Below, one piece after another: positions 1 through 64,000 of a stretch of DNA of 64,000 nt. Within the stretch, counting starts at the first letter, position 1. Each line of letters begins with the position of its first letter. The translations under genes were made by a program, and so were the position numbers. The notes under the pieces were generated by a model that saw nothing but the letters and a program-made list of their open reading frames with translations, searched no databases and was not told the origin of the DNA. This stretch comes from Shouchella clausii. Lineage in GTDB: Bacteria; Bacillota; Bacilli; Bacillales; Bacillaceae_D. The DNA lies in the NCBI RefSeq assembly GCF_002250115.1, contig NZ_CP019985.1, positions 3,224,001-3,288,000 of the forward strand, in the 5' to 3' direction.

Positions 1-288
1 AATCCCAAGCGTATCAATGAAAATTTGAAAATCATCTACGAAGGCTCGTCCAATAATTTAATGATAAGGAATGCCACCACGAATACTGCATGGCAATATT
101 ACGGCAGCACATCCGCTAAAGACATCATCATCTTAGAGGATGTGTTTTCTTTTAAAAACAGTCAGCCGATTTTTCCGGAAACGAATATGGAAGTGATTAC
201 CCTAGCTCCTGGGCCGAACGAAATAATTTTGTCAGGAACAAGCGGTGCATTTGAGATCGGTTTCGACTTTCAATTTTTATTTATCTAG
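1..288 (+). CDS. Phage distal tail (Dit-like) protein, C-terminal part
   Basis: The reading frame is open from base 1, so this is the C-terminal end of a gene that starts left of the window; about 95 residues are visible. The last 35 residues show the pattern typical of siphovirus distal tail proteins: an APGPNEI segment, an ISG/LSG turn and a final aromatic beta strand (FDFQFLF). Dit proteins form the hexameric hub joining the tail tube to the baseplate. The next gene is a tail spike, which agrees with that place in the module. The identity rests on this end segment and on position only. Confidence 0.6.
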   Translation, partial: NPKRINENLKIIYEGSSNNLMIRNATTNTAWQYYGSTSAKDIIILEDVFSFKNSQPIFPETNMEVITLAPGPNEIILSGTSGAFEIGFDFQFLFI

Positions 289-311
289 TGAACTAGCAAG
301 GAGGGAAGCAA

Positions 312-2963
312 GTGAATGATTATAATGCGCAGATTAATAGTGAAATTTACAAGCGGTTAATTGAAATTAGTGACTTAAAAAACTTAGCAGCAACAGCGAA
401 ATACCGCTCATTACGTGCTGAAGAATTGGCTCGCATCTCGGAAATGGAGTCTAAAATAACAAGGAAGCAAGTTAAGGCAGCACTCGAAGCAGGCGACCAA
501 CTAGAAGAAGTGAAAATGCTTCGCGTCGATCCTGAAACGGGAGAAAAATTTGATACGGCTGCCGATATGGTTGCCGCATACCAGCGACGAACGAAAGAGA
601 AAATTGACAAGATGCAGGCACAAATATTGCGAGAAGTGCATGTCGATGATTACGGTGCTGTACCGGATGGCGTCACGGACTCCACCGAAGCGTTTAAAAA
701 GGCGCTCGGTGACGGAAACGTCAAGGTGCATATGTCGGCTGGTGTGTATCGGGCAAGAATTAAAGCGCCTAGCGACTCAATTTTGGTTGGGCAGGGAATT
801 GACGTCACATATGTTAAATTGCCGGATGATGCCCCTGTTGATTCTTATGTTGTTACCAATGCCGACCATGTAAGCGGTGAGTCTCAAAACATACACTTGT
901 ACGACTTTACCGCCGATTGGAATGCGTCGCGCTATCCAGAAGAAGGGCGCCCGTCAGCGGCTGGGGGATACAAGTCGTCTGGAGTCGTGTTTGCCGGAGC
1001 AAAATTTTCATCGGCCACACGAGTAAAAGCTAAAGACTGCCTATTGCATTGTTTTGACATAACGGCGGGAAATGCCGAACAAGTGTATTTTTATGACGGC
1101 GATAAGGTGATGGATGTTAACCCGCTGTCCAAAAACCCGTCCGAATACATCATGCTTACGGACTGTATTGCAGATGGTCACGGGGATGACGGCTTTACGA
1201 CGCACCATAGTAATTACCTTTTTATTGAGGGCTGCTTTTCAACTGGCGCGACCAACTATTTGGACATCGGCCACAAAAACAGCAACGGTTTCGAAATGGA
1301 TGACGGCTCGCGCTTTGTCTTTGTTAGTCGGTGCGTGTCTAAGGAAAATACGCGCGGCTATGAGGTAAAAGGACATGATTATTCTCTAGCAGGTGCAAAC
1401 ATCCATTTTACCGACTGTATCGACATCGGCTCAGTCATTGGCTTTAACTTCCGTCACATGGGGCATTACGGCAGTGAGGGGCAAGAGCCATCCTTATCCG
1501 CAAAGGATATTAGTGTCTCAAATTGCGTATCCCTATTCCCGCAAAAAAGATCGTGGGGCGGAGATACAGACCCGCGCGCGCTGTTTGTGTCATCGTATAT
1601 GGGTGTCAATATCCAGGGGTTTGAAGCAATCGGCGACGAGAATTTTGACGGTGAATTTGTCATCGAGTTCGCACGCGAAAGCGGTCAATACAACCTAAGT
1701 AACGTCATTATTCGTGGGTTTACTAAAGCTACCTACGATCTAATGGTGCGTGGCGGCGGTCGTCGAGTGGATAGCGTCAACGTGTCAAACTTTATTGCGC
1801 GAGACAGCGCGAAAAATGGTATCTATGTGGGTGGCTCTGGTTTAGAAAACGCCCATCTTGTTAATATCCAGCTACACGGCCGTGATGTAGCAGGCTCTGT
1901 TGGCATTACACTAGCAAACAACCAAACGTCTGTGTTGCTTGCATACGCTGATCGTTACGAGAAAGCGGGTAGTATTGCGGGCGAATTAATCGATAATTTC
2001 CCAAACCTAATGAGGCAGAATACCAAGATTTCTTCGGGCGCTGGTATTCCGCGCGGCTCCAATACATCGTTGATCTCGACTTCCGGTGGCGCAACCACAA
2101 CAGAGGACGGCTTCAATAATGTCGGTATAGGCTCAAGCGGCGGTCCGCACATATCTGGTAGCAACTCGTTTGTGCTGGGTACTTCGCAAGGCTCGCGAGC
2201 CGAAGGTGACCGTACAGGGGTAATCGGCTCACAAAACTCGCGTGCTCAAGGTACAGCTTCGTTAGTGTTTGCATCCGGTTCAGTCCTAAATAACGAAAAC
2301 TATTGTATTTCTATGGGAGCCGGAAACGGCGACCCGTCCACACGTAACGCAAAAATTAAAATGTACACGGCTCAAGGTAACTTGAGGTATACGGGTACAA
2401 GTGAGGGCGGCAGCACGTTTAGTGACTATGCGGAGTATTTCGAGAGCCATGACGGGAAGAAGATTGAGACAGGTTACTTAGTGTCATTAGTCGGCAACAA
2501 GATAAAAAAGGCTGACAAGGGCGAGGAAATTATAGGGGCTATATCTGAGACAGCCGGGACTGTGCTAGGTTCGGCTGCTTTTGCGTGGCAAGACCGTTAC
2601 TTGAAAAATGAGTTCGGGGGCTATATCTACGAAAAGAAAGTCCTAAAAGAATATGACTTAGATGAGGAAGGAAACCAACTCGATACGTACAAAGAAGTTT
2701 TAGTTGACATGCCGAAAGAAAATCCAGAATATGACGCGAGTCGGGACTACAAGCCGCGTGCCGAACGTGATGAATGGCACGTTGTCGGTATCACAGGGCA
2801 AGTCCATGTCCGCATAGATGAAACGGTCGAAGAAGGCGATAAAATCAGCGCAATTGGCGGCATTGCGACTAAAGACGAAAACGGCCAATTTATTGTGATG
2901 AACATTACGACACCTTACGATTCTGACAAGGGTTACGGTGTTGCGGTTGTTTTCATCCGTTAA
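312..2963 (+). CDS. Tail spike: pectate-lyase-fold beta-helix with C-terminal Peptidase_G2 autoproteolytic domain
   Basis: An 883-residue protein with GTG start, 7 bases behind AAGGAGGG. Residues 1-100 are helical and charged, as expected of a tail-attachment region. Near residue 113 comes the VDDYGAVPDGVTD signature of Pectate_lyase_3 proteins, followed by roughly 450 residues of beta-helix-like sequence. Such domains bind or cut surface glycans of the host. Around residue 697 the STFSDYAEYFE motif opens the Peptidase_G2 (intramolecular chaperone) domain known from phi29/GA-1 appendages, which assists trimer folding and then cuts itself off. It follows the Dit gene and precedes BppU. The glycan substrate cannot be deduced. 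Confidence 0.85.
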   Translation: MNDYNAQINSEIYKRLIEISDLKNLAATAKYRSLRAEELARISEMESKITRKQVKAALEAGDQLEEVKMLRVDPETGEKFDTAADMVAAYQRRTKEKIDKMQAQILREVHVDDYGAVPDGVTDSTEAFKKALGDGNVKVHMSAGVYRARIKAPSDSILVGQGIDVTYVKLPDDAPVDSYVVTNADHVSGESQNIHLYDFTADWNASRYPEEGRPSAAGGYKSSGVVFAGAKFSSATRVKAKDCLLHCFDITAGNAEQVYFYDGDKVMDVNPLSKNPSEYIMLTDCIADGHGDDGFTTHHSNYLFIEGCFSTGATNYLDIGHKNSNGFEMDDGSRFVFVSRCVSKENTRGYEVKGHDYSLAGANIHFTDCIDIGSVIGFNFRHMGHYGSEGQEPSLSAKDISVSNCVSLFPQKRSWGGDTDPRALFVSSYMGVNIQGFEAIGDENFDGEFVIEFARESGQYNLSNVIIRGFTKATYDLMVRGGGRRVDSVNVSNFIARDSAKNGIYVGGSGLENAHLVNIQLHGRDVAGSVGITLANNQTSVLLAYADRYEKAGSIAGELIDNFPNLMRQNTKISSGAGIPRGSNTSLISTSGGATTTEDGFNNVGIGSSGGPHISGSNSFVLGTSQGSRAEGDRTGVIGSQNSRAQGTASLVFASGSVLNNENYCISMGAGNGDPSTRNAKIKMYTAQGNLRYTGTSEGGSTFSDYAEYFESHDGKKIETGYLVSLVGNKIKKADKGEEIIGAISETAGTVLGSAAFAWQDRYLKNEFGGYIYEKKVLKEYDLDEEGNQLDTYKEVLVDMPKENPEYDASRDYKPRAERDEWHVVGITGQVHVRIDETVEEGDKISAIGGIATKDENGQFIVMNITTPYDSDKGYGVAVVFIR

Positions 2964-2980
2964 AGGGGGGATTAATTGAC

Positions 2981-5248
2981 ATGCAGATGAAACAGTTTGA
3001 CAGCCGCCATGATGTACGATTAGTCATTCCAAACGAATATCGGCTGTGGGAAGAGGCAGAAGTCCATTTTTTGATGGAGGATGCCTCTAAAAATTTGCTA
3101 GTGAATGACAAAGCCGATTATGTGAATAAAGAAACGGGCGAAGTGGTCTATCGTTTGAGGGAAGTAGACACGATGAAGCCCGGCTGCCACAAAGCCGTTT
3201 TCCGCATTGATTACGGCGATGGCACAACGATGAGCTTCCCACAGCGGGGCTACATCGCGGTAAAGGTAGAGCGCACCATCCATAACGGACGCGACACACA
3301 GATTGTCGAAGAAATCGCGCTTAAAGTTTCGCTGATTGACCAGAAATTTGCTGATCTTGCAGAAGAAGTAGACGAATGGAGAGAAAACGTCGCGGATGAT
3401 GTAAAAGAAAAGGTCTATGACAATTTAGATATAGACCGTCTCAGTAATAAAGAAGTCATCGATGCACGCGGCGGTAAAAAAGATTTAAACGAGCGCATAA
3501 CGGATATTGACGAAGAAATCATTTCCCATATCGCGGACAAAAAGAATCCTCACGGGGTTAAAAGCGAGGATGTCAACGTTATTGGACGTTTGTCAGTTGA
3601 TGCCCCCTCTACAGCCTACCCAGTAGGCGTCTCGGTTTTTGACATCAGTGGGAGCGGATGGCCGTCTACACACGGCACTGTGATGACGGTCAAAATCAAT
3701 GAAAACCGTATTTCTCAGTATTATTTTGATAGAGCGGATACAGTTGCAAACACGGGTATTTTGTTCCGGTCGTCTCATACAGCAAATGGCTGGGGCGAAT
3801 TTTACCGAATTGAAACAACGGCCGGTGCACAAGCGAAAGTTGACGCTCATGCAAACAACAAAAATAATCCCCATGGGACAACGAAGGCTCACGTTGGTCT
3901 GAGTAACGTCCCAAACTGGAGTGGAGCAACTCAAGCCGAAGCGCGAGCAGGGACAAATGACTCTAAGATCATGACACCGCTACGGACAAAAGAATCAATC
4001 GATACTTTTGCCAGCCAAGCGACAATTATCCCTGCATTATCTGCCAATACAACAGGTATTGATTACCCCTTGGGGCTGACCACGTTCATGCATTCGAACC
4101 TTGGTTATCCTACAAATCACGGTACAATACTTAACATTAAAGTGTCTAACTTACGGTTTACCCAATGGTATTTCCCTCATTCTATAAGACATGAGGAAAT
4201 CGGAGCTTACTTCCGGCATTTTTACGACGGGGATGGCTGGACTGACTGGCAGAAAGTAGCAACATACGCAGAGGTAATCGATCTAATTGATGAGCACGCC
4301 GCGAGAACGGACAACCCGCACAAGGTGACATCACAGCAAGTAAATATCATATCTCCTCGAAGAGCAGATATACCTGGTTCAGATTATCCAACAGGAGTTA
4401 CTCTATTTTCCCAAACTAACGGACTTAGTAATGGGTATCCTGAAAATCTTGCTGTTATAGTGACTGACAAGGTAGAAAACTATAGGATGGTCCAGACATG
4501 CTATAGAGCTAATGGTGATTCTATAAATGCAATGTGGTTACGCAAGTGGAGACCCGATCTACCCGATACGGGTTGGAGCGATTGGGAGCAAATAGAAACC
4601 GCTTCTGGTGCTCAGGCAAAGGTAGACGCGCACGCCAGCGACAAAAGCAATCCCCACGGCGTCACCAAAGCACAAGTAGGACTATCTAATGTAGATAACG
4701 CCAAACAAGCTACAAAAGCTGAGTTTGATGCTTTTGTCGCGCTAAGGAACAATCCGCATAACGTCACTAAAAGCCAGGTCGGTTTGGGTAACGTGCAAAA
4801 TTATCCTGTTGCAAGTCAGGCTCAAGCCGAAGCTGGCACACATACGGGTAGCTTTATGACGCCACAAAGGACGAAGCAGGCTTTTAGTGCGTTTGCAAAT
4901 GAGCCGCTTAACTGGATTCGCGCTAGTTTGCAATCGACCTGGAGCCATTCGGGGAGTTGGCCCGTTCGGTATGCCAAGGATTCGACGGGGACTGTCTATA
5001 TTGAAGGTTCAATGAATGGCGGCGCAATCGGTGGCGACCCTGCAATTGTCCAGTTTACGTTGCCGCCTGGATATAGGCCCGGACAAACGTCTTATTTTTG
5101 GCTGGTAGGCAGTTCATCAGGTACCACTGGCGCGCAAGGCTTGCGTTGCTACCTGGGAGCAAACGGAAACTTTATCATCCAAGACATGACTTGGCCTGGT
5201 GCCACGCAATTCGTTGCCGTCAATATCGTGTTTAAGGCTGGTAATTAA
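2981..5248 (+). CDS. BppU-family baseplate upper protein fused to repeat fibre
   Basis: A 755-residue protein. Residues 1-110 match the BppU N-terminal domain (beta-sandwich that holds receptor-binding proteins on the baseplate). The rest is modular: five copies of an NPHxVTxxQVxLxNV fibre motif begin near residues 189, 296, 445, 557 and 591. Between them lie three knob-like modules (about 205-275, 345-425, 455-535) with a YPxGVxxF...GYPxxHGT...W pattern resembling pyocin-knob domains. The last 100 residues form a Gly-rich beta domain, probably the tip. It lies 17 bases after the spike gene with an AAAGGGGGG ribosome site. Role: host adsorption at the cell wall (inference from family). Confidence 0.85.
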   Translation: MQMKQFDSRHDVRLVIPNEYRLWEEAEVHFLMEDASKNLLVNDKADYVNKETGEVVYRLREVDTMKPGCHKAVFRIDYGDGTTMSFPQRGYIAVKVERTIHNGRDTQIVEEIALKVSLIDQKFADLAEEVDEWRENVADDVKEKVYDNLDIDRLSNKEVIDARGGKKDLNERITDIDEEIISHIADKKNPHGVKSEDVNVIGRLSVDAPSTAYPVGVSVFDISGSGWPSTHGTVMTVKINENRISQYYFDRADTVANTGILFRSSHTANGWGEFYRIETTAGAQAKVDAHANNKNNPHGTTKAHVGLSNVPNWSGATQAEARAGTNDSKIMTPLRTKESIDTFASQATIIPALSANTTGIDYPLGLTTFMHSNLGYPTNHGTILNIKVSNLRFTQWYFPHSIRHEEIGAYFRHFYDGDGWTDWQKVATYAEVIDLIDEHAARTDNPHKVTSQQVNIISPRRADIPGSDYPTGVTLFSQTNGLSNGYPENLAVIVTDKVENYRMVQTCYRANGDSINAMWLRKWRPDLPDTGWSDWEQIETASGAQAKVDAHASDKSNPHGVTKAQVGLSNVDNAKQATKAEFDAFVALRNNPHNVTKSQVGLGNVQNYPVASQAQAEAGTHTGSFMTPQRTKQAFSAFANEPLNWIRASLQSTWSHSGSWPVRYAKDSTGTVYIEGSMNGGAIGGDPAIVQFTLPPGYRPGQTSYFWLVGSSSGTTGAQGLRCYLGANGNFIIQDMTWPGATQFVAVNIVFKAGN

Positions 5249-5259
5249 GGAGGGGTACA

Positions 5260-5634
5260 ATGAGGCAGTTTTATAGGATAGATAATGATGGCTATTATAT
5301 CGAGCCAATCGTTTTGGATGCGGTCGAAAAACCAAAGGGCGATGTATACACTGACCCAGAGACAAATCTTAGTTATGAGTTGCCGCCTAATACGGTTATT
5401 GATTCATTTCCAGATGGTCTGTTTCGTCCTCGCTTTTTAGACGGAAAATGGTCGGAGGGCGCAACGGAAGAAGAAATAGAAGAGTGGATGCGGCCGCCAG
5501 AACGCCCAGCGACGGAAGTGGAACTCATTGCCCAGCAAGTCACAGACCAAGAACTAAGTGATATGGAGCAATGGCAATCCATAACCGATCAGGAAATCCG
5601 GCTGACAGCATTGGAGGGGGTAAAGCATGAGTGA
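5260..5634 (+). CDS. Hypothetical phage protein next to tail fibre
   Basis: A 124-residue acidic protein with an AAGGAGGGG ribosome site 11 bases behind the fibre gene. The first 70 residues carry short aspartate/proline-rich stretches (YIEPIVLDAV, DGLFRPRF) and the C-terminal half is a predicted helix rich in Glu and Gln. Proteins of this size and layout directly after fibre genes are often accessory or assembly proteins, and the Glu-rich helix resembles the C-terminal part of XkdW-type proteins, but I do not recognise a defined family. Its stop codon overlaps the start of the XkdX gene by 8 bases, so the two are translationally coupled. Confidence 0.7.
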   Translation: MRQFYRIDNDGYYIEPIVLDAVEKPKGDVYTDPETNLSYELPPNTVIDSFPDGLFRPRFLDGKWSEGATEEEIEEWMRPPERPATEVELIAQQVTDQELSDMEQWQSITDQEIRLTALEGVKHE

Positions 5635-5797
5635 GGAAGTTATTAGAAGCCCGCGCTTTGAAGACCTAAAAAGAAGATATGAAAAAAACTGGTGCAGAAA
5701 AGATCAGTTAAGGCGCTTTGTAGAATTAGAGGCGCTAACACCCGAAGAATATGAGCTTATAACTGGAGAACCCTTTGAGCTCGAGTTAGTAGAATGA
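5627..5797 (+). CDS. XkdX family protein
   Basis: A 56-residue protein overlapping the preceding gene by 8 bases, with TTGGAGGGGG ahead of its ATG. It has the family pattern: a central Tyr-x3-Trp helix (YEKNWCRKDQL) followed by LTPEEYELITGEP, matching the ITPEEYKEITG tail of PBSX XkdX-type proteins. XkdX proteins sit between the tail fibre and lysis genes in many Firmicute phages; their molecular role is unknown. Confidence 0.85.
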   Translation: MSEEVIRSPRFEDLKRRYEKNWCRKDQLRRFVELEALTPEEYELITGEPFELELVE

Positions 5798-5860
5798 ATT
5801 AATAGAAGGATTTCCCCCTTTTTTGTCGTATAATGGAATGATGAAAGAGGGGGAGATAAA

Positions 5861-6499
5861 ATGAAAGACGAATACCGTAATGATCAATTGATTAAATGGG
5901 AAAAAATGCTGAAGGATCTCTTCAAAGGTGATATTCCATTAAAAAGGGAGTGGCATGAACCTATAGAGATTATAAGAGTATTGAATTTTATAGGTAAAAA
6001 TGTCGCTGACAACCACACATTCATGCCTCGGAGTGGGGGTGTCGATATAGAAGGTTGTTCTTTATCAAATGAAAAAGATTGTATTGAGATCAATTTTGGA
6101 TACAATACAGTGGTTAAACCGAAAAGGTTAACATTCCAATACTTCGAGAACGCAGATACTGAATGGGCATATTTTTATTTAGAGCTTAACGATCTTAAAA
6201 AGTCAGAGCCTTATGAAGACAGCGAAAGTATCATGGAGGAAGTTGTTGAAGTAGAACCAGGAGAATACTTAGATAGAGGAATGTGGGACTATTATCGAGA
6301 TGAATTACCAGACGACGCAAGAATAGTAGTTCGATATACTTCAGGAAACATGGTTACTTTTTCAAAGGGTTCATTATATAACATGAATAGTGGAACCTAT
6401 GATGCCCGACATAGTAAAATGGGTCGAGATAAATTCAAAAAATATATAGAAGAAGTAGTACATCGTATTAATGAAGAAGGTGTTAAAGGAGGAAAATAA
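5861..6499 (+). CDS. Unrecognised 212-residue protein, likely prophage cargo (moron)
   Basis: A 212-residue acidic protein without signal peptide or membrane segment. The region before it is AT-rich and holds a perfect TATAAT (5829-5834) and an AGAGGGGGAG ribosome site; no good -35 box is visible. It stands between XkdX and the tail-endopeptidase gene, which normally lie in one uninterrupted tail module. That position, its own -10-like box and its different base composition suggest a lysogen-expressed insertion. Visible features are an N-terminal helical segment, a middle beta-rich part (IEINFGYNTVVKPKR) and a C-terminal Lys-rich helix. No family recognised; a superinfection-exclusion or immunity role would be speculation. 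Confidence 0.65.
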   Translation: MKDEYRNDQLIKWEKMLKDLFKGDIPLKREWHEPIEIIRVLNFIGKNVADNHTFMPRSGGVDIEGCSLSNEKDCIEINFGYNTVVKPKRLTFQYFENADTEWAYFYLELNDLKKSEPYEDSESIMEEVVEVEPGEYLDRGMWDYYRDELPDDARIVVRYTSGNMVTFSKGSLYNMNSGTYDARHSKMGRDKFKKYIEEVVHRINEEGVKGGK

Positions 6500-6502
6500 A
6501 TT

Positions 6503-7894
6503 GTGATGATAAAATTACCAATCCTCCACCCCATGAAGGGTGATATTCAACCGATCATAGATTTCGATGAAGAAAACTTTACTATTAGAGAGGTAGGCGC
6601 AGGAGAGCGTTCTATCTCTTTTTCTTTGCTTAAAACAGTTCGTAATGTACACGTATTCGATGCCCTGACTCACAAACAAAAAGTCGAGGTGGATGGCAAT
6701 AAGTATGTGATAGATACGATAGACAAATCAGGGGACAGCGTTATACGTAAGTCGATAACTGCCCAGCATGAGATTGTTGACCGGATGCGCAGCGAGTTTT
6801 ATAAAGGTTCTCATACGCAAACTCTATCGATTCAGAGATGTATGGAGATATGTTTTGCTGGTACTGGCATGACGTATGAAATACGTGGTTCTTTTGACAA
6901 TAAGGAGTTTGAAAACTTTGGTCAGAATAATCAATGGGAACTCTTCAAACAATGCCTTGGCCGCTTTGATGCTGAGTATGATGTCACGGGTATACACGTT
7001 ATCATCGCCCCTGTGGGAAGCTTAGGAGTCAATCAAGTACAGACGCAGTTTAGACATGACCACAACACCATTACCATCGAAGAACACATTGATGCATCTG
7101 AACTAGCGACGTATGGCGAAGCTTATGCGAACTGGAATGATGAAAAGGAAAAGTATGATTTACATGTGACATACGTTTCTCCTAATGCTGAAAATTATGT
7201 TGATGAAAATGGGAAGGTCAAATACTACCATAAAGTGATTTATGATGATCGGTTTGAGCATGCTGATGCCCTGAAACAAAAACTGATCAGCGAAATGAAA
7301 GACGTGCCAGATTACTCAATTACAATTACGCTTGCTGAGTTACGAAAAAATGGTGTGCTGCTGCATCCATATAATTTGTTCGACTATGTATGGGTGATAT
7401 ACGAGCCTTTCAACATGGTGATCCAGGCGCGTATTACGGCACAGACTCGCTATCCCTTCGCTGTGGGCAGGAGTCCCGAAATCGAAATTGGTAATTTTCG
7501 CAGGGACATATCGAAGCAAATGGCGCAGGCTAACAAGGCATCAAAAAAGATCGAAAGCGTGGCTGGTCAAACGACAAGGGCGCTATCCACAGCGGTGAAG
7601 GCAGATAATAATGCAAGGCAGGCGATTGAACTTGTTAATGGTGCTGATGGACAGTTGCAGTTGCATATCCAAAATACGCAATTACACCTTCGGCCTGGGG
7701 AGCGCGAAAAATGGGATGGCAAGCCTGACTATGGCGATGTTGAACAAGACGCTGCTTGGGCGTTGAATGAGGCCCGCAAGTATACCGACCAGCGAGTCGG
7801 GGAGGTGATGTCTATTGTAGATGCCCTGATTCAAAAAGTTGAGGATATTGACCGAAGGCTAAAAGCATTAGAAGGAAACCAAGGAACCGTATAG
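6503..7894 (+). CDS. Phage tail protein, prophage-endopeptidase-tail (Tal-like) family
   Basis: A 463-residue protein; GTG at 6503 (ATG at 6506 is the alternative) behind AAAGGAGGA. The first 330 residues have the baseplate-hub pattern of the Prophage_tail/endopeptidase family: an N-terminal beta domain with FDEENFTIREV, a FEAQ-like middle, and the segment around IHVIIAPVGSLG followed by LATYGEAYANWND. The C-terminal 120 residues are helical, ending in a coiled coil that would trimerise. In most phages this gene directly follows Dit; here it lies four structural genes and one cargo gene downstream. The family call is fairly firm; whether it has peptidase activity is not shown. Confidence 0.75.
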   Translation: MMIKLPILHPMKGDIQPIIDFDEENFTIREVGAGERSISFSLLKTVRNVHVFDALTHKQKVEVDGNKYVIDTIDKSGDSVIRKSITAQHEIVDRMRSEFYKGSHTQTLSIQRCMEICFAGTGMTYEIRGSFDNKEFENFGQNNQWELFKQCLGRFDAEYDVTGIHVIIAPVGSLGVNQVQTQFRHDHNTITIEEHIDASELATYGEAYANWNDEKEKYDLHVTYVSPNAENYVDENGKVKYYHKVIYDDRFEHADALKQKLISEMKDVPDYSITITLAELRKNGVLLHPYNLFDYVWVIYEPFNMVIQARITAQTRYPFAVGRSPEIEIGNFRRDISKQMAQANKASKKIESVAGQTTRALSTAVKADNNARQAIELVNGADGQLQLHIQNTQLHLRPGEREKWDGKPDYGDVEQDAAWALNEARKYTDQRVGEVMSIVDALIQKVEDIDRRLKALEGNQGTV

Positions 7895-7905
7895 GTTCTT
7901 TTTTA
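7881..7905 (+). terminator. Intrinsic terminator between tail and lysis genes
   Basis: AAGGAACC pairs with GGTTCTTT over 8 base pairs (one G-U) around the 5-base loop GTATA, followed by a T-rich run. It overlaps the last codons of the tail gene and would separate or weaken transcription into the holin gene. Confidence 0.6.
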
Positions 7906-7930
7906 TTTCAAATGAAAAGGTTGTGTAGAC

Positions 7931-8341
7931 GTGGAACAAATATCTTTCTTTTTAAACTTTCAAAACTTAGAGGTAGCAAAGCTGTATTTGTTCGGCCCTG
8001 TTAAGTTTTTAGATTTGTTGATTGTATTAATGGTAATCGACATTATCACTGGTGTTATGAAAGCAGTTAAGCTAAAAGACTTGCGCAGTCGGTCAGCCCT
8101 TTTTGGTTATGCGCGGAAGATCGCCATATTTGGCATTATAATTGTCGCGAATATCGTGGACAGAATACTAGACCTAAACGGCATGGTTGCAACGACAACT
8201 GTGCTTTTTTACATGGCAAATGAAGCGCTGTCTATTGTAGAAAACGCAAGCAGAATTGGGCTGAAAGTTCCGCCAGTTATCATGGAAAAACTACGCGGCT
8301 TTGACGAACACGGCCCTGAGAATAAAAAGGAGAGTGAATAA
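7931..8341 (+). CDS. Phage holin (phage_holin_4-like)
   Basis: A 136-residue protein with GTG start. It has three hydrophobic segments (about residues 25-45, 65-85 and 90-105) separated by the charged loop KAVKLKDLRSRSALFGYARK, which is the hallmark of the Cph1/phi29-type holin family PF05105. The C-terminus is charged and cytosolic. Holins permeabilise the cell membrane at the end of the lytic cycle so that endolysin reaches the wall. The amidase gene starts 3 bases after its stop, forming the usual two-gene lysis cassette. Confidence 0.9.
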   Translation: MEQISFFLNFQNLEVAKLYLFGPVKFLDLLIVLMVIDIITGVMKAVKLKDLRSRSALFGYARKIAIFGIIIVANIVDRILDLNGMVATTTVLFYMANEALSIVENASRIGLKVPPVIMEKLRGFDEHGPENKKESE

Positions 8342-8343
8342 GA

Positions 8344-9231
8344 ATGGCTAAAAAACCAACTATTAAAAATGCAGGATTAACTTTTCGTGAGAGTCTAACT
8401 CCACTAGCAAAATCTAAAGTTAAAAAGATTGTGCAGCATCATATGGCGCACCAAACTTGGGATATTCATGATGTCCATAAATTTCACCGTAACTCAAACG
8501 GCTGGTCAGGTATCGGCTATAACTATTGGATTGCTTTCGACGGTACTATTTACCAAGGTCGCGGCTTTAATGTAGGTGCACATGTGTTGAACCATAACCA
8601 CTATACACTTGGTGTAGGATATCAAGGTGATTTTACTAAGCAAAATATGACCGATGCCCAACTACAAGCAGGAGCTGCACTTAATGCTTGGTTAGTGTCA
8701 GAATGCAACTTAAAAGCATCAGATATCATTGGCCATAAAGATTTGGCATCAACAGCTTGCCCAGGCAAAAACTTCCGCATGACTGAGCTTAGGAATTTGG
8801 TGTCCGGCGGTAAAGTTTCTGAGCCGAAACCTACAAACCCTACTGGTGATGCGTTTATCCGCCAAGTCCAAGAATGGTGCTGCAACTACGGTTACAAAGT
8901 TGTGGTAGACGGATTAAAAGGACCTAAAACTCACCAAGCTTTGGTAAAAGTCTATCAAAACGAGCTAAACAAGCAGTTCGGTGCAGGCCTTGCTGTGGAT
9001 GGCATCCCAGGCCCTAAAACTTATGCGGCTGCTCGTAATGTCCGCAAAGGTGCAAAAGGTAATTTAACCCGTGTTCTGCAAGCTCTGTTATATCTAGCCG
9101 GATTTAACCCAGGGCCATTTGATGGTCATTTTGGCGGAGGGACTGAAGCGGCTGTTCGCGACTTCCAGAGAGCTAAAAAACTTACTATTGACGGTATTGC
9201 CGGAAAGGCTACATGGAAGGCTTTGCTGTAA
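8344..9231 (+). CDS. N-acetylmuramoyl-L-alanine amidase (endolysin) with peptidoglycan-binding domains
   Basis: A 295-residue endolysin. Residues 25-150 are an Amidase_2/PGRP domain: H32/H33 in IVQHHMAH, and H131 and C139 in IIGHKDLASTACPGKNF are the zinc-ligand positions. Two peptidoglycan-binding-like repeats follow (about 168-230 and 236-295), each ending with a GLKGPKTHQAL, GIPGPKTYAA or GIAGKATWKALL motif. The enzyme cuts the amide bond between muramic acid and L-alanine of the peptide stem. No signal peptide is present, so export through the holin upstream is expected. Confidence 0.93.
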   Translation: MAKKPTIKNAGLTFRESLTPLAKSKVKKIVQHHMAHQTWDIHDVHKFHRNSNGWSGIGYNYWIAFDGTIYQGRGFNVGAHVLNHNHYTLGVGYQGDFTKQNMTDAQLQAGAALNAWLVSECNLKASDIIGHKDLASTACPGKNFRMTELRNLVSGGKVSEPKPTNPTGDAFIRQVQEWCCNYGYKVVVDGLKGPKTHQALVKVYQNELNKQFGAGLAVDGIPGPKTYAAARNVRKGAKGNLTRVLQALLYLAGFNPGPFDGHFGGGTEAAVRDFQRAKKLTIDGIAGKATWKALL

Positions 9232-9237
9232 TAAAAA

Positions 9238-9268
9238 TAAGCCCCGCGCTAAGATAGGCGGGGTTGCT
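9238..9268. terminator. Terminator between convergent amidase and 147-residue gene
   Basis: CCCCGC (9242-9247) pairs with GCGGGG (9258-9263). On the minus strand the hairpin is followed by a T-rich stretch, so it works best for the leftward gene; it may also stop rightward lysis transcription. Confidence 0.6.
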
Positions 9269-9710
9269 ATTTGTACGTTTGATAATTTGAAATAACATTT
9301 TTGATTTCTTGAACTAATCTATTGTATTTTGAAGCTGTTATATCCAAATCTTCTACATCAGCGCCTTCAATATAGTAATATGTTTGAAGATCTGAATCGA
9401 TTGAGTAAACTATTTCAGTGACTGACTTAGGGTAATAATGTAAGTGTTGAAATAAGACTGGTCTTACAGTATTTTCATAAGTTCTATTGTCAAAATCCAG
9501 GGTTTGTTTTGGACCACCAATTTCAATTGTAAGAACTTTAGTACCTGCAATATCTAAAAAAGCATTACAAGCTTCAAGCGTTTTTAATTTGTTTTCTTTC
9601 TTTTGTTGCTCAATAAGTAATTTTTTTTGATTTTGCCCGGAAATGTATGCGCCTATAAATGCCCCGCCTAAAGCTGATATTACTGGAATAACCATTTGCA
9701 ATATCTCCAT
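9267..9710 (-). CDS. Membrane-anchored hypothetical protein
   Basis: A 147-residue protein. Residues 5-25 form one membrane segment with small residues (VIPVISALGGAFIGAYISG), followed by a Lys/Gln-rich coiled stretch (QNQKKLLIEQQKKENKLK) and a soluble cytosolic domain of about 100 residues. The ribosome site GGCAGGTG lies 9 bases ahead of the ATG. It points leftwards, against the lysis genes, so it probably belongs to the lysogen-expressed block. The layout resembles small membrane-tethered proteins that prophages use against superinfection, but no family is recognised and that role is only a guess. Confidence 0.65.
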   Translation of the reverse strand: MEILQMVIPVISALGGAFIGAYISGQNQKKLLIEQQKKENKLKTLEACNAFLDIAGTKVLTIEIGGPKQTLDFDNRTYENTVRPVLFQHLHYYPKSVTEIVYSIDSDLQTYYYIEGADVEDLDITASKYNRLVQEIKNVISNYQTYK

Positions 9711-9752
9711 ATATTACACCTGCCTTTTTCTTCAATTATAAAGAAGGGATTT

Positions 9753-9788
9753 CCTCCTGACTATTGAAAAGCTTAACTAATCAGGAGG
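9753..9788. repeat. Inverted repeat that covers the ribosome site of the next gene
   Basis: CCTCCTGA (9753-9760) and TCAGGAGG (9781-9788) are perfect inverted copies 20 bases apart. The right arm is the Shine-Dalgarno sequence of the gene starting at 9796. It could be an RNA hairpin that hides the ribosome site or a DNA operator between divergent genes. Confidence 0.6.
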
Positions 9789-9795
9789 TTTTAAC

Positions 9796-10086
9796 ATGAA
9801 CAGAAACACTTCCGCATACTCACTTTTATTTGCTATCCACAGCTACCTTGCAGCCAAACACTACGTACCAACCCACATTAGCGACTCTTACCGTCATACG
9901 ATTAATCATATCTTGCCTTTTTACGCCAACAGCCCAAGTCTATCCGATCAACTGCAAAAAAGCATACCCGTGCGTAACCGAGTATGCCATTTTAAGCCAG
10001 TGACAAGTCAGGATTTAATTTTATTAAAATCGATATGTGCCAGCCTTCATATTAGCCAATCAACAAAAGTAGGTATACGGAGATAA
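9796..10086 (+). CDS. Hypothetical 96-residue prophage protein
   Basis: A 96-residue basic, His-rich protein with a strong AGGAGG ribosome site 7 bases ahead of ATG. It is mostly helical (SLLFAIHSYLAAKHY, LILLKSICASLHI) and has no membrane signal. It is the only rightward gene in an otherwise leftward block, and its 3' end overlaps the ligase gene on the other strand by 40 bases. No family recognised. The ribosome site lies inside an 8-base-pair inverted repeat, so translation may be controlled. Confidence 0.55.
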   Translation: MNRNTSAYSLLFAIHSYLAAKHYVPTHISDSYRHTINHILPFYANSPSLSDQLQKSIPVRNRVCHFKPVTSQDLILLKSICASLHISQSTKVGIRR

Positions 10087-10880
10087 CCTTTGCTTGTTTT
10101 ATGTCTGTACCTAATTTTGCATGGGAATGGCGTCTCTAGGTGTACAAAGTTCTTGCTTTCGTTAACAGTCTGTAATTTAGTCAGCTTGTAAAATTCCCTG
10201 CGTGACTTGATAGGCATATGCTCCATGACTCCCCATGACTCGCCCTCAAAACTTTCTAGCAGCAAGCCGAATTCGTTTTTTCTATACCCTGTAATCAGGC
10301 CTTCTGTGAACTGATAATTAATGACTTTGAGCCAATCCCCTGATCGTTTATTTATTTTGTAGGTAGATGCCGGATTTTTTATCACAATTCCTTCTAATTC
10401 TCTATTTTTAACAGCGTCAAAGTAAGAGTCGGCTTGTCCTTCTAGCCATTTAATCTCAAACATATGGGGATGCGGATGTAAGGCATTGGATAGGATTTCT
10501 TTGCGTTGTATGAGGGGCAGGGCAGTAGTCCAGGTATGTTTGTGCTTCATTATGTCAAAAACCACAAACTGCACGGGTATTATGGGAGTTGTTTTGGAAG
10601 AGCGAAAGCGAGACATGACTAGTTCAAAGTCAGGCTTGCCTTCCTCGTTTAGTACAATCAGTTCGCCATCTAAAATGGTACCGTCGGCAATATCATTGTT
10701 GCACAGTTCGGGAAATCGGTTTGTAACCTCAGTTTTATGTCTGGTATACAGCCGTGTTAAGCCGTCATGTTTGGACAAGATCAGACGTATGCCATCGAAT
10801 TTTAGCTCAGTCAGCCAATTGTTTTCCGACGGCGTGTCAATTCGGTTTAAAAGCATAGGGGAAACAAAGATAGTTATCAC
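10047..10880 (-). CDS. ATP-dependent DNA ligase (phage/LigB type)
   Basis: About 275 residues carrying the nucleotidyltransferase motifs in order: adenylated lysine K27 in KFDGIR, ILDGELIVLN (motif III), FVVFDIM (IIIa), LEGIVIKNP (IV) and DWLKVINYQ (V), then a short OB-like C-terminal domain. It seals nicks using ATP, unlike the NAD-dependent host LigA. The start is doubtful: GTG at 10880 overlaps the only ribosome site (AGAGGTGAT), while relatives begin at M-F-(I/V)-SPMLL, which here would be the ATC codon at 10869-10871; ATG at codon 9 is too late. Its ribosome site is inside a 10-base inverted repeat. It is followed upstream by a YolD-like gene with a LexA box. Confidence 0.88.
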   Translation of the reverse strand: MITIFVSPMLLNRIDTPSENNWLTELKFDGIRLILSKHDGLTRLYTRHKTEVTNRFPELCNNDIADGTILDGELIVLNEEGKPDFELVMSRFRSSKTTPIIPVQFVVFDIMKHKHTWTTALPLIQRKEILSNALHPHPHMFEIKWLEGQADSYFDAVKNRELEGIVIKNPASTYKINKRSGDWLKVINYQFTEGLITGYRKNEFGLLLESFEGESWGVMEHMPIKSRREFYKLTKLQTVNESKNFVHLETPFPCKIRYRHKTSKGYLRIPTFVDWLI

Positions 10881-10913
10881 CTCTAATCTAATTTTATTAT
10901 GAGTAGAGGTGAT
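10876..10913. repeat. 10-base inverted repeat containing the ligase ribosome site
   Basis: ATCACCTCTA (10876-10885) and TAGAGGTGAT (10904-10913) are perfect inverted copies with an 18-base AT-rich spacer. On the minus strand the left arm is the ligase Shine-Dalgarno sequence. On the plus strand the right arm precedes only ATG CTT TAG. Confidence 0.6.
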
Positions 10914-10936
10914 TATGCTTTAGGGGATTGCTGGAA

Positions 10937-11308
10937 TTAAATGCGCTGCACATCATAGATGACCCGCATATCTATCCATTCACGTATGCTGTCATTGTCT
11001 GGGCCATGCTCAATCCTAACCCTCTTGTTTTCGTGATCTATTTTATATATGTAACACACTTGGTCAATGTAATAGCCCTCTTTCCAGTAGCGGACGTTGA
11101 CGGGTAGGGCATGCTTTAAGGCATCCATCACAACAATACCGATTTCTTGCCACTGATCTTGATCTAACTCACCATGTAAATCGACCTTATCTTCACCCTG
11201 CTGCATTTCAATCCATGCTTGTTTATGTTCCGGTAACATCATCCGACTTCCTTCCCACAGAAGGTTACCACGCCAAATTTCTTTTTTAACATCGTCCATG
11301 CTCTTCAC
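10937..11308 (-). CDS. YolD-like family protein
   Basis: About 123 residues, using GTG at 11308, 8 bases after AAAGGG (a GTG at 11317 overlaps that site). It shows the YolD pattern: RGNLLWEGSRMMLPEHKQAW near the start, then ILxxAxxHALPVxVRYW, a G-I-YKID strand motif and a final IREWIDMRVIYDVQ. YolD proteins in Bacillus are often paired with UvrX-type polymerases and are DNA-damage inducible; their biochemical role is not established. Here the partner is a DNA ligase gene, not a polymerase. A LexA/DinR box lies 20 bases upstream. Confidence 0.8.
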   Translation of the reverse strand: MKSMDDVKKEIWRGNLLWEGSRMMLPEHKQAWIEMQQGEDKVDLHGELDQDQWQEIGIVVMDALKHALPVNVRYWKEGYYIDQVCYIYKIDHENKRVRIEHGPDNDSIREWIDMRVIYDVQRI

Positions 11309-11327
11309 AACAAACACCCTTTCGTAA

Positions 11328-11340
11328 GAACGTTTGTTTG
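11328..11340 (-). promoter_or_regulatory. LexA (DinR) box before the yolD-ligase cassette
   Basis: GAAC-GTTT-GTTTG fits the Bacillus SOS consensus GAACN4GTTYG. A weaker copy, GAAT-GTAC-GTTC, lies at 11351-11362. A TATAAT (minus strand, about 11341-11349) lies between the two boxes, so LexA binding would block the promoter. Confidence 0.7.
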
Positions 11341-11420
11341 TATTATATGTGAATGTACGTTCTGTATTCTAGTGGTAATTTCGACCAATAAAAAAAGGCG
11401 TATGCTTATTAGGCATAGCC

Positions 11421-11615
11421 TTAAAGTTGCTGGCGCCGCTCGGCAATCAATTGCTCCAGCTCGTCCAAATCCTCAGCCGTGGCGCGATTGCGGATAAAGC
11501 TTCTGGCACTTGAGCGAGCGCTAAGATAACGGGCGCGGTCTTTGTTTTGCTCTTGCCAGCGCTTATTACGCTCGGTTTGAGAAAGCGGCTTGTGTGGCTT
11601 GTCATGCTTGTCCAC
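11421..11615 (-). CDS. Small basic hypothetical phage protein
   Basis: 64 residues, GTG start behind TAGGAGTG. Very charged: an N-terminal basic stretch (KPLSQTERNKRWQEQNKDRARYL) then two predicted helices ending in LDELEQLIAERRQQL. Proteins of this look occur in Bacillus phages without known function; nucleic-acid binding would fit the charge. Its start overlaps the end of the membrane peptide gene upstream by 14 bases. Confidence 0.65.
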   Translation of the reverse strand: MDKHDKPHKPLSQTERNKRWQEQNKDRARYLSARSSARSFIRNRATAEDLDELEQLIAERRQQL

Positions 11616-11751
11616 GTTTAAACACTCCTAGCTGATCTAAAATAAATAGCGTTACTCCAAGGGTGACAGCAATATCCAAGACAGGCTGTTTAAAAATAAA
11701 CGATGCCCAAACCAGGATAAGCAGCAAGATATAGAGAGTTTTCTTTTTCAT
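11602..11751 (-). CDS. Small membrane peptide, 49 residues
   Basis: Starts with MKKKTLYILLLILVW and has two hydrophobic segments (residues 5-20 and 25-40), ending in a basic tail KRGQA. Its end overlaps the start of the 64-residue gene by 14 bases, which favours real translation. A TATAAT stands 14 bases before the ATG, but there is no clear Shine-Dalgarno sequence. Function unknown. Confidence 0.5.
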   Translation of the reverse strand: MKKKTLYILLLILVWASFIFKQPVLDIAVTLGVTLFILDQLGVFKRGQA

Positions 11752-11799
11752 GTGTTTTGCTGTATTATAGAGCTAAGGGAGGGGCATAGCCCCAAACCC

Positions 11800-11904
11800 T
11801 CATTTGTTATCGTCTGAGTCCTTTTTCTTCAAAGCAATCACGATGGCAACCGTTGAGGCTAAGGAGAAAAGGATTCGGGCGATTTGCTCTATCGTATCCA
11901 GCAT
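11800..11904 (-). CDS. Single-span membrane peptide, possibly holin-like toxin type
   Basis: 34 residues behind a very strong AAGGAGGTGA ribosome site. One membrane segment (about residues 8-24) and a charged tail KKKDSDDNK. The plan (short, one membrane helix, charged C-terminus) is that of type I toxin or holin-like peptides in Bacillus prophages, such as the TxpA/BsrG class. No antisense RNA gene was identified, so the toxin reading is only a hypothesis. A GGGGC-ATA-GCCCC hairpin follows the stop codon. Confidence 0.55.
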   Translation of the reverse strand: MLDTIEQIARILFSLASTVAIVIALKKKDSDDNK

Positions 11905-12011
11905 TTGTTCACCTCCTTGTTTTGATCTACTTATATTGTACTATTGATAGTACGGAAAGTCAAGAATTTTTTAAAAATAAATGGAAAAAGAGCCGTTGAG
12001 GCTCTAATTTC

Positions 12012-12788
12012 TCAATCATTAAGTTCTATCAATTCTGTATAAGTACCATCTAATGATTCAAATGTATCTGTAGCTGTATCATCTTTGTACATTCCAGATA
12101 AATAAAGCTCTACATCTTGAATAGGATCTGAGTTTGCAGGAAGTACATAGAGAAAAAGTCCTTCAGTAGTTACACCTTTATAAACGTCTTTATCTGGATT
12201 CCATTGAGGGAAATAAAGGTCATCATTCGTACTTAATTGATCTTTGTTAGAAGTAAGTACATCAAAAATGCCTCCTAGATCAACATCAAAATCATTTGAG
12301 TTGGTAATATTGATTGATATTTGCAGTAAATCGAAATGGCCAGGATCTTCAACGACCACGCGACTATTGAAATAGTCTTCCCATCTACTGCTTATTTCAC
12401 TATCAGATTGGACTTCTAAATGTTTAACATCATTTACTTTGTAAACTACTCCATTAAATTCAAATTCGTGACCAGTAATATTTTGAGATTTAAGCGTTAC
12501 GCGATCGCCATATTCATCAATGATCACATCATTCACTTCTTCTAATTTTTCTTTAATATCAGCTTCATCTTCGTTACTTTCTTCTTCCTCATTATTTTGC
12601 TTTTCCATCCATTCTGCCTGAGAAAGGCTATCCTCGTCTTCTTCAGATTCATCTTCCGTAATTTTGGTTTCTGCTTCGACATCTTGTGTTTCTTCAATTG
12701 GTTCTTCTGGTTCTTCAGTAGCAGTAGAATTACAAGCAGATAATAAAATAAGGCCAATCAAACTAAAAAGCGCAATACTCTTTTTCAT
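12012..12788 (-). CDS. Prophage-encoded lipoprotein
   Basis: 258 residues with a lipoprotein signal: MKK, hydrophobic core, lipobox LLSAC with Cys at 19. Residues 22-75 are an extremely acidic linker (runs of Glu and Asp), then a folded domain (about 90-258) with EFNGVVYKVNDVKHLEV and later beta strands resembling DUF4352/DUF5068-type extracellular immunoglobulin-like domains. The ribosome site is TAGGAGG. Position between the repressor cluster and the small peptides suggests expression in the lysogen and a change to the host surface (lysogenic conversion). Exact role unknown. Confidence 0.75.
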   Translation of the reverse strand: MKKSIALFSLIGLILLSACNSTATEEPEEPIEETQDVEAETKITEDESEEDEDSLSQAEWMEKQNNEEEESNEDEADIKEKLEEVNDVIIDEYGDRVTLKSQNITGHEFEFNGVVYKVNDVKHLEVQSDSEISSRWEDYFNSRVVVEDPGHFDLLQISINITNSNDFDVDLGGIFDVLTSNKDQLSTNDDLYFPQWNPDKDVYKGVTTEGLFLYVLPANSDPIQDVELYLSGMYKDDTATDTFESLDGTYTELIELND

Positions 12789-12937
12789 TGGAACCTCCTA
12801 TAGGTATATGTATAGTTAAATCTTACTATCTAAGTATAGAATGACTCAAGAAAAAGTTTCCATTTACAAGTTTTATGTAAAGAATAAGCATCTGTTTTAT
12901 AGGAACGTATGTTTTGTATATGGGTAAAAAAATTATA

Positions 12938-13387
12938 TTACTCTAACCACTCCAAAACTCCAAGCGGATTAAAAGTAATAGTATATTTTTTGTAATTAAT
13001 GAAGTCGCCATATTTTTGTATGTAACTGTTAATTGCAGCATTAAGAAAAGGTTCCGTAACACCGATGAATTCAGCTAATTCAAAACGATTTCTTATGCCA
13101 TTTTTGTGAGCTTGAATAATTTTGTCCAAAGGAACTAATTTATCGTAGGCCCACCTCCTTGCTATCATTTCCTGTTTGCGCTTTCTAATATCTTTTTGAT
13201 CCAGAATATCACCCATGGATGTATAATAATGACCAACTTCTTCCGCTAAAACACAGCACTTTTCATAGGGGGATAACTTTTTATTTATCCAGATTACGCC
13301 ATCAGAATATAAACCCTTATTTCGCATATCTCTTTCATAAACCTCGATGTTATTTCTATTGCACTCTGCCAATAAACTGTCGTACAT
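12938..13387 (-). CDS. ImmA/IrrE family metallopeptidase-like protein
   Basis: 149 residues. The protease motif is LAEEVGHYYTS (E49-E50-V-G-H53), where the first His of HExxH is replaced by Glu, a variant common in Firmicute phage members. Proteins of this family cleave the neighbouring repressor after DNA damage (as in ICEBs1 ImmA-ImmR). It lies 2 bases downstream of the repressor gene in the same transcript, which supports that partnership. Catalytic competence with the altered zinc motif is not certain. Confidence 0.85.
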   Translation of the reverse strand: MYDSLLAECNRNNIEVYERDMRNKGLYSDGVIWINKKLSPYEKCCVLAEEVGHYYTSMGDILDQKDIRKRKQEMIARRWAYDKLVPLDKIIQAHKNGIRNRFELAEFIGVTEPFLNAAINSYIQKYGDFINYKKYTITFNPLGVLEWLE

Positions 13388-13389
13388 GA

Positions 13390-13725
13390 TTACTCTCCTT
13401 TATTTTTTCGTGCTTCACGCCTCATGGCAACAAAGCGCTTGAATTCTTCAATTTCTTCCAACTCCTCTTTTGTCCATTCATCACCATCATGATGAGCGGC
13501 AATTGTTTCAACCTGGTCTACAATATATGGAATTTCGCTTCTTCCAAGTAGGTAGTCCACTGATACATTAAAAAAGTCAGCTATGGATTGTACCCTGTCA
13601 ATCGACGGTTTTTGTGTTTTTAATTTGTAAAGCACATTAGGACTCAATCCTAATTTTCTTTCTAATTCAGCTATCGACATCCCACGGTCTTCGCATAACT
13701 TTTTCACTTTCATAAATAAACACAT
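13390..13725 (-). CDS. Phage repressor, XRE-type helix-turn-helix
   Basis: 111 residues from the ATG at 13725, which has AAGGTGAT 6 bases ahead. Residues 5-60 form a HTH_3 domain (MSIAELERKLGLSPNVLYKLKT and SVDYLLGR); the C-terminal half is acidic and probably dimerises. It lacks a LexA-type peptidase domain, so inactivation is expected through the ImmA-like protein and/or the antirepressor encoded at 14.8 kb. Transcribed leftwards, divergent from the Cro-like gene. Confidence 0.88.
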   Translation of the reverse strand: MCLFMKVKKLCEDRGMSIAELERKLGLSPNVLYKLKTQKPSIDRVQSIADFFNVSVDYLLGRSEIPYIVDQVETIAAHHDGDEWTKEELEEIEEFKRFVAMRREARKNKGE

Positions 13726-13787
13726 GTTGATCACCTTAAACAGCAAGAACACATCTATCCAAAAAGTTTAAAAATGTAGTTGACTTC

Positions 13788-13801
13788 TTACCTAAAGGAT
13801 A
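13788..13801. promoter_or_regulatory. Candidate operator, left
   Basis: TTACCTAAAGGATA matches the right-hand palindrome TAACCTATAGGTTA at 11 of 14 positions with the symmetrical ACCTA-AGG core conserved. It lies just upstream of the repressor gene, and next to a TTGACT (13780-13785). Confidence 0.55.
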
Positions 13802-13823
13802 GTAAACTGTGTTCATAAGCTTC

Positions 13824-13959
13824 TTATTTAGCTTTTTGGACACTACAAAAAATGCCAAATTCACGTTCCCCAACGTTTAAAGGCTATTTATGATAGTCTG
13901 TTCAGCTATGGGTATATTCTAACCTATAGGTTAAACCGTGTCAATAAAAAGCTAAATAA
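13824..13959. repeat. Inverted 14-base copies across the immunity region
   Basis: TTATTTAGCTTTTT (13824-13837) recurs as its exact reverse complement AAAAAGCTAAATAA (13946-13959). They bracket the divergent repressor/Cro promoter region and could be a second set of regulator sites. Confidence 0.5.
13920..13933. promoter_or_regulatory. Candidate operator, right (perfect palindrome)
   Basis: TAACCTATAGGTTA is a perfect 14-base palindrome between the repressor and the Cro-like gene, a position and size usual for phage repressor operators. Confidence 0.6.
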
Positions 13960-13989
13960 TTAGCTAATAATACAAAGGAGGTGTCATTG

Positions 13990-14163
13990 GTGGAAAAGGA
14001 CTTCGGAAAAAAGGTTAAAATTTGGCTATTTTTGAACGAGATGCAGCAAAAGGATTTAGCCAAAATGTTAAACATATCCAACGCATATCTTTCTGACATC
14101 TTGCTTGGTAAAAGAAATGGAAAGAAAGTCAGAGAAAAAATAATTAAAATAATGAAAAAGTAG
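13990..14163 (+). CDS. Cro-like small HTH protein
   Basis: 57 residues. GTG at 13990 is chosen because it is 8 bases behind AAGGAGG, whereas GTG 13981 and TTG 13987 are too close. It consists of one XRE-type helix-turn-helix (QQKDLAKMLNISNAYLSDILLGKRNG). First rightward gene of the early region and divergent from the repressor, the normal place for a Cro repressor that shuts off the lysogeny promoter. Confidence 0.75.
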   Translation: MEKDFGKKVKIWLFLNEMQQKDLAKMLNISNAYLSDILLGKRNGKKVREKIIKIMKK

Positions 14164-14176
14164 TTTGAGATGAAGA

Positions 14177-14214
14177 TTTAAACGCATGATGCGCGAAAAA
14201 AGGAGGCGTTTAAA
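14177..14214. repeat. 9-base inverted repeat around a ribosome site
   Basis: TTTAAACGC (14177-14185) and GCGTTTAAA (14206-14214) with the AAGGAGG ribosome site of the next gene at the loop/right-arm border. It could modulate translation of the gene at 14217. Confidence 0.5.
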
Positions 14215-14216
14215 AA

Positions 14217-14486
14217 ATGAACTTAAATAGACGGTTTAAGGTAAAGGACGAGAAGCCCTTAGCCAAATCTGAAATAAACTTACCTGTTTGGTTGAGCGAG
14301 GAACAAAAACAAGAAATTGCAGCTGCTATAAAAGAAGGCACTCCCATCTTAATAACGGGGAAGCAGGGGCCAACAGGCAAGACGTATTTAGCAAACCTAT
14401 TAAAAGAACAAGGCGTCCTTGCTTTCGAGGAATGGGAGTGCGTAAAGGTTACTTTAAACGATTTGCTCGAATACGAGTCTGATTAA
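14217..14486 (+). CDS. Mini P-loop protein of phage early region
   Basis: 89 residues with a Walker-A-like sequence GKQGPTGKT at residues 48-56, preceded by a hydrophobic strand (PILIT) and followed by a helix, i.e. the start of a P-loop fold without room for Walker B. The motif has one more residue between glycines than the standard GxxxxGKT. Similar short proteins occur near the antirepressor gene in Firmicute phages; their function is unknown. Its last 38 bases overlap the convergent gene at 14449-14766. Confidence 0.65.
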   Translation: MNLNRRFKVKDEKPLAKSEINLPVWLSEEQKQEIAAAIKEGTPILITGKQGPTGKTYLANLLKEQGVLAFEEWECVKVTLNDLLEYESD

Positions 14487-14766
14487 CCGATCTTTCGGAT
14501 ACGTTAAATACCCAATTAAGTGCTGATGCATCTTTCACTTTGAACCCGCACTTTATCATCGCACCTTTAAATGCGCCGTTACCTATATAGAAGCCGCCAC
14601 TGTCTTCAAACAAATGTTTCAAACCATAAGAGGTGCGACGGTCATTAAAGGTTTTGATGGGTTTGAGATTAGTCTCAATCCAATTAGTTAAATGTTTTTG
14701 TTCACCAGGAGTTAAATAATCGAAGGCATCTGGATGATTATGTAACTCTTCACCTGTTTCACTCAT
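14449..14766 (-). CDS. Hypothetical phage protein on the opposite strand
   Basis: 105 residues using ATG at 14766 (AGGGAGGTG lies 8 bases ahead). It contains an NDRRTSYGLKHLFE segment and a GFYIGNGAFKGAMIKCGFKV segment typical of a conserved but uncharacterised Bacillus/Listeria phage protein. The fold looks alpha/beta without membrane parts. It runs against the early transcript, so lysogenic expression is plausible. Confidence 0.65.
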   Translation of the reverse strand: MSETGEELHNHPDAFDYLTPGEQKHLTNWIETNLKPIKTFNDRRTSYGLKHLFEDSGGFYIGNGAFKGAMIKCGFKVKDASALNWVFNVSERSVNQTRIRANRLK

Positions 14767-14828
14767 TATTAATACACCTCCCTTCATTCAATAGTTTAGC
14801 AGAAAGGGAGAATTAGGAGGTAAATAAA

Positions 14829-15611
14829 ATGAAGCAACTGCAAATTCTCAATCAAGATGGAAAGCTATTAGTTGATAGTCGGGAAGTAGCTCAAATGACT
14901 GGAGTTAGGCATTCAGATCTTCTCGATAAAATCAAGGGGTACGTGCTTCACTTAACCAACGGAAAATTCCGTTCGTCAGATTTCTTCATCGAAAGCACCT
15001 ATGCAGATGCGAAAGGAGAAGTTCGACCTTGCTTCTTGCTAACTCGCAAAGGCTGTGACATGGTTGCCAACAAAATGACTGGTGAAAAAGGTGTCTTATT
15101 TACAGCAGCCTACGTTACCCAATTTGAGGAAATGGAACGGAAATTAAAAGAATCACATCAACTTCCAACAACATACAAAGAAGCATTACTTCAACTGGTA
15201 AAACAAGTAGAACAGAATGAAAAGCTTCAAACAGAAAATCTTGTACTGGTTCAGCAAACGAAAGAGTTAAAACCGAAAGCTTCGTATTATGACATGGTGC
15301 TTCAAAATAAGTCGCTGCTAGCAGTCTCTAAGATTGCAAAGGATTACGGTATGAGCGCAATTGCTCTAAACAAAAAGCTTCACGAGTTGGGGGTCCAATA
15401 TAAGCAGGGAGATATTTGGTTGCTCTATGCAAAATACCAGGATAAAGGCTATACACAAACTACCACTCATGTAATTGACGCTGAAAAATCGAGAGTCAGT
15501 ACAAAGTGGACTCAAAAAGGTCGTCTATTTATATATGAGCTGCTTAAAAAAGAAAATATTTTGCCAATGATCGAAAAAGAAAGTCACGATCTAACTGGCA
15601 CAGGAGCTTAA
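14829..15611 (+). CDS. Phage antirepressor: Rha N-terminal and KilAC C-terminal domains
   Basis: 260 residues. Residues 12-95 match the Rha regulatory domain (VDSREVAQMTGVRHSDLL ... LLTRKGCDMVANKMTG), and after a coiled linker residues 150-255 match the phage antirepressor KilAC/ANT domain (SLLAVSKIAKDYGMSAIALNKKLHELGV ... WTQKGRLFIYELL). Such proteins bind and disable the lytic repressor, promoting induction. Ribosome site TTAGGAGGT. Confidence 0.9.
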   Translation: MKQLQILNQDGKLLVDSREVAQMTGVRHSDLLDKIKGYVLHLTNGKFRSSDFFIESTYADAKGEVRPCFLLTRKGCDMVANKMTGEKGVLFTAAYVTQFEEMERKLKESHQLPTTYKEALLQLVKQVEQNEKLQTENLVLVQQTKELKPKASYYDMVLQNKSLLAVSKIAKDYGMSAIALNKKLHELGVQYKQGDIWLLYAKYQDKGYTQTTTHVIDAEKSRVSTKWTQKGRLFIYELLKKENILPMIEKESHDLTGTGA

Positions 15612-15625
15612 GGAGGTGATACCAA

Positions 15626-15721
15626 GTGTCAGCCGACAACAAAGCGTACTTTAGCATCGGCGGCGGGTTAGGAATCATGGTCATGTTGTTTGTTTGGTTA
15701 TTTGTGGATTTACTATTTTAG
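15626..15721 (+). CDS. Small membrane peptide, 31 residues
   Basis: GTG start 5 bases behind GGAGGTGAT, 14 bases after the antirepressor. Residues 11-31 form one hydrophobic helix rich in Val, Leu, Phe and Trp; the N-terminus is polar. Function unknown; the ribosome site and spacing support it as a real gene of the early operon. Confidence 0.6.
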   Translation: MSADNKAYFSIGGGLGIMVMLFVWLFVDLLF

Positions 15722-15745
15722 CTGCCCACAGGGAGGGGATAAGCC

Positions 15746-16060
15746 ATGATTAATGCGATTGAAGCGAGAAAGCTTGCAAATGAAGGGATTGAAAATACGC
15801 GTCTCAGAGTAGTAAGCAGGATTGATAAGGCAATTGAAAATGCTGCAAAACGTCACTTGAAAAACGTGATAATCACGTTGACTTCAAGAGGTCCCGATTC
15901 TTTACAAGTTACCAAAGCAAATTATATCTATGGTGCTCCAGTAGATAAAAAGTCTGTTGAAACCTACTTGGATTACTTAAAGATTGCAGGCTTTGTTGTT
16001 ACAGAATTGTACAGTGATACAACCGAACCAAGGTTACTAATTAGTTGGGAGGAAGAGTAG
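15746..16060 (+). CDS. Hypothetical phage early protein
   Basis: 104 residues behind a GGGAGGGG ribosome site. An N-terminal amphipathic helix with many Arg/Lys (AIEARKLANEGIENTRLRVVSRIDKAIENAAKRH) is followed by a beta-rich C-terminal domain ending in LLISWEEE. No family recognised. The next gene starts directly at its stop codon. Confidence 0.65.
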   Translation: MINAIEARKLANEGIENTRLRVVSRIDKAIENAAKRHLKNVIITLTSRGPDSLQVTKANYIYGAPVDKKSVETYLDYLKIAGFVVTELYSDTTEPRLLISWEEE

Positions 16061-16246
16061 ATGGAACTAGGCGTAGCAGGGAGCATTGCCGTTAAATATA
16101 TTTCCGGCGGTGACATCGGAAAAGCAATAAATAAGTGGTTGGAAATGAACCCAGATACCGAAGTCATTGACATCAAATTTGCTGCAAGTGCAAATGAAAT
16201 GGATTGGACGACTGACGCACTAATCATTTATCGGAAGGAGGATTGA
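16061..16246 (+). CDS. Cse60-like small phage protein
   Basis: 61 residues. The pattern KAINKWLEMNPDTEVIDIKFAASA ... ALIIYRKED resembles the sporulation protein Cse60 family (short helix then VIDIKY and a final IIYRK strand), often found in phage early operons. It starts at the base after the preceding stop, with GGGAGGAAGAG as ribosome site. Function unknown. Confidence 0.6.
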   Translation: MELGVAGSIAVKYISGGDIGKAINKWLEMNPDTEVIDIKFAASANEMDWTTDALIIYRKED

Positions 16247-16250
16247 GTGA

Positions 16251-16403
16251 ATGAAAAACGGGAAGAAGCCGACGCTGGCCCAGAAAGAGCTGATGAAGGA
16301 AGCTGGCAAGTCGCCTGATAAGTGGTTTGTAGTAAAGGCTTTGCCCGATAAATTGCACGTTGTTCATCGCCAAACAGGCAGACAAGCCATTGTGCTTGTA
16401 TAA
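16251..16403 (+). CDS. DUF6906 family small protein
   Basis: 50 residues with the family opening MKNGKKPTLAQKELM, then a W-F-V-V-K strand and VVHRQTGRQAIVL. These small basic proteins are widespread in Bacillus and Listeria phages. Ribosome site AAGGAGGATTG. Function unknown. Confidence 0.75.
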   Translation: MKNGKKPTLAQKELMKEAGKSPDKWFVVKALPDKLHVVHRQTGRQAIVLV

Positions 16404-16479
16404 AAAAGCCACCTTGGCAGAGGCGGCTAATAACAAATCACATTTGAAATCAGTATACCACCATTAGGGAGGATTGCAA

Positions 16480-17028
16480 ATGAACGCTTTACAGCAAGCT
16501 GAAATTGAAGAACTAGAAGGGCAGGAATTGAGCGAGGAACGTTTCAAGATTACGGATCAGGAGTCTCTAAACTGGGCTTTCCGAAAAATCGCTGCATTAA
16601 AAACTCAAATGGAAGAGACGGACGCAATTGCGGCAAAAGAGATTGAGCGCATCCATCTGTGGGCAGCAGAACAGCATAAGCCAGTAAAACAATCCATTGA
16701 ATTTTTTGAAAGCTTAATTGCTCAGTATCACATGCAATTGCTTGAAGAAAATCCGAAGGCTAAAACGCTGAAAACTCCACACGGCAAATCAAAAAGTACT
16801 CGTAGAAAGCCAGCGCCTGTGGCAGTAAATAAAGACAAGCTGTTGGAGCATGTGAAAGAAGCTGGTATGTCTGACTATATAAAAGAAGAAATTCGCTGGG
16901 GCGATTTTAAAAAGACACTTAGTATTACTACTGCCGATGGACAACCTGTTGTTGTTGATGCTTGGGGACAACGCGTAGAAGGCGTAGAAATTGACCAGGG
17001 TGGAACCACATTCAAAGTAGAAGTGTGA
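16480..17028 (+). CDS. Host-nuclease inhibitor, Mu Gam family
   Basis: 182 residues using ATG at 16480 (GGGAGG lies 8 bases ahead; TTG at 16474 is too close). The helical first part with ESLNWAFRKIAALKTQMEE and the later TPHGKSKSTRRKPAP region fit the Gam-like family, Ku-related dimers that bind double-strand DNA ends and block RecBCD/AddAB-type exonucleases. It opens the recombination module followed by an AAA ATPase and DUF669 protein. Confidence 0.85.
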   Translation: MNALQQAEIEELEGQELSEERFKITDQESLNWAFRKIAALKTQMEETDAIAAKEIERIHLWAAEQHKPVKQSIEFFESLIAQYHMQLLEENPKAKTLKTPHGKSKSTRRKPAPVAVNKDKLLEHVKEAGMSDYIKEEIRWGDFKKTLSITTADGQPVVVDAWGQRVEGVEIDQGGTTFKVEV

Positions 17029-17037
17029 GGTGATTGA

Positions 17038-17991
17038 ATGAGCTTTGAAGTCAAAAGGGCACGACGTGAGAAACAAAAGCTGATCGCTGGATTGATGGGG
17101 CCATCAGGATCAGGCAAAACATTGAGTGCTTTATTAATAGCATATGGAATGATGCGAGAAGCCTATCCACAGCTGGGAGAACAAGAAGTGTGGGCAAAAG
17201 TGGGTCTAGCTGACACAGAACATAAAAGGTCTCTCTTGTACTTTGATTATCAAATTGATGATGAAACAAAGGTTGGTGAGTTTCTTCATATAAACTTCGA
17301 ACCACCTTATACAACCGAGCGTTATCAAGAAGCGATTGTGGCATTAAAGCAAGCAGGTGCAGAGGTAATAGTCATTGATTCTTTATCACACAATTGGCAA
17401 GGAGAAGGCGGCATTGTTGAGCAGCATGGTTCTATGAGTGGAAACTCATTTCAAAATTGGGGCAAGCTTGCGCCCGAAACTACGAAGCTAGTAAGGATAT
17501 TAACAAGAAACGATGTTCACATTATCGCTACCCTTCGAACAAAGCAAGAATATGCCATGGAATTAAATGAGAAGGGCAAGCAACAGCCAGTGAAAATCGG
17601 CACTAAGCCAGTTCAGAAAGACGAAATGGAATATGAATTCATGTTGAATTTTAATGTCGATATGAATCACATGGCAAAAGCATCTAAGGACAACACCCAT
17701 CTTTTTGGTGAAGAAGAATTTCGAATTACCATTAATGACGGTCGCCGTCTGTTTCGCTGGCTCGAACTTGGTGTAGACGTGAAAGCAGAAGAAGCCGAGC
17801 GGAGGGCAAAGCAAGCGGAAGCAGACGAGAAGGAGCGGCAGCGTCTATTGGCTGAAATACTGAACGCTGTGGAAAGAGATGAAAAGAAACAGAAAGAGCT
17901 TGTCGGAATGGAATTTAAGATGAACGAACAGAAGGTACACGATTTTAATTTAAAAGCAATGCGCAGAGCGCACGAAATTTTAACTAACTAA
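17038..17991 (+). CDS. Phage AAA family ATPase (AAA_24, Sak4-like)
   Basis: 317 residues. Walker A GPSGSGKT at 21-28, Walker B-like hydrophobic strand EVIVIDSLSH, and sensor region HIIATLRTK. This is the RecA-fold Phage_ATPase/AAA_24 group, some of which (Sak4) act in single-strand annealing recombination together with an SSB. The C-terminal 70 residues are a charged coiled coil. It is encoded between Gam and DUF669, as is usual for this recombination module. Confidence 0.85.
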   Translation: MSFEVKRARREKQKLIAGLMGPSGSGKTLSALLIAYGMMREAYPQLGEQEVWAKVGLADTEHKRSLLYFDYQIDDETKVGEFLHINFEPPYTTERYQEAIVALKQAGAEVIVIDSLSHNWQGEGGIVEQHGSMSGNSFQNWGKLAPETTKLVRILTRNDVHIIATLRTKQEYAMELNEKGKQQPVKIGTKPVQKDEMEYEFMLNFNVDMNHMAKASKDNTHLFGEEEFRITINDGRRLFRWLELGVDVKAEEAERRAKQAEADEKERQRLLAEILNAVERDEKKQKELVGMEFKMNEQKVHDFNLKAMRRAHEILTN

Positions 17992-18006
17992 TAGGAGTGA
18001 TTGATA

Positions 18007-18444
18007 ATGTTTAAAGTAGATTACAACCAAGTGAGCGAATTTGAAGAGTTTAAAAAAGGGGAATACGAAGTAACTGTTGTTGGCTATGAAACGAAACAGG
18101 CTAAAACAGGTAGCAACATGGTCGTTTTGACTTACGAGGTGCGTAGCGATGTCGAACAACCATGCAAAGGGCAAAAAATAAATTACGATAACTTTGTTGT
18201 CTCAGATAAAAGCATGTGGAGATTCCACGCCTTGTCAAAAGCGGTAGGAGTGCCGGAGGGAACGCCGTTCGAATCATATACAGAATGGGCTAAAACAATG
18301 CAAAACAAACCAGTTCGCGTTGTTGTCGGTCTAAGAGAACAGAACGGACGCAACTACCCACAGGTGAACGGATTCAAGCCATCCGAAGTAGGTAAACCAC
18401 AAGATATGGATGTTAATATCTCGTCTGACGATGTGCCTTTCTAA
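18007..18444 (+). CDS. DUF669 phage protein
   Basis: 145 residues from ATG at 18007 (TAGGAGTGAT ahead). It shows the DUF669 pattern: KKGEYEVTVVGYETKQAKTGS, then MVVLTYEVR and an FHALSKAVGVPEGT segment, with an acidic C-terminal tail ending in SSDDVPF, like the tip of SSB proteins. A single-strand DNA-binding or annealing-helper role next to the AAA ATPase is the usual inference; not proven here. Confidence 0.85.
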   Translation: MFKVDYNQVSEFEEFKKGEYEVTVVGYETKQAKTGSNMVVLTYEVRSDVEQPCKGQKINYDNFVVSDKSMWRFHALSKAVGVPEGTPFESYTEWAKTMQNKPVRVVVGLREQNGRNYPQVNGFKPSEVGKPQDMDVNISSDDVPF

Positions 18445-18458
18445 TCAAGCCATACCAT

Positions 18459-18480
18459 GAGGGGCTTAGTCCCCTCTTTA
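18459..18480 (+). terminator. Hairpin before the primase gene
   Basis: GAGGGG (18459-18464) pairs with CCCCTC (18471-18476) followed by TTTA. A weak terminator or attenuator between DUF669 and the primase gene. Confidence 0.45.
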
Positions 18481-18501
18481 CCCTAAAGGAGAGTCGGTTA
18501 C

Positions 18502-20856
18502 ATGCAGTATCAATTTCATAACATACCGCAAGAGCTGCGCGACTTTCCACAGTGGATTGTATGGCGCAAGGAGACGCGGAAGGGTAAGACAACCAAAGTG
18601 CCTTATAAAGCTGATGGATGGCACGCTAAAGCGAATGATAAACAGCATTGGACAACATTTGAGAATGCAGTAAAAGCCTATGAGTCAGGCAAGTTCGATG
18701 GCATTGGCTTTATGTTTAGCAAGGATGATCCGTTTGTTGGCATTGACTTGGACCATTGCATACAAGACGGAGTTTACACAGATGCAGCAAAAAACATTGT
18801 AGATCAATTGAACAGCTATACTGAACTTTCTCCAAGTGGTGATGGTTTGCACATCATTGTAAAAGGCAAGTTGCCGCTGAGAGGGACAGGAACAGGTAAA
18901 CGTAAAGGCGGCATTGAGGTTTATCGTCATGGACGTTACTTCACCTTCACAGGGAATAGCGTTGGGCTTCCCACAGTGGAAGAGCGTACAGATGCGTTAA
19001 AAAGCTTTTGGAAGGTCCATATGGAGGATAAACCTAAACAAAAAACAACGCCTTCATCAACTACACAATCTAGGTCCAGCTTTCTAAATGAAAATGATTT
19101 ATGGGATAAGATGTTTGCCAGCAAAAATGGTAGCAAAATTAAAGACTTGTTCGATGGCTTTTTTCCAGATGGCGATCATTCTGAAGCGGATATGGCTTTA
19201 TGTAATTACTTAGCTTTTTGGACTAATTGTGATGCCGCTTTAATGGATTCAATGTTCAGGCAATCCGGTTTAATGCGAGAGAAGTGGGATGCAGCTAGGG
19301 GGAACACTACATACGGCGCTTATCAAATCGAAAAGGCAATTGCTGAATGTAGTTCGACTGTTAGTGATCATGTCCCACAGAAGGATAAGACATACAACAT
19401 AACCATAAACAGCGATGAGTCAGAATTTGAAACAAAAGAATTCAATCTGACTGAATTAGGTAATGCTGAACGAATTGCTTATAAACATGGCAAAGACATT
19501 CGCTATTGTAATGAGGTTGGTTGGCTCATTTGGGATGGAAAGAAATGGGCTGTTGATGAAACAAGAAAGATTGAAACAATCGTTTCCGGTACGCTAAGAG
19601 GTCTATACGATGAAGCATTTAAAGAATCAGATGAAGATAGACAAAAAGCGATGCTAAAGTGGGCGAAGATATGCGAGAAGCGGTCTACGCGTGTAAATAG
19701 CATTCAAGATTTAAGGCCGCTAGTTCCCGTCCTAAAAAAGGAATTGGATAAACATAAGATGCTTTTTAATTGCCAAAACGGTGTTATTGATCTTGAAACT
19801 GGTAAATTGTTACCGCACAAGCGCGAATTGCTTCTAACACAAATTAGCAACACATCATATGACAAAGATGCGCAATGTCCCAACTGGGAGTCTTTTCTTA
19901 AAGATGTCATCTTAAATGACAAAGGCGAAACAGATTACGAAGTAATAGATTATGTCCAAAAAGCATTAGGTTACAGTCTCACTGGATCAATGAAGGAACA
20001 AGCAATGTTCTTCTTATACGGCACTGGTAAAAACGGAAAAAGCACGTTTATTGATACGGTCCAAGAAGTGTTTGGTGACTACGGTAAACAATCCAACACA
20101 GACACTTTTGTAAAAAAGAAAAATGATTCCGGTATTAATAACGACATTGCACGTTTAGACGGCGCCCGCTTTGTCTCTGCTGTGGAGAGCGAAGAGGGGC
20201 AGCAATTGTCGGAAGCCTTAGTAAAGCAAATAACTGGCGGGGACAAGATTGCTGCTCGTTTCATGAGACAAGACTTTTTTGAATTTGCTCCTGAATTTAA
20301 GGTCTTTTTTACAACGAACCACAAGCCGATTGTGCGTAACAACGATGACGGAATATGGAGAAGGATTCATCTGATCCCATTTACCGCATCCATTCCAAAG
20401 GAAAAACAAGACAAGGACTTACCCGAAAAGTTGCGTAAGGAGTTGCCTGGTATCTTGCGGTGGATGGTGGAAGGTGCGTTGAAGTGGCAGGCGGAAGGGC
20501 TTGAGAAACCAAGTTCCGTCGAAAGAGCAACCCAAAGTTATAGAGAAGACATGGATATATTAGGGCCATTCATCGATGAATTGTGCATTGTAAATCCTTT
20601 AGCGAAGGTCGAAGCTAAAAAACTATTTAGAGAATACAAGCAGTGGAGTTTTGGCAATGACGAGATTGATATTCAAAACAGAAAGTTTTACCGAATGATC
20701 GAAAGCAGAGGATTTAAGAAATTTAATGGAGCAAAAAACAAAGTGTATTTTTCCGGTTTGGGATTAAAAGAAGAGAATAAAAGCTTGGAAAACGTAAAAG
20801 GGGTTAATGAACTTAGCCCAAGGGTTAATAAAGAAAAAGACGTTGTGAGACTGTGA
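18502..20856 (+). CDS. Phage primase-polymerase/helicase, P4/D5 family
   Basis: 784 residues. Residues 1-150 form a primase-polymerase-like domain: GIDLDHC (80-86) supplies the metal-binding acids D82 and D84, with SGDGLHIIVKG and GGIEVYRHGRYFTFTGN following. Residues 210-285 resemble the NrS-1 helicase-binding domain (ALCNYLAFWTNCD). From about 300 come the D5_N and superfamily 3 helicase parts with Walker A GTGKNGKS at 507-514 and sensor FKVFFTTNHKP. The protein would prime and unwind at the phage origin. An iteron-rich region lies immediately after it and even in its last codons. Confidence 0.9.
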   Translation: MQYQFHNIPQELRDFPQWIVWRKETRKGKTTKVPYKADGWHAKANDKQHWTTFENAVKAYESGKFDGIGFMFSKDDPFVGIDLDHCIQDGVYTDAAKNIVDQLNSYTELSPSGDGLHIIVKGKLPLRGTGTGKRKGGIEVYRHGRYFTFTGNSVGLPTVEERTDALKSFWKVHMEDKPKQKTTPSSTTQSRSSFLNENDLWDKMFASKNGSKIKDLFDGFFPDGDHSEADMALCNYLAFWTNCDAALMDSMFRQSGLMREKWDAARGNTTYGAYQIEKAIAECSSTVSDHVPQKDKTYNITINSDESEFETKEFNLTELGNAERIAYKHGKDIRYCNEVGWLIWDGKKWAVDETRKIETIVSGTLRGLYDEAFKESDEDRQKAMLKWAKICEKRSTRVNSIQDLRPLVPVLKKELDKHKMLFNCQNGVIDLETGKLLPHKRELLLTQISNTSYDKDAQCPNWESFLKDVILNDKGETDYEVIDYVQKALGYSLTGSMKEQAMFFLYGTGKNGKSTFIDTVQEVFGDYGKQSNTDTFVKKKNDSGINNDIARLDGARFVSAVESEEGQQLSEALVKQITGGDKIAARFMRQDFFEFAPEFKVFFTTNHKPIVRNNDDGIWRRIHLIPFTASIPKEKQDKDLPEKLRKELPGILRWMVEGALKWQAEGLEKPSSVERATQSYREDMDILGPFIDELCIVNPLAKVEAKKLFREYKQWSFGNDEIDIQNRKFYRMIESRGFKKFNGAKNKVYFSGLGLKEENKSLENVKGVNELSPRVNKEKDVVRL

Positions 20857-21082
20857 AACCGTTGGTATATAAGGGTTTATGCATTTATTTATTATAAAAA
20901 GGTTAATAAAGTTAATTAACATACCTATTCCTCTCATATGAAAATCCTTTATTAAAGAATAAATAAAGACATTTATATCAGGAGGAATAGGAAACTTGTT
21001 AACTATATTAACCCGATGACACTCAAACCATTGGTATATCAATGAAAACTAGCATTTTCGTTCATTAACCCTTTATTAACCC
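20801..21082. other. Candidate phage replication origin with iterons
   Basis: GGGTTAATAAAG occurs at 20822-20833, as AGGTTAATAAAG at 20900-20911 and inverted as CTTTATTAACCC at 21071-21082. Partial copies are at 20801-20808 and 20946-20957. AAACC[G/A]TTGGTATAT is directly repeated at 20856-20870 and 21025-21039. The stretch is very AT-rich and has no gene. Placement beside the primase-helicase gene fits an origin. Confidence 0.65.
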
Positions 21083-21099
21083 ATATCGAGGTGATGGTG

Positions 21100-21534
21100 A
21101 TGCATCCAAAAGATATTATCGCTGTTTTTAAAAAGGCTGGCGCTGACTTAACCCTTGACACAGAAGGGATTGTAGCAACAAACGCTAAGCAAGTGAGTGA
21201 ATTAACATTGCAGTTTGCTAAAGAGAATAAAAGAAGGCTCATTATGTATTTGAAAGGTGAGTATACAGACAAAAAGCATTCTATTTTTTCTACAAATGAT
21301 CAATTGGTGGATTTTTTCCTTAAAAGGGAAGTGAATAATCCGAAAGCAATTGATGCGTTTTTAAGAAACAATTCAGACTGTGCAGATATGGTCATAAGAA
21401 GGATGCAAATTTTAAAAGAGAACGGTTGGAAGTATGAGGAATGCACAGCCAATTATGAAAATGAAGATACGGATTTGTTGGCAGAACTATTATTCAAGCG
21501 AGCCATGGCGGATCGTAAAAAGAAGGGAGCATAG
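21100..21534 (+). CDS. Hypothetical early phage protein with TubC-docking-like N-terminus
   Basis: 144 residues from ATG at 21100, with GAGGTGATG ahead. Residues 1-50 show a helix, a LTLDTEGIVATNAK turn and LTLQFAKENKRRLIMYLKGEY, similar to the TubC N-terminal docking-domain-like fold found in several phage replication proteins. The rest is helical and charged (two predicted helices ending in KRAMADRKKKG). It lies between the origin candidate and the ERCC4 nuclease; function unknown. Confidence 0.6.
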   Translation: MHPKDIIAVFKKAGADLTLDTEGIVATNAKQVSELTLQFAKENKRRLIMYLKGEYTDKKHSIFSTNDQLVDFFLKREVNNPKAIDAFLRNNSDCADMVIRRMQILKENGWKYEECTANYENEDTDLLAELLFKRAMADRKKKGA

Positions 21535-21537
21535 AAG

Positions 21538-22068
21538 GTGAGTGCTCTAAGCTACAAATACACTCCAAAAGAAGTAGACGAAATCTTGAAAACACTGACC
21601 ATCACTGTGGACACCAGGGAGCAGAAGAACCAGCACGTTCGGGATTATTTTGTTAAAAAAGACATCCCTTTCGTGAACAGGACCATGAAAACAGGCGATT
21701 ACGGTTGCTTTATTCCTGCCAATCCAGATTACGGGATTATGCGTGACATGTTTGTCTCTGGCTCTGTGGAAAGAAAAAACGGAGTGGATGAATTAGTTGA
21801 ATCAATTAAAGATCGAACCAGATTTGAAAATGAGTTGATAAGAGCATCAAGAATGCCCTTTACCTTGATAGTTGAGGACGTAAATGGCTATCAGAAAATA
21901 TTAAACGGCACATATCGCAGCCAATACAAGCCTCAATCGTTGCTTGGCTCGCTCAAAACATTTGAAGCGCGCTACGGGTTTACGACTCACTTTATTAATC
22001 CGGCATATTCAGGCAATTACATCTATCACACATTACTTTATTTAGCCAGGGAGGTATTGAAATCATGA
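21538..22068 (+). CDS. ERCC4-domain nuclease
   Basis: 176 residues. The XPF/ERCC4 nuclease motif is complete: VDTREQ near residue 22, GDYG near 53 and VERKNGVDELVESI near 80, then LIVED. These residues bind the metal for cutting branched DNA. It probably processes recombination or replication intermediates in concert with the Gam/AAA/DUF669 module. The start at 21538 is GTG, 3 bases after the previous stop, with AGAAGGTG as ribosome site; overlaps the next gene by 4 bases. Confidence 0.85.
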   Translation: MSALSYKYTPKEVDEILKTLTITVDTREQKNQHVRDYFVKKDIPFVNRTMKTGDYGCFIPANPDYGIMRDMFVSGSVERKNGVDELVESIKDRTRFENELIRASRMPFTLIVEDVNGYQKILNGTYRSQYKPQSLLGSLKTFEARYGFTTHFINPAYSGNYIYHTLLYLAREVLKS

Positions 22069-22337
22069 GTGTTAAAAAGAGACGATCCGAAAAAGAAACG
22101 TGCGCACTTATCGACAATATCATATTAGCGCGGCAAAATCAGAACACATTTCAGTTTAAGTCATCATGCGGCGGGTATGGTTTGATGCTACGTGACAAAA
22201 GTAAACTAGCACTTATTAAGCGAATTAGAGTTAAAGAAGAACGCGGTTGGGAATGTGCAGCACCGATTGCCTATAAGGATGAACATTACTTTGTAAAGAT
22301 GGTATTTAACCGGAAGCCGTTAAGGGAGCAGGTGTGA
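22065..22337 (+). CDS. Hypothetical early phage protein
   Basis: 90 residues, start overlapping the nuclease stop (ATGA). Strongly basic, with short beta segments (FQFKSSCGGYGLML). No recognised domain. It continues the early operon and overlaps its neighbour downstream. Confidence 0.6.
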   Translation: MSVKKRRSEKETCALIDNIILARQNQNTFQFKSSCGGYGLMLRDKSKLALIKRIRVKEERGWECAAPIAYKDEHYFVKMVFNRKPLREQV

Positions 22338-22339
22338 TT

Positions 22340-22690
22340 ATGAGCAAACCAGCACACTATGAATCAAAAATTGATCCACTCGCTTATATGAAAGAAAACA
22401 TGAGCGCGGCAGGGTACGAAGGCTTTTTGATTGGCAATGTAATTAAGTATGTGACCAGGTATCCGAAAAAGAACGGCTTGGAAGATTTGAAGAAAGCAAA
22501 GGACTATATCGAAAAAGCCATTGAACTGTATGAGAAAGAGGAAGAGGGAAAGAAAAAACAGGATAATCATCATAATTGGGTTTGTCCAAAATGTAAAAAG
22601 TCCAACAGCCAAAAGATTCCCCCAGGAAGTACATTTACGATATTTCATTGCTCTTATTGCCGTCTACCAATACAGGCGAAGTTCAAATGA
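22340..22690 (+). CDS. DUF3310 protein with C-terminal zinc ribbon
   Basis: 116 residues. The first 65 match DUF3310 (SaV-like): KPAHYESKIDPLAYMKENM ... IGNVIKYVTRYPKKNGLEDLKKAKDYIEKAIEL, annotated in phages as nucleotide-kinase-like although no activity is firmly known. The last 50 residues add a zinc-ribbon tail with CPKC and CSYC, not usual for the short family members, so this is a two-domain fusion. Confidence 0.85.
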   Translation: MSKPAHYESKIDPLAYMKENMSAAGYEGFLIGNVIKYVTRYPKKNGLEDLKKAKDYIEKAIELYEKEEEGKKKQDNHHNWVCPKCKKSNSQKIPPGSTFTIFHCSYCRLPIQAKFK

Positions 22691-22806
22691 TAGCCCTAAT
22701 CTGCATCATTGCTGTGGGAAGCCTAATTGCTGTTGGCACATTACTGTTTTTGAAAGGCGCTACAAGACATGAAGAAACGATGAAGGGCGACGATGGGGAT
22801 TTTTAA
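22687..22806 (+). CDS. Small membrane peptide, 39 residues
   Basis: Its ATG overlaps the stop of the DUF3310 gene (ATGA), so translation is coupled. One hydrophobic helix at residues 2-22 (IALICIIAVGSLIAVGTLLF) and a charged tail ending EETMKGDDGDF. Function unknown. Confidence 0.55.
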   Translation: MIALICIIAVGSLIAVGTLLFLKGATRHEETMKGDDGDF

Positions 22807-22832
22807 AGAACGTGGGAAAAGGAGGAAATGTT

Positions 22833-23285
22833 TTGGCCAAGATACTAGATGCTTGCTGTGGTAGCAGAATGTTCTGGTTTGATAAGAGTCACGAAGATGC
22901 AATTTATATGGACAATCGCGAATTAAGTACAACGCTGTGCGATGGTCGAACTTTGGAAGTTAAGCCTGACGTATTAGGTGATTTCAGAGATATGCCATTT
23001 GATGATGATAGTTTCTATTTAGTTGTGTTTGATCCTCCACATTTGCTAAAAGCAGGCGAAGAATCGTGGTTAGCAAAGAAATACGGAATTTTATCAGTTG
23101 ATTGGAAGGTTGATATAAAACGCGGTTTTGAAGAGTGTATGCGTGTTTTGAAACCAAATGGAGCACTTATTTTTAAATGGAATGAGGACCAGATTAAAAC
23201 TAGTGAAATTATAAAAGTAATTGGTCAAAGGCCGTTGTTTGGTAATCGGAGAGCGAAAACCCATTGGATGGTTTTTATGAAATAA
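22833..23285 (+). CDS. SAM-dependent methyltransferase, phage type
   Basis: 150 residues from TTG at 22833, chosen because AAAAGGAGGA lies 8 bases ahead (GTG at 22812 lies before that site). LDACCGSRMFWFD is motif I of class I methyltransferases, VVFDPPHL corresponds to motif IV (DPPY-like), and MRVLKPNGALIFKWNE to the following strand. Size and motifs fit small phage methyltransferases, likely acting on DNA to evade restriction or regulate; the target is unknown. Confidence 0.8.
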   Translation: MAKILDACCGSRMFWFDKSHEDAIYMDNRELSTTLCDGRTLEVKPDVLGDFRDMPFDDDSFYLVVFDPPHLLKAGEESWLAKKYGILSVDWKVDIKRGFEECMRVLKPNGALIFKWNEDQIKTSEIIKVIGQRPLFGNRRAKTHWMVFMK

Positions 23286-23316
23286 ATAGTGGCTCCTGCC
23301 GCCAAAGGAGGAAATG

Positions 23317-23676
23317 ATGAAAAGATATGCAGTAGGTGTCGCAATACATGACGGTGAGATTGTAGTTAAAATCGTGTGGGCTACAGATGAAATTAAGGCA
23401 ATGATGAGGGCAGTTCAAGAAGAACAAATTTCCTTCGTTGAAGAGGAACTTGGGGAAGATGAAGCAAAAATTGCGCGTTCTGAGATTGAACATGATGACT
23501 CTACAATGGAGTTTTCCTCTATTGAGCAAGTAATCGAGTATTTTTACAAAGGAGATACTCACGTTTCCAGACCAGTGGAAATCCGAGAACATGACCTCCC
23601 CACGATAGAAGAGGGGGTAGAGGGAGTGAAGGAGTTGTTGGATAGATACGAGCAGAAGTGGTCTAAATATAAGTAG
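23317..23676 (+). CDS. Hypothetical acidic phage protein
   Basis: 119 residues; two adjacent ATG codons (23314, 23317) follow AAAGGAGG and the second has better spacing. Very acidic central part (EEEQISFVEEELGEDEAKI-like pattern). No recognised family. Confidence 0.6.
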   Translation: MKRYAVGVAIHDGEIVVKIVWATDEIKAMMRAVQEEQISFVEEELGEDEAKIARSEIEHDDSTMEFSSIEQVIEYFYKGDTHVSRPVEIREHDLPTIEEGVEGVKELLDRYEQKWSKYK

Positions 23677-23693
23677 ACAGGAGGGGAAACGGA

Positions 23694-23804
23694 ATGGATA
23701 AACCAAAATGTGCTGAATGCGGGAAAGAAGGTAAATTTCTGTTAGTTATTTTTCATCCCACCGAGGGGAAAACGCTGGTCTGTGAAGACTGCTTTATTGT
23801 ATAA
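23694..23804 (+). CDS. Mini zinc-ribbon protein, 36 residues
   Basis: Behind AGGAGGGG. Two CxxC pairs (CAEC and CEDC) 24 residues apart make a zinc ribbon of minimal size. Common as uncharacterised phage peptides; nucleic-acid or protein binding would fit. Confidence 0.55.
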   Translation: MDKPKCAECGKEGKFLLVIFHPTEGKTLVCEDCFIV

Positions 23805-23831
23805 GGCCACTACTGTATAGGAGGGAACGGA

Positions 23832-24149
23832 ATGGGAATGAAAGTATTTAAATTTTGCGAGTGTGATTGGGTTTGTGCGAAGTCATTAGCAGAAGCAACT
23901 GATTTTTACCGTGAAGATACAGGTTTAAATTCTGCCGCATTTGAACTTGGCGTAAGTGTGGAGGAACTAAGTTTAGACGAAAAAATCAATATTCCGTTCG
24001 ACGATTTTACATTAGAAGAAAAAGGACGTGTAAGACTAGGTGAAATGATTTTTTCACATGGCGAAATGCGGGTTGAAATGACACTATCTCGGCTTCTTGA
24101 AGTCGGAGGACATACGGAACCTTGCATCATTTATTCCACAGAAGTATAG
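23832..24149 (+). CDS. Hypothetical phage protein, 105 residues
   Basis: Ribosome site AGGAGGG 6 bases before ATG. The beginning KVFKFCECDWVCAKSLAEATDFYREDTG resembles uncharacterised phage proteins with a beta-alpha start; the rest is alpha/beta and ends with a conserved-looking HTEPCIIYSTEV. Function unknown. Confidence 0.6.
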   Translation: MGMKVFKFCECDWVCAKSLAEATDFYREDTGLNSAAFELGVSVEELSLDEKINIPFDDFTLEEKGRVRLGEMIFSHGEMRVEMTLSRLLEVGGHTEPCIIYSTEV

Positions 24150-24175
24150 GACACTATTGTATAGGAATACTCACT

Positions 24176-24192
24176 CCCCGCCCTGTGCGGGG
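24176..24192 (+). other. Hairpin upstream of dUTPase gene
   Basis: CCCCGC (24176-24181) pairs with GCGGGG (24187-24192), loop CCTGT. No T-run, so not a standard terminator; may stabilise the downstream mRNA. Confidence 0.4.
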
Positions 24193-24212
24193 CATCACAT
24201 TAGGAGGAACTC

Positions 24213-24797
24213 ATGAATCTAACAAAATTATTTGAAATCCAAAAAGAGCTAGACGAGGCGATCATCAAGAAGAAAGGGCTTGAAGGTAAAGACTTGCTGC
24301 AAGAACGAATTCTAGCGCTACTAGTGGAACTAGGAGAGTGCGCAAACGAGTGGCGGGGGTTCAAGTTTTGGAGTGAAAACAACTCACCTAAACCACCGCA
24401 ATATAATTGGAGAGTCTCAGAAGATGGATTAAATAAAGAATGGATACCTGAGTGGGGATATGAATCTTATCCGCTCCTAGAAGAATACGTCGACTGTCTT
24501 CACTTTTTCTTGAGCATCGGAATTTCAATAGGCCATACAGACTTCGAGGCTTGGGAGTATTCTTATACTAAAGACGAAACAAAGCAGTTTCTTGCTGTTT
24601 TTGGTCAGATAGATAACATCAGAATAATTTTTGAAGACAAAGACAATATTGAACCAGATGATTGCGTGGTGTATGAAACTGCTTTTGCGCACTTCTTGGC
24701 TTTAGGAAAGATGCTAGGATTTACTTGGGGAGAGATCGAGCAGGCATACCTTCAAAAGAATGAAATCAATCACAAAAGGCAAGAAACGGGGTATTGA
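24213..24797 (+). CDS. dUTPase, all-alpha (MazG-like) family
   Basis: 194 residues of the dUTPase_2 type. The metal-binding pattern is present: LALLVELGECANEW supplies ExxE-type acids and the later YPLLEEYVDCLHFFLSIG supplies the second ExxD. It hydrolyses dUTP to dUMP and pyrophosphate, keeping uracil out of phage DNA. Ribosome site TTAGGAGGAA. Confidence 0.88.
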   Translation: MNLTKLFEIQKELDEAIIKKKGLEGKDLLQERILALLVELGECANEWRGFKFWSENNSPKPPQYNWRVSEDGLNKEWIPEWGYESYPLLEEYVDCLHFFLSIGISIGHTDFEAWEYSYTKDETKQFLAVFGQIDNIRIIFEDKDNIEPDDCVVYETAFAHFLALGKMLGFTWGEIEQAYLQKNEINHKRQETGY

Positions 24798-24799
24798 AC

Positions 24800-25000
24800 A
24801 TGTCCTCTCCTGTGGACAGCAACAAACTCACCGACGAGGAAAAGCGTGTCATCTTAGATGCAATTGCCTTCTTGGAGCATTACTATTTCAATGCGAAAAT
24901 GCAACAAGAAAGCGGTCTTAACAAAACGGATTATGAAAAACTCGCCCTTATCAATAGCATCAAAGCTAAGTGGGCACTTGGGATTGAATTGGACTCATGA
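24800..25000 (+). CDS. Hypothetical phage protein, 66 residues
   Basis: ATG at 24800 overlaps the stop codon region of the dUTPase gene. Two predicted helices; no recognised family. Its end is 17 bases before the ArpU gene. Confidence 0.6.
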   Translation: MSSPVDSNKLTDEEKRVILDAIAFLEHYYFNAKMQQESGLNKTDYEKLALINSIKAKWALGIELDS

Positions 25001-25017
25001 AATAATGGGGTGGAGTG

Positions 25018-25473
25018 ATGGAACAGAAAGAACTATTTGAACTCCCAGAGCTAGATAAACAAAAAACAAAGGAGGCTGTAGAAGAAGCGTTTGTTAAATA
25101 CCGGATGTACAAATACTTGCAATTCGATGATCGGGAAGCTGCTATTACATCTCCCTTTAAAGACGTTGTAGTCAAAACGAGTGGGACCAGCGATAAAACT
25201 GCTGATACCGCCATTTATAACGCAGACATGAAGGAATACCAAAAGCGTTTTTGCGAAAAGCTTGAACGCGTCGTGAAACATCTTCCTTCATTAGAACAGT
25301 TTCTTGTTGAGAAGCGTTACATGGACAGAAACGCGGAGTATATGACCGATTTAAAAATGTACAACTTTGTATTTCAACCGCCTATAAGCGCTAAGTTTTA
25401 TTACAAACTACAGCGCAATGCATTCTATAAAATTGCACTTGCAATGAACTTCAATGTAGAGAAAAACAAATAA
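25018..25473 (+). CDS. ArpU family late-gene regulator
   Basis: 151 residues from ATG at 25018 (GTGGAG ahead). It has the ArpU features: an N-terminal KEAVEEAFVKYRMYKYL helix, a linker, then EKLERVVKHLPSLEQFLVEKRYM and YKLQRNAFYKIALAM near the end. ArpU-type proteins act like sigma/late activators for packaging and lysis genes. It is the last early gene before the attachment site, and late genes would follow after circularisation. Confidence 0.85.
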   Translation: MEQKELFELPELDKQKTKEAVEEAFVKYRMYKYLQFDDREAAITSPFKDVVVKTSGTSDKTADTAIYNADMKEYQKRFCEKLERVVKHLPSLEQFLVEKRYMDRNAEYMTDLKMYNFVFQPPISAKFYYKLQRNAFYKIALAMNFNVEKNK

Positions 25474-25590
25474 ATTGTTGTTTACTAGTGAATCTTGTGT
25501 TATTGTAATTTTAATTATCCAAAATAAGAGCTTCGAGGCACAAGATTGACAATGGTTTGGGCTATTTTAACGTTCGATGGTGGCCAAAAT

Positions 25591-25636
25591 GCAGATTCCG
25601 GTTCTCGCGTTGTGGGTTCGAATCCTGCTAGGCGCG
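25591..25636 (+). other. tRNA-Arg(CCG) 3'-half, probable attachment site (att)
   Basis: The last 46 bases of a tRNA: anticodon loop TTCCGGT (anticodon CCG), T-arm GTGGG-TTCGAAT-CCTGC and acceptor strand TAGGCGC plus discriminator G. The D-arm and 5' acceptor half are missing, and the anticodon stem fits only over 3 pairs, so this is not a working tRNA. This is the expected product of phage integration into a tRNA-Arg gene whose complete copy should be at the other end of the prophage. Confidence 0.75.
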
Positions 25637-25641
25637 TCTTT

Positions 25642-25676
25642 AAAAAACACATCAGTCGATGTGTTTTTTTATTTTT
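25642..25676 (+). terminator. Terminator behind the tRNA-like att site
   Basis: AAAACACATC pairs with GATGTGTTTT over 10 base pairs, loop AGTC, followed by seven T. It suits the end of a tRNA transcript. Confidence 0.8.
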
Positions 25677-25702
25677 GCAAACCGGCGCAACAGCCAAAAC
25701 AG

Positions 25703-25732
25703 AAAAAGCCCGTTCCAAACAGGGAATGGGCT
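25703..25732 (-). terminator. Terminator of the HAD phosphatase gene
   Basis: AGCCCGTTCC pairs with GGAATGGGCT (one G-U) around a 6-base loop; on the minus strand it is followed by TTTTTCT. Confidence 0.7.
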
Positions 25733-25739
25733 AGCCTAT

Positions 25740-26513
25740 TTAAAGTAATCCAACCATTTTTAAGCCATAATCAATGCCATTTTCATGCACAGGCTTTGTT
25801 ACGTAGCGGGCTTGTGCTTTCACTTTTTCAGGCGCATTGCCCATCGCTACTCCATGCTCGACAAATGAAAGCATTTCGAGATCATTTAATTGGTCGCCGA
25901 AAGCATAAACATTGGCCAAGTTTATGTTTGCACGCTTAATAAATTTGGCAATCCCATTTGCTTTTGAACCTTCGCGAGGCAGCACATCTACAGACAGTGG
26001 ATGCCAGCGGACGAAGCGAAGCGCTGGAAAGCGAGTTTCATAGTCTTTTTCTTCGCCTTCCTCACAAAAGAGCAACGCTTGGTGGAGCGGTTGCTCGTTG
26101 TATAAATCAGGATTGTATTGGGGCAAGTCAATTTTTAATGTCTTGATGCTTTTAATTACATAAGGGTGGTCTTCACGGTTAGAGGTAAACGTTTTTGAAC
26201 CCATAAACACAAGAGGATGCTCCTGCGAAGACGCATAACGCTCCATCTCGGTAAATGCGTCCATATCAAGCGTGTTTTCGTAAATTAATTCCCCTTTAAA
26301 GACGACGTATTGGCCATTAAAGCAAATATATGAATCGATCTCTAGTTCTTCGCGCAATTCCTTAAAAAAGTAAGGAGCGCGCCCTGTGGCAATGGCCACT
26401 TCATGTCCTTTCTCTTTTAAAGCAGCTATCGCTTGTTTTGTTGATTGCGGCAGGCGCTTCTCTTCATCTAGCAACGTACCGTCAATATCAAAAAAAATAG
26501 TTGCTCTCTCCAT
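25740..26513 (-). CDS. HAD superfamily Cof-type phosphatase (YkrA-like)
   Basis: 257 residues. Motif I FFDIDGTLLDE (nucleophile and acid/base Asp), motif II region EVAIATGRA, a C2B cap (about 85-190) and motif III/IV around AFGDQLNDLEML. Cof-type enzymes dephosphorylate small metabolites such as sugar or cofactor phosphates, mostly with broad range. The sequence resembles B. subtilis YkrA, which lies between rpoY and def there; here it stands apart. Ribosome site GAAGGAGG. It is the first chromosomal gene right of the prophage. Confidence 0.85.
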   Translation of the reverse strand: MERATIFFDIDGTLLDEEKRLPQSTKQAIAALKEKGHEVAIATGRAPYFFKELREELEIDSYICFNGQYVVFKGELIYENTLDMDAFTEMERYASSQEHPLVFMGSKTFTSNREDHPYVIKSIKTLKIDLPQYNPDLYNEQPLHQALLFCEEGEEKDYETRFPALRFVRWHPLSVDVLPREGSKANGIAKFIKRANINLANVYAFGDQLNDLEMLSFVEHGVAMGNAPEKVKAQARYVTKPVHENGIDYGLKMVGLL

Positions 26514-26639
26514 CCGATCGATTCCTCCTTCACTCTGTCAATGAAAACAATACATTACTCGATTTTGCCTGTCAAATGCGATACAGGGGATTAATAGGCA
26601 CTGCTGGCGGGTAAGATGATAATAAAAGGAGTGATTCGT

Positions 26640-26837
26640 ATGCCAGCATATAAAGTCGTGCTCAGTTTTATTGACGGGACGATGGATGAGTGGCGCTTTG
26701 AAGAAAACCCCAATTTAAAAATTAGCGAGTGGACAAAGCAACAAACAGGATGGGTTAATATCCAAGGAACGTATGTAAATATAAATACGGTAAAGCGGAT
26801 CGAAACGATTGAAATTGATGAGCAGACGGATCGATAA
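26640..26837 (+). CDS. Hypothetical protein, 65 residues
   Basis: ATG at 26640 with AAAAGGAGTGAT ahead. A small beta-rich protein (YKVVLSFIDGTMDEW; YVNINTVKRIETIEI) that looks like a SH3-type barrel. No recognised function. Not obviously part of the copper locus that follows. Confidence 0.65.
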   Translation: MPAYKVVLSFIDGTMDEWRFEENPNLKISEWTKQQTGWVNIQGTYVNINTVKRIETIEIDEQTDR

Positions 26838-26898
26838 CTTTTTACTTCTGCCCTCAAGGCATGTATACTAACAAGAAAACGGGTATGAGGTGAAAAGG

Positions 26899-27198
26899 TT
26901 GGAAGAGCAAGTCACAGAGCGGACGAGACATCGCCATACAACAGATAAAGCAAAATTGCAAAACCGCTTAAAGCGGATTGAAGGCCAAGTGCGCGGCGTC
27001 CAAAAGATGATTGAAGAAGACCGTTATTGCGTCGATGTCCTTGTGCAACTTTCGGCAATCCAAGCCGCACTTAAAAAAGTAAGCATGCATATGCTTGAAG
27101 ACCATTCAAAACATTGCGTGGCAGACGCAATAAAAAAGGGCGACGGCGACGAAGCCATTTCAGAATTAATGGATATCATCAGCCGCTTTTCAAAATAA
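26899..27198 (+). CDS. csoR: Copper-sensing repressor CsoR
   Basis: 99 residues from TTG at 26899 (GAGGTGA ahead; GTG at 26890 overlaps that site). All-helical with the Cu(I) ligands of the family: C44 in RYCVDVL, H69 and C73 in EDHSKHC. It represses copper-efflux genes until copper binds. The operator-like palindrome lies just behind it, in front of copZ. Confidence 0.93.
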   Translation: MEEQVTERTRHRHTTDKAKLQNRLKRIEGQVRGVQKMIEEDRYCVDVLVQLSAIQAALKKVSMHMLEDHSKHCVADAIKKGDGDEAISELMDIISRFSK

Positions 27199-27223
27199 GC
27201 AGCTGATTTTTTGTGCACCCTAT

Positions 27224-27240
27224 ATACCTAACGGGGGTAT
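27224..27240. promoter_or_regulatory. Candidate CsoR operator
   Basis: ATACC-TAACGGG-GGTAT is an inverted repeat with a G-run in the centre, similar to CsoR sites in Gram-positive copZ/copA promoters, and lies 40 bases ahead of the copZ start. Confidence 0.7.
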
Positions 27241-27280
27241 TGTGTTATGCTAAATAGAACAACGAAAAGGAGTGAGTAGG

Positions 27281-27487
27281 ATGGCATCAATAACCCTTTC
27301 TGTGTCAGGAATGTCGTGCAACCATTGTGTAACAGCGATTCAAACAGCGGTTGGCGAACTAAACGGCGTAAAAGAAGTCAATGTATCTCTCGACAAAAAT
27401 GAAGTAGCCGTTTCCTACGATGAAACAGCGGTTGCTGAAGACAAAATCAAGGCAGAAATCGAAGACCAGGGGTACGAAGTCAATTAG
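27281..27487 (+). CDS. copZ: Copper chaperone CopZ
   Basis: 68 residues of one HMA domain; Cu(I)-binding C13 and C16 in GMSCNHC. ATG at 27281 has AAGGAGTG ahead. It delivers cytosolic copper to the efflux ATPase. In B. subtilis copZ is followed by copA; here a terminator follows directly and no CopA-type ATPase is nearby. Confidence 0.93.
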   Translation: MASITLSVSGMSCNHCVTAIQTAVGELNGVKEVNVSLDKNEVAVSYDETAVAEDKIKAEIEDQGYEVN

Positions 27488-27506
27488 GCTCCTGAAGGCG
27501 AGAAAA

Positions 27507-27538
27507 AACCGCAGCTTGTCCGCTGCGGTTCGTTTTTT
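27507..27538. terminator. Terminator between copZ and convergent GNAT gene
   Basis: AACCGCAGC pairs perfectly with GCTGCGGTT, loop TTGTCC, then six T on the plus strand; A-rich on the other side so it may serve both directions. Confidence 0.85.
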
Positions 27539-28079
27539 ACTCCATTTCCTCCCGAAGGAGAGAAAAGACGAGTTGGTCGACGTATCGGTTGCTTTTATAT
27601 AACGCTCCGCGCAACCTGCCTTCCTGCATGAAACCAAGTTTATGTAAAGCATGAATGGAACGGTCATTGTCCGGTTCGATATAAGCCTCGACTCGGTGAA
27701 GACGGTGTGTCCGAAAGCCATCTGCCAAAATACAACGCAACGCTTCTGAAGCATAGCCTTTGCCCCAATAAGGTTTCCCAAGTTCATAGCTGATTTTTGC
27801 ACTATGGTGTTCTGTTTGAAAGGTTTCAAACCCGCATGTGCCAATAATGTCATCTGTGTCCTTTAGTTTGATTACGTATCGCGAAGCTTTTCCTTCTGCC
27901 ATTTCTTTTAAAATTGTGCGGATCAGCGAACGCGCTTCATCAATCGTCCGGAGTGTGTCAATTTTCATATACCTTGTCACGCGCACGTCAGACCAATAAG
28001 GAAACAACGCTTCTGCATCACCTTCTAAAAGTTTACGCAAAACCAAGCGAGGGGTTTCAAAACGACTTTCACTGTCCAC
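27537..28079 (-). CDS. GNAT N-acetyltransferase (RimJ/RimL type)
   Basis: 180 residues. Begins with ETPRLVLRKLLEGDAEAL and holds ELGKPYWGKGYASEALRCILADG, the acetyl-CoA binding V/Q-x-x-G-x-G/A loop of GNAT proteins, then HRVEAYIEPDNDRSIHALHKLGF. Related to ribosomal-protein-alanine acetyltransferases; substrate unknown. GTG start at 28079 with only a weak ribosome site. Confidence 0.85.
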   Translation of the reverse strand: MDSESRFETPRLVLRKLLEGDAEALFPYWSDVRVTRYMKIDTLRTIDEARSLIRTILKEMAEGKASRYVIKLKDTDDIIGTCGFETFQTEHHSAKISYELGKPYWGKGYASEALRCILADGFRTHRLHRVEAYIEPDNDRSIHALHKLGFMQEGRLRGALYKSNRYVDQLVFSLLREEME

Positions 28080-28169
28080 CAGTGGTCACCATCTCTCTCT
28101 TTATGCTTTTTTTCATATTTTAGCATGAACGACACCTACTTGCACGCTCTTCGGCAAGTAATTTAACAG

Positions 28170-28198
28170 TTGACTTCTATGAAAAAATCGGTTATAGT
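28170..28198 (+). promoter_or_regulatory. Sigma-A promoter of tRNA-Val
   Basis: TTGACT (28170-28175), 17-base spacer, TATAGT (28193-28198), 42 bases before the tRNA. Confidence 0.75.
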
Positions 28199-28239
28199 TA
28201 TAAATGTCCAAGAGATGCATTGCTTATACATACTGATTG

Positions 28240-28312
28240 GATCCGTTAGCTCAGTTGGGAGAGCGCTACCTTGACAGGGTAGAGGTCACTGGTTCGAGCC
28301 CAGTACGGGTCA
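28240..28312 (+). tRNA. tRNA-Val(GAC)
   Basis: 73 bases folding as a full cloverleaf: acceptor GATCCGT with ACGGGTC (one G-U), D-arm with GCTCAGTTGGGAGAGC, anticodon arm CTACC-TTGACAG-GGTAG (anticodon GAC), T-arm CACTGG-TTCGAGC-CCAGT, discriminator A. CCA is not encoded. It has its own promoter and a terminator. Confidence 0.95.
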
Positions 28313-28320
28313 TCTGTTGA

Positions 28321-28347
28321 AACCCTTATGTGATAAGGGTTTTTCTT
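28321..28347 (+). terminator. Terminator of tRNA-Val
   Basis: AACCCTTAT pairs with ATAAGGGTT, 3-base loop, then TTTTC. Confidence 0.8.
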
Positions 28348-28657
28348 TTTGTTATGAACCGAAAGTAACCTCAAAAAGTCTTATTGGAGACAAAAGTGGG
28401 GATGTACTATTTTACTCGTTTAACTGAGGCTTTGAATATATTATGGAAGTTTCATTGTTTCAATCAAATTCTTCAAACACACCATACTAATGTGCGATAA
28501 CCTCCACAAACAGCTCTCGCCACCCTTAGGGGTGGCTTTTTTCGTTCTGATTTTAAACTTGAGCTAAACAAAGAATGCTCTATTTGCTTTTATTAAATAT
28601 CTTTTTGACTAATAGAGTTAATTTTTTAAATAAATTTTGACAAAATTCTTCAAAATA
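28348..28657. other. Gene-free stretch with one terminator-like hairpin
   Basis: No gene seen. GCCACCC (28519-28525) pairs with GGGTGGC (28530-28536) and is followed by six T, a strong terminator on the plus strand with no obvious gene in front; a short untranslated RNA between 28380 and 28540 is possible. The segment CAAATTCTTCAAA (about 28464) resembles CAAAATTCTTCAAA near 28641, perhaps a decayed duplication. Confidence 0.4.
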
Positions 28658-28747
28658 TTATGCGACAAATAAACGTACTAGATAAAAGAAAACCCCTACT
28701 ATACCAATAACTAGAAGTAATTGAAATCCGGTGCTTATAGCATCCAA
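28658..28747 (-). CDS. Small membrane peptide, 29 residues
   Basis: TTG start with AGGTGAT 5 bases ahead. Residues 8-25 are one hydrophobic helix with Gly (GFQLLLVIGIVGVFFYLV) and a short RLFVA end. The ribosome site and the clean helix support it; it could also be a chance ORF. Function unknown. Confidence 0.5.
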   Translation of the reverse strand: MDAISTGFQLLLVIGIVGVFFYLVRLFVA

Positions 28748-28847
28748 CTTTATCACCTATTTATTATATTCCATAAGAAGAGCCTATAATTACGAGTTTA
28801 GAGGATATCAAAAGAAACGATTGGCATAAGCCACACTAATTTAACCA

Positions 28848-28876
28848 TAAAGCCCCCGAAACGACTTTCAGGGGCG
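28848..28876 (-). terminator. Terminator of the namA gene
   Basis: GCCCC-C-GAAA pairs with TTTC-A-GGGGC (one mismatch), loop CGAC; T-rich on the minus strand. Confidence 0.6.
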
Positions 28877-28897
28877 TTAACGCATGCTTCTCTTTAC

Positions 28898-29920
28898 CTA
28901 AAACCCAGCCTTATACTGAGTAGGAGCATCAACAGCAAGCTTTAATTCGGACGCGGCGCCAAGAGCCCAGTATGGGTTGGCTAACAGGCCGCGGCCAACG
29001 GCGACGAGATCGGCTTCTTCATTGCCGATCACGGCATTGGCTAAAATAGGGTTTTCAAGGCGGCCGACGGCGATTACAGGGACAGATAGTGCCTGTTTGA
29101 TCTGTTTTGCCAGCGGCGTTTGGTAACCTGCGTGGCTTCCTGGCAGCCCTCTAGAGCCGATTGGCCCTTCGCCGCCAGAGCTGACGTCGAACACGTCGAC
29201 TCCTTCGTCTTTTAAAATCTGTGAGAAGCGGATGGCTTCTTCTATATCGTAGCCGCCATCGACATATTCGGTTGCTGAAATACGCATCAATAAAGGCATG
29301 CTGTCGGGGATGACGCTTTTGACCGCGCGAATGACTTCTTTGGCGAAGAGCGTGCGGTCTTTACCGTAACGGTCTGTTCGTGTGTTCGTATATGGTGAAA
29401 GGAATTGATGGATTAAATAGCCATGGGCGCCATGGAGTTCAATCGCATCAAATCCCGCTTCTACTGCTCGGCGGGCCGCTTCCTTAAACATTTGTACCAT
29501 CTCAGCGATCTCGTTCTCTGACAGCGCTCGAGGGGTTTTGTATGTTTCGTCAAATGCCTGGGCCGATGGCGCAACGGGTTCAGGTGCGTCTTCCGCTTTT
29601 CTGCCAGCATGGGCGATTTGAATGGCGATTTTGGCACCATATTGGTGAGCTGCATCGACAATCTGCTTAAACGCATCGCGATGGGCGTCTGACCAAAGGC
29701 CAAGGCAGTAATCGCTAATCCGCCCATTCGGCTCGACATTGGTCATTTCTACGATAATCAGGCCAACGCCGCCAATTGCTCTGCTTGTGTAATGGTGCAA
29801 ATGCCAGTCAGTCGGCATTCCATCTTTGCCTGTAGCCGAATATTGGCACATAGGCGACATGACGACACGGTTTTTCAACGTAAGCTCCTTCAGTTGAAAG
29901 CTGTCCATTAAGTTTGGCAA
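28898..29920 (-). CDS. namA: NADPH dehydrogenase, old yellow enzyme family (YqjM-like)
   Basis: 340 residues from TTG at 29920 (GGAGGGG ahead). FMN-binding barrel with the YqjM-class marks: LKNRVVMSPMCQYS (regulatory Cys), IQIAHAGRKAE, catalytic-region ELHGAHGYLIHQFLSP and the final phosphate-binding VAVGRGLLANPYWA. It reduces activated C=C bonds (enones, nitro compounds), a role in oxidative and electrophile stress. Length matches the family (338 residues in B. subtilis). Confidence 0.9.
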   Translation of the reverse strand: MPNLMDSFQLKELTLKNRVVMSPMCQYSATGKDGMPTDWHLHHYTSRAIGGVGLIIVEMTNVEPNGRISDYCLGLWSDAHRDAFKQIVDAAHQYGAKIAIQIAHAGRKAEDAPEPVAPSAQAFDETYKTPRALSENEIAEMVQMFKEAARRAVEAGFDAIELHGAHGYLIHQFLSPYTNTRTDRYGKDRTLFAKEVIRAVKSVIPDSMPLLMRISATEYVDGGYDIEEAIRFSQILKDEGVDVFDVSSGGEGPIGSRGLPGSHAGYQTPLAKQIKQALSVPVIAVGRLENPILANAVIGNEEADLVAVGRGLLANPYWALGAASELKLAVDAPTQYKAGF

Positions 29921-30120
29921 AAGAACCCCTCCCATTTTTTAGTTTGTTCAGGCTTATCGTAAAGAGATGTTGCCCGCAATTCAAGCAAAATGCTTGCAAG
30001 GGGTCGTTTCCGTAAGGTTAACTAGAATATATAGAAGCTATTTTTGCTAAAGGGCGAGGCTAGTGGAGCGACCTGCTGCGGTTAGAATCGTGCTTTTTGG
30101 CGAATAGGAGGAGGAGCGTT

Positions 30121-31320
30121 TTGCAGAAGGAATTACATAAGCAGTTTTCAAAGCTGACGGCTGAACCACTTGTTCAAGAAGGGTTGGCTTTTTTAAAAAA
30201 CGATGACAGGCAAACGTTGCATGAACAAATTGCGATCGCTGAAATTCCTGCTCCGCCGTTTCAAGAGGAAAAGCGGGCCAAGTATGTGCAAGAACAGTTT
30301 AAGAAGCTTGGTTTAACAAAGGTAAAGCAAGATGAAGAAGGCAATGTCTATGGGCTTAGGCCTGGAAAAAAAGACGTGCCGGCGATAGTGGTGTCTGCCC
30401 ATTTAGACTCGGTCTTTTCAGAAGAGACGGATGTCACCGTAAAGGAAAGGGACGGTGTCTATTATGGGCCAGGCATAACCGATGATGCCCGGGGCTTGGC
30501 GGCATTGCTGTCCGTTATTCGTGCTTTCCAACATACAGGTATTCACACGGAGGCGCCGATTGTTTTTCTAGCTACAGTTGGCGAAGAAGGGCCTGGCGAT
30601 TTGCGTGGTGTAAAAGCATTTATTGATGGAAATGCTAATATAGCCAGTTTTATTTCGATTGATTCGGTTTCTCCTGAAGAAATCATTTACCAAGGCACTG
30701 GCAGTTTCCGCTATGAAGTAACGTTTTCTGGGACGGGGGGCCATAGCTTCCAGCATTTTGGCACGCCGAGCGCTGTTCACGCAGCTGGCCGGGCGATTGC
30801 AGCGATTGCTTCGTTGGATGTGCAGGAAACGCCAAAAACAACGTTTAATGTTGGTGTGGTGGAAGGGGGAACGATTCCAACAGCTATTGCTGAAACGTGT
30901 ACGATTAAATTGGATCTCCGTTCCAATGGCCGCGCTGAATTGGACAGCATTGCTGAAAAAGCACTCTTGTTATGCGAAACGGCCTGTTCGCAAGAAGGAG
31001 AAGGCGATCAAAAAATTCGTTTATCTACGAAAAAAGTCGGCGATCGTCCTGTTGGCGTTCAATCAGCTGACTCTGAAATTGTGGAAATGGCTGTTTTGGC
31101 AACAGAAGCTCTCGGTCTGACTCCAGGGTTAGCACCGCCAAGTAGCACAGATGCCAATTATCCTATTAGCAAAGGTATCCCTGCCCTTACCCTTGGAGGT
31201 GGCGGAGAGGGCGGCGGTTATCACTCGCTTAATGAATGGTACAAACCGGTAAACAGTTATTTAGGGCCGCAACGCGTATGGCTTGTTGTGTTAGGGCTTG
31301 CTCAAGCAACGGAAAGTTAA
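30121..31320 (+). CDS. M20 family metallopeptidase (PepT/CPG2-like)
   Basis: 399 residues from TTG at 30121, chosen because AGGAGGAGG lies right ahead (an in-frame upstream start at 30097 lies before the site). Metal residues are in SAHLDSVF (His, Asp), GITDDARG and VGEEGPGDLRG (catalytic Glu), followed by the dimerisation domain with SGTGGHSFQHFG and a final His in GGGYHSLNE. Probably an aminotripeptidase- or carboxypeptidase-like enzyme on small peptides; specificity open. Confidence 0.85.
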   Translation: MQKELHKQFSKLTAEPLVQEGLAFLKNDDRQTLHEQIAIAEIPAPPFQEEKRAKYVQEQFKKLGLTKVKQDEEGNVYGLRPGKKDVPAIVVSAHLDSVFSEETDVTVKERDGVYYGPGITDDARGLAALLSVIRAFQHTGIHTEAPIVFLATVGEEGPGDLRGVKAFIDGNANIASFISIDSVSPEEIIYQGTGSFRYEVTFSGTGGHSFQHFGTPSAVHAAGRAIAAIASLDVQETPKTTFNVGVVEGGTIPTAIAETCTIKLDLRSNGRAELDSIAEKALLLCETACSQEGEGDQKIRLSTKKVGDRPVGVQSADSEIVEMAVLATEALGLTPGLAPPSSTDANYPISKGIPALTLGGGGEGGGYHSLNEWYKPVNSYLGPQRVWLVVLGLAQATES

Positions 31321-31396
31321 AAGGGATGTTCGCTTAGTTTTGTAAGCTGTTCGGAAAGGGTATAGATAAACAGAAAACGAAAGGGGGTTATGGCAA

Positions 31397-32038
31397 ATGA
31401 AAGTACTTATAATCGGTGCAAATGGACAAATTGGCAAACAGCTTGTCGAAAAGATTGAACAATCGCCTCATGAAGCACGGGCGATGGTACGTTCAAAAGA
31501 ACAGTTGGAATCGTTTCAACAGGCAGGAGTAGACGCTGTGCTGGCGAATCTTGAAGGGCCAATTAACGAGTTGGCCGAAGCGGCAAAAGGCTGTGATGCA
31601 ATTGTTTTTACTGCAGGTTCTGGCGGGCACACAGGCGCAGATAAAACGATGATGATTGATTTGGATGGCGCGATTAAATCAATGGAAGCTGCAAAGCAAG
31701 CAGGCGTAAGCCGTTTTGTGATTGTCAGCGCGATTGGCGTTCACCGCCGTGAGAAATGGATGGCCTCTGCCCCTTATTATAGCGCTGCTAAGTATTATGC
31801 GGATGAATGGCTAAGAGCCAGTGGGCTTGATTATACGATTATTCGTCCAGGCGGTTTAACGAATGAAAGGGGAAAGCAGAAAATCAAAGTCGCGGCAGAA
31901 TTACAGCGTGGTGACATTCCTCGTGAAGACGTCGCGAATGCAATCCTTGCCGTGTTAGATATGGATAATACGATCGGCAAGTCGTTCGATTTGGTTAGCG
32001 GGGAAGAAGACATTGAAGCTGCTCTTTCTTCTCTATAA
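31397..32038 (+). CDS. NAD(P)-binding atypical SDR protein (YhfK-like)
   Basis: 213 residues: nucleotide-binding GANGQIGKQL at the N-terminus, AMVRSKEQL after the second strand (NADP-type Arg), IVFTAGSGGHTG and VSAIGVHRR, with Y-x3-K in YSAAKYYADEW. The family (NAD(P)H-binding, NmrA/YhfK-like) includes sensors and reductases; substrate unknown. Ribosome site AAAGGGGG. Confidence 0.85.
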   Translation: MKVLIIGANGQIGKQLVEKIEQSPHEARAMVRSKEQLESFQQAGVDAVLANLEGPINELAEAAKGCDAIVFTAGSGGHTGADKTMMIDLDGAIKSMEAAKQAGVSRFVIVSAIGVHRREKWMASAPYYSAAKYYADEWLRASGLDYTIIRPGGLTNERGKQKIKVAAELQRGDIPREDVANAILAVLDMDNTIGKSFDLVSGEEDIEAALSSL

Positions 32039-32045
32039 AACGAAA

Positions 32046-32080
32046 AAGAGGCTCCAGCGAGCATTGCGCTGGAGCCTCTT
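32046..32080. terminator. Bidirectional terminator
   Basis: AAGAGGCTCCAGCG (32046-32059) and CGCTGGAGCCTCTT (32067-32080) form a perfect 14-base-pair stem between the convergent SDR and AI-2E-family genes; A-run left of it. Confidence 0.85.
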
Positions 32081-32095
32081 GTCTTATCCATTCTC

Positions 32096-33172
32096 TCATT
32101 TTGCTGATGTTTCCTCTTGGGCATTTAAGCGGAACAAACCTGCTTCTATTGCCGAACGGACGGCAATGTAAACAAAAGGCCCTAAAATCAATCCCATGAC
32201 ACCGAAGAATACAAAACCAAAGTACATTGACAGCACGGTTGGCAATGCATTTAAACCAATTGAGTCACCTAAAACTTTTGGTTCGATGATCCGGCGCAAA
32301 ATCAACAGCACGAGGGCGAGCACCATCAATTGAATGCCCATTGCCGTATTCCCAAGTATGATAGCGACCAAGCCCCATGGTACTAGAATAAGGGCAGGCC
32401 CGACATACAATGGAATAATGTCGACTACCCAAATCAAAATCGACATAATCAAGGCAGAGCTGGGAGCAATAAATAATAAGCTGATATAACAGGCTAGGAA
32501 GACGCCGATGCTTAAAATAAATTGCGCTTTCCAATAGCCTAAAAACACTTTGCCCATTCGTCGAAAAACGAATTGTAGTTTTTGTGACGTTTCGTCTTTA
32601 AATAAATTGAACGTGTTGCTGAGCAAACGCGGCAAATCAAGGCTAAATAAGAAAAGGGTGATGATGTATACAAGAGTAACAAACAGCAAGTTAGGGATCG
32701 ATTGGAGCCACGCTGCAATCGTTGTAATGACTGTGGCTGTAAACCCCAGCACGGCATCAACAGCTGTCTCAGAAAGGCGTTGCAGTTCTGCGACAATGGC
32801 CGCTCCTTGAGGAATACGGTCCAACGTATCCGTGAAGTCACTAATTAGCTTGTCAGCGAACTGCTGGATTTCAAATGCATATTGGGGCAGCTGTAATGTC
32901 CAACCATAAATAGATTCAATTAAATAGCGAACCGTTATGTATAAAAGAGCACCACTGACAAACAAAAAGCCCAAAAACACAATCGTCACCGGCAAGAGCC
33001 GTTTTTCTTGTTTCATTTTCCTCTGTACAAACTTGACAAATGGCTCAAACACCATCGCTGTCAGCAGCGCCAGCAAAATCGGCATAAACGCTGAAAGATT
33101 AAAGTAGACAAATAATCCAGCGGCTGCAATGATTACAATCAAAAAGATTTTCTTCATGAGTGAACGGTTCAA
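32096..33172 (-). CDS. AI-2E family transporter (PerM/YtvI-like)
   Basis: 358 residues with seven to eight membrane segments, the usual pair at each end (residues 8-30 and 30-50; 210-340 in a cluster) and a soluble loop in the middle (about 80-150). Conserved family segment PLYVGPALILVPWGLVAI and KVLGDSIGLNALPTVLSMY. The family exports small molecules or sodium; the substrate is not known. TTG start with GGAGG 10 bases ahead. Confidence 0.85.
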   Translation of the reverse strand: MNRSLMKKIFLIVIIAAAGLFVYFNLSAFMPILLALLTAMVFEPFVKFVQRKMKQEKRLLPVTIVFLGFLFVSGALLYITVRYLIESIYGWTLQLPQYAFEIQQFADKLISDFTDTLDRIPQGAAIVAELQRLSETAVDAVLGFTATVITTIAAWLQSIPNLLFVTLVYIITLFLFSLDLPRLLSNTFNLFKDETSQKLQFVFRRMGKVFLGYWKAQFILSIGVFLACYISLLFIAPSSALIMSILIWVVDIIPLYVGPALILVPWGLVAIILGNTAMGIQLMVLALVLLILRRIIEPKVLGDSIGLNALPTVLSMYFGFVFFGVMGLILGPFVYIAVRSAIEAGLFRLNAQEETSAK

Positions 33173-33355
33173 CTATTGAAAACCTCCTACGCATACAAAA
33201 CAAATGGAAAGTGTTCCTAGATATGAGAACATCCTTTTTAAAAAAGAATGATGCCGGACAAAGGTGCCCCTTTCCATTATAGCTTAAACCGTCCAATCTA
33301 AAAACGAAAAGCACTGGAATCACGCAGAAAATTTTTTTGGCTGTTTCGTTAGCAC

Positions 33356-33437
33356 AAAAGCCCTTTTGAAAGGGCTCAGACTGTAGACAAATGCTCCCAT
33401 ATTTCGTTGTTTGGCAAGCGTTTTCTATCAGTCTGAG
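33356..33437 (-). other. Structured repeat element with terminator (copy A)
   Basis: On the minus strand: CTCAGACTGATAGAAAACGC pairs with GCATTTGTCTACAGTCTGAG (ends TCAGACTG/CAGTCTGA), directly followed by the terminator hairpin AGCCCTTT-CA-AAAGGGCT and TTTTG. It starts 7 bases after the CopC-domain gene stop codon. Related copies at 35.7 and 37.0 kb. Confidence 0.7.
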
Positions 33438-33443
33438 GCATTT

Positions 33444-34019
33444 TTATGATTTGCGTTTGCGTGAAACGGTAAAAATGACGAGCGCTACAATAAAAAGGCC
33501 AGCAATAATGATAGAAAGCCAAAGCACAGACGTGCCAGCTGTGTTCGTTTCTTCTTCTTCTGGTCCACTTGCTTCGTGGTCACGATCTTGCTTCACTTCG
33601 TTTTCGTTTGCGGCATTTTCTTCCGCTGTACTTTCATCTTCAGGAGTTGTTTCTTCCTCTGCATTTACTTGAAACGAAAAAGATCCATCCAAAGAATGGC
33701 CGTCGTCGCCAATGTTTTGCCACTCGACTGTGTATGCCCCATTGCTTAGAGGTTCCTGTAATATCGCTGTCATCGATGTGTTGTCTACATCAATCGACTC
33801 GATCGCTGCCTCTTCATCTGTGTCGGTGTTTGTGATCGTCATATCCGCTGTGCCAATCCCGCCATCGAAAGTAACGTGGATTTCCGTAACAGGTTCATTG
33901 ACTTCTTCGTTTTCACCAGGCGTTGATGATTGAAAATGGGAGTGCGCCCCGGCTGTGAGTGGAAAAGCAAACAATGGCAACAACAGAAAAATTGCAAGAC
34001 TTAACCGTTTAAAAAACAT
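33444..34019 (-). CDS. CopC-domain protein with C-terminal membrane anchor
   Basis: 191 residues from ATG at 34019 (GGAGG ahead). Signal peptide 1-27 ending AGAHSHFQS, so mature His1 could ligate copper as in CopC/PcoC; a cupredoxin-like domain follows (EIHVTFDGGIGTADMTI ... WQNIGDDGHSLDGSFSFQV). Then a Glu/Thr-rich linker and a C-terminal membrane helix followed by RKRKS. Probably a membrane-anchored extracellular copper-binding protein. The fused CopD or YcnJ-type transporter domain is absent. Confidence 0.85.
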   Translation of the reverse strand: MFFKRLSLAIFLLLPLFAFPLTAGAHSHFQSSTPGENEEVNEPVTEIHVTFDGGIGTADMTITNTDTDEEAAIESIDVDNTSMTAILQEPLSNGAYTVEWQNIGDDGHSLDGSFSFQVNAEEETTPEDESTAEENAANENEVKQDRDHEASGPEEEETNTAGTSVLWLSIIIAGLFIVALVIFTVSRKRKS

Positions 34020-34110
34020 GTAAGAATATCCTCCATTCATCTTTAAGTGCGATGCTAGTATAACAAGAAATTGTGAGCACTTAATGAAATTAGCCGTTGT
34101 TTATAAATTG

Positions 34111-34123
34111 TTCACAATGTGAA
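34111..34123. promoter_or_regulatory. Palindrome between divergent genes
   Basis: TTCACA-A-TGTGAA is a perfect inverted repeat about 90 bases upstream of the CopC-domain gene, with ATTGTGAGCAC at 34070 as a partial second copy. Could be a regulator site; which regulator is unknown. Confidence 0.4.
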
Positions 34124-34294
34124 TGGGAACAACATCTTGTATACAAACGAGGCTAGTCATGCTGCTTGATAAATAGTATAGACAAATTTTCACCCGTTCA
34201 TAAGGGACTGTGCTTCTGTCAGCCGCCAATCTCCTGTTCACATAAACGGTTGTTTTTACGCGCAAGCTAATTCCATCTGGATCGGAAAGGGGAC

Positions 34295-34495
34295 ATGTCT
34301 GTGAAACGGCATTGGGTGGTTGCAGCGGTTGTGTCTTTCTATTTGACTGTCAAGTGGGCAAGCCGAAAGGAGGCAATCCAACGACAGGCGGTGCCTCGCA
34401 ACGAAGAATTTTCAAATGAGTTTTACCCGCTGGACAGCGATGGGCTAGTGACTAGCTCGCACATTGGGAAGTTGCTACGGCAACTCTTGCAATAG
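34295..34495 (+). CDS. Small hypothetical protein, 66 residues
   Basis: ATG behind AAAGGGGAC. A short N-terminal hydrophobic stretch (VVAAVVSFYLTVKWA) then a soluble, charged part ending GKLLRQLLQ. May be a membrane-anchored peptide. No family recognised. Confidence 0.6.
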   Translation: MSVKRHWVVAAVVSFYLTVKWASRKEAIQRQAVPRNEEFSNEFYPLDSDGLVTSSHIGKLLRQLLQ

Positions 34496-34555
34496 CCTCG
34501 TCCACTAGATCATGTTAAAATGAAGCCGTACATTTTGTTAAGAGAGGTTTTTGCC

Positions 34556-35656
34556 ATGAACACCATCTGGAAGAACATAACCGACTATTTGATTGAGTTT
34601 CCGTGGATGAACCTGCTCACAGCAATCGGGATATTTCTTATTTTTCTCGTGTTTCGCAAACTATTCACGAAGTATTTGTTTAAAGTCATTTTAGCGACTG
34701 CTAAAAAAACCAATGTGCCTCTTTTAACGCAGCTGCTCCTTTCGTTTGAGCGGCCGTTGCGTGTTTTTTTTATCGTGATCGGCACCTACGTTGCTTTAAA
34801 ATCATGGGGCATTGATATGAAAGAACAGCTTTTATTGAACCGAATTTATGGCAGTGTGTTGATTGTGCTTGGCGGCTGGGGGCTCTATAATTATGTTTCC
34901 ACTCATGGGACGTTTATGGCGTTTGCCAAACAAAAATTGCATTTAAGAGACGACCATATGCTCATTCCTTTTATTTCAAACATTCTTCGTTTCGTAGTGA
35001 TTGCTTTGACAATCGTTGCTTGCTTGTCAGCGATGGGCGTGAACGTAAACGGATTTATCGCTGGCCTAGGTCTTGGTGGATTAGCATTTGCGTTAGCTGC
35101 CCAAGAAACGGTTGCCAATTTGTTCGGCGGTGTTGTTATTATTATGGAAAAACCTTTTAAAAAAGGGGATTGGATTTCTACGCCATCTGTTGAGGGTGTT
35201 GTAGAAGACATCACGTTTCGCAGCACGAAAATCCGCACATTTGCGGATGCGGTTGTGATTGTCCCAAACAAAACGTTGTCTAACGAAGCAATTACGAACT
35301 GGTCGGAAATGAATATGCGGCGTGTAAACTATTCGATAGGCGTCGGACAAGAAGCAACAAGATTCGAGTTGCAAAGAGCAGTTGAGCAGATTCGCGAACT
35401 GATTCTTAACCATCCTGGCGTTGTCCAAGATACAGTCATGGTTTATTTTGATGAATTTGGTGAATCAAGCTATAACATTTTTGTGTATTACTTTACGAAA
35501 ACGGTCGCTTGGTCTGAATGGCATGAGATTAAACAGGAAATTAACTACGATATTCTCGATATTTTAAGGGACGAAGGAATATCCGTCTTAAAGCCAATTG
35601 TTGTGTTGGACCAACAAGACGATGAACAGTTCCAAAAAGCTGGCGAATCATCTTAG
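34556..35656 (+). CDS. MscS family mechanosensitive channel (YhdY-like)
   Basis: 366 residues from ATG at 34556 (AGAGAGG 8 bases ahead). Four membrane segments in the first 190 residues, then the pore helix with GLGLGGLAFALAAQETVANLFGG and the beta domain (GDWISTPSVEGVVEDITFRSTKIR ... VVIVPNKTLSNEAITNWS). Opens on membrane tension to release osmolytes. A second MscS gene (ykuT-like) lies at 41.6 kb. Confidence 0.9.
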   Translation: MNTIWKNITDYLIEFPWMNLLTAIGIFLIFLVFRKLFTKYLFKVILATAKKTNVPLLTQLLLSFERPLRVFFIVIGTYVALKSWGIDMKEQLLLNRIYGSVLIVLGGWGLYNYVSTHGTFMAFAKQKLHLRDDHMLIPFISNILRFVVIALTIVACLSAMGVNVNGFIAGLGLGGLAFALAAQETVANLFGGVVIIMEKPFKKGDWISTPSVEGVVEDITFRSTKIRTFADAVVIVPNKTLSNEAITNWSEMNMRRVNYSIGVGQEATRFELQRAVEQIRELILNHPGVVQDTVMVYFDEFGESSYNIFVYYFTKTVAWSEWHEIKQEINYDILDILRDEGISVLKPIVVLDQQDDEQFQKAGESS

Positions 35657-35663
35657 CCGAACG

Positions 35664-35750
35664 GATAGAGAACGCTTGGAGCCAAGGGGAACAATAAAGG
35701 ATGCGAGCGTTCGTCTACAGCTGAAACCTTGCCTAACAGCAAGGTTTTTA
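35664..35750 (+). other. Structured repeat element with terminator (copy C)
   Basis: TAGAGAACGC (35666-35675) pairs with GCGTTCGTCTA (35707-35717, one bulged base); the motif TTCGTCTACAGCTGAAA (35710-35726) runs into the terminator AACCTTGC-CTAACA-GCAAGGTT-TTTA (35725-35750). Begins 8 bases after the MscS gene. Compared with copy A, one pair is A-T there and G-C here, and a C-A mismatch in copy A is C-G here. Confidence 0.7.
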
Positions 35751-35871
35751 GCTAGATTCCTTTGCCAAAGGGCGTTTTAGCGTTTTCTCTTTCTTTCGTG
35801 ACGAGAGTTCGTTATAATGAAAAGGCAATCATTCGTGACGTAATCTGAAAAAGAGGAGGGGCCTGGCTGCG

Positions 35872-35910
35872 ATGCCAGGTGTATCTTTGTATGAAGTATG
35901 TCAACATTGA
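35872..35910 (+). CDS. Possible upstream ORF overlapping the HD-GYP gene start
   Basis: 12 codons (ATG at 35872) with AGAGGAGGGG 10 bases ahead, the best ribosome site of the region; it overlaps the start of the next gene (35891) by 20 bases in another frame. The ATG lies in the loop of a CCTGGC/GCCAGG hairpin (35862-35879). It may couple or limit translation of the downstream gene. Confidence 0.4.
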   Translation: MPGVSLYEVCQH

Positions 35911-36907
35911 AGATGTTTTGCCTGGCGCATCCCTTGGGAAAGAGATATTTTCCATGGACGGCCAGGTTCTGTTAAGTAAAGGGGCTTCTTTAACAGCTAA
36001 CCATATTGCAAGATTGCGAAAATTTGGTGTCCATTTAGTGCCCCTTGATCTTCCAGAGGAAAGTGATCCTGAGGAGGAAGAAGCGTCTCCTAAAACGCAA
36101 ATCGATTCTATTTTTGAAGATTCCCTGCGTTTTATTGGCAATGGGGAAGAGGAGTGGAAAGAGCGTGTGTTAGCGGTGATGGAAAAAGTAGTGGAAACCG
36201 CCAAGGCACAGGAATTTCTTCAGTTTATTCGGAACGGAAGCGATTCCCTTTATGCCCACTCGCTTATGGTTGGCCTTATTTCGACTACAATCGGCGCCCG
36301 GCACGGGTATTCAGATAAAAAGCTCGAGCAACTGGCGATTTCTGCCCTGCTTCATGATATCGGAAAAGTGCTGCCTGCATCCTATGACGAGCCTGGCGTT
36401 TTGCATGGGTCAGACCATACGTGGAGAGGATACAACTTTTTGAAAACGGTAGCTGAGTTCGGGAAAGTTGTCGCCCATGTGGCCTTATGCCACCATGAGG
36501 ACTTTTCGCAAACAGGCCATCCCCGCAAAGTGGCTGCTTCGGCTGTCCATGAATTTGCGCAAATTGTGGCGATTGCCAACGCATTTGACCATTTGACGCA
36601 CCGTCGTGACGGAGAAGCATTGATGGAGCCTGGAGAAGCATGCGAATTTATGTTGGCTTTTACGAATAAACGTTTTAGCCATGTGTTTATGAATGACTTT
36701 TTGCGGAGTGTGGCCCTTTATCCGACTGGAAGCCAAGTCGTGTTGTCCAACGGCTTGCACGGCATTATTGTAAGCCAAAATAGCGGTTTGCCACAACGCC
36801 CTGTTATTCATATTTTGCATACGAATAACGGTGGACAGCAAATCACTGTGCAAACGATTGATTTGGCACAAGAGAATACGGTGTTTATTGAGGAAATTAT
36901 TTCTTAA
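35891..36907 (+). CDS. HD-GYP-like domain protein
   Basis: 338 residues from ATG at 35891 (AGGTG ahead). An N-terminal DUF3391-like part (KYVNIEDVLPGASLGKEI ... SKGASLTANHIARLRKFGV) and an HD domain from about residue 110: HS in YAHSLMVGL, catalytic pair in ALLHDIGK and the third ligand region HVALCHHEDFSQTGHPRK. The GYP signature HHE-x2-DG-x-GYP is degenerate (GHP here, DG missing), so c-di-GMP phosphodiesterase activity is uncertain. Family members hydrolyse c-di-GMP. Confidence 0.85.
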   Translation: MKYVNIEDVLPGASLGKEIFSMDGQVLLSKGASLTANHIARLRKFGVHLVPLDLPEESDPEEEEASPKTQIDSIFEDSLRFIGNGEEEWKERVLAVMEKVVETAKAQEFLQFIRNGSDSLYAHSLMVGLISTTIGARHGYSDKKLEQLAISALLHDIGKVLPASYDEPGVLHGSDHTWRGYNFLKTVAEFGKVVAHVALCHHEDFSQTGHPRKVAASAVHEFAQIVAIANAFDHLTHRRDGEALMEPGEACEFMLAFTNKRFSHVFMNDFLRSVALYPTGSQVVLSNGLHGIIVSQNSGLPQRPVIHILHTNNGGQQITVQTIDLAQENTVFIEEIIS

Positions 36908-36925
36908 ACGAAACGTGTTCGTTCG

Positions 36926-37125
36926 AGTGTGTTGCTAACAACGTTGGCAACACACTCAGACTGAGCGCTTATGGCGAGGGGAGATGCGAAGAAACGTGTA
37001 TACGGGCAATACGTTTTCTTGCGTGTGGAACAACTGTTCTAAAGCATAAGAGCGAGGCAAATGGCGATCTATGCCCGTGTTTGCCTACAGTCTGAAACGG
37101 ACGTTTTCGTTCGTTTTTTGTTTTT
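36926..37125 (+). other. Structured element with terminator upstream of the AEC gene (copy B)
   Basis: After an 11-base-pair hairpin (GAGTGTGTTGC/GCAACACACTC at 36924-36956) comes CTCAGACTGAG (36955-36965) paired with CAGTCTGA (37088-37095). Inside are pairings CTTATG/CATAAG and AAGAAACGT/ACGTTTTCTT. Then TTTGCCTACAGTCTGAA runs into the terminator ACGGACG-TTTT-CGTTCGT-TTTTTG (37097-37125), ending 16 bases before the AEC start. Confidence 0.65.
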
Positions 37126-37140
37126 AAGGAAGGTGTTTTA

Positions 37141-38037
37141 ATGGGGATTTTTTTGCAAGTTGTATTGCCCGTATGTTCTATTTTTGCGGCTGGTTTTTTG
37201 TTGCAGCGGGCATTTATGCTCGACATACGTTCAGTGTCAACTGTAGCGATTTATATTATGACGCCGTGCCTTGTTTTTCGTACTTTTTACACTGGCGATC
37301 TTGACGCCCAATATGCCTATATGGCCTTGTTTGCCCTTCTCCTGCTAGCGTCGTTAATTGTTATTACAAAAGGGTATGCAAAACTGCGCAAACTAAGTCT
37401 CAGCGAAGAAAGCGGGATGATCTTAGCAACTTCCTTTATGAATGTGGGAAATTACGGAACGCCGATTATTTTATTTGCTTATGGCGAGGGTGCCTTTGAC
37501 CTCGCTGTTTCGTTTATGGTGTTGCAATCGATTATCATGAATATTTTCGGCGTTTATTACGCAGCCAGAGGCAAAGCCGCTATGAAAGGGGCCGTATTAG
37601 CGGTTTTGAAAATGCCAGCAACGTACGCAACGGTCCTAGCGCTCGGATTAAATGTAGGTGGCGTCGCACTCCCGCCAAACCTTTTTCAACCTATTGATAT
37701 CGTCGCGGAGGCGGCCATTCCGACGGTAATGTTAATTTTAGGGATGCAACTAGCAATGATCCCACTGCGTGGATTTGCGTGGGAAAAGCTGACCGTTGCG
37801 ACGATCATACGGATGGCGATTTCCCCTATTGTTGCGTTTGTGATCGTATCCTTTTTGCCTATTAGCGATATCCTTAGCAAAGTGTTGATTATATCGGCGG
37901 CAATGCCAAGCGCGGCCACAATCGTGATGTATGCGGTCCAGTTTGATTCAGAACCAAAGCTTGTTTCCTCGATTACGCTCGTCACCACACTTGTCAGCTT
38001 GTTTTCACTGACGTTCTTTCTAGCGATTTTAAGCTAG
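37141..38037 (+). CDS. AEC family transporter (auxin efflux carrier type)
   Basis: 298 residues, about ten membrane segments, N-terminal QVVLPVCSIFAAGFLLQR and C-terminal SKVLIISAAMPSAATIVMYAVQF as in the family (malonate, malate or similar carboxylate permeases; YwkB/MleP type in bacteria). Proton-coupled export or import, substrate unknown. ATG at 37141 behind AAGGAAGGTG. An intrinsic terminator lies between the upstream element and the start, so expression needs readthrough or a promoter inside the short gap. Confidence 0.85.
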   Translation: MGIFLQVVLPVCSIFAAGFLLQRAFMLDIRSVSTVAIYIMTPCLVFRTFYTGDLDAQYAYMALFALLLLASLIVITKGYAKLRKLSLSEESGMILATSFMNVGNYGTPIILFAYGEGAFDLAVSFMVLQSIIMNIFGVYYAARGKAAMKGAVLAVLKMPATYATVLALGLNVGGVALPPNLFQPIDIVAEAAIPTVMLILGMQLAMIPLRGFAWEKLTVATIIRMAISPIVAFVIVSFLPISDILSKVLIISAAMPSAATIVMYAVQFDSEPKLVSSITLVTTLVSLFSLTFFLAILS

Positions 38038-38097
38038 TCCATTGCAATTTTAAGCGTGACACTTTATCATAATGACAGAACAAAGGAGGCTACATAC

Positions 38098-38820
38098 ATG
38101 AAAATGATGGATGCAAACGAAATTATTGAGTTTATTTCTAAATCTGAAAAGAAAACTCCTGTAAAAGTTTACATAAAGGGTCAACTTGACAACCTTTCCT
38201 TTGGCGAAGGCGTGCAGTCATTTGTGAATGGCAACACGGGCGTGGTCTTTGGCGAATGGAGCAAGATTGAAGCTGTCCTTAACGAAAATGCTGCGTTGAT
38301 TGAAGATACTGTTGTCGAAAATGACCGCCGCTATTCGGCGATTCCGCTCCTCGATTTAAAAGGGGTAGAAGCACGAATTGAACCAGGCGCCATTATCCGC
38401 GACCAAGTGGAAATTGGAAAAGGTGCCGTTATTATGATGGGGGCAAGCATTAATATTGGCGCTGTCATTGGCGAAGGCACAATGATTGACATGAATGCTG
38501 TCCTTGGCGGCCGCGCGACTGTCGGGAAAAATTGTCATGTAGGCGCTGGTGCCGTGTTGGCCGGTGTCATCGAGCCACCATCTGCTTCTCCTGTCATCAT
38601 TGAAGACGGCGTTGTCATCGGCGCAAATGCCGTCATTTTAGAAGGCGTCCGTGTAGGCGCCGGCGCTGTGGTAGCAGCTGGTGCGATTGTAACAGAAGAC
38701 GTTCCTGCCAACACAGTCGTTGCTGGGACGCCAGCACGCGTGATTAAAGAAATTGATGAGAAAACAAAAGGCAAAACGGAAATAAAGCTGGAGCTTCGCC
38801 GTTTAAATGAAGACCAATAA
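38098..38820 (+). CDS. dapH: Tetrahydrodipicolinate N-acetyltransferase
   Basis: 240 residues from ATG at 38098 (AAAGGAGG ahead). N-terminal domain about 1-90, then a left-handed beta-helix of hexapeptide repeats ([20 protein letters not shown] onward) and the extension ending ELRRLNEDQ. Uses acetyl-CoA to acetylate tetrahydrodipicolinate in the acetylase branch of diaminopimelate/lysine synthesis. Followed by a terminator, then an aminotransferase and dapL. Confidence 0.95.
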
Positions 38821-38831
38821 CGTATCGTGTG

Positions 38832-38860
38832 CAGCTTTGCCCTTTAGGCAAAGCTGTTTT
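38832..38860 (+). terminator. Terminator between dapH and the aminotransferase gene
   Basis: CAGCTTTGCC (38832-38841) pairs perfectly with GGCAAAGCTG (38847-38856), loop CTTTA, then TTTT. It would reduce transcription from dapH into the next gene. Confidence 0.8.
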
Positions 38861-38883
38861 CATAAAAAAGGAGTGGATTGGTA

Positions 38884-40098
38884 GTGGACTGGATTGCGCG
38901 GGATAAAGCGGCGATTATGGGAACGTATGGGCGGTTGCCCCTTGTTATAGACCGGGGAGAAGGCAATTATTTAATCGATGAGAACGGCAAATCCTATTTA
39001 GATTTAATTACAGGTCTTGCTGTCAATGTAATTGGCCACTCTCACCCTGAAGTAGTAAAAGCCCTTCAAGAACAAGGCCAAAAATTTCTGCATATTTCCA
39101 ACTTGTATGTAAACAAACCGGCGGTTGAGCTTGCCGAACAACTAAGTGAGGCTACGCTTGGCGGCAAAGTGTTTTTTGCGAATTCCGGCGCTGAAGCGAC
39201 AGAGGCAGCTGTTAAGTTGATCCATAAATGGAGCATCGCACAACAAAAGACAGCGAAACGAGGCATTGTCGTTTTAAAAAATAGTTTTCACGGCCGAACG
39301 TTAGGCGCGTTAAAACTAACACGGCAAAAAGGCGTCTACCAAGACTTTCCGAAACATGATTTGCCTGTCTATGAAGTGGAGAGGGAAAATGTCGATGAGT
39401 TGCAAGCAGTCATCAAAAAGAACAAGCCTGCTGCGCTGCTTATGGAACCGGTGCTTGGCTCAGGGGGAGTCATCCCATTATCCCATTCATTTTTGCAAGA
39501 AGCACAGGCTTTATGTAAACAGGAGAATGTGTTATTTTGCATGGACGAAATCCAAACAGGCATGGGGCGTACAGGCAAGTTGTTTGCCTACATGCACGCC
39601 GACTTAAGCCCTGACGTCGTCCTTTTTGCAAAAGGAGTAGGCGGAGGGCTGCCGCTTGGTGGCATCATTGTCAAGCAGGATTGGAGCGGGTTGTTTGCCC
39701 CTGGTGACCATGGGACGACGTTTGCTCCTTCGCCATTAAGCTGTGCACTCGGCCTTGCCGTGCTCCGTGTTCTCCAGCAACAAGGCATCCTCGCCGACAG
39801 CCAACAAACAGCAGCCTACTTGCATGATACATTAACAAAGTTGCAACAGGAATTTCCAAGCATTTTAGAAGCGTTACGCGGCAAAGGGATGATGATTGGC
39901 TTGCCGACAAAATTAACGGCGGAAAACACGAAAAAACTTCAACAAATGATGATGGAACAAGGCGTGCTCATTGACGTCACCCAACAAACGATCGTTCGTT
40001 TGCTTCCGCCGCTTACGCTTACTAAAGCCGAAGTCGACACGTTTGCTGGCCACTTTCGCAACGCATTGGTGCAAATTGACGGAGTGGTGGCAACATGA
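38884..40098 (+). CDS. Class III PLP aminotransferase (ArgD-like), probable N-acetyl-DAP aminotransferase
   Basis: 404 residues from GTG at 38884 (AAGGAGTG ahead; TTG at 38878 is too close). Fold type I class [26 protein letters not shown], the PLP-Asp region [15 protein letters not shown] and Schiff-base Lys in [15 protein letters not shown]. Resembles acetylornithine aminotransferase. It stands between dapH and dapL and overlaps dapL by 4 bases, so it may be the acetyl-DAP aminotransferase (B. subtilis uses the class I enzyme PatA/DapX). The alternative is acetylornithine transamination. Confidence 0.8.
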
Positions 40099-41219
40099 AG
40101 ATGACCGATCTCATTCACATACGCCGTGCTTTTCATCAAATTCCTGAACTCGGCTTTAAAGAATTTAAAACACAGCAACTCCTTTTAGACACCATTTCGA
40201 ACATGGAACAAACACGACTGCAAATCAAAACGTGGAAAACAGCCGTGTTCGTCCGGGTCGAAGGCAGAAAAGATTATACGATTGCCTATAGAGCCGATAT
40301 GGACGGGCTTCCTATTACAGAGGAAACAGGCTATTCATTTGCCTCTAAGCATGAAGGAGCGATGCATGCCTGTGGGCATGACTTCCATATGACGATTGCC
40401 CTTGGCTTGCTAGACCATTTTGCCAGCCACGAACCAGAATGCCATTTGCTGTTTATTTTTCAACCGGCAGAAGAAGGGCCAGGAGGAGCAAAACCGATTA
40501 TAGAGGCAAATGTACTAGGTGCTTGGCAGCCTGATGAAATTTATGCCCTCCATATTGACCCGAACCTTGCTGTCGGGTCAATCGCCACAAAACCGGGGCT
40601 ATTGTTTGCGAATACATCTGAGCTTTTTATTGATTTTCAGGGCAAAGGCGGGCATGCCGCTTATCCTCATACAGCGAATGATATGGTGGTTGCTTGTGCC
40701 CATTTTGTTACACAAGCGCAAACGGTAGTCGCGCGCAACATTGATCCTCTTGATTCAGCAGTCGTAACACTCGGCGTAATAGCAGGCGGCACGAAACAGA
40801 ATGTCATTGCTGCAACGGCCCGGTTAGAAGGGACGATCCGGACGCTGTCGATGGCATCAATGGAAGCGGTCAAAACCAGGCTTGAAGCGATTGCTGCTGG
40901 TATAGAGGCAAGTTTTGCGTGCAAGATTGCGATTGATTACGGCGCCAATTACTGCGAAGTCTACAATGATCCGGAATTGGCAGAAGCGTTTGCCGCTTTT
41001 TCGAAAACAAGAAAAGGCATTACGTTTGTAGAGGCAGAAGAAGCAATGACAGGGGAGGATTTTGGCTACTTTTTAAAACGATACCCTGGCGTCATGTTTT
41101 GGCTTGGCGTTGATAGCCAGTACGGCTTGCATGATAGCCGCCTGCAACCAAGAGAGGAAGCAATTGGTATTGCCATCGAGCATATGGTCGCCTTTTTAAG
41201 CGCAAAAAAGCCCCGCTAA
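40095..41219 (+). CDS. dapL: N-acetyldiaminopimelate deacetylase
   Basis: 374 residues, M20D amidohydrolase: [14 protein letters not shown] (Cys/His metal site), [10 protein letters not shown], the dimerisation domain [16 protein letters not shown] and C-terminal [15 protein letters not shown]. Removes acetate from N-acetyl-LL-diaminopimelate, the last step of the acetylase branch before epimerisation. Start ATG overlaps the stop of the aminotransferase (ATGA), so the two are coupled. Confidence 0.93.
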
Positions 41220-41282
41220 AGCATGGTATAAAACCTTCGTTTGCAGCGCATACTAATGTGGAAATGAACGAGGGGGTGCCAT

Positions 41283-41528
41283 ATGGCTAAAATAGGGGTA
41301 CAATCGAATTTGTCAGATGTACAGCAAGAGCTTCAGTCCAAAGGCTATGAAGTTGTACAAATTGAAAATGAACAAGATGGGCAAGACTGTGAATGCTGCA
41401 TTGTTTCTGGAAGAAATGCCGATGTTGCCGGCATCAGTGTTCCTGGACAAATGAGCATTATCCACGCAGAAGGCTTAAGTGCAGAAGAAATCGGCCAACG
41501 TGTCGACGAAATTGTGACTCAACATTAA
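41283..41528 (+). CDS. ykuS: UPF0180 protein YkuS
   Basis: 81 residues with the family opening AKIGVQSNLSDVQQELQSKGYEVV and the Cys pair in QDCECCIVSGRNADVAG. Function unknown; conserved in Bacillaceae at this locus. Ribosome site GAGGGGGTG. Confidence 0.9.
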   Translation: MAKIGVQSNLSDVQQELQSKGYEVVQIENEQDGQDCECCIVSGRNADVAGISVPGQMSIIHAEGLSAEEIGQRVDEIVTQH

Positions 41529-41530
41529 AA

Positions 41531-41563
41531 AAAATACCAGCTTTTTGCTGGTATTTTTTTAGT
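41531..41563. terminator. Bidirectional terminator ykuS/ykuT
   Basis: AAAAATACCAGC pairs with GCTGGTATTTTT around TTTTT; T-rich in both directions between convergent genes. Confidence 0.85.
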
Positions 41564-42344
41564 TGTTTTCCGATTGTGAAAGGGCATCGTATCGTTGCCG
41601 GATCGCTTGGCGGATTTCACGTTCCACTGCCCATTGCTCCATATTTTCCGTTTTGGCAATCACACGGATTGTCGTCGTCGCTAAATCGTCGCTTTCGACG
41701 CCTAACACTTCAGGGCCAGATACAATAGCCGGATGGCTAAAGCCTTCTAGTGCCTCTTTTACCATTGCTAGCGATTCGTCTATTTTTTGCCCAGCTGGGA
41801 TGGAAATGTCGACGAGGGCACGCATATTGCCGCGGGAATGGTTGTCGACATTGGCAATGTTGCGGTTTGGCACGTAATGGAGCGTACCGTCAAAACCGCG
41901 AATTAACGTCGTGCGGAAGCCGAGTTCCTCGACAATCCCTTCAACGCCGCCGGCACTCACATAATCGCCGACTTCAAGCTGACGTTCTAACAATAAGAAA
42001 AAGCCAGTCACCACATCGCTTACAAGTCCTTGTGCGCCGAAAGCAACGGCAAGCCCTACAACACCTGCACCAGCTAAAATCGGCCCTAAATTGAAACCGA
42101 GTATTTCTAAGACCGTCATTGCTACAATAAACAACAACACATAAGAAAATACATTTTGAGTCAGGCTTTTTAACGTATTCAGTCGAGCTTGTGAAGCGCG
42201 GATTGTCTGAGGACGGTTAAATGCCCGGGCAATCAGTTTGCGGCCTAAGGCGCGGACAATGAAAAAGATGACGACCACAAGCGCGATTTTCCAAACGATT
42301 TGCACTAGCGGATGGGAAAGCCATTCGTTAATGGTACTGTTCAC
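41559..42344 (-). CDS. ykuT: MscS family small-conductance channel (YkuT)
   Basis: 261 residues, three membrane segments, pore helix GPILAGAGVVGLAVAFGAQGLVSD and beta domain with GDYVSAGGVEGIVEELGFRTTLIRGFDG and FVPNRN-like YVPNRNIANVDN. Mechanosensitive release of solutes. GTG start with AAGGAGTG. Confidence 0.9.
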   Translation of the reverse strand: MNSTINEWLSHPLVQIVWKIALVVVIFFIVRALGRKLIARAFNRPQTIRASQARLNTLKSLTQNVFSYVLLFIVAMTVLEILGFNLGPILAGAGVVGLAVAFGAQGLVSDVVTGFFLLLERQLEVGDYVSAGGVEGIVEELGFRTTLIRGFDGTLHYVPNRNIANVDNHSRGNMRALVDISIPAGQKIDESLAMVKEALEGFSHPAIVSGPEVLGVESDDLATTTIRVIAKTENMEQWAVEREIRQAIRQRYDALSQSENN

Positions 42345-42481
42345 TGATGACCCACTCCTTCCTCAATATCATTGCTTTGTTGAGAATAGCATAAATCGAC
42401 AAATCTTTCAAAGACCGCTATGTAAGTAAGGCAGGAATGTGAAGATTTATGTTTCTAGATTAAATTCATTCTCAATTAACA

Positions 42482-42510
42482 TTGACTCCAAAAAGCAAGC
42501 CCGTTATAAT
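42482..42510 (+). promoter_or_regulatory. Sigma-A promoter of ykuU
   Basis: TTGACT (42482-42487), exactly 17-base spacer, TATAAT (42505-42510), 39 bases before the ykuU start. Confidence 0.85.
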
Positions 42511-42548
42511 AATGATTGTATTGGATTTGCAAAGGAGGAGTTAGACTT

Positions 42549-43094
42549 ATGACTGAAAAACGTATGGTTGGCAAACAAGCGCCACGTTTTGAAATGGACG
42601 CGGTGTTGCCAAACAAAGAATTTGGTAAAGTAAGCCTAGAAGAAAATATGAAAAATGACAAATGGACGGTGTTGTTCTTTTATCCAATGGATTTCACGTT
42701 CGTTTGTCCGACTGAAATTACAGCGTTGAGTGACCGCTACGACGAATTTGAAGACTTGGATGCGGAAGTAATCGGTGTTTCTACAGACACGATCCACACA
42801 CACAAAGCATGGATTAATACGTCACGTGACGACAATGGACTAGGCGACTTGGCTTATCCACTTGCTGCTGACACAAACCATGCTATTTCTAGAGAATATG
42901 GTGTGTTAATTGAAGATGAAGGTGTGGCGCTACGCGGGTTGTTCATCATTAGCCCAGAAGGTGAATTGATGTATTCTGTAGTGAACCACAACAACATTGG
43001 CCGTGACGTTGATGAAACGTTGCGTGTGCTACAAGCGTTACAAACTGGCGGACTTTGCCCAGCAAACTGGAAGCCTGGACAAGCTACGCTTTAA
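42549..43094 (+). CDS. ykuU: 2-Cys peroxiredoxin YkuU
   Basis: 181 residues from ATG at 42549 (AAAGGAGGAG ahead). Peroxidatic C53 in DFTFVCPTE; resolving C170 in GGLCPANW. Reduces peroxides using a thioredoxin-like partner; ykuV downstream is a candidate. Confidence 0.93.
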   Translation: MTEKRMVGKQAPRFEMDAVLPNKEFGKVSLEENMKNDKWTVLFFYPMDFTFVCPTEITALSDRYDEFEDLDAEVIGVSTDTIHTHKAWINTSRDDNGLGDLAYPLAADTNHAISREYGVLIEDEGVALRGLFIISPEGELMYSVVNHNNIGRDVDETLRVLQALQTGGLCPANWKPGQATL

Positions 43095-43106
43095 TGGAAT
43101 AATGGC

Positions 43107-43139
43107 AAGGGCCTAGCGTGTTGTTAGGCCTTTGTTTTT
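43107..43139 (+). terminator. Terminator of ykuU
   Basis: AAGGGCCTA pairs with TAGGCCTTT (one G-U), 9-base loop, then TTTGTTTTT. Confidence 0.75.
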
Positions 43140-43219
43140 CGAAAAAGAATAAGGCGGTTTGACAGAGTGTTGCCGCTATTTTCGAGCGCGTGCGCTTTTT
43201 TATACAGGAGGGAAACGAG

Positions 43220-43678
43220 ATGGCTTTGAAACTACGGTCGGAAATGCCAGAATTGACAGGCGCGACAGAATGGCTGAATGGAGAGGTAGCGAAAGGGGAT
43301 TTAATTGGCGACAAACCAACGCTCATCCACTTTTGGTCCATTAGCTGTGGCTTGTGTAAAGAGGCAATGCCAAATGTCAATGAATTTCGTGACCAATACA
43401 AAGACGAGCTAAATGTCATTGCTGTCCATATGCCGCGGTCTGAAAAAGACTTAAACATTGATGAGATCAAACAAGTTGCCGATGAGCATGGGATCACGCA
43501 ACCAATCTTTGTCGATAATGAACATAAGCTGACAGATGCTTTTGAAAATGAATATGTGCCGGCTTACTATGTGTTCGATAAAGATGGGCAGCTGCGCCAC
43601 TTTCAAGCAGGGGGCGGCGGTATGAAAATGCTGACCAAACGTGTTAACCGAGTACTCGGCATTAAAGAAGAAAAATAA
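43220..43678 (+). CDS. ykuV: Thiol-disulfide oxidoreductase YkuV
   Basis: 152 residues from ATG at 43220 (AGGAGGG ahead). Thioredoxin fold with active-site CGLC at residues 43-46 in FWSISCGLCKEAMP; central insertion and cis-Pro region VPAYYVFD as in TlpA-like proteins, but without a signal peptide, so cytosolic. Follows ykuU, its likely electron donor partner. Confidence 0.9.
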   Translation: MALKLRSEMPELTGATEWLNGEVAKGDLIGDKPTLIHFWSISCGLCKEAMPNVNEFRDQYKDELNVIAVHMPRSEKDLNIDEIKQVADEHGITQPIFVDNEHKLTDAFENEYVPAYYVFDKDGQLRHFQAGGGGMKMLTKRVNRVLGIKEEK

Positions 43679-43717
43679 GCAAAGACGCGCCTCTTTTTAA
43701 GGAGGGGCGTCTTTGCT
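43679..43717 (+). terminator. Terminator of ykuV
   Basis: GCAAAGACGC-G-CCTC pairs with GAGG-G-GCGTCTTTGC around TTTTTAAG. Confidence 0.75.
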
Positions 43718-43771
43718 TATTGGCCAATTGTTTGGTACAGTCAAGTTACGATTGAGCAGCGGAGGGCCATT

Positions 43772-44434
43772 ATGAAAAAACAGTTTGCGATTATCGGCTT
43801 AGGGCGTTTCGGAGGAAGTGTCACAAAAGAGTTAGTGGAGCAAGGCGCTGATGTACTGGCCATAGATAGCGACCGCACTAAGGCAGACGAATTTCGTGAC
43901 ATTGCCACACAAGTGGTGATCGCCAATGCTACGGACGAACAAGTATTAAGGGAACTAGACATCCCGTTGTATGAGCATGTTGTCGTCGCGATTGGCAATG
44001 ACATTGAAGCGAGCATTTTGGCGACGTTATTGTTAAGCGAAATGGGCGTTAAACACATTTGTGTAAAAGCGGAAACCGATCATCACGAAAAAGTGTTGAA
44101 AAAAATTGGCGCCCACCGCGTCCTTCATCCTGAACGTGAAATGGGAGCGCGGCTCGCCCATCATCTTTTATCCGACAACATTGTCGACTACATCGAGCTA
44201 TCATCCCAGGATACGATTATTGAAGCAGTCGCGACGCCGTCACTTATAGGGCGGACGATACAAGACCTTAACATACGCGCGCTTTACGGCTGTACGATTA
44301 TTGCTATCCGCAGGCAAGGGAGGTTGATGGCTGCTCCTCAGGCCAATGAAGGTATTCAAGCAGAGGATATACTTGTTTTGCTCGGGCCGAAAAAAGCCAT
44401 TTATGCATTTGAAAAAGACTTTATTGCTAATTAA
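43772..44434 (+). CDS. ktrC: Potassium channel regulatory subunit KtrC (RCK)
   Basis: 220 residues. RCK_N domain with the nucleotide-binding FAIIGLGRFGGSVTKEL and acid at the end of the second strand (AIDSDR); RCK_C domain (about 135-220) with SLIGRTIQDLNIRALYGCTIIAI. Binds ATP/ADP and c-di-AMP to gate a KtrB/KtrD-type potassium importer, which is not in this window. Gene order to rnjA matches B. subtilis ktrC. Confidence 0.9.
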   Translation: MKKQFAIIGLGRFGGSVTKELVEQGADVLAIDSDRTKADEFRDIATQVVIANATDEQVLRELDIPLYEHVVVAIGNDIEASILATLLLSEMGVKHICVKAETDHHEKVLKKIGAHRVLHPEREMGARLAHHLLSDNIVDYIELSSQDTIIEAVATPSLIGRTIQDLNIRALYGCTIIAIRRQGRLMAAPQANEGIQAEDILVLLGPKKAIYAFEKDFIAN

Positions 44435-44445
44435 TGCCTATTAAA

Positions 44446-44484
44446 CAAGCCTGCCGACAATGTCTTTCATTGTCAGCAGGCTTG
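44446..44484. terminator. Bidirectional terminator ktrC/rnjA
   Basis: CAAGCCTGCCGACAATG pairs with CATTGTCAGCAGGCTTG (one mismatch), loop TCTTT, between convergent genes. Confidence 0.85.
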
Positions 44485-44487
44485 TTG

Positions 44488-46155
44488 TTATACTTCCATG
44501 ATAATCGGCAAAATCATCGGTTTGCGTTTCGTACGCTCGTACAAAAATGGTCCGAGAAGCTCGGTCATTTCGTTTTTAATTTCAGACCACTGAGACGTTT
44601 TCTTTTCCATGACGCTGTTTAAATGTTTAGCAAGCATTTTTTGCGCTTCATGAATCAAATCGCCTGATTCTCTCATGTATACAAAACCGCGGGAAATGAT
44701 ATCTGGCCCAGCTGTGACTTTGAATTCCTTCATATCTAAGCTAACGACAACAATGACTAAGCCTTCCTCTGAAAGAATTCGGCGGTCACGAAGCACGATA
44801 TTGCCAATATCGCCGATGCCATTCCCATCCACATAGACAGAGCCAGACGGAATTTTTCCGACGACACCTGCTTCATTAGGATGGAGCGCGAGGACATCGC
44901 CGTTATCCATAATAAAACAGTTTTCTTCTTTGACGCCACAGTCTTGAGCGAGGCGGTTATGAGTGCGCAGCATCCGATATTCGCCGTGGATTGGCAAAAA
45001 GTATTGCGGTTTCATAAGCCGCAACATTAGTTTCTGTTCTTCCTGCCCGCCGTGGCCCGATGTATGGATATCACTAAGTGGGCCATGGATGACATTTGCG
45101 CCAACCCGGTATAATTGGTTAATGATCTTTCCAACGCTAAGCGTGTTTCCTGGAATTGGCGAAGAAGAAAACACAACCGTATCCCCTGGAATAATTTGAA
45201 TTTGGCGATGCGTTCCAAAAGCTATCCGTGATAGGGCTGCCATCGGTTCACCTTGGCTTCCTGTACAAAGAATCGTTACTTTGTTATCAGGAAGTTTGTT
45301 TAACTGTGAGTGCTCGATGAACGTATGTTTAGGCGCATTGATGTAGCCAAGCTCTTGACCAATGGTAATCGCCGATTCCATGCTGCGACCAAATACACAT
45401 ACTTTGCGGCCATAGTCGACTGCTGCCTGGATCACTTGTTGCAAGCGATGAATATTCGAAGCGAACGTGGCAAAAATAATGCGCCCATCGACTTTTTGGA
45501 AAACGTTGTTGATGCTTTCGCCTACTTTTCGTTCGGACATTGTAAAAGTCGGAATTTCGCTATTGGTGCTGTCAGACAGCAAGCAAAGTACGCCTTCATC
45601 GCCGATTTTCGCCATTTTCGTTAAATTTGCCGGTTCGCCAACAGGAGTGAAATCAAATTTAAAATCGCCTGTATGGACAATGTTTCCTGGCGGCGTTTTG
45701 ACAACAACACCGTATGAGTCAGGAATGCTATGGGTTGTCCTGAAAAACGATACCGATGTTTTCGTGAATTTGACAACTTGGTCTTCTGAAATCTCGTGAA
45801 GCTTAGCGCTGCGTAGCAAGCCGTGTTCTTCGAGTTTTCCTTTTAAGAGGCCAAGTGCAAGCTTGCCGCCATAGACATCAATGTTGATTTCCCGCAACAA
45901 ATAAGGAATTCCGCCGATATGGTCTTCATGGCCATGGGTAATAAACAAGCCTTTGATTTTATCCCGATTTTTGATTAAGTACGTATAGTCGGGAATGACA
46001 TAATCGATGCCAAGAAGCTCGTCTTGAGGAAACATAATTCCAGCATCAATAAGAATAATTTCGTCTTGGAACTGAACACCGTACGTATTTTTGCCTATTT
46101 CGCCTAAGCCGCCTAAAGCGAAAACGGCTGTTTGGTTGTTTTTTACTTGTTTCAT
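44488..46155 (-). CDS. rnjA: Ribonuclease J1
   Basis: 555 residues. Metallo-beta-lactamase/beta-CASP fold with zinc residues H74, H76, D78, H79 in [10 protein letters not shown], then [11 protein letters not shown] and the beta-CASP part with [14 protein letters not shown] and [13 protein letters not shown]. Bacillus RNase J1 is both a 5'-3' exonuclease and endonuclease of mRNA decay and rRNA processing. It starts 2 bases after the rpoY stop, so the two are translationally coupled, and has no clear ribosome site of its own. Confidence 0.95.
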
Positions 46156-46157
46156 GG

Positions 46158-46367
46158 TTAGATGTTCACGACCTTAAAGTCGCTGTTTGTCTGCTCATAT
46201 TCTAAATATGCACCAGTTACAGCTGTTACGTATTCAATGTTGAAGTTTTGCTTGGCCAACTTAAGGCGGACGTCTGCTTCACTTTCGCCTTCTATGTACA
46301 ATGACTTTGTCCGTTCCCGTACAGGCATCTGTGCGGCGTCTTCTTGATAGTAAACTTTAAAAATCAT
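46158..46367 (-). CDS. rpoY: RNA polymerase epsilon subunit
   Basis: 69 residues, opening [22 protein letters not shown] and typical of the YkzG family; binds RNA polymerase and has a Gp2-like fold. Start behind AAAGGAGAGG; upstream of rnjA as in B. subtilis. Confidence 0.95.
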
Positions 46368-46673
46368 TCTTACCTCTCCTTTAAATGTAGTCCTTCCATT
46401 ATAATAGAAGTTCGCTTATATTTGAATGGTTTCCTTTATTCCCTGCTGCAATGACGAAAAGCCAACCTGATTGAAAGGCTGGCTTTCTTAGTTTTTCCAA
46501 GTTTGACATCCATTAAACGTCAAGCAATAATGATTTCGGCAGGAGGTTTCGGCAACCTTTGACTAGTTTTTTCCGCCATTTTCGTAACATCCCGTTCCAC
46601 TCCTTTTCAATGCCCTTGTACATGTAGTGTATGCACGTAGGCATTGAAGAATCGAGGGAATTGTTGGCAGCTG
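46368..46673. other. Intergenic stretch rpoY-def
   Basis: 306 bases. Contains the minus-strand rpoY ribosome site and a likely TATAAT (about 46398-46405), a hairpin GAAAGCCA...TGGCTTTC (46467-46495), another pair CAATGCC/GGCATTG (about 46607-46647), and a 25-codon ORF at 46513-46590. Nothing else seen. Confidence 0.5.
46513..46590 (-). CDS. Possible small cationic peptide, 25 residues
   Basis: ATG 7 bases behind AAAAGGAGTG on the minus strand. Sequence rich in Lys and Arg at the start (LRKWRKKLVKGCRN) then hydrophobic LLPKSLLLDV. Preceded by a hairpin (about 46607-46647). No relative known to me; may be chance. Confidence 0.35.
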   Translation of the reverse strand: MLRKWRKKLVKGCRNLLPKSLLLDV

Positions 46674-47225
46674 TTAAAGCGCAAATCCAGGCAATGGTTT
46701 TTTGAAAGGGTCTTCGAGTCCCTCAATTCGGTCGTAAAACATAATGCCGTCTAAATGATCTAACTCATGTTGGAAAACAATAGCAATATATCCCCGCAAG
46801 CGCATACGCACGTCGTTGCCTTCATGGTCGACTCCAGTGATCGTTAAACGGGCACGCCGAGGCACAAGGCCGGGAACGTCACGGTCAACTGAGAGGCAGC
46901 CTTCGCCATTTTCAAGTTCATTCGTTTCAACTGAATGGCTAACGACTTTTGGGTTGGCGATTCCCATGCTGTAGAGGTTGCCGTTTTCATCTGTGGCATG
47001 GATAGCAAATAGCCGTTTAGAAATGCCGATTTGTGGCGCAGCTAAGCCTACGCCCGGACGGAGCCCGTATTTTTCGGCGACTTCAGGGTCTTGGCTGTTT
47101 TTAATAAACTCGAGCATGTCGACCAGTGTTTTCTTATCTTCATCTGTTAATGGCAATTCGACCGGCTTAGCGACTTTACGTAAAATTGGATTGCCTTCGC
47201 GAACAATGTCGTCCATCGTAATCAT
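46674..47225 (-). CDS. defB: Peptide deformylase
   Basis: 183 residues from ATG at 47225 (AAGGAGTG ahead; an in-frame GTG at 47234 sits in the ribosome site). All three motifs: [18 protein letters not shown] (metal Cys) and QHELDHLDG (two His, catalytic Glu). Removes the formyl group from N-terminal Met. Length and N-terminus match B. subtilis YkrB. Confidence 0.95.
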
Positions 47226-47284
47226 ATGTACCACTCCTTATTTTCTCTATATAGTTTAAGGATATTCAGTGGCAGGCGCAAGTA

Positions 47285-47314
47285 GAAAAAGCGAGCAGAC
47301 AATAGGCTGCTCGC
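47285..47314 (-). terminator. Terminator of yjcZ-like gene
   Basis: GCGAGCAG pairs with CTGCTCGC, 8-base loop, then TTTTTC on the minus strand. Confidence 0.8.
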
Positions 47315-47323
47315 GTGTCTATC

Positions 47324-47530
47324 TTATTTGCAAGGTCCAGGGCCAGGGCCGACTTCTTCGCCGCCGTAACCAAACCAAGATGCGCCGACAATGATCAAGA
47401 GAATGAACAGAACGACGATTAAGGCAAAGCCTTTGCCGCCACCGTAGCCGCCGCAGCCATAACCATAGCCGCCATACCCATAAGATTCACAACCAGGGCC
47501 GTAGCCGTAACCACCATATCCGTAACCCAT
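47324..47530 (-). CDS. YjcZ family sporulation-type protein
   Basis: 68 residues. N-terminal half is Gly/Tyr-rich ([13 protein letters not shown]), then one membrane helix [18 protein letters not shown]. This is the small YjcZ/YczM-type sporulation protein family, which is spore-associated in other Bacillus species. Start behind AAAGGAGGAA. Confidence 0.85.
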
Positions 47531-47725
47531 ATAAAAATTCCTCCTTTTTCGTCATCGCAAATATGTTAGGCGATTCAATACACATCATATGCCTCCACCT
47601 AATAAACGATTGGATATTCGCCCAGTTTTGCAGAAAATAGTTGAAGCATCTTGCCAAATTTGACCATGTCCGATAATGTGGTATTTGGGGCGAAAAAAGC
47701 TTAAACCGTCGAAGGAGGAGAAAAT

Positions 47726-48379
47726 GTGTCGAAGACAAAACTTGCGACAATCGGCGTAGGATCGATTTTATTGCTGACTGCCTGTGGCGAAAATGCAACA
47801 GAAACCATTTATGACCATTTAGAAAATGCTGCGCAAATTGAAAAAGAAGGGTTTGAAGTGCAGCAAAAACCGCTTGTTCAGGCCGAGGAACATGAGGCTG
47901 ATTTATATAATCAAATAATGGAACTGGACATGGAACAGTTCGAAGAAATCGTTTCGCTCGCTGATGAGGCGATTAAGTCCATCGAAACAAGACGAGAACT
48001 GTCTGCAAACGAGAAACAAAGCATTGAAGAAGGGTACGAAGAATTTTCAGCGGCAAATGAGGCATTCGCTGCTTTGGAAGAGGAACCGCTTGCTGATTTG
48101 GGACAAACACTCAAAGAAGCAATGGAAGCCCGCTATGAAAGTTATCAAAAACTGCATGAAGTGTATGCGGAGACGCTTGACTTAGACGAACAACTTTACA
48201 ATTTGTTAAAAACAGAAGACCTTGATGTCGAGACGTTAACAAACCAAGTAGAGGAAACGAATGCCAAATATGAGGAGTTCCAAGAGGCGACGGACTTATT
48301 TAATGAACATACAAATACATACAACGACGCAAAACAAGCATTTTACGAAGCGTCAGATTTAGACGTGCGCTTTGAATAA
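47726..48379 (+). CDS. ykyA: YkyA family cell-wall-binding lipoprotein
   Basis: 217 residues. Lipobox LLTAC at the N-terminus, then all-helical, highly acidic coiled coil (ENAAQIEKEGFEVQQKPLVQAEEHEADLYNQI). YkyA in B. subtilis stands upstream of pdhA too. Proposed to bind the cell wall; function unclear. GTG start with GGAGGAG. Confidence 0.88.
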   Translation: MSKTKLATIGVGSILLLTACGENATETIYDHLENAAQIEKEGFEVQQKPLVQAEEHEADLYNQIMELDMEQFEEIVSLADEAIKSIETRRELSANEKQSIEEGYEEFSAANEAFAALEEEPLADLGQTLKEAMEARYESYQKLHEVYAETLDLDEQLYNLLKTEDLDVETLTNQVEETNAKYEEFQEATDLFNEHTNTYNDAKQAFYEASDLDVRFE

Positions 48380-48392
48380 GCGCACGTCTTGT
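48361..48392 (+). terminator. Terminator of ykyA
   Basis: AGACGTGCGCTT pairs perfectly with AAGCGCACGTCT; it overlaps the stop codon and is followed by TTGTAT. Confidence 0.75.
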
Positions 48393-48493
48393 ATCTGTAT
48401 TAGTTCACCGTCTCGATATTGTATAACACAGTTTCATTTTCTTACTAATTAATCATTTGTTTTAGGGAGAAATAAAGAAAGCAAGCAAAAGGA

Positions 48494-48523
48494 TTGACGC
48501 ATTGTTTCCTTTTCATGTAGACT
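48494..48523 (+). promoter_or_regulatory. Candidate promoter of pdh operon
   Basis: TTGACG (48494-48499), 18-base spacer, TAGACT (48518-48523). The gap between ykyA and pdhA (48393-48686) holds this promoter and no gene; the leader is about 160 bases long. Confidence 0.5.
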
Positions 48524-48683
48524 TATGTCATAAGGTGAGTTGTACTACTGATAAGCAATTTTTTTTGTAACAGTTGAACGAATGCTCAGCCCCCGTAGTC
48601 AATGGCTTGTTTAAAAGGGGCCAGCCGCGGTAATGTATCTTTTAGGTTTGGGCATGCTAATGGGGATTTTATGGATGCATTAG

Positions 48684-49823
<1,140 letters not shown>

Positions 49824-49826
49824 CTT

Positions 49827-50804
49827 ATGGGTAACTGGACAATGGCTCAAGCGATCACGAACGCGCTTGCTAATGAATTAAAAACGAACGAAGATGTTCT
49901 CATATTCGGGGAAGACGTTGGCCAAAATGGCGGTGTTTTCCGGGTAACAGAAGGTTTGCAAAAAGAATTTGGCGAAGACCGAGTATTTGATACGCCGCTT
50001 GCCGAGTCTGGAATCGGCGGCCTGGCAATTGGCCTTGCCCTGACAGAGCATCGGCCGGTAATGGAAATCCAATTTTTTGGCTTTGTATTTGAAGTGTTTG
50101 ACTCAATTGCTGGGCAAATGTCACGCTGGCGTTACCGCACTGGCGGAAAACAAACGATGCCGATTACCGTACGTTCTCCATTCGGCGGTGGCGTAAAAAC
50201 GCCAGAAATGCACTCTGATTCTCTTGAAGGTTTAATGGCGCAAACGCCAGGAGTAAAAGTTGTTATTCCATCGAACCCTTATGATGCAAAAGGATTGTTG
50301 ATTTCTGCGATCCGCGATAATGACCCGGTCGTGTTTTTAGAGCATATGAAACTTTACCGTTCATTCCGCCAAGAAGTGCCAGAAGAGGAATACACAATTG
50401 AACTTGGCAAAGCCGATATTAAGCGAGAAGGAAAAGACATCACGATTGTGGCCTATGGAGCGATGGTTCAAGCTTCTTTGAAAGCAGCAGAAGAGCTTGC
50501 CGAAGAAGGCATTGAAGCAGAAGTTATCGACTTGATGACAATTAGCCCATTTGACGTGGAAACAGTTGTGGCTTCAGTTGAAAAAACAAACCGCGCTATT
50601 GTGGTCCAAGAAGCGCAAAAACAAGCAGGAGTGGCTTCCCACATTGTCGCTGAAATTACAGAACGGGCGATTCTTTCTTTGGAAGCGCCGGTGCTTCGAG
50701 TTACGGCTCCAGACACGGTTTATCCATTTGCTGCTGCTGAAGATGCATGGCTGCCAAACCACCAGACGATCGTAGAAAAAGTAAAAGAAGTTATCAACTT
50801 CTAA
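49827..50804 (+). CDS. pdhB: Pyruvate dehydrogenase E1 beta
   Basis: 325 residues starting 3 bases after pdh[19 protein letters not shown] and [21 protein letters not shown] as in the transketolase C-terminal family. Forms an alpha2beta2 heterotetramer with PdhA. Confidence 0.95.
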
Positions 50805-50814
50805 ATAACGATTG

Positions 50815-50864
50815 AAAAGAAAGCAACGAAGCTGGGGAAAAACCAGTATCGTTCTTTCTTTTAT
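50815..50864 (+). terminator. Terminator/attenuator between pdhB and pdhC
   Basis: AAAAGAAAGCAACGAAGCTGG pairs imperfectly with CCAGTATCGTTCTTTCTTTT. A TATAAT at 50882-50887 just downstream may be a separate promoter for pdhC-pdhD, as known in B. subtilis. Confidence 0.55.
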
Positions 50865-50905
50865 AGAAGATGATTTAGAGTTATAATGAAGGAGGCGTTT
50901 TAGCC

Positions 50906-52183
50906 GTGGCTTATAAATATAAACTGCCTGAAGTGGGTGAAGGAATTCACGAAGGCGAAATTGTGAAGTGGTTTGTAAAAGAAGGGGATGAAGTCAAAGA
51001 AGATGACATTTTGCTTGAAGTGCAAAATGACAAATCTGTCGTTGAACTTCCTTCTCCAGTAGATGGAAAAGTTCTTGAAGTGAAAGTGGAAGAAGGCACG
51101 ACAAGCTATGTTGGCGATGTCATCTTAGTCATTGATGATGGCTCTGGCGATGATGACGCTGAAGAAGAAAGCAAAGAGGAAGCACCGAAAGAAGAAAAGC
51201 AAGCAGCCTCTGAGCCGGAAAAAGGACAATCTTCTTCTGAAGAAAGCGCTGAAGAAGAAGGTTCACGCGTCATTGCCATGCCTTCTGTACGCAAATATGC
51301 CCGTGAGAAAGGCATTGCCATTTCTAAAGTAAAAGGATCAGGCAAAAATGGCCGCGTATTAAAAGAGGATGTAGATGCCTTTGCATCAGGCGGGCAAACG
51401 GAAGAAGCGGCAGCTCCAAAAGAAGAAGAAAAGACTGCTTCCTCAAAACCAGCAGCTACGGCACAAGCCGGCGGAAACGAGCAGTTGGAAGAGCGCGTAC
51501 CGCTTAAAGGCATCCGCAAAGCGATTGCAAAAGCAATGGTGAACTCAAAACATACGGCTCCACACGTGACACATCTTGACGAAGTCGACGTGTCAGCCCT
51601 TGTTGCCCATCGCAAACAGTACAAACAAATTGCTGCAGACCAAGGCACGAAACTGACGTATCTTCCATATGTCGTCAAAGCTTTGACGTCAGCTCTTCGC
51701 AAATATCCGGCTTTAAATGCGTCAATTGATGACGAAGCAGGCGAAATCGTCTACAAAAAGTACTTTAACGTCGGAATTGCAGCAGACACTGAGCAAGGCC
51801 TCGTAGTTCCTGTCGTCAAAGATGCTGACCGTAAGTCTATTTTTGCACTTGCTGATGAAATTAACGAGTTGGCTGGAAAAGCCCGTGAAGGCAAGCTGTC
51901 AAGCGCAGAAATGTCAGGTGGATCGGCAACGATCTCCAACCTTGGATCAGCAAGAGGACAATGGTTTACGCCAATTATTAACCACCCAGAAGTCATGATT
52001 TTAGGCATCGGCCGTATTGAAGAAAAGCCTGTTGTAAAAGACGGCGAAATTGTTGTGGGCACAATGTTGGCACTGTCAATCAGCTATGACCACCGTTTGA
52101 TTGATGGCGTAACAGCGCAAAGCGCGCTTAACCAAATCAAGCGTTTGCTAAACGACCCACAATTACTATTAATGGAGGGGTAA
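50906..52183 (+). CDS. pdhC: Dihydrolipoamide acetyltransferase E2
   Basis: 425 residues. One lipoyl domain with lipoyl lysine K43 in VQNDKSVVE, a long Glu/Ala linker, the E1/E3 peripheral subunit-binding domain near [16 protein letters not shown], and the catalytic domain with [16 protein letters not shown] (His/Asp). Core of the complex, transfers acetyl to CoA. GTG start with AAGGAGG. Confidence 0.95.
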
Positions 52184-52186
52184 CAG

Positions 52187-53593
52187 ATGGTTGTTGGAGA
52201 TTTCGCACAAGAAGTAGATACACTCGTAGTTGGCTCCGGCCCAGGAGGTTACGTTGCGGCGATCCGTGCTGCGCAACTTGGGCAAAAAGTAACCATTGTC
52301 GAGAAAGGCAGCCTTGGCGGCGTTTGCTTAAATGTCGGCTGCATCCCATCAAAGGCGTTAATTCAAGCTGGGCACCGGGCTCATCTTGCCAAGTCTTCTG
52401 AAGACATCGGCATTCGCGCTGAAAACGTCGCTATTGACTTTGAGAAAGTCCAAGAATGGAAAGGCTCTGTTGTGAAAAAGCTAACGGGCGGCGTCGAAGG
52501 CTTGCTCAAAGGCAACAAAGTCGAAATCATCCGTGGCGAAGCCTATTTCTCCGGTGAAGACACTGTGAAAATTATGGATGAGAAAAGCTCAAGCACGTAC
52601 AAGTTCAAACATTGCATCATCGCGACTGGCTCAAGCCCAATTGAAATTCCAAACTTCAAATACACAGATCGCGTCATTAATTCCACAGGCGCCCTTGCTC
52701 TAAAAGAGGTGCCGAAAAAATTGGTTGTTATTGGCGGCGGCTATATCGGAATTGAGCTAACAGGCGCCTATTCAAATCTTGGATCAGAAGTTGTCGTTCT
52801 TGAAGGCACAAAACAAATTTTGCCTGGTTTCGAAAAACAAATGGCAAAACTTGTTGAGCGCAAACTGAAGAAAAATGGCGTTACTTTCCATACAGAAGCA
52901 ATGGCCAAAGGCGTTGAAGAAACGGATAACGGCGTAAAAGTAACAGCAGAAATCAAAGGTGAAGAAAAAGTGATCGAAGCTGATTACGTCCTTGTGACAG
53001 TTGGTCGTAAACCGAACACAGAGGAAATCGGCCTTGAGGGCATCGGGGTAGAAATGGATGACCGTGGCTACATTAAAGTAGACAAGCAAGGCCGTACGAG
53101 CGTGAAAAACATTTTCGCGATCGGCGATATTGTTCCAGGTCCGGCTCTTGCCCATAAAGCTTCTTATGAAGCTAAAGTAGCAGCAGAAGCGATCAGCGGC
53201 GAACCTTCAGAAGTTGATTATCTCGCGATTCCTGCCGTTTGCTTCTCTGAGCCAGAATTGGCGACAGTTGGCTACAATGAAGCACAAGCAAAAGAAGCTG
53301 GTTATGACGTTAAAGTGGCGAAATTCCCATTCGCTGCAAATGGCCGCGCTTTGTCTTTAAACGATGCCGACGGCTTTATGAAGCTCGTTACGCGTAAAGA
53401 AGACGGCCTTGTTATTGGCGGACAAATCGCTGGGCCAAATGCATCAGACATGATCGCTGAAATCGGTTTAGCAATTGAAGCAGGCATGACAGCTGAAGAC
53501 ATTGCACTAACAATCCATGCGCATCCTACGCTTGGCGAAATTACGATGGAAGCGGCTGAAGTTGCACTTGGCACGCCAATCCACACATTGTAA
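52187..53593 (+). CDS. pdhD: Dihydrolipoamide dehydrogenase E3
   Basis: 468 residues. FAD-binding [19 protein letters not shown], redox-active C47/C52 in [16 protein letters not shown]-binding [11 protein letters not shown] and C-terminal His in [10 protein letters not shown]. Reoxidises lipoamide, making NADH; shared with other dehydrogenase complexes. Last gene of the operon, followed by a strong terminator and a group II intron. Confidence 0.96.
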
Positions 53594-53603
53594 AAAGCAA
53601 ATA

Positions 53604-53639
53604 AAAGCTCTTTAAGGGTTCTCCTTAAAGGGCTTTTTG
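53604..53639 (+). terminator. Terminator of pdh operon, insertion target of the intron
   Basis: AAAGCTCTTTAAGG pairs with CCTTAAAGGGCTTT (one G-U), loop GTTCT, followed by TTTTTGC; the intron starts directly after it. Confidence 0.85.
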
Positions 53640-53640
53640 C

Positions 53641-55520
53641 GTGTGTGCCCGGCATGCGCATGGGCTATAGGGTTGAAGTCCCGAACAGTGAAGGTCACTG
53701 TAACTGTTAGCCGACGACAAGGGTGTCTGGGGCGACTCAGAATCTGAAGGAAGTCCGAGGCAAACCTCTGCTCCGAGGAACACGAATCTCATCAGGCGCT
53801 TATTCTTGGATGAGGCTGCACGACAAGTCGAAGTCCTAGTGACCAAAGGGGATAGGCGTAAATGAGGCGGAGACATGGAGGGGAAGGACATGCGCTTACC
53901 CGGGGAGATCTAGTGATCGTGCGGAACACGTTCCGTAACCACTTGTGTGAACAGGTGCTGAGACATTAGAAGTCAGCAGAAGTCATAGTACATGTCTGAT
54001 CTAGACAGACATGGAAGGACGGAATCAGGAAAGGAATAAGAGGACTTGGCGAACGCTGTACGTGTTGAAGCAGAAACATCTACGGAACCTACTCTCCCGC
54101 AAGAAGCGGTGAATCCCGCAGGGGGCTGGAGAGAGGGCGGAGCGTACAGCCACACAAGAAGACCCCTCTTATACGAAGGAGTAGAAATACATGTTGGATC
54201 AGATTCTATCAAGAGACAATCTCCTCCAAGCGCTCAAGCGCGTGGAGTCCAATAAAGGAAGTCCTGGTGTCGATGGGATGACGACAAAATCCGTCCGATC
54301 CTATCTCATGGAAAACTGGGACTCCTTGAGAAGGGCAATCATGGAAGGAACCTACTCTCCTCAGCCAGTAAGACGGGTCGAAATCCCGAAACCGTCTGGA
54401 GGCGTAAGGGCATTAGGCATTCCAACGGTGATTGACCGTCTGATCCAACAAGCCATCGCTCAAGTGTTGTCAAAGAAGATGGACCCAAGCTTTTCCGAAA
54501 ATAGCTACGGGTTTCGTCCAGGAAAACGGGGACATGACGCGGTCAAAAAGGCGAAGACGTATATCCAAGAAGGGTACGGATGGGTCGTGGACATTGACCT
54601 CTCGAAGTTCTTCGATCGCGTCCATCATGACCGCTTAATGAGACGTCTGAGCCAGATCATTCAAGATCGACAAGTGTTGCGTCTGATTAGACGCTACCTT
54701 CAAGCAGGGATCATGGAAAACGGACTGGTTCAGCCGAGTACAGAAGGAACGCCGCAAGGCGGACCGCTCAGTCCGCTTCTTTCCAACATTGTGTTAGATG
54801 AGTGGGATCAGGAACTAGAGAAACGAGGCTACCGATTCGTTCGTTACGCGGATGACTGCCAGATTTACGTCAAGTCACGACGGGCGGCAAAACAAACGCT
54901 AACAAAGATGACGACGTTCCTAGAGGATCGTCTCCGACTTCAAGTGAATCGGGAAAAGAGCGCATGGGGGCGCCCGTGGGAGCGGAGCTTCCTGGGGTTC
55001 ACCTTCACGCGCAACCGAAAAGACCCGAAGATACGAATCGCACCCACAAGCCTTAAACGATGTAAAGATCGCATTCGCGAACTCACCTCACGTCGCCACT
55101 CGATTGAGATGGAGGAACGAATTCGCAGACTGAATCAGTTTCTTATAGGATGGATAGGCTACTTTCAGTTAGTCGAAACGCCATCTTTCCTACAGAAATT
55201 AGACGCATGGGTGAAGAGACGCCTCCGAATGATCCGCTGGAAAGAATGGAAGAAACCGAAAACGAGACAGCGGAAGCTCGTCTCACTTGGCGCCAGGATA
55301 GGAAAAGCGTGGGAATGGGCCAATACGCGAAAAGCCTATTGGCGAATCGCGAAAAGTCCGATCTTACACAAAACCCTCGACTCTGCTTATTGGAAGAGTC
55401 AAGGGCTCAAGAGCTTAATGGAACGTTATGATACACTTCGTCAAACTTAACTGAAACCGCCGTATACGGAACCGTACGTGCGGTGGTGTGAGAGGTCGGG
55501 GGTTAGTCGCCCCCTCCTAC
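53641..55520 (+). mobile_element. Group IIC-type intron
   Basis: About 1.88 kb. 5' end GTGTGTGCCCGGCATG follows the pdhD terminator with a gap of one or two bases; 3' end has the domain V hairpin (CCGCCGTATACGG ... CCGTACGTGCGG, around 55456-55485) and domain VI (GGGGGTTAGTCGCCCCCTCCTAC, 55498-55520). An intact maturase is inside domain IV. Insertion behind an intrinsic terminator and lack of an endonuclease domain are hallmarks of class C. Boundaries are by pattern, accurate to a few bases. Confidence 0.88.
54191..55450 (+). CDS. Group II intron reverse transcriptase/maturase
   Basis: 419 residues, ATG behind GAAGGAG. RT domains 0-7 with YADD at residues 219-222 in FVRYADDCQIYV, SSGGVRALGIPTVIDRLIQQAI, PQGGPLSPLLSNI and the maturase domain X/GIIM (RRLNQFLIGWIGYFQLVE). 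No C-terminal endonuclease domain, as in class C introns. Appears intact. Drives splicing and retrohoming. Confidence 0.95.
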   Translation: MLDQILSRDNLLQALKRVESNKGSPGVDGMTTKSVRSYLMENWDSLRRAIMEGTYSPQPVRRVEIPKPSGGVRALGIPTVIDRLIQQAIAQVLSKKMDPSFSENSYGFRPGKRGHDAVKKAKTYIQEGYGWVVDIDLSKFFDRVHHDRLMRRLSQIIQDRQVLRLIRRYLQAGIMENGLVQPSTEGTPQGGPLSPLLSNIVLDEWDQELEKRGYRFVRYADDCQIYVKSRRAAKQTLTKMTTFLEDRLRLQVNREKSAWGRPWERSFLGFTFTRNRKDPKIRIAPTSLKRCKDRIRELTSRRHSIEMEERIRRLNQFLIGWIGYFQLVETPSFLQKLDAWVKRRLRMIRWKEWKKPKTRQRKLVSLGARIGKAWEWANTRKAYWRIAKSPILHKTLDSAYWKSQGLKSLMERYDTLRQT

Positions 55521-55650
55521 TCTATTTAGAGAATAGCAATGTGAGAAAATCTATTAAGAAAAATAAAAAAACAGAAAAAAACTTGCCGAAAAATCATTCG
55601 TTTGTGCTATACTTATCACAAAATTTACCTAGTACTCATGGAGGATAAAC

Positions 55651-56667
55651 ATGGTAGAGCCTTTACTTCGACTGCAAGATGTGAAAACATACTTTCATTT
55701 GAACCAATCACGCACTGTGAAAGCAGTAGACGGCGTTACGTTTACCATTCATGAAAATGAAACGGTAGCGCTAGTCGGGGAATCGGGCAGCGGAAAAAGC
55801 ATGACGTCCATGTCGATTATGGGGTTAGTGGATGAACCTGGAAAAGTAGAGGGGTCGATCCAGCTTGAAGGACAAGAACTGTTAAAGCGAACAGAAAAAC
55901 AACTTGATCACATTCGCGGCGCACAAATAGCGATGATTTTCCAGGAGCCGATGACTTCTTTGAATCCTGTTTTTACAATCGGAAATCAGATAATTGAAAC
56001 GATCAGAAAACATAAACAAGTCTCAAAAAAACAAGCGCACAAACGGGCAGTCGAACTGTTAAAGCTAGTTGGCTTTGCTCGCGCCGAAGAAAGCATGAAA
56101 CAATATCCTCATCAACTTTCAGGAGGGATGCGGCAACGGGTCATGATTGCCATTGCTATATCATGCAACCCAAAGCTGTTAATAGCGGATGAGCCCACTA
56201 CGGCTCTTGATGTCACCATCCAACAACAAATTCTTGACTTAATGTTAAAAATAAAAAATCAGTTTCAGTCTTCAATCCTGTTGATTACCCACGACCTTGG
56301 CGTTGTCGCTGAAACAGCTGATCGCGTCCTTGTTATGTATGCGGGTCAAATCGTTGAAGAAGCTCCTGCTTATGATTTGTTTACGAATCCGCTCCATCCG
56401 TATACGCAAGGGTTGCTGAAAAGCATGCCGAAGCTTGAAGACAACAAAGATAGGCTTGAGGCCATAAGCGGAATGGTTCCGCCAGCCCATCGTTTTCCAC
56501 AAGGCTGCCGCTTTGCCTCGCGCTGTGAGTTTGCCACTCCACTATGCGCAGAAGCGATGCCTGAACTAGTGAACGTAAGCAAAACGAGGGATGTGCGCTG
56601 CTATCTATACAAAGAAGGCAGTGTAGAACCTGACAAGCAGCGGCTTAAAGAAGGAGCGATCAGCTAA
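55651..56667 (+). CDS. appD: Peptide ABC transporter ATPase (AppD/OppD-like)
   Basis: 338 residues: Walker A GESGSGKS, signature LSGGMRQR, Walker [13 protein letters not shown] and the C-terminal oligopeptide extension with [15 protein letters not shown] (Cys-rich). One of two ATPases of an App/Opp peptide importer; order D-F-A-B-C equals the B. subtilis app operon. Ribosome site GGAGG; a candidate promoter with TATACT (55608-55613) is upstream. Confidence 0.9.
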
Positions 56668-57659
56668 TGTCCAATGTGCTACTAGAAGCAAAAGGGTTAA
56701 AGATGCATTTTCCGATAAAAGCGGGCGTGATTAGACGTACAGTCGGCTATGTAAAAGCAGTAGATGGCATTACGTTAAACGTCTATAAAGGGGAGTCCCT
56801 TGGTATTGTCGGCGAATCTGGTTCAGGCAAATCAACACTAGGGCGGATGCTTTTAAGGTTGCTTGATCCAACCGAAGGGGAAGTTTATTTTAATGGGGAG
56901 CAAATTTCAAATCTTCCAAATAGAAAAATGCGTCCTTATCGTCGTGATATGCAAATGGTTTTTCAAGACCCGTATGCTTCGTTAAATCCCCGCATGACGA
57001 TTGGAGAATTGCTTGAAGAGCCACTGCTTGTACATAAAACAATGAATACAAAAGCAGACCGGAAAAAACGGGCTGAGGAATTGCTAGAAACTGTCGGTTT
57101 GCCGAAGTCGTCTTACAATAAATACCCACATGAATTTTCGGGTGGACAAAGGCAACGAGTCGGTATTGCCCGTGCCTTAAGCACCAAGCCAAAACTGATT
57201 ATCGGCGACGAGCCAGTATCGGCGTTGGATGTTTCGATTCAATCACAAGTGTTAAATTTGATGAAAGACTTGCAAGATGAATTTCAACTAACGTATTTGT
57301 TCATCGCCCATGATTTGAGCGTCGTTAAACATATTAGCGACCGCGTCGCTGTTATGTACTTAGGTAGAATTGTGGAGATTGCACAGAAAGACTCTTTGTA
57401 TGAGACACCGCTTCACCCTTACACGGAAGCACTTATATCCGCTGTGCCTTCAACCGATGTCACAGTTAAAAAAGAGAAGATTTCCTTGAAGGGAGAATTG
57501 CCAAGTCCGGCGAATCCACCAAAAGGCTGTGCGTTCCATACACGTTGCCCACATGCTTACGAACGTTGCAAACACGAACGCCCAGAAATGACGGAGCAAA
57601 AGGCCGGCCATTTTGTTGCCTGCCATCTTTATACGGATTCAAGCCCATCACCAGTATAA
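56667..57659 (+). CDS. appF: Peptide ABC transporter ATPase (AppF/OppF-like)
   Basis: 330 residues; start overlaps the appD stop codon by 1 base (TAATG). Walker [17 protein letters not shown] signature, GDEPVSALD Walker B; C-terminal Cys-rich segment GCAFHTRCPHAYERC. Second ATPase of the importer. Confidence 0.9.
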   Translation: MSNVLLEAKGLKMHFPIKAGVIRRTVGYVKAVDGITLNVYKGESLGIVGESGSGKSTLGRMLLRLLDPTEGEVYFNGEQISNLPNRKMRPYRRDMQMVFQDPYASLNPRMTIGELLEEPLLVHKTMNTKADRKKRAEELLETVGLPKSSYNKYPHEFSGGQRQRVGIARALSTKPKLIIGDEPVSALDVSIQSQVLNLMKDLQDEFQLTYLFIAHDLSVVKHISDRVAVMYLGRIVEIAQKDSLYETPLHPYTEALISAVPSTDVTVKKEKISLKGELPSPANPPKGCAFHTRCPHAYERCKHERPEMTEQKAGHFVACHLYTDSSPSPV

Positions 57660-57749
57660 TGGCTCACTTTAAGTGAAGGAGGTGGTGCTCAATCGATTCA
57701 AGCAAGCTTAAATGAACAAAGCGGTTTAATGAAAGAAAAGGGGGAAATC

Positions 57750-59504
57750 GTGTTGAACAAAAAACCATTTTACACGTTTTTGCTGGCAACTGCTGTTGCA
57801 AGTACGCTAGCTGCTTGCAACAGCGATACTGGCGGTTCCGGGGAAGGCACTGACGGAGGAGAGGAAGGCACAGGAGGAGAGGCCGTTGAAGGCGGCAATG
57901 TCAATCTTGGAATGATGTCACCGCCAGACAATTTATTCAATCCGATCTTTTACACATCTATGTACGACTCTCATATTCTTGAAATCACTCATGAAGGTCT
58001 AGTCCAACAAGACGAAGAGTTTAACTTCATTCCTGAATTAGCAGAGGACTGGGAATTCAGTGACGACAACCGTGAGTTGACTTACTTTTTGCGTGAAGAT
58101 GTAAAGTGGCATGATGGCGAAGATTTTACTGCCGATGACGTCGTCTTTACGTTTACGGCAATGGCCGATCCCGATTATGCCGGTGCAGGCGGGATACGCC
58201 AAAACTATGTAAACACCCTTGCTGGCTATGAAGACTACGTAAGCGGCGAAAGCGACACATTCGCTGGCGTTGAGAAAATAGATGACTATACAGTTAAATT
58301 TATTTTTGAAGAACCGAGTGTAAAGGCACTGGCTGATACATCAATGGATATTATTCCTGAGCATATATTTGGCGACGTGCCAGTAGCTGACATTCCATCT
58401 CATGCTGGGTCGATTAACGCTGGTGAAGTGATTGGCACAGGGCCGTTCCAATTGACTGAAATGCTTGAAAATGAGCAATACGTATTAACCGCCAATGAAG
58501 ATTACTACAAAGGTGCGCCGAAACTAGATTCGATCACGTGGAATGTTGTCTCTGCTTCTGTCGTCGCAGGGATGTTGGAACAAGGCGAGCTCGATTATGT
58601 GCCTCGGGATTTTCCAGCTGCTGATGTTGCGACGATTGATGGGAATGACAATTTGACCGTTTTTGAACAAGCACAGCTAGGCTATCAATACTTAGGCATG
58701 AAAATCAATCATGGCCCTAACGATAGCTTAACCGACCCAAATTCTTGGGAGCCAAACGAAAAACTGCAAGACGTTGAGCTTCGCCAAGCGATTGTTCACG
58801 CGATCAATCGCCAGGAATTTATTGACGGATTTTTACGCGGCCACGGTGAATTATTGGATGCGCCATTTCCAAGCGCCTCTTGGGCATACAATCCTGATGC
58901 GGTTGAAGGCTTAGCTTATGACCCTGACCTTGCCAAGCAAAAGTTAGCCGATGCAGGCTATGAAGATGCTAACGGCGACGGTTTTGTCGAAGATCCAGAC
59001 GGCAATGAACTCGTTCTCAACTTAGATTATCCAACGGGCAACCCAGTGCGTGAACAAGTCGCGCCTGTGATGAAAGAACAGCTAGAGGCAGTTGGCATTC
59101 AAGTCAACTTAAATACGCCACGTGAGGCGCCAGCTCATTTTGAAATTATTGAACAAAACGACACGGATGTCGATTTATTCTTGGCAGGCTGGTCCCTTTC
59201 TTCTGGCGACCCAGACCCATGGCCAATTAATGGCGGCACAGCAGGTTATAACTATTCACGTTTCCTCGACGAAGAGCAAGAAAAATTGTTGCAAGAAGCG
59301 GTTAATCCAGAATTGGCATTTGACAACCAAGAGTTCCGTGCAGAAAAATATGGAGAATGGGCACAACTCTTTATTGACAATGCCTATACGGTTCCACTTT
59401 ACGCAGAAACAGAACTTCATGTGTACAACAAACGTCTGGCAGGCTTGACTATTAAACCGTTTACATTCAAAGACGAGACACATGAGTGGCACTTAACCGA
59501 ATAG
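57750..59504 (+). CDS. appA: Peptide-binding lipoprotein (AppA-like)
   Basis: 584 residues from GTG at 57750 (TTG 57753 possible; AAGGGGG ahead). Lipobox STLAAC, a Gly/Glu/Ser-rich linker, then SBP_bac_5 domain with DNRELTYFLREDVKWHDGEDFTADDVVFT and later VRQ-like LRQAIVHAINRQEF. Captures oligopeptides outside the membrane for the permease AppBC. It lies between the ATPases and permeases. Confidence 0.9.
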   Translation: MLNKKPFYTFLLATAVASTLAACNSDTGGSGEGTDGGEEGTGGEAVEGGNVNLGMMSPPDNLFNPIFYTSMYDSHILEITHEGLVQQDEEFNFIPELAEDWEFSDDNRELTYFLREDVKWHDGEDFTADDVVFTFTAMADPDYAGAGGIRQNYVNTLAGYEDYVSGESDTFAGVEKIDDYTVKFIFEEPSVKALADTSMDIIPEHIFGDVPVADIPSHAGSINAGEVIGTGPFQLTEMLENEQYVLTANEDYYKGAPKLDSITWNVVSASVVAGMLEQGELDYVPRDFPAADVATIDGNDNLTVFEQAQLGYQYLGMKINHGPNDSLTDPNSWEPNEKLQDVELRQAIVHAINRQEFIDGFLRGHGELLDAPFPSASWAYNPDAVEGLAYDPDLAKQKLADAGYEDANGDGFVEDPDGNELVLNLDYPTGNPVREQVAPVMKEQLEAVGIQVNLNTPREAPAHFEIIEQNDTDVDLFLAGWSLSSGDPDPWPINGGTAGYNYSRFLDEEQEKLLQEAVNPELAFDNQEFRAEKYGEWAQLFIDNAYTVPLYAETELHVYNKRLAGLTIKPFTFKDETHEWHLTE

Positions 59505-59581
59505 CGCGTGTCTGCACATTGAAGCAGCTGTAAAGCTGCTTCAACTTTCTTCAATTTGCTGGAATAAGAGAGGTGGCCCGG

Positions 59582-60547
59582 ATGCTTAAATATATTGTGA
59601 GGCGTGTTTTGCAGTTTATCCCAATGGTCTTCATTTTATCAGTAATCGTGTTCTTATTTGCATATCTTGCTCCAGGAGACGCGCTGAGTGGAGAAGTGAT
59701 TGACCCAAATACGCCACGAGAAGTGATTGAGGAACGCCGGGAAGAATTAGGATTGAACGATCCGGTACATATTCAATATTGGAACTGGCTCAAACGGGCA
59801 GTGACAGGCGATTTAGGGATGTCGACTCATTTCACCGGTAGGTCTGTCAGCGAGCTAATCGGGCAACGGCTCGGCAATACATTCTATTTAGGCGCATTTG
59901 CGCTTTTAATTACACTCATTGTGTCGATTCCAATTGGTATTTATTCTGCACGTAAAAAATATTCTGTTTTAGATTATGCGGCGACGTCATTTGCCTTTAT
60001 TGGCCTAGCGACGCCAAACTTTTTTGCCGGATTGCTGGCGATTTATGTGTTTTCTTTTGGGCTTGGCTGGTTTCCAACGCAAGGTTCGATCGGTTCCCCT
60101 AATTTAACGGGATTTGACGCTTTTGTGAGCCGGATCCAGCACTTAATTTTGCCTGGCCTTACACTTGGTTTATCAAGTACAGCGATTTTTATGCGGTATA
60201 TGCGTTCAGAAATGCTCGATGTAAAAGGGAGCGATTTTATCCGCACTGCTCGGGCTAAAGGCGTTGGCGCAAAGTCGGTTTTGTACAAGCATACCCTCCG
60301 CAATGCGATGATTCCTATTATTACGCTACTAGGTATGGAAATCGGCGTGCTATTGAGCGGCGCGTTCATTGTCGAAACCGTATTTAATTATCCAGGTATC
60401 GGCACGTTATTCTTATCCGGCATGGCCAATCGCGATTATCCAGTCATTATGGCGGTTAACTTGTTAATTGGCTTATCTGTTTTAGTCGGAAACTTATTGG
60501 CAGACATCTTTTATGCGGTGGCTGATCCGCGCATTCGACTTGATTGA
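59582..60547 (+). CDS. appB: Peptide ABC transporter permease (AppB/OppB-like)
   Basis: 321 residues from ATG at 59582 (GAGAGG ahead). Six membrane segments; EAA loop DFIRTARAKGVGAKSVLYKHTLRNAMIP that contacts the ATPases. Begins with LKYIVRRVLQFIPMVF as in OppB types. Confidence 0.9.
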   Translation: MLKYIVRRVLQFIPMVFILSVIVFLFAYLAPGDALSGEVIDPNTPREVIEERREELGLNDPVHIQYWNWLKRAVTGDLGMSTHFTGRSVSELIGQRLGNTFYLGAFALLITLIVSIPIGIYSARKKYSVLDYAATSFAFIGLATPNFFAGLLAIYVFSFGLGWFPTQGSIGSPNLTGFDAFVSRIQHLILPGLTLGLSSTAIFMRYMRSEMLDVKGSDFIRTARAKGVGAKSVLYKHTLRNAMIPIITLLGMEIGVLLSGAFIVETVFNYPGIGTLFLSGMANRDYPVIMAVNLLIGLSVLVGNLLADIFYAVADPRIRLD

Positions 60548-60559
60548 GGTGAACGAAGA

Positions 60560-61471
60560 ATGGAACCGAGATTAAATGAAACACCGAGTGTGTCCCCTCC
60601 AACGCCAACGTTGTCAGAGGAAAAAAGCGTCAGCCCTACAGTCCTTGCTTTTCGCCGGTTTCGCAAAAATAAATTGGCTCTAGCTGGCATTGTCTTTTTA
60701 TCGTTTATCGTGTTGGTCGCTATTTTTGCTGATGTCATTGCGACACATGATCCGACTGCTTCCCAGCTCAGCAAAATCGAAGCGAAAGCAGATGGCGAAA
60801 ACTGGTTAGGCACAGACGGTTCTGGCCGTGATAACTTTTCAAGGCTTGTCTATGGCGCGAGAATCTCCCTTACGGTTGGCTTTTTTGCAATGTTGTTTAC
60901 GGTGTTAATTGGCGGAACACTTGGTTCAATCGCTGGTTATTATGGCGGGAAAATCGATTCTGTCATTATGCGTTTTACGGACATTGTCCTGATTTTCCCG
61001 TTTATTTTGCTGTTTATGACAATTGTGGCGATTCTAGAACGGACAACAGTGCCGATTTTTATTCTCGTTATCGCCATTACATCCTGGCCGCAAGTTTGCC
61101 GAATTTTACGAGGAACGTTTCTTTCCATTCGCGAAAAGGAATATGTTTTAAGCGCCCGAAGTATCGGCTGTTCCGATTGGCGTATCATCCGCAAGCATTT
61201 TTTACCTAATGCGGTCGGGCCGATCATCGTCAACGCGACGATTGTCATGGCGATGATGATTGTCGCCGAATCAGCATTAAGCTTTATCGGTTTCGGCGTC
61301 CCTCAGCCTACACCGACATGGGGAAATATGCTAACAGAAGCACAAAGCGTCCGCTTGCTACGCAATAATCCAGAAGCTTGGTTGCCCCCTGGATTATGCA
61401 TCTTGCTTACTGTTCTTTCGATTAACTTTATTGGCGATGGTCTCCGCGACGCATTTGATTCAAAAGCATAA
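60560..61471 (+). CDS. appC: Peptide ABC transporter permease (AppC/OppC-like)
   Basis: 303 residues; N-terminal OppC segment (FRRFRKNKLALAGIVF), EAA loop EYVLSARSIGCSDWRIIRKHFLPNAVGP, six membrane segments. Last gene of the operon; ATG behind GAGGTGAAC. Confidence 0.9.
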   Translation: MEPRLNETPSVSPPTPTLSEEKSVSPTVLAFRRFRKNKLALAGIVFLSFIVLVAIFADVIATHDPTASQLSKIEAKADGENWLGTDGSGRDNFSRLVYGARISLTVGFFAMLFTVLIGGTLGSIAGYYGGKIDSVIMRFTDIVLIFPFILLFMTIVAILERTTVPIFILVIAITSWPQVCRILRGTFLSIREKEYVLSARSIGCSDWRIIRKHFLPNAVGPIIVNATIVMAMMIVAESALSFIGFGVPQPTPTWGNMLTEAQSVRLLRNNPEAWLPPGLCILLTVLSINFIGDGLRDAFDSKA

Positions 61472-61477
61472 TGGAGC

Positions 61478-61523
61478 AAAAAGAGCAAAACCAACGCTTT
61501 TCGCGGTGGCTTTGCTCTTTTTA
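61478..61523. terminator. Bidirectional terminator of app operon
   Basis: AAAAAGAGCAAA-A-CCA-A-CGC pairs with GCG-G-TGG-C-TTTGCTCTTTTT between convergent genes. Confidence 0.85.
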
Positions 61524-61907
61524 TTGTTTTAAGGCTCCTTCAAGCCGGGCGTATAAGTCTGTGATGTCGTGTTTGCCGGAAATGCGCAGTTTTTCGTCAT
61601 CGCCTTTATAAACAAGCATCGCTGGAAATTCATCTATGTCATAATAATTGATAATATGGCGCTCGCTTGCGTCACAAATAACTAACTCTGTTACCTGTTC
61701 TCCTAAATCCTGTTGGACTGCTAATACCGCGTCATAGTAATTGGCTTCATCTGAAAGTCTGTCAGGATCGGAAAATATAAGCGTAACGCGATCCTCTTTC
61801 TCGTTAGAATGGAGCTGAGGAGACGAAAAGGAGGGAAAAATCGAACAGCCTTGCAGAAAAAAGATGAAACAGCCGATGAACAGAAGGCGTAACCCTTTAT
61901 TTTGCAT
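61521..61907 (-). CDS. Lipoprotein with thioredoxin-like domain lacking CxxC
   Basis: 128 residues from ATG at 61907 (AAAAGGAGGAG ahead). Lipobox FFLQGC with Cys as acceptor. The rest has a beta-alpha pattern ending YYDIDEFPAMLVYKG and GKHDITDLYARLEGAL, like the second half of a thioredoxin fold, with no active Cys pair. Membrane-anchored, function unknown. Confidence 0.7.
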   Translation of the reverse strand: MQNKGLRLLFIGCFIFFLQGCSIFPSFSSPQLHSNEKEDRVTLIFSDPDRLSDEANYYDAVLAVQQDLGEQVTELVICDASERHIINYYDIDEFPAMLVYKGDDEKLRISGKHDITDLYARLEGALKQ

Positions 61908-62033
61908 TTCTTCTCCTCCTTTTTGGTAAATAAGTAATCGCAGCAATAACTGAAATCCATTTTAGCACAAGGAAAACGGTCTTTTTCTAGCGTCATAAAA
62001 ATGTAAAATGACTGTGAATCGATTGTAAATCTC

Positions 62034-62069
62034 GCAAAAAAAGCTCCTAGATCGATTGCATCTAGGAGC
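62034..62069 (-). terminator. Terminator of BCCT transporter gene
   Basis: GCTCCTAGAT pairs perfectly with ATCTAGGAGC, loop CGATTGC, then a run of seven T on the minus strand. Confidence 0.85.
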
Positions 62070-62076
62070 ACACCAG

Positions 62077-63723
62077 TCAGTCTTTTTTTCTGTCCTTCTT
62101 CTTGTCTTTTGTTAGTTGCCGAAGTTTTTGCTGTTCTTTGCGAAGCAACATCTGTTCCCGTTTAATGCGCTCCCGTTCATTACGCAAAGCTAGGCGTTCT
62201 TGCCGGAGCCGTTCACGGTTTACTGCCAGTGCTGCTTTTTCATTGCGGAGTTCTTTAAAAAGCGACACAATCATTAAAATGATAATCACAGCAAATGGAA
62301 AAGCACCAATGATCGATGCCGTTTGCAGGGCTGCCAAACCTTGTTCGCTCGTTAGCAATAGCACAGCGGCTGTTCCAGAAATAATAACGCCCCACACCAA
62401 CTTTACCGCATTAGGCGGGTTTAGAAGGCCACCAGTCGTCTGCATACCGAGCACGACCGTGGCCGAGTCGGCTGATGTTACAAAAAAGGAGGCGATTAGA
62501 ATAACGGTAAGTATGGAAACGAAAAAGGTCAATGGGAATTGCTCAAGCAAGGCAAACAATGCCATTTCTGTGCCGCCTGTTTGCATTTGCCCATAAAGGG
62601 CACCTGTTTCGTTTTCAAAAAAGATGCTAGAGCCGCCAAATACGCTAAACCAAAAAGCGCCGAACAAAGACGGCAGTGCGATAACGCCAATGACAAACTC
62701 GCGAATTGTGCGCCCCCGTGAAACACGGGCAATAAATGCCCCGACGAAAGGCGACCACGAAATCCACCATGCCCAGTAAAACAATGTCCATTCTTGCACC
62801 CAAGAAGATTCTGGGTTATAAACATCCATGCTAAAACTCATGCCAAAAAAATTTTGTGCATAGCTGCCAATGCCTTGTGTAAAAACACCCATTATGTAAC
62901 TGGTCGGACCGAGAAGCAACACAAAGGCCATTAAAATAATAGCAAGTCGTACATTAAAATTACTTAATATGCGAATGCCTTTGTCGACGCCGGTTGCCGC
63001 CGAAATACAAAAGAGAATTGTTACAATAGCAATGACAACCAACTGAAATACATTATCGGAAAACGAATTTAATGCAGGAAACAAATAGCGAAGACCGGCT
63101 GTAATTTGTGCGGCTCCGAAACCGAGTGATGTCGCTGTTCCAAAAACGGTCGCGAACACGACAAAGACGTCAATGACCTTGCCAAGCGGCCCTGTAATGC
63201 GGTGGCCAATGAGCGGCCGGAATGTCGAGCTAAATAAAGCAGGCTCGTCTTTGCGGTACTGAAAATAGGCGAGTGCCAGCGCCACAACAGCATAGATGGC
63301 CCATGGATGGATGCCCCAATGAAAGATCGAATACCGCATCGCCTGGGCAGCTGCATCTTGCGTGCCTGGTGCAGCATCTGGAGGAGCAAAATAATGGGAC
63401 AGTGGTTCAGCCGCTCCCCAAAAAACAAGACCGATTCCCATGCCGGCTGTAAAAAGAAACGCAAACCATGTCATATAGCTGTATTGAGGTTCCTCTTCAG
63501 GTTTACCAAGTTTAATACTTCCATAAGGGCTAAAAATTAAGTAAATGCCCACGCCTACATAAAAAGTGGCAGAGAGCAAATAGAACCAACCAAGTTCAGA
63601 TGAGATAAAGCCTTGGATGGAGTCCATTACGGTCGCCATATTTTTGGGAAAAAATACTCCCCAAAGGATAAAGGCGCTTGCAATTGCAACAGCCGTTCCA
63701 AATACTGAAGTTGTTTGTTTCAT
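62077..63723 (-). CDS. BCCT family betaine/choline/carnitine transporter (OpuD-like)
   Basis: 548 residues from ATG at 63723. Twelve membrane segments; family signature FYWAWWISWSPFVGAFIARVSRGRTIREF and GMGIGLVFWGAAEPLSH near the start. Sodium-driven uptake of glycine betaine or a relative, protecting from osmotic stress. C-terminal 50 residues are a very charged coiled coil (RERLRQERLALRNERERIKREQ), a likely osmosensing tail as in BetP/OpuD. The ribosome site for this ATG is weak; an upstream in-frame start is possible. Confidence 0.9.
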   Translation of the reverse strand: MKQTTSVFGTAVAIASAFILWGVFFPKNMATVMDSIQGFISSELGWFYLLSATFYVGVGIYLIFSPYGSIKLGKPEEEPQYSYMTWFAFLFTAGMGIGLVFWGAAEPLSHYFAPPDAAPGTQDAAAQAMRYSIFHWGIHPWAIYAVVALALAYFQYRKDEPALFSSTFRPLIGHRITGPLGKVIDVFVVFATVFGTATSLGFGAAQITAGLRYLFPALNSFSDNVFQLVVIAIVTILFCISAATGVDKGIRILSNFNVRLAIILMAFVLLLGPTSYIMGVFTQGIGSYAQNFFGMSFSMDVYNPESSWVQEWTLFYWAWWISWSPFVGAFIARVSRGRTIREFVIGVIALPSLFGAFWFSVFGGSSIFFENETGALYGQMQTGGTEMALFALLEQFPLTFFVSILTVILIASFFVTSADSATVVLGMQTTGGLLNPPNAVKLVWGVIISGTAAVLLLTSEQGLAALQTASIIGAFPFAVIIILMIVSLFKELRNEKAALAVNRERLRQERLALRNERERIKREQMLLRKEQQKLRQLTKDKKKDRKKD

Positions 63724-63948
63724 TTGTACAATCTCAACCTTTCCTTGTTGTCCACAAGTCGTCATCATACCATAGGATGGCAAACAATCCAAGGGAAGAT
63801 ACGCCGATTTTCATCGCAATCGCTTTATCATACCCGCTTCTTTGGGCGAATAAACGCAATTGATTAAAATAATCGTTTGCTTTACAGTTGTCGAATGAAG
63901 GCAGTCTTTGCTAACATGGCTACAACTGAAAGGGGAGGAAGAAACAAC

Positions 63949-64000
63949 ATGAAAAAATGGGTGGCAGTTCCCGTCTGCTTGCTCGTGCTAACAGCTTGCG
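63949..64000 (+). CDS. Lipoprotein, N-terminal end, cut by the window
   Basis: ATG at 63949 with GGGGAGG ahead; only the signal peptide is visible (MKKWVAVPVCLLVLTAC, lipobox LTAC). Divergent from the BCCT gene. No identification possible. Confidence 0.7.
   Translation, partial: MKKWVAVPVCLLVLTAC

Follow-up and report, generated by a model that had tools for sequence, protein, structure and literature searches.

Terminator-flanked structured elements of Shouchella clausii are probably old copies of a mobile element that duplicates its target hairpin

Three short stretches of a Shouchella clausii chromosome, here called copies A, B and C, each follow an open reading frame and run directly into a hairpin followed by a T run, which raises the question of what kind of element they are. 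They were found in one window, the 64,000-nucleotide stretch that was analysed (NZ_CP019985.1, positions 3,224,001 to 3,288,000), of a 4.52 Mb genome of the S. clausii group. The protein encoded at 34556-35653 is 98, 98 and 95% identical to its counterparts in Shouchella tritolerans, S. clausii and S. rhizosphaerae, respectively. The first-pass annotation of this DNA had pointed to three related stretches, each after a stop codon and each with a terminator directly behind it, and had proposed a family of 3'UTR elements, a mobile palindrome or a known repeat of the species. All three stretches are present and are recovered by our family model R1, and the placement between stop codon and terminator holds for each (Table 1). 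From sequence comparison, we consider it likely (probability about 0.8) that all three stretches are old copies of a non-autonomous miniature element (MITE) moved by an IS1182-family transposase.

Table 1. Parts of copies A, B and C and their terminators (positions in the window).
Feature	Position	Strand	Basis
Copy A core, 59 nt after deletion of its inner part; no outer left end	33377..33435	-	R1 match 33377-33457, 38.4 bits; end motif exact
Terminator hairpin and T run, directly after copy A	33355..33376	-	Sequence
Copy B decayed core, inner part deleted	35662..35723	+	R1 match 35636-35724, 26.0 bits; inner motif
Terminator hairpin and T run, directly after copy B	35724..35749	+	Sequence
Copy C left terminator hairpin, diverged from the right one	36907..36923	+	By-eye comparison to the hairpin on the right and to the one hairpin in L059, L060
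Copy C outer left end, forming a small hairpin	36928..36956	+	R1 match 36928-37094, 51.7 bits
Copy C core with an additional inner stretch	36957..37094	+	R1 match; own-genome relatives
Copy C right terminator hairpin and T run	37095..37120	+	Sequence; comparison with L059, L060

Within 33000-37600, the R1 scores correspond to E values of 1.9e-11 for C, 1.9e-8 for A and 1.2e-5 for B; the whole-genome listing (86 places, E<=0.01) includes A and C, not B. The end motif TTYGYCTACAGTCTGA, thought at first to be common to all three copies, is exact in A (33376-33391, minus) and C (37080-37095, plus), with a mean chance expectation of 0.05. It has decayed in B, where one motif base is missing and no match was found allowing two mismatches. 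The inner motif GATAGARAACGCTTG had been assigned to A and C, and is instead common to A (33415-33429, minus) and B (35664-35678, plus). Likewise, the compensatory pairs described for A against C do exist, but read off the sequence they fit A against B. The C-A mismatch of copy A, taken as a second compensatory site, carries another base in three sister species; being private to copy A, it looks like decay. Copy B begins 5 nt past the TAG of the upstream gene, and the core of copy C has its best own-genome relatives at 76-77% identity across ~125 bases. Copy A is present in three sister species, and all of A, B and C were found in three named sister species, some with deletions, so that the three copies are older than the full copies described below. 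More distant relatives have a terminator without the element at the B site (four loci, L059-L062) and at the C site (two loci, L059 and L060).

The copies belong to a dispersed family. A 200-base query around C hit the genome 42 times at E<=1, and a 111-base query around A found 71. The covariance-model search that the first-pass annotation had proposed, carried out with R1, which was built from 20 full own-genome copies, gave 86 places at E<=0.01. The 20 full copies measure 152-191 bp, usually 154, and are close in sequence, and thus part of the expansion of the family is recent. Chance similarity of A, B and C is ruled out by the 86 dispersed places, the duplicated flanks (see below) and the sharing of motifs. 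As to the known repeat, Rfam at the gathering score placed no family on the window elements or in 35 further loci, and we recognised no description of the hairpin-flanked S. clausii element in the literature searched. At E<=10, Rfam matched nothing on the core in ten loci; one weak TD-2 match (E 1) lies beside the core in L077. An identity with Rfam tsr24 was rejected, since the weak matches in L079 (1-100, minus; 2125-2266, plus; 2556-2659, plus; sub-threshold, best 34 bits with gathering at 50) sit at other places than the element. They represent a separate repeat in genome G076, in which the core also occurs in head-to-tail runs (L113, L117, L149 and L150). In the window, three Rfam matches mark parts of a group II intron at 53726-55525.

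Full copies are flanked on both sides by the same palindrome. By an automatic test, a flank of 15-30 bp is duplicated in 31 of the 58 own-genome copies tested (from the 86 places: the 55 best, one weaker, and window copies C and A), and 28 of these 31 flanks fold at -7 kcal/mol or better. When flanks were exchanged between own copies, no duplication appeared in 20 rounds. A looser test of 51 of 60 matches from 11 other genomes, leaving out one contig-end copy and eight second or tandem copies, found the duplication in 31, with 0-1 for exchanged flanks in 20 rounds. The automatic test scored no duplicated flank in the remaining 27 own copies, several of which keep a diverged left hairpin, as does copy C, whose left hairpin also went unscored; many of the 27 begin near an upstream stop codon. 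Of the high-scoring copies, the majority retain the two ends together with a duplicated target. A hairpin on the right-hand side of the element is present in 50 of 58 copies vs 55 of 290 nearby control windows. The target hairpins belong to unrelated genes. Moreover, the site at genome position 3645252 is empty in three sister genomes, which carry a single hairpin there and no element.

A candidate mover is encoded in the same genome. The transposase domain PF13751 occurs at nine places, five of which are copies of one IS of ~1.54 kb (L066-L070) whose transposase reaches 484.7 bits against the NCBIfam IS1182 family model (cut-off 270). This IS lies between duplicated hairpins in four of its five copies, the exception being L067, which has no duplication. 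Homologous ISs in G048, G050, G082 and G411 have duplicated hairpins in 14 of 14 copies among the matches listed, as judged by eye (14 copies of 41 matching rows, four of six genomes). Long direct repeats are catalogued for some IS1182-family members. The IS and its homologues resemble the element in having similar ends, each within a hairpin, and in making the same hairpin duplication; the own-genome IS differs in its length and in carrying a transposase gene. When eight element ends were compared with eight IS ends, each matched its best counterpart at 13-15 of 16 bases, whereas shuffled ends reached 12 of 16 in 3 of 10,000 cases. An autonomous element carrying the core was looked for and rejected: the core is absent from the ISs in the 30 IS-bearing loci scanned, and that in L065 is an old copy beside the IS. 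A second IS1182-family IS (L064, L065) has different ends, and no hairpin repeat was seen with it.

The IS-like ends, the flanking hairpin pairs and the single-hairpin empty site together point to a non-autonomous IS1182-type element, and the mobile palindrome of the first-pass annotation comes closest to what we found. We propose that the transposase would pick its target by hairpin shape and would join the two element ends to the 5' foot of the stem-loop, one on each strand, in which case gap repair would place a complete copy of the hairpin on either side. The T run stays with the downstream copy, which should still end transcription; insertion would then be nearly harmless, and the mRNA 3' end would come to include the element. 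Loss of the left hairpin and the outer left end may often follow, which would leave the layout of stop codon, core and terminator seen in A and B. The element would thus be an example of a parasite that settles in terminators without breaking them.

In the staphylococcal elements IS1272 and TnSha1, which belong to the IS1182 family, the targets are inverted repeats without shared sequence, including gene terminators (PMC5678879, PMC4923244). According to the accounts of insertion sites in these papers, insertion replaces the target hairpin or deletes part of it, with no duplication seen. The likeness to the S. clausii element, as far as these accounts go, lies in the inverted-repeat targets and in an IS1182-family transposase, which for our element is the putative mover. 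The differences are that the S. clausii element has the whole hairpin duplicated, and that IS1272 is autonomous, whereas our element has no gene and a conserved fold. Removal of the target hairpin of the IS1272 type was not seen in the copies, which keep the hairpin on both element sides. Hairpin duplication was drawn as an alternative pathway by Wan et al. in 2017 (their Fig. 13, pathway b), who also cite a review for some IS1182 members targeting palindromes (PMC5678879). The copies described here would be many natural cases in which a DDE transposon has duplicated a whole target hairpin, an outcome sketched in the IS1272 work solely as an alternative pathway, and hairpin recognition by such transposases thereby becomes testable. 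Another likeness is to bcr1-bcr3 of the Bacillus cereus group, which are described as MITE-like, present in many copies and often transcribed within UTRs (PMC3446304, PMC6542083). Like our element they are multicopy and MITE-like, but their mobility, in the descriptions given there, is associated with TTTAT repeats and not hairpins; the comparison is by description and not by core sequence.

A mover other than an IS1182-family enzyme, that is, copying by reverse transcription of RNA, or another transposase, appears very unlikely to us. The many copies that lack the left end and start near a stop codon do look like truncated retrocopies, there is the group II intron in the window, and several element-rich genomes are without IS1182; but at both ends the element is similar to an IS that duplicates its hairpin in the same way, and the prevalence of both ends and a duplicated target among the high-scoring copies also argues against it. 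In terms of co-occurrence, an IS1182 match at 1e-20 was found in 12 of 18 genomes with the element, vs 9 of 18 without, and was not found in the other six element-bearing genomes. Matches over the family cut-off were found in 8 of 18 element-bearing genomes vs 2 of 18 genomes without the element (p 0.06). The own IS transposase is without a close homologue in the sister genomes G004, G006, G009 and G011, and G050, with 13 matching rows for the IS, yet has no R1 match. The other reading of this layout is a structured 3'UTR RNA, a stabiliser or regulator, spread and kept for its benefit to the preceding genes. It would explain the fold with compensatory changes and the position before terminators, and among tandem genes of the own genome we counted 20 sense vs 7 antisense copies (p 0.019). 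In the other genomes, however, the count is 13 sense vs 17 antisense, and all together it is 33 to 24 (p 0.29; gene contexts by a simple ORF caller), so a role for the host gene is not supported. The duplicated targets from unrelated genes, the IS-like ends and the loss of the inner core part in A and B also speak against a host function, which we regard as highly improbable. The 3'UTR option of the first-pass annotation fits where the copies sit, but this placement follows from the terminator target.

The core, the right part of the element, has 124 nt and is predicted to form a rod-shaped fold with conserved loops and compensatory pairs. Covariation is hardly testable on A, B and C alone, and the 20 recent own copies are too similar to tell (in RNAalifold, none of 41 pairs had both bases changed); we therefore turned to distant copies. 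In 35 cores from 12 genomes, aligned with MAFFT (alignment A5) and with the structure drawn from the folds of these same sequences, 30 of 47 pairs were changed on both sides; alignment A6 is fitted to the model. In the 35-core alignment, 85.8% of the cells are paired, vs 73.8% in shuffles, and the covariation score is 0.323, vs 0.139 (sd 0.007) when shuffled and 0.053-0.075 with the partners slid. Hence, the earlier suggestion of an RNA under structural selection gains support from the 35 cores and not from the base pair on which it was founded. Both covariation and better-than-chance similarity, the two properties whose absence was to speak against the first-pass annotation, were found.

We read the predicted core fold as being kept by selection on one folded strand, either RNA or single-stranded DNA. 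The rival explanation is that the compensatory pairs arose by DNA-level correction of a palindrome (template switching), the element being only a palindromic MITE. The rod is indeed nearly palindromic, to the extent that the model R2 scores the antisense strand too, and the terminal repeats form stems by themselves. Correction of this kind would hardly account for the conserved unpaired loops and the two conserved wobble pairs that persist in the core, nor for the 18 of the 30 both-sides-changed pairs that lie further in than the loop end of the outer stem (the other 12 are in that stem, which holds the terminal repeat). G-U pairs exceed A-C mismatches by 115 to 40 in per-genome consensus sequences of 37 genomes, most with one or two copies (10 antisense matches of 93 left out), in counts affected by shared descent; leaving out the variable helix and the two conserved wobbles gives 51 to 18. 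The excess is 38 to 10 in the outer stem, against template switching, and is missing in the tip (26 to 30), in its favour. Overall we consider template switching unlikely, although less so than the rivals above. With selection on a folded strand thus preferred, we give roughly even odds to a model in which one strand of the core acts folded, as RNA or, at the transposon end, as single-stranded DNA, in the life cycle of the element and not for a host gene. A widely conserved structured element that matched no Rfam family in these searches offers a role that can be tested.

The family extends beyond the species. R1 matched 15 of 100 genomes, own included, some in other families, and one genome has 81 places. 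With R2, matches were found in at least 31 of 398 genomes of the class at 1e-4, own included, and in at least 23 of 41 genomes of the genus g75 (2.0-3.0 Mb genomes), which is presumably Staphylococcus. At 1e-5, R2 matched at least 11 of 398 phylum genomes, own included, nine of them outside the class. Because filtering was stricter in these wide searches and few candidates were scored in each genome (8 in the class and phylum searches with R2), the counts are lower bounds. We must also note that the nearly palindromic rod gives R2 weak antisense matches, and so the weakest R2 matches need care.

It is conceivable, though we would rather doubt it at this stage, that the cores form a phylum-wide mobile superfamily of structured RNAs, in which a conserved hairpin domain would ride IS1182-type ends, its folded strand would choose or join hairpin targets, and in some genera the domain would have become fixed beside rRNA genes. 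Judged by its sequence surroundings, the core tip behaves as if it were a module. In L252, L255, L258 and other loci outside the class, the tip is flanked by different terminal repeats with a similar pattern.

In seven g75 genomes, a core relative in the 16S-23S spacer ends within a few bases of the 23S rRNA start (L159, L165, L167, L174 and L235 by cmscan, L166 and L171 by sequence); in L169 and L227 it lies further away within the spacer. Other core relatives adjoin 5S rRNA. Hairpin duplication was rejected as an account of the 5S-adjoining relatives: the repeated stretches are 37-158 nt long and partly do not adjoin the element, and none was found in three 23S copies. In L172, L179, L230, L238, L239 and L248, the relative follows the 5S rRNA and a second 3' part of the 5S gene, of the length just given, lies on the other side. 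With some of the 5S-adjoining relatives, the operon terminator is also duplicated on the other side.
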